A stretch of DNA of 20,775 nt from IMG/VR virus record IMGVR_UViG_3300046018_000045, positions 1-20,775 of that record, one strand, 5' to 3'. The notes below the pieces were generated by a model. It was not told where the DNA came from. It did no database searches and was given only the letters and a program-made list of their open reading frames with translations. The position numbers and the translations under genes are program-made. This document shows, in pieces, positions 1-20,775 of the stretch. The stretch is from a virus. Positions within the stretch are counted from its first letter, which is position 1, and every line of letters begins with the position of its first letter.

Positions 1-329
1 CACCAGAGAATTTAATTCTCAAACTGTTTATATCTAACACAACTCCATCCAACACGGATACTGCTGCTACATATACTGAGGCAACATTTCCAGGTTATAC
101 AGCAATTACGCTAACTGGAGCAAGTTGGGGTTCGGCAGCTTCTAGATCAATTGCATATGCACAACAAACTTGGACTTGCACAGGTGTTGCAACTGATAAC
201 GTATATGGTTATTATCTTGTTGGTGCATCTTCAGGTACATTGTATTGGGCTGAACGAGATCCATCTGCACCATTTGCGCTTCGTGTAGCTGGAGATGCTG
301 TTAAAGTAACTCCAACAATAACAGCATAA
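1..329 (+). CDS. Virion/tail-associated protein, C-terminal part (5' end outside window)
   Basis: The frame is open from base 3 to TAA at 327-329, giving about 108 residues with no start, so the gene begins upstream. The readable part begins PENLILKLFISNTTPS, then a GYTAITLTGASWGS stretch, and ends near ALRVAGDAVKVTPTITA. It is rich in Thr, Ala, Gly and aromatic residues, with alternating beta-type patterning and no membrane segment. This fits the small beta-rich proteins I know from phage tail or appendage clusters ('ENLxLKLF...' type), but no enzymatic motif is visible. The next gene starts 4 bases after the stop, consistent with one late operon. The structural role is inferred from composition and neighbours. 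Confidence 0.6.
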   Translation, partial: PENLILKLFISNTTPSNTDTAATYTEATFPGYTAITLTGASWGSAASRSIAYAQQTWTCTGVATDNVYGYYLVGASSGTLYWAERDPSAPFALRVAGDAVKVTPTITA

Positions 330-333
330 TTTT

Positions 334-660
334 ATGTCAACAGAATCATTTGTACAACTTGCACCAGATGGTACTGGTAAACAGATTGATGCAATTACTG
401 TAATTCCAGCTGGGGCAACAACTCCTAATTACCGTCAAACAATAACTTTGGGTGATGATAATTTTGCATCCAATACTCAAGAGGTAGGATCAGAAGGTGA
501 TGCACTTGTAAAATCTTTTACCCTGGAAGATTTAATAACTCAGATGTTGGTGGAAATGAGAATTACCAATCATATCTTATCAACAACGCTAGGTTCTCGT
601 GATGATATTGAGGCTCTTAGAGCTGAGATTTCATCTTATCCACTTCAAACTTCTCAATAG
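334..660 (+). CDS. Small conserved phage structural-module protein
   Basis: This 108-aa protein starts at ATG 334, four bases after the previous stop. No clear Shine-Dalgarno is present, so translation is probably coupled. Residues about 6-42 (VQLAPDGTGKQIDA ... YRQTITLGD) resemble the 'DGxGKxID...RQxxxxGD' pattern I know from small proteins beside phage tail or collar genes. Residues about 63-100 (FTLEDLITQMLVEMRITNHI ... RDDIEALRAEI) form a predicted amphipathic helix, again a recurrent ending in this group. There is no signal peptide or membrane segment. A virion or assembly role is inferred from position; no biochemical function can be read. Confidence 0.65.
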   Translation: MSTESFVQLAPDGTGKQIDAITVIPAGATTPNYRQTITLGDDNFASNTQEVGSEGDALVKSFTLEDLITQMLVEMRITNHILSTTLGSRDDIEALRAEISSYPLQTSQ

Positions 661-668
661 GATATATT

Positions 669-1289
669 ATGCCAGCAGCACAAGGTCAAGTAGGTCAACA
701 GTTAAATGCCAACGGAGCAGTTCCATTACAAGGATTACGTCAATTGCCTCAAGGTGATATGGCAGTTTCCGAATTGCATCCACGGTATTTTGAACAAGGT
801 CGATATGGTAATACATATACGGCGGCTAATCAGGCAGCACAAGCAATTTCCGTAGCTTTAGCAACCACATATACTGGATTACTTTTATATAATCCTATTG
901 GTTCTGGTGTTATGTTGGTTCCAACTAAGATTGCATACCCTCTTTCAGTTGCTCCAGTTGCCATTGCAACCATTGGCCTAATTGCTGGATTTGCTGCAAC
1001 TGGTGGAGTTACTGCACAAACAACCAAACTGGTTAATCAATCTTCTCAAATTGGTAATGCATCAACAGGCAAAGGAATTGCACTATCTGCTGCAACCATT
1101 GTTACTCCAACTTGGATTATGGGTTTGCGTGATGGTGCAGCAGCTGCAGCATTTCCAGCTGATATTGGACCCGTCGATTTGGAAGGTATATTTCAGATTC
1201 TTCCAGGTGGATTTATTGCTGTTGGTGCTCTAACCGCAGTTACAGGTTTAGGTTCTATTGCCTGGGAAGAAGTTCCAATCTCTTATTAA
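669..1289 (+). CDS. Probable virion structural protein, hydrophobic beta/Gly-Ala rich
   Basis: A 206-aa protein with a good ribosome site: AGGA at 659-662, six bases before ATG 669. The N-terminus (residues 1-40, GAVPLQGLRQLPQGDMAVSE) is a polar arm. Residues about 48-80 (YTAANQAAQAISVALATTYT followed by GLLLYNPIGSG) match a pattern I know from phage structural proteins of this size. The rest alternates Gly/Ala-rich hydrophobic strands (SVAPVAIATIGLIAGFAATG, FIAVGALTAVTG) that suit a beta-rich shell or appendage subunit better than true membrane helices. A membrane location cannot be excluded from sequence alone. It sits in a run of small tail-type genes. Exact role unknown. Confidence 0.65.
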   Translation: MPAAQGQVGQQLNANGAVPLQGLRQLPQGDMAVSELHPRYFEQGRYGNTYTAANQAAQAISVALATTYTGLLLYNPIGSGVMLVPTKIAYPLSVAPVAIATIGLIAGFAATGGVTAQTTKLVNQSSQIGNASTGKGIALSAATIVTPTWIMGLRDGAAAAAFPADIGPVDLEGIFQILPGGFIAVGALTAVTGLGSIAWEEVPISY

Positions 1290-1292
1290 TAT

Positions 1293-1892
1293 ATGTTATT
1301 AGCTCTACGAAGTTTATATTCTTCTGGGGCCAATACATATACATTAACTCCATCAGGAGGATTCTCCCTTTCGGGAACAACTACTCAAATACATACGAGA
1401 GTTGCGAATCTTACTGGTGGATTTTCTTTTATTGGCTCTGCGAGTTTTGGTCATGTTCATGCATTAGGAGTTTCTGGAGGATATACTCTTGGTGGAAGTG
1501 CGCCTTATTGGAGAACCGATCAGTTAGTGGTATCAGGTGGAATATCTATTACTGGTGCAAATCCAATAACATTTATTCCATCTTCAGGTGCATCTTATAC
1601 TCTTACAGTTTCTGGTGGATTTGCATTCTCAGGTGTTGGAACATATTTACGCACTAAGATTTTAATATCTTCCGGAGGTTATACATTTTCTGGAACTGCA
1701 CCATATACCCATACTCATGCTATAAATCCAATTGGTGGATATACATTTGGTGGATCATGGCAATTAGTTAGAACAAGAGTTGAAACTGTAAGTGGTGCAG
1801 TAAGCCTTGGCGGTACAGGTGGAATGCAATTTATTCCATCTGGTGGCAATGTTACTATCCCCCAAAGAACTATGATGGGTGCTGGGATATGA
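1293..1892 (+). CDS. Glycine-repeat appendage-like protein, internally duplicated
   Basis: A 199-aa protein starting at ATG 1293, three bases after the previous stop and without a clear Shine-Dalgarno. Residues 22-176 are almost entirely repeats headed by GG[FYI][ST][FLI]xG, usually every 20 residues: GGFSLSG, GGFSFIG, GGYTLGG, GGISITG, GGFAFSG, GGYTFSG, GGYTFGG, then GAVSLGG. His and Arg recur at fixed places in the units (TQIHTRV, GHVHALG, THTHAIN, LVRTRVE). The pattern suggests a repetitive beta structure, such as a fibre, knob or decoration protein. No enzyme motif and no signal peptide are visible. Placement between tail-type genes and lysis genes supports a virion surface role, but this is inference. 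Confidence 0.6.
   Translation: MLLALRSLYSSGANTYTLTPSGGFSLSGTTTQIHTRVANLTGGFSFIGSASFGHVHALGVSGGYTLGGSAPYWRTDQLVVSGGISITGANPITFIPSSGASYTLTVSGGFAFSGVGTYLRTKILISSGGYTFSGTAPYTHTHAINPIGGYTFGGSWQLVRTRVETVSGAVSLGGTGGMQFIPSGGNVTIPQRTMMGAGI
1320..1838 (+). repeat. Tandem duplication of an ~87-codon block within the repeat protein
   Basis: Residues 10-96 and 97-182 align end to end with a one-residue gap. Each half runs: SSGA(N)xYTLTxS, three 20-residue units, then a 15-residue closing piece ending FIP (GGISITGANPITFIP and GAVSLGGTGGMQFIP). Corresponding units match across halves better than neighbouring units do; for example the second unit carries GHVHALG in half one and THTHAIN in half two. This indicates an old 20-aa repeat followed by a later duplication of the whole block. 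A third SGG follows the second half. Confidence 0.7.
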
Positions 1893-1926
1893 TGTTTACA
1901 ATACAATTCACCTATAAGTTTTGATT

Positions 1927-2163
1927 ATGCAAGAACAATTAGTTGCACTCACAAATCGTATTGAGGCTTTGGAAACTGCTCATGGAAGTCATCTTGAGCA
2001 AACCAATTCAATTAAAGCCGATACGACTGAGCTTCTCGAAACATTTAATGCATTAAAAGGTGCGTGGACTGTGTTAAATGCAATTGGTAAGTTAGCAAAA
2101 CCTCTCACCTTCATTGCCACATTATATGGTGCATGGTGGGCTTTTAAGAATGGAACAAAGTAA
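1927..2163 (+). CDS. Coiled-coil protein with one C-terminal membrane segment, lysis-cluster type
   Basis: A 78-aa protein from ATG 1927; an in-frame TTG at 1921 could add two residues. Neither start has a clear Shine-Dalgarno. The N-terminal half (QEQLVALTNRIEALE ... ELLETFNAL) has heptad-like spacing of Leu and Ile, a likely short coiled coil. Residues about 50-72 (LAKPLTFIATLYGAWWAF) form one hydrophobic segment followed by the basic tail KNGTK. This layout resembles XhlA-type holin-associated proteins. The stop overlaps the ATG of the holin gene by one base (TAATG), so the two are probably translated together. Function is inferred from topology and neighbour; a structural accessory protein is the alternative. 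Confidence 0.6.
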   Translation: MQEQLVALTNRIEALETAHGSHLEQTNSIKADTTELLETFNALKGAWTVLNAIGKLAKPLTFIATLYGAWWAFKNGTK

Positions 2164-2615
2164 TGGCCTCTATCTTAGATATGAATCCACTTGGCGCAGT
2201 TGTAGATGTTGTCAATGGAGTTGGATCAAAATTAATTGATCGTCTATTTCCTGATAAAGTTGCACAAGCTGCACAACGGGATCAAGCTGCTGCTGCCTTA
2301 TTGGAATTACAAGGTGACCAAGCAATTAAAGAAATGCAGACTCAATTGTCTGCTATTATTGCTGAAGCTAATTCCACTGATCCGTGGACTTCTCGTGCGC
2401 GCCCATCATTTATGTATGTTATTTATATCATGTTACTTGCAGGAATTCCAATGGGTTTAGTATCCGCTTGGAATCCACAAGTAGCATTGGCAATTGCAGC
2501 TGGATTTAAAGCATGGCTTACTGCAATTCCAGATTCTTTGTACCAACTGTTTGGTGTTGGTTATGTAGGTTATGCAGTTAATAGAACTGTAGAAAAAGTT
2601 AAAGGAGCCTCATAA
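2163..2615 (+). CDS. Holin, 3TM gene-transfer-release type
   Basis: A 150-aa protein beginning at ATG 2163 inside the previous TAATG. Residues 1-70 are amphipathic and helical (KVAQAAQRDQAAAALLELQ ... MQTQLSAIIAEA). Residues 72-82 read TDPWTSRARPS, the hallmark of the 'holin of 3TMs' family (GTA_holin_3TM). Three hydrophobic stretches follow: about 83-101 (FMYVIYIMLLAGIPMGLV), 106-120 and 125-140 (LFGVGYVGYAV), then a basic tail. Members are proposed to permeabilise the inner membrane at lysis. No endolysin lies beside it here, so the lytic enzyme must be elsewhere. The family assignment is strong; the lysis role is by family. Confidence 0.85.
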   Translation: MASILDMNPLGAVVDVVNGVGSKLIDRLFPDKVAQAAQRDQAAAALLELQGDQAIKEMQTQLSAIIAEANSTDPWTSRARPSFMYVIYIMLLAGIPMGLVSAWNPQVALAIAAGFKAWLTAIPDSLYQLFGVGYVGYAVNRTVEKVKGAS

Positions 2616-4771
2616 TGGGAAATGGTGACATTGCTGCACCAGCAAATGGTGGATTAAAATCAGTACAAGATTTGTACGATCTTATCAACGGTAAAACAAC
2701 TTCTACTTCTGGTGGAAATGTAACTACTTCTGGTGGCGATCAAACAACATCTGGTAATACTTCTGTTGTTAAAACAGATCAGGGAATCTCACAAGATTCT
2801 ATGAATGCGATGCTCCAGCAAATTTTGTCTGGAACAAATGGATTAGCCAGCGTAGCTGGAGGTCAACGCAGTGCTGGTGGATACTCTTCCACAACTAATC
2901 AGATGTTAGTTAATGATTTGCTGACAAGGTCTGCATCACAAGTTGCACAGCAAAATCAATCTAAGACCGTCACATCTGTATCTGGCCCGGTTACTGTATC
3001 TAATGCTCCGAAAACTGTTGCAACTGGTCCAACTCAAAGCACTGTTGGCGGCGCAACTATTGCTGGTGTCGGTAATGTTGCAGGATCATTGGCGGCTTTG
3101 CAAGCTCTATCTTCTGGCCTTAACAGTGCATCTTCGATTGGATCAAATAACATATTTAAGAAAGCCTCTAGTAGTTTTATGAGTGCTTTGGGATTTGGAA
3201 CTGACTCTCCAACTTCCAATTCTGATGTAAATCCTATTGCTCCTGCTGCTGGTAATATTAATTCTTTACCTTCATCTGTTGCTGATTATCAAGCATCTCA
3301 ACAAGCATCTCAACCGACAACTGAAACAGCACCAAATCAAATAACTGTGGATGCCCCAATTGCTGGTGTGGATACAAGTAATATTGTATCAACTCCTGCA
3401 CCTGCTCCTGCACCTGTGGAAGTTCAGGCTCCAGTTGTTGAGACTCCTGCGCCTGCATCTCCTGATACATCTTACGATTCTGATGTACAAGAATTTGCTG
3501 ATGGTGGTTATGTTACTGGAAATGGTAAGCCTTGGGTTAGCCAAGGTAGGGCAATGAATCCTATTTTGAAACTGGCTGATGGAGGACAAGTAACAAAAAA
3601 GCTTTCAAACCTCAGTACAAATCAGTTCGCTAAAGTAATTGATCCTAAGACAGGATTGATTGGCGAAGGTACTGGGGTAAATCAGGAAGATGTTGCACAA
3701 GGTAATGGTGTTGCAAATGGTAATCCAATCTTAGCTAATGTACCTACTCCAGCTGTTGATCCGGTAACTGGAGATTCAGTATCTGGTAGAGGTGTAAATG
3801 GTGGTGGAGGTAATACATCATCTGCATCTGGACAAGGTTCCCAAAATAGTGGAGTTAATGGAACAATAGGAGATGCCGGTAAATTAGCTGGTGCATTTGG
3901 TGCATTAACTAACAATAGAGACTTGGGTATTGCTGGTAAGATTGCTGGAATCGCTTCTGCTGATACTCCTGGACAAGCTGCATTGGGTGTTGCTGGATTG
4001 GTTAATCCTAACATTGGTAAGATTGCAAGCATTGCATCAGTTGCAGTAAATCCTAATGTTCAAAATGTAACTGATTTGGCAATGGCTCTCGCTAATCCAA
4101 CTGCTGCTGCTGTTAACTCAATTGCCAATGTTGTTGGATTACCTACGATTGGTGAGATTGCAAGTAACATTGCAAACATGGTTTCGCCTAATCAAGCAAT
4201 GACTCCAGATCAACAAGCATCTGCACAAATGGCTTCTGATAATCCAGTATCTACTTCTCTTGCAGGATTGGCTAATCAATCTAGTGATCCAATGGGTGCA
4301 TTGATGGGTGCAACTAATGCATTTGGTACTGCCCCAGCATCTACAACTGATGCACCTGCTGCATCTAATGATCCCGGCCCTGCACCTAGTGCTCCAGCTT
4401 CTGCACCTTCTACTTCTGCTGGCAGTGGTGTTGGCGGTAATGGTAATAATGGAATGGGACCTAACGGCAATAATAATGGCATGGGTGCAAATAGTACTAA
4501 TGGTGCTCGTGGTGCAATAGGTAATACTGGAGGTGATCCAGGCGGCAGTAGTCCAGGTTCCAGTGGCGGTCCTGGAGATGCTGATGGCGGAGAAATTAGT
4601 GGTCAAGGTGGTCCTATTGGAGATAAGATTCACACAATGCTTTCCGATGGTGAGTATGTTCTTTCCGCTGATACTGTCAAAGCAATTGGTGTTGCTAAAT
4701 TAGATGCACTGCAAGAGAAATATCATACTCCTGCTGCTGTTCAAAAATTGAAAGGATACGCTCGTGGCTGA
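2615..4771 (+). CDS. Large low-complexity virion protein with C-terminal DGG/LSDGEYV module
   Basis: A 718-aa protein with AAAGGAG at 2601-2607 before ATG 2615, which overlaps the holin stop (TAATG). It is dominated by Ser, Gly, Asn, Ala, Thr and Pro: SGG repeats near residues 30-50, a Pro/Ala tract (PAPAPAPVEVQAPVVETPAP) near 262-283, and a Gly/Asn linker near 605-660. Residues about 655-718 hold the recurring phage C-terminal module: ADGGEISGQGGPIGDKIHTM followed by LSDGEYVLSADTVKAIG and a Leu/Lys-rich helix. A partial earlier copy (EFADGGYVTGNGKP, then LADGGQV) lies near residues 292-325. The module is common in podovirus virion or tail-tube proteins, but its activity is unknown to me. Placement before the ejection-type genes supports a virion location. 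Confidence 0.65.
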   Translation: MGNGDIAAPANGGLKSVQDLYDLINGKTTSTSGGNVTTSGGDQTTSGNTSVVKTDQGISQDSMNAMLQQILSGTNGLASVAGGQRSAGGYSSTTNQMLVNDLLTRSASQVAQQNQSKTVTSVSGPVTVSNAPKTVATGPTQSTVGGATIAGVGNVAGSLAALQALSSGLNSASSIGSNNIFKKASSSFMSALGFGTDSPTSNSDVNPIAPAAGNINSLPSSVADYQASQQASQPTTETAPNQITVDAPIAGVDTSNIVSTPAPAPAPVEVQAPVVETPAPASPDTSYDSDVQEFADGGYVTGNGKPWVSQGRAMNPILKLADGGQVTKKLSNLSTNQFAKVIDPKTGLIGEGTGVNQEDVAQGNGVANGNPILANVPTPAVDPVTGDSVSGRGVNGGGGNTSSASGQGSQNSGVNGTIGDAGKLAGAFGALTNNRDLGIAGKIAGIASADTPGQAALGVAGLVNPNIGKIASIASVAVNPNVQNVTDLAMALANPTAAAVNSIANVVGLPTIGEIASNIANMVSPNQAMTPDQQASAQMASDNPVSTSLAGLANQSSDPMGALMGATNAFGTAPASTTDAPAASNDPGPAPSAPASAPSTSAGSGVGGNGNNGMGPNGNNNGMGANSTNGARGAIGNTGGDPGGSSPGSSGGPGDADGGEISGQGGPIGDKIHTMLSDGEYVLSADTVKAIGVAKLDALQEKYHTPAAVQKLKGYARG

Positions 4772-5003
4772 TCAAAATGCAAACAATCCAAGCAAAGAAG
4801 ATGACAAAGCAAATCAGGAAGTCCCAAAGGATAAAACTGTGGGAGAAAAGATTGTGGATATTCTTCACAGTGTTATGCATGGTGGAAGTAGTTCTGACGA
4901 TCCTGTTACTGATACTATTAAAACTCTCCGCAAAACATCTATTATAGGTGGAGACAATAGAAAAGCTAGGATGGATCAGGCAATTAAGGACTCTGGAGGT
5001 TAG
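4764..5003 (+). CDS. Small hydrophilic protein with KIVDILHSVMHG motif
   Basis: A 79-aa protein starting at GTG 4764, eight bases inside the end of the 718-aa gene. AAAGGA at 4751-4756 lies seven bases upstream, which supports this start. The first 28 residues are charged and probably disordered (NNPSKEDDKANQEVPKDK). Residues about 29-40 (KIVDILHSVMHG) form a short amphipathic helix and the C-terminus is basic and polar. There is no membrane segment or known domain. The motif recurs in the next gene, so the two look like diverged paralogues. A minor virion or assembly role is inferred only from position. Confidence 0.6.
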   Translation: MADQNANNPSKEDDKANQEVPKDKTVGEKIVDILHSVMHGGSSSDDPVTDTIKTLRKTSIIGGDNRKARMDQAIKDSGG

Positions 5004-5005
5004 AC

Positions 5006-5203
5006 ATGAATCCTCTTAACATTTCCACAATGTTAGAAAACTCATCACCTTTGGGTGGTGAATCTAAAAAAGAAACTGCTGCTAAATTAATTGATATCCT
5101 TCATGAACTCATGATGGGAGAAGATAAGGTTGGCGGAGAAAATAAACTCGATCCAATGGCACAGTTGTCTGGATTGCCTGGAGGTGATGTATGGCTGAAA
5201 TGA
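5006..5203 (+). CDS. Small protein with KLIDILHELMMG motif, paralogue-like to its neighbour
   Basis: A 65-aa protein with GGAGG at 4995-4999, six bases before ATG 5006. Residues about 22-38 (KETAAKLIDILHELMMG) repeat the pattern of the upstream gene (GEKIVDILHSVMHG), with the same Lys spacing and an identical DILH. The C-terminus is Gly-rich (QLSGLPGGDVWLK) and overlaps the next start by 13 bases. No known domain, signal peptide or membrane segment is visible. It is probably a small virion or scaffolding-type protein, a weak inference from its place between a virion protein and the ejection-type pair. Confidence 0.6.
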   Translation: MNPLNISTMLENSSPLGGESKKETAAKLIDILHELMMGEDKVGGENKLDPMAQLSGLPGGDVWLK

Positions 5204-6804
5204 AACCTGGACAAGATCCTGCTATTGACTATGCTGCATTGATGGGACAGCATGAAGCTGCTACAACCAGCACTGCATTGGCATTGAATAAACAATTAGA
5301 TGCACAAGAATCTGCTAATTCTGCTGAACAAGTTGCACAAACTGCAATGGGCGGGGCTAATGCTGTAATCTCTAATGAAGCCAATGCTCGTGCTGCTGCC
5401 ACTGATGCTAAGGTTGCTGATATTCGTGCAACTACTGGAGCTGATCCAACACTGAATGGAACTCTATCATCTGTTTGGTTGCAACGGATGAATGATGCTG
5501 CTGAAAAACAATACCAATCTTTGGATGTTATTCAGAAAAAACAATCAGCAACTCTCTTAAATGACCCACTGGGTTTCATCATGGCACAGTTTACTTTGCC
5601 TGCTGATATCGAGACTCACAATTATTACAACCAACAACGTCAAACTGCTGAAGAACAATTGAATGAAATCAATTCATATTCTGACAATGCAGTGATTGCT
5701 GCTCGACGTGCACAAGCCACAACATCTAATGCAACTGCTGAAGCTGAGGCAACTTTGGCAACTCAAAAAGCCGCTGCTGCTGTTGCTAAGTTGCAAGCTG
5801 ATAATGCTGGAAATAAAATTCGTGGTATTGTTGAATTGAATAATTTGGATGATAAGCAAATGTCATTCCTCTTGCAAATTCATGCAGCACAAAATTCTGA
5901 TAAGTCTCTTGCAATGCAAGCTCAGAATCATGCTGATATGATGAAGTTGCGGCAAGATGCATTGGACCTCAAATCAGAAGGTAAGGCAAATATGAGTGCC
6001 ACGATGGAAGAATATAATGCTGGCGCCCGTCGAATGAACAAACCAGTGTTTCAAGATATTACTGCATTCACTCGTTACTTTTCTGCTAACAATAAAAATC
6101 CTGACTTTCAGAATATTTGGGGTCAAGGTCAAGACATTCTTATCAATGGTGGAAACACTGATGGAATTCCAGTTGCAATGGATGCTGGTCATGCAGCTCT
6201 AACTTATGCATCTGGTTCTACTTCAGGACTTAAAGGTGATCCTGCTGCATCATTCTTAGTTCAGAATTTGGATGCAGTTAAGTCAATGCCTAATGCACCT
6301 AAAGATAGAGAAGCTCTTGCTGCTGCTGTTAAAGATCGTGCAGTGAATGGAGCAACTGCATCTCTGCGAGAAATCAGATCAGGTATGGATAATATCTATG
6401 CTGCTCCTGCACCTTCAGTTGTTCTTGGCGCAGTTAAAGCAACTTCTGGACCATTCATTGATTCTGAGATTCGTCCTCTTGTCAAAGGTCCGGAGACTAA
6501 ATTACCTGATGATGTTATTTTTACTAAGGCTGTTCAATTCGCAGCATCTAATGGTCGTGGTGGTATCAATACAGCTGCTGATGATTTGGTTAAATATTAT
6601 AACACTGCTGTTGCACAGAATAATGCATTGAATCAATATAGGGAAAAGAGTTTGCCTCCTCAGACTTCTTACAATGCCAATATCAATGGCGCTATTTTGA
6701 ATCTCAATGATCCTATTGCTGTTCGTCGTGCATTGATTATGGCAACAACTCGACAAGCAATTGGTGAAAGCCCAGCTTTTGCAACAATGTTAGGACAACC
6801 ATAA
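5191..6804 (+). CDS. Predicted internal virion (DNA-ejection) protein, ~58 kDa
   Basis: A 537-aa protein with GGAGG at 5180-5184, six bases before ATG 5191. Residues about 20-100 and 150-210 are Ala/Gln/Glu-rich helical regions with coiled-coil character (EEQLNEINSYSDNAVIAARR, then AEAEATLATQKAAAAVAKLQ). The C-terminal half is mixed and ends near RRALIMATTRQAIGESPAF. No catalytic motif or signal is visible. Its size, helical nature and place directly before a 1577-aa protein with TAATG coupling resemble the paired core or ejection proteins of podoviruses (compare T7 gp15 and gp16). The family cannot be proved from sequence alone. Confidence 0.6.
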   Translation: MAEMKPGQDPAIDYAALMGQHEAATTSTALALNKQLDAQESANSAEQVAQTAMGGANAVISNEANARAAATDAKVADIRATTGADPTLNGTLSSVWLQRMNDAAEKQYQSLDVIQKKQSATLLNDPLGFIMAQFTLPADIETHNYYNQQRQTAEEQLNEINSYSDNAVIAARRAQATTSNATAEAEATLATQKAAAAVAKLQADNAGNKIRGIVELNNLDDKQMSFLLQIHAAQNSDKSLAMQAQNHADMMKLRQDALDLKSEGKANMSATMEEYNAGARRMNKPVFQDITAFTRYFSANNKNPDFQNIWGQGQDILINGGNTDGIPVAMDAGHAALTYASGSTSGLKGDPAASFLVQNLDAVKSMPNAPKDREALAAAVKDRAVNGATASLREIRSGMDNIYAAPAPSVVLGAVKATSGPFIDSEIRPLVKGPETKLPDDVIFTKAVQFAASNGRGGINTAADDLVKYYNTAVAQNNALNQYREKSLPPQTSYNANINGAILNLNDPIAVRRALIMATTRQAIGESPAFATMLGQP

Positions 6805-9800
6805 TGGCTGCAATGGATTATACAACTGCTCCTGATTATCTTAAAGCTGCTGACTTGCATAATTTGGGTGCAGGTAATACATCATTTTTTGATGATCCAC
6901 TGAGTGAGACAGCAGACTTTGTATCTAAGATTCCAGATTTTGCAATCACATCAGTTGCATCTGGAATCAATTCTATTTACAATTCTGGTGTTGTTGCTGG
7001 TAATTTCTTCGGTATCACTGATGCCAAAGAGAATGATCTGCAACAGACTCTGGGAAGTTATGATGCAGACTTGTCTAATTATTATGGTGCACATAAGCAA
7101 GCAGTTGATCTAGCTGGTTTTGTTGGCACATCATTTCTTCCTGGAACTGCTGGTATTAAATTGTTTCAAACTGGACAGAAAGTATTGTCTGGAGTTTTAG
7201 AAACTGGAAGTGTTGCATCTACATTTGCAAAAGGTACTGGGCTTGTACAAACACTAACTGCTGAAGGTAAGACTTTGGCACAAGTGGCTGGTGAAGCATT
7301 GGCTCAAGGGCAACAGACATTTAAATTAATGGATGCTGGAGTGCTTAAAGCAATTGGTTCTGGAGCTTTGCAAGCAACATTGGAATCTGCTGCATTTGAA
7401 GCAATGGTTCAAGCAACCATGTTTCGTTCACCAGTGTTGGATACGCAAGATATTAAAGATGTTGGCTCTAACATTCTAACTGGTGCGCTTTTGGGTGGTG
7501 CAATTGGCGGAGCAATCAATGCTGCTGGAACTTACGGCACAATCAAGAAAGTTATTAGTGCTGCTGATCTGGAGCAAAAGAAATGGACATTGCGGAATTC
7601 ACAATTTGCATTACCTGAAGCTGGTGATCGCATTGTTGTTGCTGCACATGATTTAGCTGTAACTCCTGAAGCTGTCAATGCTGGAGAGGAGACATTGAGG
7701 AGTCGGAGAATCTCTGATATATTTCAGGAAATCAGATCTAATATTCACGCATTGGTTGGCGGTAAAGATGCCGATTTGGGTAATGTAATTGCTGATACAT
7801 TCCAAGGTGCTGATGGAGATACTATTGCCAAGGCATTCCAAGGTGCTGCTAAGATATCTCGTCCTGCACAAATGGGTGAAGCTAATGAAGGTTACACTGT
7901 TGGCTATGTTAAATTGCATGGTGAGGGTGCAGGCTCAGCTTCGTTCGATCCACTGAAACCAGCACAACTAACTCTTGCAGATACAGTTCCCGGAGGTCGA
8001 GAATCAATTCTTAATACAGTTAAATCTTATGCTGCTGGATGGAAAGCTAAGGGAAATTTGTGGTCTCCTAAAACTGCTACTTCTATGAATGAAGTGGAAG
8101 CTAGGTATATTTGGGCTGAGAAACTTGCCAAGTATACTGATGGTATGACAATTCACACAGATGACATTCCTCTATTAGAAGGTGCATTGAGAAACAATTT
8201 ATCTGAAGTTAAAATTACTGATGGAGTACATGATTATGTTGTAGGCGGTGCTGATTTGGCAAATGAAGTTGCTCAATCTAAATTAGCATTGGCATCTGAG
8301 CTACAAAAATCTAAGCGCGCTGGTTGGGGAATGAATGCTGGTGCCGCTCCAGATAAAAATGTCTCTACCATAACTTCAGATGAGATTGCTCGGGCAGTTA
8401 ATGTATCCACCAAGAGATTGGAGAGTGATGAAGGTGCATCTATGTTTGCAAGACAAGATGCCCAAGCTGCATATGATAAAATGCGAGTGGATAAGAAGAT
8501 TACCAAAGGTGAATCTGATCTGTCATTTATTCCTCAACACGCTGCTGTTGCATATAAAACAGAGGGCATGGCCAATGCTAATACAACAGCTGTGAGTGCA
8601 GTTACCAATATTAAACAAACTCAGATTGTTGCTCAAAATGCAATTGATAAAGCGGTTCAAGGAATTGTGGGCGATCTGGGTGAACAATTGGTACGGCCCG
8701 GAGATACTGCTATTATCAATAGTAATCGCTACGGAGCTGGTGCTGGCCTTGTTACTTTTGCTAATGGCGCACCTGGGACTTTAGCTTCTTGGGCTGAGAA
8801 TATTGGTGCAGTTACTTCTCGCATTCAAGCAAGATTGCAAAAGAATACTGCTGATATTTTGGATTCTGCTTCTCTCAAGTTGCGGACAAATCAAGCTGCT
8901 GCAATCGAGTTTGATAAGATCAATAACATTGTTGCATCTTCCACAGAAAAGTATGTGTTGAATGAAGCTGGTGATGGATTGATTGCACAAAAACTTTTGG
9001 ATTATCAGAATGCAATTAAGTCTGGTAAGAAAGGTGTTGAAGTTCCAACATTGCAAGCTGGTGCGCCTGATACTATTCCATTTGTGAATCCTGAAGTTGG
9101 TGATGCAATTGCTGCTCGCATATCTACCAATGGTGCACGTGTTGTGCACTCTAGGAATTTGCGTGCTGCTCAAGGACTTGAGGATGTTAAGAATGAGAAT
9201 GCATTTTATCCAATCAAACCGCAACCAAAAGACTATCCGTTTTTTGCATTCGTAAAAGATGAGACTGTAACTGGTGCTGGTATGGGCCACACATCTATGA
9301 TTCATGCAGCTTCCCAAGAAGAGCTGGATAACATGATTAAGATGGCCAGATCGAAAAGCAATTATTCAGTGTATACAAAAGCTGATACTGAGAATTTTTA
9401 TAAAGCTCAACAAGCTTATGAATATGATCGCACCTTGCATGATAATTACATGGATGCAGGATTGAAGTCTGCTGGTGTTAATAATCAATTCTTTCCTAAG
9501 ACTGACCCAGATAAGATTGTTGATGGATGGTTGGACTTGGAACGTAGGGCTGATGATGTTTTATCTAGAGAGACTGTGAGTGCAAAGTTTGGACATGAGT
9601 TTGATCAACTGGAAACATTGGGACAACAATACACCAATGTTGCATCTTCTCGCTACGGTACAACAGCTAAGTCAATTGAAGCAACTGTTCAGAATCCATA
9701 TAATGATTATAGGAAAACTGCTCTGAACATTTCTCGCTTGTCAGAATATCCTCTTTTGTCTGCATTCAACAGGAATTTGGAAGGTGCAGTTGATGGAGTT

Positions 9801-11537
9801 ATTCAGAAGATTGTCAATGTCTGGAATGAATCTAAGACAGTGAATGATTTGCAGAAAGTTAATCAGCAACTAGAAGAGGCTGGGATTAATCATGCGTATA
9901 AGAATGCAGCTGAAATTGTGCTTGCTAATCACAGTGCACCTAAACCTTATCTCTCCTCATTTATTCGGGGAGCCAATGCAATTCTCTCCAATACATTTCT
10001 ACGTCTTGATCCTCTCAATTCTCTTAACAATGCTATCGGCGCCCAAGTTCTCTTAGGTTCTGAAACTAATGCAACTGTTAAAGCTCTCTTACGAGATGTT
10101 AATGGTGGAGGAGTAACTATTCCTGGGACTACTGACAGTGTTCTCTCTCCAGCGAAGCTGATTGGTAATGCTAATGCTAATTATTTTAAAGCACTGCAAG
10201 GTGATGATGTAAGTGCTGTTGCTAATAGAGCATATTATAAAGAGAATGGTTGGACAAGTTCAATCATGGATCAACACAGAGCTATGCTCGATCAGTTGAG
10301 TTTAAGCGGTGCTGAGAATCCTGCACAGTTAAATACACGTTTGGGTCAAGCAATGAGTATTGCAAAAGATCTAACTCAAAAAGGTGAGGTGTGGTCTGGT
10401 AATAAACTGGCTGAAGAATATAACAGGTATGTTGCCGCTGATGTTGCAAGGCAAATTGGTGAAGCTCGCATTGCTGCTGGAGTTATGGATACAGAAGGTA
10501 TGACACCATTCATATCTACATTTGTCAATCGTACCCAAGGTAATGTTCTGGCTTCTCAACGCCCACTAATATTCCAAGGCCCTGTTGGTCAAGCAATTGG
10601 TTTGTTTCAATCATTCCAATTCAATACAATGCAACAACTGTTTAGGAATATTAGCGAGGGTGGAGCTAAAGATGCAGCTATGATGATGGGTCTGCAAGGT
10701 ACAATGTATGGTATGAATGGTTTGCCAGGATTCCAATACATCAACCAACATATCATTGGTACTGCTTCTGGTAATCCACAACATACTGATGCTTACTCAA
10801 CTCTGTATGGTGCTGCTGGTAAGACTGCTGGAGATTGGTTGATGTATGGTGTACCATCTAATCTACTGCAAACTAACATCTATACCCGCGGTGATATTAA
10901 TCCACGAACTCTGACTGTGGTTCCTACAAATCCTCAGGACATTGTTGCAGTATCTGCTTTTGCTAAATTTGCTGGAAACATTAAGGAGACAGTATCTAAG
11001 ATAGCTGGCGGTGGAGATGTGTGGCAATCAGTGTTGCAAGGCATTGAGCATAATACTTTGTCTCGCCCTCTTGCTGGCTTGGCACAAACTATGCAAGCAA
11101 TTGATGGTGGTAAGGTTTACTCTACAACCAATCAAGGTGATATAAGTTTTGTTAATGACTTTTTTAGTTTGGCAACTTTGTCTCGCCTTGCTGGAGGTAA
11201 ACCTTTGGATGAAGCTCTTGTAAATGATGAGGTATCTAGAGCTATGGTTTATAAAGCCGCTGATGTTCAGAGAATGAAAGCTGCTACTGAGACATTTAAG
11301 ACTCATGTGATTGGAACTAATCCTGATGTAAGTCCTGATGTTGTTCACAATTATATGGATGCTTATGTTCATGCTGGAGGTCAGGCAAGTAACTTCAATC
11401 AACAAGTTATGAATGCAATTACTAAGACTAATACACCTAAAGCCAATCAAGTTATGGCTGCATTGAAAGGACCTTATGCAGATCATATGAAAACATTGAT
11501 GGGTCAAAGTGTTGAGGATTTGCAATCAGCACAATAA
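6804..11537 (+). CDS. Giant internal virion / DNA-ejection protein
   Basis: A 1577-aa protein whose ATG 6804 overlaps the previous stop (TAATG); it is the last gene of the + block. Residues about 30-130 carry helices and a hydrophobic stretch (LAGFVGTSFLPGTAGIKLF). Residues about 222-250 (NILTGALLGGAIGGAINAAG) are Gly/Ala-rich and could insert in membrane. The middle is mostly charged and helical. Residues about 1240-1285 (FVNRTQGNVLASQRPLIFQG, then GQAIGLFQSFQFNTMQQLFR) are the best conserved-looking part; similar 'RPLxFQGxxGQAxGLFQSFxFN' segments occur near the ends of giant phage virion proteins. Residues about 1296-1360 are Gly/Tyr-rich. I see no lysozyme or transglycosylase motif. The ejection role is inferred from size, position and this C-terminal segment. 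Confidence 0.65.
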   Translation: MAAMDYTTAPDYLKAADLHNLGAGNTSFFDDPLSETADFVSKIPDFAITSVASGINSIYNSGVVAGNFFGITDAKENDLQQTLGSYDADLSNYYGAHKQAVDLAGFVGTSFLPGTAGIKLFQTGQKVLSGVLETGSVASTFAKGTGLVQTLTAEGKTLAQVAGEALAQGQQTFKLMDAGVLKAIGSGALQATLESAAFEAMVQATMFRSPVLDTQDIKDVGSNILTGALLGGAIGGAINAAGTYGTIKKVISAADLEQKKWTLRNSQFALPEAGDRIVVAAHDLAVTPEAVNAGEETLRSRRISDIFQEIRSNIHALVGGKDADLGNVIADTFQGADGDTIAKAFQGAAKISRPAQMGEANEGYTVGYVKLHGEGAGSASFDPLKPAQLTLADTVPGGRESILNTVKSYAAGWKAKGNLWSPKTATSMNEVEARYIWAEKLAKYTDGMTIHTDDIPLLEGALRNNLSEVKITDGVHDYVVGGADLANEVAQSKLALASELQKSKRAGWGMNAGAAPDKNVSTITSDEIARAVNVSTKRLESDEGASMFARQDAQAAYDKMRVDKKITKGESDLSFIPQHAAVAYKTEGMANANTTAVSAVTNIKQTQIVAQNAIDKAVQGIVGDLGEQLVRPGDTAIINSNRYGAGAGLVTFANGAPGTLASWAENIGAVTSRIQARLQKNTADILDSASLKLRTNQAAAIEFDKINNIVASSTEKYVLNEAGDGLIAQKLLDYQNAIKSGKKGVEVPTLQAGAPDTIPFVNPEVGDAIAARISTNGARVVHSRNLRAAQGLEDVKNENAFYPIKPQPKDYPFFAFVKDETVTGAGMGHTSMIHAASQEELDNMIKMARSKSNYSVYTKADTENFYKAQQAYEYDRTLHDNYMDAGLKSAGVNNQFFPKTDPDKIVDGWLDLERRADDVLSRETVSAKFGHEFDQLETLGQQYTNVASSRYGTTAKSIEATVQNPYNDYRKTALNISRLSEYPLLSAFNRNLEGAVDGVIQKIVNVWNESKTVNDLQKVNQQLEEAGINHAYKNAAEIVLANHSAPKPYLSSFIRGANAILSNTFLRLDPLNSLNNAIGAQVLLGSETNATVKALLRDVNGGGVTIPGTTDSVLSPAKLIGNANANYFKALQGDDVSAVANRAYYKENGWTSSIMDQHRAMLDQLSLSGAENPAQLNTRLGQAMSIAKDLTQKGEVWSGNKLAEEYNRYVAADVARQIGEARIAAGVMDTEGMTPFISTFVNRTQGNVLASQRPLIFQGPVGQAIGLFQSFQFNTMQQLFRNISEGGAKDAAMMMGLQGTMYGMNGLPGFQYINQHIIGTASGNPQHTDAYSTLYGAAGKTAGDWLMYGVPSNLLQTNIYTRGDINPRTLTVVPTNPQDIVAVSAFAKFAGNIKETVSKIAGGGDVWQSVLQGIEHNTLSRPLAGLAQTMQAIDGGKVYSTTNQGDISFVNDFFSLATLSRLAGGKPLDEALVNDEVSRAMVYKAADVQRMKAATETFKTHVIGTNPDVSPDVVHNYMDAYVHAGGQASNFNQQVMNAITKTNTPKANQVMAALKGPYADHMKTLMGQSVEDLQSAQ

Positions 11538-11552
11538 AATGTGGACAAAAAG

Positions 11553-11577
11553 AAAGCCCCGTAATTGGGGCTTTTTT
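11553..11577 (+). terminator. Rho-independent terminator between convergent operons
   Basis: A perfect 8-bp stem AAAGCCCC (11553-11560) / GGGGCTTT (11567-11574) encloses the loop GTAATT and ends in T6 (11572-11577). It begins 15 bases after the stop of the giant virion gene and ends the + late operon. Read on the - strand the same hairpin is followed by CTTTCTTTTT, so it may also stop transcripts of the opposing operon, whose last gene ends 12 bases away at 11589. Confidence 0.9.
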
Positions 11578-11588
11578 ATGGGTGTCAT

Positions 11589-11717
11589 CTATTTCATTGG
11601 TATGAAAGTGTGATCTACGTATCCTTTTAAGTCTGATTTAAATTGATCTGTTGTGTATGATGCACATCCTGATAAGAGAAGGATTGCGACAGCAATTAGT
11701 GTGTTCCGAATTTCCAT
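11589..11717 (-). CDS. 42-aa predicted lipoprotein
   Basis: An ATG at 11717 opens a 42-codon frame to TAG at 11589. The first 18 residues are a lipoprotein signal: MEIR, a hydrophobic core (NTLIAVAILLL), then the lipobox L-S-G-C with Cys18 as the lipidation site. The mature part is about 25 residues (CASYTTDQFKSDLKGYVDHT and a short tail). GGAG lies nine bases upstream. The first 22 bases overlap the end of the preceding gene in another frame. It is the last gene of the - operon. It is short for an outer-membrane spanin, lacks the proline-rich stretch of Rz1, and has no inner-membrane partner visible here. A superinfection-exclusion lipoprotein is another possibility. Function unknown. Confidence 0.65.
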   Translation of the reverse strand: MEIRNTLIAVAILLLSGCASYTTDQFKSDLKGYVDHTFIPMK

Positions 11718-11989
11718 GCTTCTTTACTCCAATCATCTGATAAGTTTTTAATGGCTTCTCTTACTGGCATCTCCAACAATTTATTCCTGAGTGTGTCTGC
11801 GAGAGCTTCGAGTTGTTCACCATCTAACTCTGCATCAATCGCATATCCACAGTAATGACAAGTCTCAGCTAAGATAACTTCCATTCCTAGATTTGCGTGT
11901 TTCTGCAATCGTTGGATCAAGAGAGGATGGTGGCTCATTTCAATTTGCAATTGTATAAATGCTTCTGGAAACATTTCATGATAGGCCAT
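11696..11989 (-). CDS. 97-aa hypothetical protein with a CxxC motif
   Basis: I place the start at ATG 11989, which overlaps the exonuclease stop (TAATG) and has GGAG eight bases upstream. The in-frame ATG at 12025 would add 12 residues but has no ribosome site and overlaps the exonuclease by 37 bases. The N-terminus is helical (MAYHEMFPEAFIQLQIEMSH). A single Cys pair, CHYCGYAIDAELDG, falls near residues 44-57, and a charged helical C-terminus ends SKEAWKFGTH. One CxxC alone is not enough for a typical zinc finger unless the protein dimerises or uses nearby His. Not recognised; its place after replication genes hints at a DNA or nucleotide-related job. Confidence 0.6.
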   Translation of the reverse strand: MAYHEMFPEAFIQLQIEMSHHPLLIQRLQKHANLGMEVILAETCHYCGYAIDAELDGEQLEALADTLRNKLLEMPVREAIKNLSDDWSKEAWKFGTH

Positions 11990-12561
11990 TATAGATTCTC
12001 CAAATTGTACCAACGTGCAGTGCAATCCAAAAGTCTTGCTTCATATCTTGCATCTCCTAATGCTGTGTGTTTGATTTCATTAACTGGATCTTCTTCAATT
12101 GATAATGGGAATAATGCTTTTAATGTTCTGAGGTCTCGATTGTTTCTGAAGTTCCATACATTATGATAACCTAAAGCATCAAGAGAGTAACTTAATAGTT
12201 TGTTATCGAAATCAGATCCATTCCCCCAAATGGCAACATCGGAACCGTCTGTTTTGAGAGAATCAATCCAAAACTTAAATTGGTCAAATGCTTCTGTGTA
12301 AGAGTTTTGTCCTGAGAACACTTGCATTCTTGTGGAAGTAAGTTGAGCTTGCCACCAGTCCATTGTGCTGTGTGATTTGTGGAAGTCTGATTTGAGAGCT
12401 TCATCGTAACTGATTGTAGTTTCAAATTCATGTGAGATACCTTCTGGAATATATACATGATCGAACTGAGGAATGCAACAACCTATTTGAATGATTGCTG
12501 CATCCTCTTGAGTTGATAATGTTTCTAAGTCGAGAGCGATGTTGATAAGTTTACGTGACAT
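11989..12561 (-). CDS. DEDDh 3'-5' exonuclease (Rv2179c-like / RNase T fold)
   Basis: A 190-aa single-domain exonuclease. Exo I is ALDLETL with Asp11 and Glu13. Exo II is GNGSDFDNKLL, with Asp119 (or Asp117) as the third acid. Exo III is HTALGDARYEA, with His165 and Asp170, so the DEDDh set is complete. Length and motif spacing fit Rv2179c-like (DUF5051) phage exonucleases, which trim 3' ends of DNA or RNA with two metal ions. AAAGGA lies six bases before ATG 12561. It starts 3 bases after the DUF3987 ATPase gene ends and overlaps the next gene by one base. A role in replication or end processing beside the polymerase is inferred; whether the substrate is DNA or RNA cannot be read. Confidence 0.85.
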   Translation of the reverse strand: MSRKLINIALDLETLSTQEDAAIIQIGCCIPQFDHVYIPEGISHEFETTISYDEALKSDFHKSHSTMDWWQAQLTSTRMQVFSGQNSYTEAFDQFKFWIDSLKTDGSDVAIWGNGSDFDNKLLSYSLDALGYHNVWNFRNNRDLRTLKALFPLSIEEDPVNEIKHTALGDARYEARLLDCTARWYNLENL

Positions 12562-12564
12562 TAG

Positions 12565-13815
12565 TTATCCTTTAATTGAGAGTTCTTCAGGGGTTAGATA
12601 TGATAGATCAATCATACCTGTTTTATCTTCCAGACCTTTCTTCCTCATAGGTAAGAATAGTCCGTTGATGTTTTGAATCTTGTCGGCCATTGATAGTTTT
12701 CGTATAATGTCTCCTATGTCTGATGGTTTCTCTAAGTCAGCACTCACCAACTTTATGAGATCTTTTAATATTACTCCATCATGTGCTTCTATGAAGGAGA
12801 GTATTTTGTGTGTAACGTCTGAATTTCTAGACTTTCCAAATTCTCCAAGAGCTTTTGGCATGAGTCCTTCAATATAGGAGAGATACGTATTAGCCTCGAT
12901 AACTGTGTGCTCGTCAATTTCTTTCTTAAAATTTCCTGCTGCAACAATGATACATAATTTGAGTAAGTGGGTGAATCTCCGATTAGAATAAGAATCGAAT
13001 CTAAGATCACTGATAGGTGTTGCGGTGTTGTATATGTGTGCAAGTAGAAGGGTTGCAGTGTCTGAGTAGGTGAGTTGTCCGTAATGGTAGCTTTTGGTTC
13101 TCTGCAATCTTGTGACGATTTCTGTTGTTTCTGCTGGGTCTGGGGTTCGTGGAAATGGAATTCTTTTCCCGTTGGGTTCACCATAGACAAGTAATAGTCT
13201 GGAGAAAAATCCCTGCCCAAGAATGTCGCTAGGGAAGGCAATTGAGAATCCTGTTGGTGTGTTTCCTGCGAGTATTGTAATAGTCGGATTAGGAATAGAT
13301 ACTGATTTACCTGTCTTAATGCGGTTAGAATATGCGGGTCCATTCCAGTCCCATAAGGAACCGAGGATAGAAAGGAATTCAAGGTTTCCAATTCCGAAGA
13401 AATCATTTGCTTCATCTGCTCCGATAAACATTGGTCTAACTGTTGATTCATTGTTTGTATCTCCAAATAGATTAGCATTTAATATAGCATCCGAATCTGT
13501 TGGGGCGTCATCATCGTGACCCGCAAGATCCAAAAGAAATTTCTCCTTTGATGTTCTCTCTGCACTGATTGTTGTGTACCCAGCTTTTACCAGCAATGAC
13601 TTCATAAGTTTAATTGCTGTACTCTTTCTAGTCCCTGCTGTACCAATTAACATTAGATACGGATTGGGATATATGTTTGAGTGGCCGTGAGGTATAAACA
13701 AATTGCGTTCGAGAATGGCTCCAATTCCTGCAATGGCAGACCACCGATGGAATGAAGTTGGTACTTCAGAATCGGAAGTGTAAGAGAGATAGTCATTGAA
13801 GAAACTGGAGGACAT
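12565..13815 (-). CDS. DUF3987-like AAA+ ATPase, probable replicative helicase
   Basis: A 416-aa protein. The N-terminus (residues 5-50: NDYLSYTSDSEVPTSFHRWS, then AIAGIGAILERNLFIPHG) is the conserved lead-in of DUF3987/phage helicase-like ATPases. Walker A is GTAGTRKS (residues 58-65), Walker B is FIGADEANDF (Asp134, Glu135), a sensor-like Asn185 lies in ILAGNTPTGF, and an arginine-finger candidate Arg206 lies in GFFSRLLLVYGE. Residues about 330-400 look like a winged helix (THKILSFIEAHDGVILKDLI). Relatives often carry an N-terminal primase domain; none is present here. The gene lies in the polymerase operon, starts one base after the preceding stop and has no obvious ribosome site, so coupling is likely. 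ATPase assignment is firm; helicase activity is inferred. Confidence 0.8.
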   Translation of the reverse strand: MSSSFFNDYLSYTSDSEVPTSFHRWSAIAGIGAILERNLFIPHGHSNIYPNPYLMLIGTAGTRKSTAIKLMKSLLVKAGYTTISAERTSKEKFLLDLAGHDDDAPTDSDAILNANLFGDTNNESTVRPMFIGADEANDFFGIGNLEFLSILGSLWDWNGPAYSNRIKTGKSVSIPNPTITILAGNTPTGFSIAFPSDILGQGFFSRLLLVYGEPNGKRIPFPRTPDPAETTEIVTRLQRTKSYHYGQLTYSDTATLLLAHIYNTATPISDLRFDSYSNRRFTHLLKLCIIVAAGNFKKEIDEHTVIEANTYLSYIEGLMPKALGEFGKSRNSDVTHKILSFIEAHDGVILKDLIKLVSADLEKPSDIGDIIRKLSMADKIQNINGLFLPMRKKGLEDKTGMIDLSYLTPEELSIKG

Positions 13816-13816
13816 T

Positions 13817-13984
13817 TTAAAGTTTTTCTAATTTGTCTGAGAACTCTAAGAGTTCAGGTGGTATATCTGACCAAGTGTTAAGAGCACGTTGGAACAGTAT
13901 CTTAATATCAGCTAGTGAAAATAGAGTAGAGTCTACCTCTAAGTCCTCTCTGATTATGGTTATTAAGATGTTGTTATCGACCAT
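13817..13984 (-). CDS. 55-aa hypothetical protein
   Basis: A frame of 55 codons from ATG 13984 to TAA 13817. AGGAA seven bases upstream supports the start, and the end lies one base before the DUF3987 ATPase start. The first 22 bases overlap the previous gene in another frame. The protein is acidic and helical (MVDNNILITIIREDLEV ... LADIKILFQRALNTW, then IPPELLEFSDKLEKL) with no Cys or membrane segment. The pattern of hydrophobic residues suggests a small helical adaptor or helicase partner. Without it there would be a gap of about 150 bases in an otherwise gapless stretch. Not recognised. Confidence 0.55.
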   Translation of the reverse strand: MVDNNILITIIREDLEVDSTLFSLADIKILFQRALNTWSDIPPELLEFSDKLEKL

Positions 13985-14217
13985 GGGTTGTTTCCTGTTT
14001 TGGCTGCGACAACATCGTAAATAAAACCAATGCTGTCTGATTCGACATTGATTACAAATAGTTTAATCTTAGTAACCACTTTATTGTGCAACAAACCTGT
14101 CTTGATTGTTTCCAATGCTTGCTCTACTGTAACATCTAAAGATACCCAAAGAGATGGGAGAGCTTCAAACTGACATTCAAAACTATAGACCGTACCAAGG
14201 AGTTCCTGTGAAATCAT
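13963..14217 (-). CDS. 84-aa hypothetical protein
   Basis: I use ATG 14217, which overlaps the AP2-like gene by 35 bases. The same frame extends to an ATG at 14340, but that extension is basic, low-quality sequence lying fully inside the neighbouring gene. The 84-aa product begins MISQELLGTVYSFECQFEAL and has alternating strand-like segments (LLHNKVVTKIKLFVINV, then SIGFIYDVVAAK). There is no catalytic motif, Cys pair or membrane segment. The ribosome site is weak. It is probably a small alpha/beta accessory protein of the replication operon. Not recognised. Confidence 0.5.
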   Translation of the reverse strand: MISQELLGTVYSFECQFEALPSLWVSLDVTVEQALETIKTGLLHNKVVTKIKLFVINVESDSIGFIYDVVAAKTGNNPWSITTS

Positions 14218-14443
14218 AATCTTTATCTTTCGTGTTAGAGAATTTAAGTGTTGGCTTAGGTCCCATCTTACCTTTGGGATTCTTAGCCTTTGCTTCTTCA
14301 TACATCTTTCTTGCATCCTCTTCAGTGTATGCAGTTCCAATGTATTTCAGTCTACCATTTGTCATAAGTTTTATAACAAAGTTTCCTGTCTTTTTGTTAA
14401 TGTAATATCCTTTAACCGTCCTTTCTTTTTTAAGGTTTGTCAT
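14183..14443 (-). CDS. Small AP2-like DNA-binding domain protein
   Basis: An 86-aa basic protein starting at ATG 14443, which overlaps the polymerase stop as ATGA. GGAG lies nine bases upstream. Residues about 12-50 (KGYYINKKTGNFVIKLMTNG then RLKYIGTAYTEEDARKMYEE) match the three strands plus helix of AP2-like domains: an aromatic and basic first strand, a 'RxxxxGxxxTEEDA' turn and a helix with Ala/Tyr. These domains bind DNA and often accompany HNH homing endonucleases, but no nuclease motif is present. The C-terminal third is Lys/Pro-rich (KNPKGKMGPKPTLKFSNTK). It could be a stand-alone DNA-binding accessory of the polymerase or a remnant of an endonuclease. Assignment is by pattern only. 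Confidence 0.6.
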   Translation of the reverse strand: MTNLKKERTVKGYYINKKTGNFVIKLMTNGRLKYIGTAYTEEDARKMYEEAKAKNPKGKMGPKPTLKFSNTKDKDYDFTGTPWYGL

Positions 14444-16647
14444 TCAAGTTCGCTCCAGTATTTCTTGCCCATTTTAAGTGCCGCAGGTACAGTGAATGTA
14501 CGCTGTATTCCTTTGATATCTTTAATTTGTACTGGTATCTCCATGAGTTCTTTGACTTTGAAAGCCAAGTCCTCACGGCCGATTCTGTATTGAAAGAAAA
14601 TTGAATCATGGATCTGGGCAAGGAGTTTAAAATCTTTCGGGTTGGGTAAGGCAACATCTGTGAACACCTTTATAAAAGCTTTGTTGAGAGTCATTGCATT
14701 AAGAGATTGCGGATTGTGCGCAACATATGCATTCAGAGCTTGCTTACTTTTCGTGGGATCAGAGAAACAATATCTGGTCCAGCCCGTTGCACCTGTGAGT
14801 TTAGAATTTGTAGACACAGTTCGTTTGATCCAGTCTTGATACCCAATGCGAACGTCAGGGTAAGTAAGAGTAAACACGTTAAGCAAATGTTCAGCCACTT
14901 CACGAAGCGTCCAGCGAGCAGGAAGTTTAAGAAGTCTTTGAGCTTCAAGGATTTTATCTTCTCCCATAGTGTCAATGAGGACTGACCATCCCATGTTATA
15001 ACTAGCTCCGTGATTAACTCGTTTTGCCAAATCACGTAACTTTTTATCGAGAGTCTTTCCAGTGCTGTCATCGTAAATTGATTCGTAAGGTATTCCGAAA
15101 AAACTTGATGCATTGGTGGCATGGAAATCCCTACCGGAACTGACTGCCTTGATAAGGTTTTGATCGCCAGTAATGTACGCTGTATCTCTGGATTCAGCTT
15201 GCTCAAGATCTGATTCTCCCAGATAGAATCCATCATCGGCACATAGTGTAGCTTTGACGTCTTTCCCTCTTGGAATATTCTGAATCTGCAATCCACACCA
15301 GAAATGGTGTTCTTTACTTGCCAATCTCCCTGTGTCAGTTCCGTGAGGGTTAAGTGAATATAGGATGCGTTCATTTAATTCTTTTCCTTCCACAAGGTAA
15401 GTTGATAAGAGTTTGCGATCTTTTTGTATTGATGATACTTGAGATAAGATTCTTGCGTTAAGAGGATGACGTAAGCGCGCCTTAGCAAGGTTCTTTTCAT
15501 CTGTCGCATCCAAGTCACCACACCCAAGGATTTTGAGTAATGCTTTCTTTTGTACTGGGCTGTTTGTATTAAACGATGGCACTCCCAATTCAAGAGATAA
15601 GCGCGTGTTTGCATCTTCAACTTTCTGTGTGAAATCATTGTTGGCCTTTATTAACCTAGGTAAGTCACGTTTGATACCTGTAAGTTCAGACTGGATACAG
15701 GGGAAAAGCACAGGAAACTCAAGCTTATAATTATTACAAGCCCACGATGGTGCTTCGCTGATCCAGCCCAATAGAACGAGTGCTGTTTGGTGGGTGTCTT
15801 TAGCATTATATAAATAATATGTTTCCAGATCATTTGTTTCCGCCAAATCTTTCCAATACATTGACTCTCGTACAAAGAATGCACTTAAGGAGGCAAGGTC
15901 TTTAGGTAGTTCTGAATACCAAGAGTGCATTAAGGTTGCTGTATCCCAAGCATAATTTCTAAGAATTAAACCGTAGCGCATAAGGTAATTAATATCGTAC
16001 TTACCATTTTGTAATATTTTTTGTACTGGCAAATCTAGAAACTTTTGACACCATGCAACTGCAAAATCAGAATCCAAAGGAAGAACAGTAGAGCGAGAAA
16101 CGTACTTACCGTTAACCATAGTAAGAGTAGTAAATCCCACACATCTGATCGCCAGATTTTCTTTATAAGTTTCAATGTCAACTGCCATAAGGCAGGAAGA
16201 TGTGGCAAGATTATATTCATGTTCTATATTGGAGGGTGAGAGGATGCACCAATTAAACTCTGGAGCGATTGGCCATCTGTCTTTATAAACAAGTTTAGAT
16301 GTGTAACGTTTAAGTAAAAATTTACCGTAAGGTACTGTAATCGTGTGTTCAAGAGGATGAACAATGACATACTCAATTCCATTTTTGGTGAACACAGACC
16401 CTGCAAAGTTGTCAATGGATGGAGCTTTGGATGAAGTGGATTGAGGCAATAACTTCGATAGTAGCACGGATGAAGTTGTGATAACTCCAGTGATCCCACG
16501 TTTCTTGCAGTAAGAATCCACCTCATAGAGGGTTTGAATGGGTTCAGTAGATAAGAATACTTTGGCTGAACCGACACAACCTTTAAGAGTTGGTAAGAAT
16601 GGTTTGTCTGCTGATGTTCCGAGGAAGAGGAGGAGTTCATGATTCAC
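14440..16647 (-). CDS. Family A DNA polymerase with 3'-5' proofreading domain
   Basis: A 735-aa replicative polymerase. The exonuclease domain (about 150-290) has Exo I VDIETY (Asp157, Glu159), Exo II NGKYDINYL (Asp218) and Exo III YNAKD (Tyr280, Asp284). The polymerase domain has TDTGRLAS (437-444), motif A SDLEQAESR (Asp480 to Arg487), motif B R538-x3-K542-x3-H546-x3-Y550 within LRDLAKRVNHGASYNMG, and motif C QIHDS (His680, Asp681, Ser682). Two points are unusual: His at the position of E. coli Phe762, and HDS instead of HDE. There is no 5' nuclease domain, as in T7 gp5. The start is GTG 16647, sharing GTGA with the preceding stop, which explains its weak ribosome site. It is the main replicase of the operon. 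Family assignment is very firm. Confidence 0.95.
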   Translation of the reverse strand: MNHELLLFLGTSADKPFLPTLKGCVGSAKVFLSTEPIQTLYEVDSYCKKRGITGVITTSSVLLSKLLPQSTSSKAPSIDNFAGSVFTKNGIEYVIVHPLEHTITVPYGKFLLKRYTSKLVYKDRWPIAPEFNWCILSPSNIEHEYNLATSSCLMAVDIETYKENLAIRCVGFTTLTMVNGKYVSRSTVLPLDSDFAVAWCQKFLDLPVQKILQNGKYDINYLMRYGLILRNYAWDTATLMHSWYSELPKDLASLSAFFVRESMYWKDLAETNDLETYYLYNAKDTHQTALVLLGWISEAPSWACNNYKLEFPVLFPCIQSELTGIKRDLPRLIKANNDFTQKVEDANTRLSLELGVPSFNTNSPVQKKALLKILGCGDLDATDEKNLAKARLRHPLNARILSQVSSIQKDRKLLSTYLVEGKELNERILYSLNPHGTDTGRLASKEHHFWCGLQIQNIPRGKDVKATLCADDGFYLGESDLEQAESRDTAYITGDQNLIKAVSSGRDFHATNASSFFGIPYESIYDDSTGKTLDKKLRDLAKRVNHGASYNMGWSVLIDTMGEDKILEAQRLLKLPARWTLREVAEHLLNVFTLTYPDVRIGYQDWIKRTVSTNSKLTGATGWTRYCFSDPTKSKQALNAYVAHNPQSLNAMTLNKAFIKVFTDVALPNPKDFKLLAQIHDSIFFQYRIGREDLAFKVKELMEIPVQIKDIKGIQRTFTVPAALKMGKKYWSELE

Positions 16648-16877
16648 AGATCTAATTCCAATTGATTAAGAGTTAATGGTACACTGACAGGAATATATGT
16701 GTGTGTAACACTTGCCTTACCTGGCACAACAGTGAACTGTTGGTTAGATACTTTCATTGCAAAGACGTCTCCACGATTAACAACTTCATGCACAGTTGTG
16801 CTATTGAATAGTCGTTTAGATGGAACCAATCGAATGTAGAGTTCGTCTTTGTAATAAAATGCGTTGAGTTGTTTCAT
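16644..16877 (-). CDS. 77-aa hypothetical protein preceding the polymerase
   Basis: A 77-aa protein from ATG 16877, the first gene after the double-terminator region, with no clear Shine-Dalgarno. It begins MKQLNAFYYKDELYIRLVPS and looks all-beta (FAMKVSNQQFTVVPG, THTYIPVSVPLTLNQLELDL), with no Cys, membrane segment or known catalytic motif. Its TGA overlaps the polymerase GTG start by four bases (GTGA), so polymerase translation likely depends on it. Not recognised. A leader or coupling role is possible in addition to any protein function. Confidence 0.6.
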   Translation of the reverse strand: MKQLNAFYYKDELYIRLVPSKRLFNSTTVHEVVNRGDVFAMKVSNQQFTVVPGKASVTHTYIPVSVPLTLNQLELDL

Positions 16878-16895
16878 GATTGATTTGTTTAAATG

Positions 16896-16926
16896 AAAAA
16901 GCCCCCCGCCTTTTTAGGGGCGGAGG
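16896..16926 (-). terminator. Hairpin terminator upstream of the polymerase genes
   Basis: Read on the - strand, CCTCCGCC (16926-16919) pairs with GGCGGGGG (16910-16903) in an 8-bp stem with one G-U pair and loop CCTAAAAA, followed by GCTTTTT (16902-16896). It lies downstream of the candidate ssDNA-binding gene and 19 bases before the 77-aa/polymerase gene pair. It would therefore reduce, rather than abolish, expression of the downstream replication genes unless a promoter or antitermination helps. Confidence 0.7.
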
Positions 16927-16927
16927 T

Positions 16928-16992
16928 AAAAACTCACACTGCCAAGTAAGTTAGAGGGAGACAATAACTTACAAGAATTGATGCAGTGTGAG
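16928..16992 (-). promoter_or_regulatory. Nested inverted-repeat RNA element with U5 tail
   Basis: A perfect 10-bp outer stem (CTCACACTGC at 16933-16942, GCAGTGTGAG at 16983-16992) encloses an asymmetric internal loop (10 and 3 bases). Inside lies a perfect 8-bp stem (GTAAGTTA at 16946-16953, TAACTTAC at 16965-16972) with an 11-base loop, TTGTCTCCCTC on the - strand. In the - strand transcript the outer stem is followed by UUUUU (16932-16928), so it could act as a terminator, an attenuator or a 3'-end protector of the ssDNA-binding gene mRNA. It begins 16 bases after that gene's stop. The structure is read directly from the sequence; the function is inferred. Confidence 0.65.
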
Positions 16993-17007
16993 GGCATTTT
17001 TGTGTGG

Positions 17008-17451
17008 TTAGATTACTTGAACTTTAACAATGTCAATGTTATCGCGGCCTTCGTATTCGCCTTTGCCTACGCGAATCTTAGTGACTACTGCAACTTCTGC
17101 ATCTTTGGCATTTTCCAAAACTTCTGTGGTTGTTGCACCACCGAATGTACCTTGCAAGACTTTGACAATTTCTTTCAGTGCGCCTTGTGCATATTCGTTT
17201 GCAGTTCCATCTTTCTTTTTTAGATTAAAGAATACTGAGTTCTTATCACCTGCTGCTGGAGTGGAGGAAGTTGGGTCAGCCAGTTCCAGAGGTTCAACAT
17301 AATGCATTGTGATTTGCACAGATGCTTTTTCTTTGTTGATCTTGCTTTCCAATTTAACCTTGTGGGCGCCATTAGGAAACAAAGAGATAGATGGCATATC
17401 TGCCAGATCATCGAGAGTTGCGTCGAGAATGTTATCGAGAGAATTTGTCAT
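17008..17451 (-). CDS. Candidate phage ssDNA-binding protein (conserved phage family)
   Basis: A 147-aa protein from ATG 17451. An upstream in-frame ATG at 17526 overlaps the preceding gene and adds a basic stretch unlike the family start, so I prefer 17451, whose first residues are the acidic helix MTNSLDNILDATLDDLADMP. Next come beta-type segments (FPNGAHKVKLESK, KASVQITMHYVEPLEL), an Asp/Ser/Thr linker, a helix around ALKEIVKVLQGTFGG, and strands near the end (EVAVVTKIRVGKGE, NIDIVKVQVI). I recall similar proteins beside Sak4-type ATPases and Cas4-like nucleases in phages, where a binding role is assumed. There is no acidic C-terminal tail as in classical SSB. Structured RNA and terminators directly downstream suggest it is made in excess. 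Confidence 0.5.
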   Translation of the reverse strand: MTNSLDNILDATLDDLADMPSISLFPNGAHKVKLESKINKEKASVQITMHYVEPLELADPTSSTPAAGDKNSVFFNLKKKDGTANEYAQGALKEIVKVLQGTFGGATTTEVLENAKDAEVAVVTKIRVGKGEYEGRDNIDIVKVQVI

Positions 17452-17512
17452 TTTGTAGGCTTTCTTAAAAACTTTTACTAAATATGTGTGAAAACTAGGG
17501 GAGAATTTTAGG

Positions 17513-17866
17513 TTAGTTGTGGGCATTGCTTACTTCATTAGAGAGTTCCTTTCGTAATTGAAGTTCGAGAATTGCTAGGAGATTCCAAGCTGCATGAGCT
17601 AGGTGTGGGATACCAGATTCAGGATCATCTTTGTGATTCTCTGATTCTAACAAATGTCGATACAGTGCATCTTTGTAGCGTGCTTCTCCGTCTGGAACAG
17701 TGAGCCAACCATTAGGTGTGTATTTCTTTACGCCAAATGTTGTTACTTCAGATACAGAAGATATAGCATTATGAAAGCCAGATACCATAAGACCAGTGCG
17801 ATTCTTACCGGTGTCATCTTTAACTCCTGGCTTATTTAGATCAGAGAAGATTTGTCTGTGTGTCAT
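17513..17866 (-). CDS. dATP/dGTP diphosphohydrolase-domain protein (DUF5664 type)
   Basis: A 117-aa protein from ATG 17866, overlapping the ATPase stop (ATGA), with AGGAA four bases upstream. Conserved blocks are VKDDTGKNRTGLM (about 15-27), SSVSEVTTFGVKKYTPNGW (about 37-55), EARYKDALYRHLLE (about 61-74) and ESGIPHLAHAAWNLLAILEL (about 83-102). These match the DUF5664 family, annotated as the N-terminal domain of phage dATP/dGTP diphosphohydrolase. The domain shares the helical, acidic-metal-site logic of MazG-like enzymes that remove pyrophosphate from dNTPs. It may adjust nucleotide pools during phage replication. The domain is widespread in phages and does not prove dGTPase activity; the substrate is inferred from the family. 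Confidence 0.75.
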   Translation of the reverse strand: MTHRQIFSDLNKPGVKDDTGKNRTGLMVSGFHNAISSVSEVTTFGVKKYTPNGWLTVPDGEARYKDALYRHLLESENHKDDPESGIPHLAHAAWNLLAILELQLRKELSNEVSNAHN

Positions 17867-18708
17867 TTCTTTCCTAACAATGATGTGAGAGATGATGTTG
17901 CAACTTGTTTCTGTGTAGGCGCTTGCGCTGGTGGATCACGAAACATAGTTATGAGAGGAGAGTCAGAAATAGACTCAAGAACAATACCAGTGCGTGACCC
18001 AGTGTTAAGATTAGCAGCGGAAGTTGTACTTGAGTAAAAATTGTGCCGTTTGTTCTTGACTTCTGCGTATATAACATGGTCAAAATACTTAGCAGTATTT
18101 CTGGAGAAAGCACGAGTACCAGCCACAGGAACAAGTTTAGTTTTACCATCTTCTAATTCCGCTTCTGTTTCATGTGAGATACATACGACATTGTAATTAG
18201 CTTGTTGGATATGAGAGAGGAATATTTCCATCAGCTTACCTAGATTACCCCAATCATTATAATCAAGTTTGTAATCATCTGGTTGGCCTTTTGTTATGTG
18301 AGAGATCGCAGAATTGGTAAGCTGTGTGAGTGAGTCAAAAACAACGACAGTATCTTCATTGAGCGAATTAAGTTCAATCTTTGTGAATGGTTTAGAATCT
18401 TTCTTGCATAAGGGGCATCCAACTTTTCCATGCTCTTCGCAGATTTCAACTGGTCCTCCTTTAATAACTTTAAGACAAGTTTCAATTGCAATGGGGAAAG
18501 ATCGAGTGTCTGGTATGGATATAATTTCAATTCGATCTTTCCATTCTTCTGGAAACTTGAGTAGAGTGGAGTATCCATTTTCTAAGTCAAACCAAATAAG
18601 TTTTTTAAATTCTGCTAGGCCACCTGCGAGTTGTGTCTTACCTGTTTTTGGTGGGCCGTAGATTAGAACTCTGTGTATGGGAGAGAGAGCTTTTTGTGTG
18701 AGTTTCAT
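17863..18708 (-). CDS. Sak4-like RecA-fold ATPase (AAA_24 family)
   Basis: A 281-aa protein with Walker A YGPPKTGKT (Gly18-Thr25) and Walker B DTVVVFDSLTQL (Asp125). Further conserved blocks are DDYKLDYNDWGNLGKLMEIF (about 145-164), NVVCISHETE (about 173-182) and VAGTRAFSRNTAKYFDHVIY (about 193-212). These fit the AAA_24/Sak4-like single-strand annealing or recombinase-core proteins of phages. Between the Walker motifs is a Cys/His knuckle, Cys90-x2-His93-x4-Cys98-x2-Cys101, a possible zinc site. The C-terminus is Gln/Thr/Ser-rich and flexible. AAGG lies seven bases before ATG 18708, which overlaps the nuclease stop (TAATG). With the adjacent nuclease and candidate ssDNA-binding gene it forms a probable recombination-dependent replication module. 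Confidence 0.85.
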   Translation of the reverse strand: MKLTQKALSPIHRVLIYGPPKTGKTQLAGGLAEFKKLIWFDLENGYSTLLKFPEEWKDRIEIISIPDTRSFPIAIETCLKVIKGGPVEICEEHGKVGCPLCKKDSKPFTKIELNSLNEDTVVVFDSLTQLTNSAISHITKGQPDDYKLDYNDWGNLGKLMEIFLSHIQQANYNVVCISHETEAELEDGKTKLVPVAGTRAFSRNTAKYFDHVIYAEVKNKRHNFYSSTTSAANLNTGSRTGIVLESISDSPLITMFRDPPAQAPTQKQVATSSLTSLLGKK

Positions 18709-19649
18709 TAAGATACCTTAGATATTTGTGAATGAATCAGATCATCTAGTGTGATTTGAATTTGATATTCTGAATTTGTTTTCTCTATTTGGGAAATTTG
18801 TTCAGGAGTAATAGGAGAGACAAGTCGATCAGTATCCATTTGACATAGTCCCATGTACTTGCATTCTCTAAAGAAAGTAAAACAAGACTCGCCGCGCATA
18901 GGATAAAGATCGTTTTGTTCATACAAAGATAAGACTTCTGTATCTAAGACAAGCTCTCTGATCCATCGTGCTCGTTGGACGTAAGATTTGGTAAATTCCA
19001 GTTGGTCATACTGGAGTTGTTTTGTTGAGTAGACAAGGTAGAGGACTCGGTACGAGGATAGTTCAGGGAAGATTGCATCGAGGACAATTGAGTATCCAAT
19101 TGCTTGAGCAGAGTTCTTGTATGTTGCAGGATTAAGAGTTGTTGCGCTGGATGTTTTGCATTCCAGAACGACAACTTCTCCTGTTGTGTCATGCTGGAGA
19201 ACTGCATCAACAAAACCTCTATACTTAAATCCACTTGGAAGAGTGATGAGAAAGGAAAGTTCGCAGGCAGGTTTTCCATTATAATTTACCAGTGAATAGT
19301 TTTCGAGATAACCTTCAGAGAGAAGATTGAGAAATTTATCAATTGCAAATACTGCTGCTGCAAATGATTTGTTTTGTTTGGGATTGTCTGCAAACAACTC
19401 AGGGCGCCAACCAAGAAACATTTGCCATATGATATCTTCATAAGATTTATGTTCGAGAGCAAGCTGGATACCTAAGCCTACGATTTGTCCATAAGAAAAT
19501 GTAATTGTTTCTTCTGGTGATTCAGATGTTTCTGATATTGATCCCAAACGATCTAACTGAAACTTTCTGGGGCAAGAATGTGCAGTGAGAAGAGAAGAGT
19601 AAGATAGGTTTAAGATTCTGGGGTCAGTTTGTATTTCGATGGGTAACAT
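18708..19649 (-). CDS. Cas4/RecB-like PD-(D/E)XK nuclease with predicted Fe-S cluster
   Basis: A 313-aa nuclease. The N-terminal signature SYSSLLTAHSCPRKFQLDRL contains Cys26. The PD-(D/E)XK core is GFVDAVLQHD (Asp148) with VVLECKTSSA (Glu163, Lys165), followed by the RecB-type QxxxY motif (Gln182, Tyr186 in QAIGYSI). Three more cysteines, Cys256, Cys263 and Cys269 (ESCFTFFRECKYMGLC), complete the one-plus-three arrangement that binds a 4Fe-4S cluster in Cas4 and AddB nucleases. The family cuts or resects DNA ends. It lies directly before the Sak4-like ATPase, so end resection feeding annealing or recombination is a reasonable inference. There are no CRISPR repeats nearby, so an adaptation role is unlikely. 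ATG 19649 has a weak ribosome site within the preceding gene. Confidence 0.85.
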   Translation of the reverse strand: MLPIEIQTDPRILNLSYSSLLTAHSCPRKFQLDRLGSISETSESPEETITFSYGQIVGLGIQLALEHKSYEDIIWQMFLGWRPELFADNPKQNKSFAAAVFAIDKFLNLLSEGYLENYSLVNYNGKPACELSFLITLPSGFKYRGFVDAVLQHDTTGEVVVLECKTSSATTLNPATYKNSAQAIGYSIVLDAIFPELSSYRVLYLVYSTKQLQYDQLEFTKSYVQRARWIRELVLDTEVLSLYEQNDLYPMRGESCFTFFRECKYMGLCQMDTDRLVSPITPEQISQIEKTNSEYQIQITLDDLIHSQISKVS

Positions 19650-19900
19650 AGTATTTCTCTGATGATGTTAGATTGTTCGGTTGATGTGTAATTGCATTCG
19701 AGAATTTGTATGAAATAATATATGTGTAGTATGTCGTATTTAGATCTTGGTGGGATCATGAGTGCAGATTCATTTAAGTCTCGATCTGCGGGTAAGATGT
19801 AGCGATAACATCCTAACCAATCAGCTAACATCCTGTGGGTGGAAGGAGTTAGTTGATTCTTGTAAGTACATATGGCAAGAGATTCAGATATCGTCAACAC
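19610..19900 (-). CDS. 96-aa hypothetical protein
   Basis: A frame from GTG 19900 (Val-Leu-Thr-Ile start) to 19610, overlapping the preceding gene by 17 bases and the nuclease gene by 40. It fills what would otherwise be a gap of over 230 bases in a tightly packed operon, which supports it. The sequence is rich in Tyr, Ile and Leu (MLADWLGCYRYILPADRDLN, DILHIYYFIQILECNYTS) with two to three Cys, and looks globular and helical rather than membrane-bound. GAAGAA lies a few bases upstream. No known domain is recognised. A TTG start one codon later is equally possible. Confidence 0.55.
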   Translation of the reverse strand: MLTISESLAICTYKNQLTPSTHRMLADWLGCYRYILPADRDLNESALMIPPRSKYDILHIYYFIQILECNYTSTEQSNIIREILCYPSKYKLTPES

Positions 19901-20150
19901 TGATTTTCTTCAAGGATTTCCCCTTGTTTCCTGAGAGGATTGATGTTGTGATTGTTGTTTGAGTTTGCTTAGACAGTCCTGACACAATGATAGATACTTG
20001 TTCTGGTGTGAGTAAGGTAACGAGTTCAGGATCTTGTTTGAGGTTGGAGTGGATATCTCGTAACAATGTGGGCATATTAGGGAGGGTGGATTGAACTGCA
20101 TTGTAGAGTTCCTGAATTTTAATTGAGATTGCTTCGTGTTGAGTTGTCAT
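19884..20150 (-). CDS. Small helical conserved phage protein (LTPEQVSIIVSGL type)
   Basis: An 88-aa protein from ATG 20150, sharing ATGA with the preceding gene. It is predicted to be all helical: AISIKIQELYNAVQSTLPNM, PTLLRDIHSNLKQDPELVTL, and LTPEQVSIIVSGLSKQTQTT. This arrangement ('PxxxLLxxIHxxLxxDPExVxLLTxEQxxxIVxGLxxQT') is one I recognise from small proteins near phage replication genes, without a known function. The C-terminus is Lys/Ser-rich and ends ISVDDI. It could be an adaptor for the nuclease/ATPase module downstream. Confidence 0.7.
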   Translation of the reverse strand: MTTQHEAISIKIQELYNAVQSTLPNMPTLLRDIHSNLKQDPELVTLLTPEQVSIIVSGLSKQTQTTITTSILSGNKGKSLKKISVDDI

Positions 20151-20395
20151 ATTGAGTCCAAAGTTATGAGTGGTTTGATTGCTATGCGAAATTTAATGAT
20201 TGATCCTTCTCTCTTTGTATGCATCACTGCTTGTACTGGAGGAAAGCGTTCTGTGCATTCTAATTTGTAACCTATATCCATATCTTTTTCTTTAGTTACT
20301 GCCTTAATTATGCGGCGGTGATAAGCCCTGTGAGCTGAGATATCACAAAATCCATTAGTTTTTATCTCAATCCAAACAGGTTCATACTGACGCAT
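20147..20395 (-). CDS. 82-aa conserved phage protein, start codon inside an RNA stem
   Basis: An 82-aa protein beginning MRQYEPVWIEIKTNGFCDIS. Next come a basic helix (AYHRRIIKAVTKEKDMDIGY) and strands (KLECTERFPPVQAVMHTKRE, IIKFRIAIKPLITL). I recognise the overall pattern from small uncharacterised phage proteins ('W...K..G...I.A....H.RI.KAV.KEK..D.GYK') but not a function. An in-frame TAG two codons upstream makes ATG 20395 the first possible ATG. The only Shine-Dalgarno-like AGGA is one base from it, which is too close for efficient initiation. Start codon and AGGA both lie in the 3' arm of an 18-bp inverted repeat, so translation is probably controlled by that structure. Confidence 0.7.
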   Translation of the reverse strand: MRQYEPVWIEIKTNGFCDISAHRAYHRRIIKAVTKEKDMDIGYKLECTERFPPVQAVMHTKREGSIIKFRIAIKPLITLDSI

Positions 20396-20474
20396 ATCCT
20401 AACACTCTAGATTTCTGCATTGATCTTAACTCAGGGAGGAGAAGTTAAGTTACCAGCTAGAATGTTAGGATATG
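20393..20474 (-). promoter_or_regulatory. Nested RNA structure sequestering the start of the 82-aa gene
   Basis: An 18-base inverted repeat (20393-20410 with 20457-20474) encloses a perfect 7-bp inner stem (CTTAACT at 20425-20431, AGTTAAG at 20443-20449) with an 11-base loop, TCTCCTCCCTG on the - strand. In the - strand RNA all 18 outer positions pair; the one imperfect pair is G-U (positions 20405/20462), whereas the + strand RNA would have C-A there. The ATG at 20395 and the AGGA at 20400-20397 are inside the outer helix. This predicts blocked initiation unless the helix is opened by an upstream ribosome, a protein or another RNA. The structure is seen; the control role is inferred. Confidence 0.7.
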
Positions 20475-20477
20475 AGA

Positions 20478-20502
20478 TCCAAGTTTTTATCAGGAACTTG
20501 GA
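20478..20502 (-). promoter_or_regulatory. Leader hairpin downstream of the 54-aa gene
   Basis: A perfect 8-bp inverted repeat, TCCAAGTT (20478-20485) and AACTTGGA (20495-20502), with a 9-base loop. It begins 12 bases after the stop of the 54-aa gene in the transcript and three bases before the long nested element. A competing 5-bp pairing (TCAGG at 20490-20494 with CCTGA at 20505-20509) uses part of the same sequence. There is no U tract, so it is not a simple terminator. A ribosome at the upstream stop would cover its base. Confidence 0.5.
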
Positions 20503-20513
20503 AACCTGAATCA

Positions 20514-20678
20514 TTACTCTTGTGTTGGGGCTGGCATATCAGCTTGAGCCAAGATACCTGAACCAATTTCAGTTGGAATAGATTTCACTTCTTCTCCAGC
20601 AGGTTGAATTGCAAGAGCTGGATCATTAACAACTGGAGCTGGATTTTCGGATGGTTGTGCAAGAGTTTCGTCTGTCAT
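20514..20678 (-). CDS. 54-aa acidic Pro/Ala-rich hypothetical protein
   Basis: A 54-codon frame from ATG 20678 to TAA at 20514, with a strong ribosome site AAAGGA about five bases upstream. An in-frame TGA follows the TAA directly. The product is acidic and rich in Pro, Ala, Glu and Gln (MTDETLAQPSENPAPVVNDP, then ALAIQPAGEEVKSIPTEIGS), with no Cys, Trp, aromatic core or membrane segment, so it is likely disordered. Not recognised. The excellent ribosome site and its position before the structured leader suggest it is well translated and may also help open the downstream hairpin. Confidence 0.6.
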   Translation of the reverse strand: MTDETLAQPSENPAPVVNDPALAIQPAGEEVKSIPTEIGSGILAQADMPAPTQE

Positions 20679-20741
20679 TTTATTTCCTTTATACAGTTAA
20701 GAAAGTTAGACAGTTTTATATCATGTCTAGGATGGGAGAGA

Positions 20742-20775
20742 TTACAATCCCAGATTATCTTCCAAGCTCTCCTCT
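20742..20775 (-). CDS. Possible C-terminal end of an upstream gene (cut by window edge)
   Basis: From base 20774 leftwards one frame reads ten residues, EESLEDNLGL, then TAA at 20742. The acidic, Leu-containing ending is plausible for the previous gene of the - operon, but ten codons prove little. A second frame stays open longer and ends at the TGA overlapping the next start codon. Sequence to the right of the window would decide. Confidence 0.3.
   Translation of the reverse strand, partial: EESLEDNLGL

Follow-up and report, generated by a model that had tools for sequence, protein, structure and literature searches.

The window analyzed here, i.e. the whole 20,775-nt stretch of viral DNA, encodes on its - strand a PD-(D/E)XK nuclease, a Sak4-like AAA ATPase, DNA polymerase I, and a primase/helicase, and a gene of 82 aa is the first to follow a structured leader (Table 1). 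These neighbors show that the locus was correctly assigned, in a preliminary description, as the head of a nuclease/ATPase/polymerase operon. The contig has no close GenBank phage by megablast, its polymerase shares no more than 34.5% identity with that of any GenBank phage, and the 82-aa protein has no tblastn match among GenBank phages. Two strong intrinsic-terminator-like sites on the - strand (16903-16926 and 11553-11574) are the best candidates for the ends of the operon transcripts.

Table 1. Structured elements and genes around the start of the 82-aa gene, listed in the direction of transcription (window positions).
Feature	Position	Strand	Evidence
54-aa gene upstream of the leader; its stop codon (20514-20516) precedes the pseudoknot	20514-20678	-	ORF
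H-type pseudoknot, UCAGG/CCUGA + CCAAGUU/AACUUGG	20479-20509	-	Sequence; starts 4 nt after the 54-aa stop codon; wcaG-like
P1 5' arm (CAUAUCCUAACAUUCUAG)	20457-20474	-	Inverted repeat; compensatory change at 18/18 pairs, 11 copies
P1b 5' side (CUG)	20454-20456	-	Invariant in class I; class II swaps jointly with partner (AUG/CAU, AUC/GAU, AAC/GUU)
Internal loop 5' side (GUAA)	20450-20453	-	Invariant across 11 aligned copies
P2 hairpin, CUUAACU-loop-AGUUAAG	20425-20449	-	Covariation at 4/4 tested pairs
P2 apical loop UCUCCUCCCUG, 11 nt	20432-20442	-	CUCC in apical part of 17/27 members vs. 7.5 in shuffles
Internal loop 3' side (AUCAAUG; consensus RUCAAWG)	20418-20424	-	Near-invariant in alignment
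P1b 3' side (CAG)	20415-20417	-	Same P1b swaps as 5' side
AAAU bulge	20411-20414	-	Sequence; site of additional hairpin P3 in class II and L450
P1 3' arm (CUAGAGUGUUAGGAUAUG); last 3 nt are the start codon	20393-20410	-	Inverted repeat, covariation, AUG position
82-aa gene, first gene after the leader	20147-20395	-	ORF; relatives at 76 loci; Shine-Dalgarno energies

The two arms of the hairpin (18 nt each, 94% complementary) form the first-listed inverted repeat of the whole window, and one pair between them is imperfect, reading as G-U in RNA of the - strand and as C-A on the + strand. For the 82-mer of the - strand, the folding energy is -31.7 kcal/mol, compared with -12.9 ± 2.75 in 200 shuffles (z = -6.84), none of which is as stable, and the long helix with one G-U pair that had been proposed from the letters is therefore upheld. 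The inner stem with an 11-nt loop is likewise present, with a CUCC-rich loop that recurs across copies more often than expected (Table 1). Two features had been overlooked: three extra pairs (CUG/CAG) lengthen the helix across the AAAU bulge, and a second structured element, the pseudoknot, lies just 5' of the hairpin. The ATG of the 82-aa gene (20395-20393) supplies the final three bases of the P1 3' arm and, as described earlier, lies within the stem together with an AGGA (AGGA-U-AUG), although with 1 nt between them the two are closer than a normal Shine-Dalgarno allows. An earlier start is impossible because a TAG lies in frame two codons 5' of this ATG, and the MRQYEP start is kept among homologues.

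We find that the hairpin belongs to a clearly conserved family of phage RNA structures that had not been catalogued. A protein search with the 82-aa gene returned eight contigs whose leaders have an invariant core in common and differ in the flanking helix, and pattern scans of IMG/VR supplied further members, for about 25 distinct ones. Membership required the core, after which P1 was measured; the P1 score is 14-19 in true members and at most 7 in every other core match, and a relaxed rerun on 3.2 Mb gave the same set. The consensus consists of a P1 of about 18-23 bp, a P1b of 3 bp, a near-invariant internal loop (GUAA/RUCAAWG), a variable P2, and an optional P3.

Eleven copies align without gaps, with 95.6% of cells paired, two-sided changes at 22 of 25 pairs, and compensatory changes at every pair of P1 (18/18) and every tested pair of P2 (4/4). 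The covariation score is 0.694, as against 0.203 in shuffles and 0.06-0.13 when the partner strand is slid, and RNAalifold independently recovers P1 and P1b. The preliminary description had named covariation as a check, with a conserved sequence and lost pairing counting against the helix; we find the opposite, i.e. P1 is a long double-stranded helix in which pairing is kept while the sequence changes. P1b is CUG/CAG throughout class I, without variation. In class II, found upstream of more distant 82-aa relatives, an additional hairpin (P3) follows AAAA, and P1b takes one of three other forms, always paired; since class II members were picked as the best-paired candidate, this pairing rate is somewhat favored, while the concerted swaps are unaffected.

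The mismatched positions also carry a strand signal. Under symmetric scoring, G-U outnumbers A-C on the gene's strand by 31 to 11 (P = 0.0014, approximate, because the copies are related by descent and P-values are optimistic as a result), which argues that selection acts on the RNA of that strand. A count of 58 to 12 was discarded because its scoring favored G-U, and the symmetric count replaces it.

The position of the element is nearly constant. A profile search finds relatives of the 82-aa protein at 76 loci, and among their leaders a covariance model has 16 strong matches, each upstream of the 82-aa gene and all on its strand. The class II set corresponds to weaker matches of this model, and class II pattern matches with the helix also precede 82-aa relatives. 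The element occurs once per record where searched, and, with one exception, every copy is followed by an 82-aa relative; the exception (L095, from a G+C-rich phage) precedes an unrelated 58-aa gene and a ParB-methylase. One locus (L003) keeps the 82-aa gene and lacks the core, and a short stem there still ends at the AUG. Hundreds of bases can separate the element from the gene (L002, L005, L416, L432, and L450), and in L002 an inserted ORF lies between the two. This ORF of 145 aa (L002, 4558-4995) appears by eye to be HNH/AP2 homing endonuclease-like, and the start of the 82-aa gene is duplicated beside it. Searches of GenBank phages for the hairpin core gave only 18-base chance matches, 950 kb of other pseudoknot-bearing contigs contain no hairpin, and the P1 helix is found in none of the stretches fetched from cellular genomes, among the matches listed.

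The preliminary description had also proposed a switch in which the helix locks the start codon, and the enclosed start codon of that proposal is a recurrent variant within the family. The AUG lies in the helix in the window, and this placement, at the P1 foot and 17-19 nt past the core, recurs in 8 of 15 class I copies. Elsewhere it is outside P1 and, as such, is not a defining feature: in the remaining class I copies the gene start is displaced downstream by 14-44 nt, or by about 240-440 nt where an insertion intervenes, and in L002 and L005 the AUG is far downstream of P1. In three copies (L012, L422, and L457), the AUG at the P1 foot opens a mini-ORF of 6-7 codons terminating on the gene start or no more than a few bases from it, an arrangement that, by its layout, looks like translational coupling.

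Sequestration of a Shine-Dalgarno in the stem, another part of the same proposal, is unsupported because the 82-aa gene family has none. Specifically, its median duplex energy is +0.3, compared with -2.0 for downstream genes, and duplexes of -6 kcal/mol or stronger occur in 1 of 76 relatives, compared with 12% of downstream genes, whose starts were assigned mechanically. Strong stems are present in 47% of 68 dereplicated 82-aa leaders and in 3% of 369 control windows from the same loci (P = 3e-16), with 3' ends spanning -40 to +16 of the start codon, independently of the core. The intergenic spot before the 82-aa gene seems to collect structured RNAs.

Other helices are seen in the same spot. 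Long helices of unrelated sequence lie in the 82-aa leader of L418, L413, L424, L436, L450, and L405, and reach the start codon in L418, L424, and L450. In L396, L401, L406, and L451, the place of the hairpin is taken by another conserved structured leader (UGAUCCUGGACGCAAUCC ... CAGGGUAGGAUCA), within about 170 nt 5' of the 82-aa homologue, for which the leaders of L396, L401, and L451 have no Rfam match.

The pseudoknot upstream is widespread, with one strict pattern finding it in at least 120 viral contigs (e.g. L137, L150, L161, L174, and L460). Most relatives have a main form (NNNNC-CU-GAGCA-U-GNNNN-AAAAC-UGCUC), and the window, L033, and L076 have the wcaG-like form. Among 77 distinct sequences, pairing is kept in most cases at the two free pairs of the pseudoknot's own P1, through many different pair types, and in every case in its P2. 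Its position relative to the upstream stop codon is restricted: where the upstream ORF is clear (116 cases), the distance is never below 4 nt, and in 38 of them it is 4-5 nt. It also lies at most 13 nt 5' of a tRNA in 20 of 128 cases, and follows a tRNA in none of the 128.

For window positions 19800-20775 and the relatives' loci, Rfam 15 has no family at or above gathering score, the sole such match being a tRNA elsewhere in L196, and the pseudoknot matches no Rfam family at gathering score either. A limited search of the open literature found no paper on a phage pseudoknot after stop codons. The closest known counterpart of the pseudoknot is the wcaG RNA, a phage-associated element (PMC2864571). 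The window matches positions 55-84 of the 98 in this model (RF01761) at 20.8 bits, below the gathering score of 42, but the first 54 positions are unmatched and the window pseudoknot does not precede wcaG-type genes. As this partial match adjoins the hairpin and is not inside it, we rejected wcaG RNA as the identity of the hairpin. We also rejected an intrinsic terminator, given that the hairpin is absent from the terminator-like sites and that the stem is followed by AUGCGUCAG, without a U run. A likeness of GGUAAC-hairpin-GAUCA to the 16S rRNA 3' end was dismissed because its second half is not conserved.

Comparable arrangements exist in well-studied phages. The phage lambda N leader and the RNase III sites of the T7 early region are stable hairpins just 5' of an early gene that can limit translation or serve as processing sites. 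The hairpin described here resembles them in its stability and in its place just 5' of a phage gene, but they are not known to have an invariant junction across distant phages, and cleavage is here only a candidate. In T4, gene 32 and RegA exemplify autogenous translational control of a phage DNA-metabolism gene. Our locus likewise has such a gene behind a structured leader to which the gene's own product could bind, although sequence and structure are unrelated, and by analogy one may guess that the 82-aa protein binds its own leader. This protein is basic (pI 9.5) and its AlphaFold model has a pLDDT of 87.9; the best VIA-align match is to SpoVS (Z = 6.0), with Alba-like folds at Z = 4 and Foldseek E values above 0.1. 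We did not retain a nucleic-acid-binding fold, as these matches are too weak (Z of 6; E above 0.1).

The covariation, the strand-specific G-U bias, and the fixed place before the 82-aa gene give strong support to a leader RNA at the head of the nuclease/ATPase/polymerase operon. We consider an uncatalogued cis-RNA family in phages well supported and its mechanism plausible. The reading we prefer, with a probability of about 0.5, is a cis-acting mRNA leader that controls expression of the 82-aa gene, with which a DNA recombination/replication operon begins. The folded leader would hold the initiation region in a state of low access; the AUG at the foot of P1, where present, either starts the 82-aa gene or opens a mini-ORF ending at or near the gene start. 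Conservation of the junction implies that it is recognized by a protein, a small molecule, or the RNA itself; it may be bound by a protein, which the phage itself might encode (e.g. the basic 82-aa protein), or by another factor, or P1 may be cleaved instead. Either event would change ribosome access, and with it the expression of the 82-aa gene and the genes behind. Counting against cis control are the AUG outside P1 in about half of the copies, the locus with no core (L003), and the copy before an unrelated gene (L095).

The main rival is an RNA processing site, in which a double-strand RNase, e.g. RNase III, cuts P1 and so opens the leader; the upstream message would be parted from the replication operon, and little or no leader would remain before the 82-aa gene. 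A long, near-perfect helix whose sequence drifts while pairing stays also fits such an enzyme, and relatives have different helices at the same place. Lying between the stop codon and the hairpin, the pseudoknot would protect the 3' end left by the cut, and the same pseudoknot occurs immediately 5' of tRNAs, themselves processing sites. Cleavage, however, leaves the invariant GUAA/RUCAAWG junction and the co-varying P1b unexplained, and we regard it as unlikely on balance. These bases are what a self-cleaving ribozyme or ligand-sensing riboswitch would be built on: about 18 invariant internal-loop bases flanked by co-varying helices are the usual look of such RNAs, and Rfam riboswitch aptamers and small ribozymes have the same design of a conserved internal loop between co-varying helices. 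Yet neither the window nor its relatives match any ribozyme or riboswitch family of Rfam 15, with only chance matches far below gathering scores at E values up to 0.5-10, and the operon points to no metabolite, making this quite improbable.

A stand-alone small RNA acting in trans (regulator, decoy, or guide), produced from the intergenic region and merely adjacent to the 82-aa gene, could account for the copies hundreds of bases from that gene and for the one beside an unrelated gene (L095), and GGAG sequences are possible pairing partners of its CUCC-rich apical loop. It is distinctly doubtful in view of the near-constant synteny with one gene family and the gathering of helices on its start codon. 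The DNA-level role suggested in the preliminary description, i.e. a replication origin hairpin or a protein operator, would suit an inverted repeat at the head of a replication operon; it has become less likely with the G-U bias on the gene's strand, and given that P1 conserves pairing rather than sequence and that the core is strand-specific, we hold it very improbable. A broader possibility, which we consider unlikely, is a new class of functional RNA: a junction-based sensor or self-processing RNA, with the start codon of a phage gene lacking a Shine-Dalgarno at its foot, that acts jointly with the widespread pseudoknot, fixed 4-5 nt past the preceding stop codon, to separate neighboring messages.

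The cis-acting leader would open a test of RNA-level timing of replication-gene expression in phages. With the hairpin, phages known only from metagenomes gain an uncatalogued, well-supported RNA family whose structure can be tested. The hairpin also points to a phage gene that lacks a Shine-Dalgarno and whose translation start repeatedly sits against strong RNA helices. The pseudoknot may be the larger find. Cultured phages infecting Mycobacterium, Arthrobacter, Paracoccus, and Synechococcus carry it, which makes laboratory testing possible at once; annotated examples are Labelle (Mycobacterium), Molivia (Arthrobacter; between ssb and tRNA-Gly), S-RIM4, and ParMal1. Our guess is that it is a 3' element anchored to stop codons that insulates or protects message ends. 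Just after the pseudoknot in L134, L229, and L155, where ARAGORN detects no tRNA directly following it, lie tRNA-like structures with an apparent acceptor stem and T arm, in which an enlarged pyrimidine-rich loop replaces the anticodon arm.
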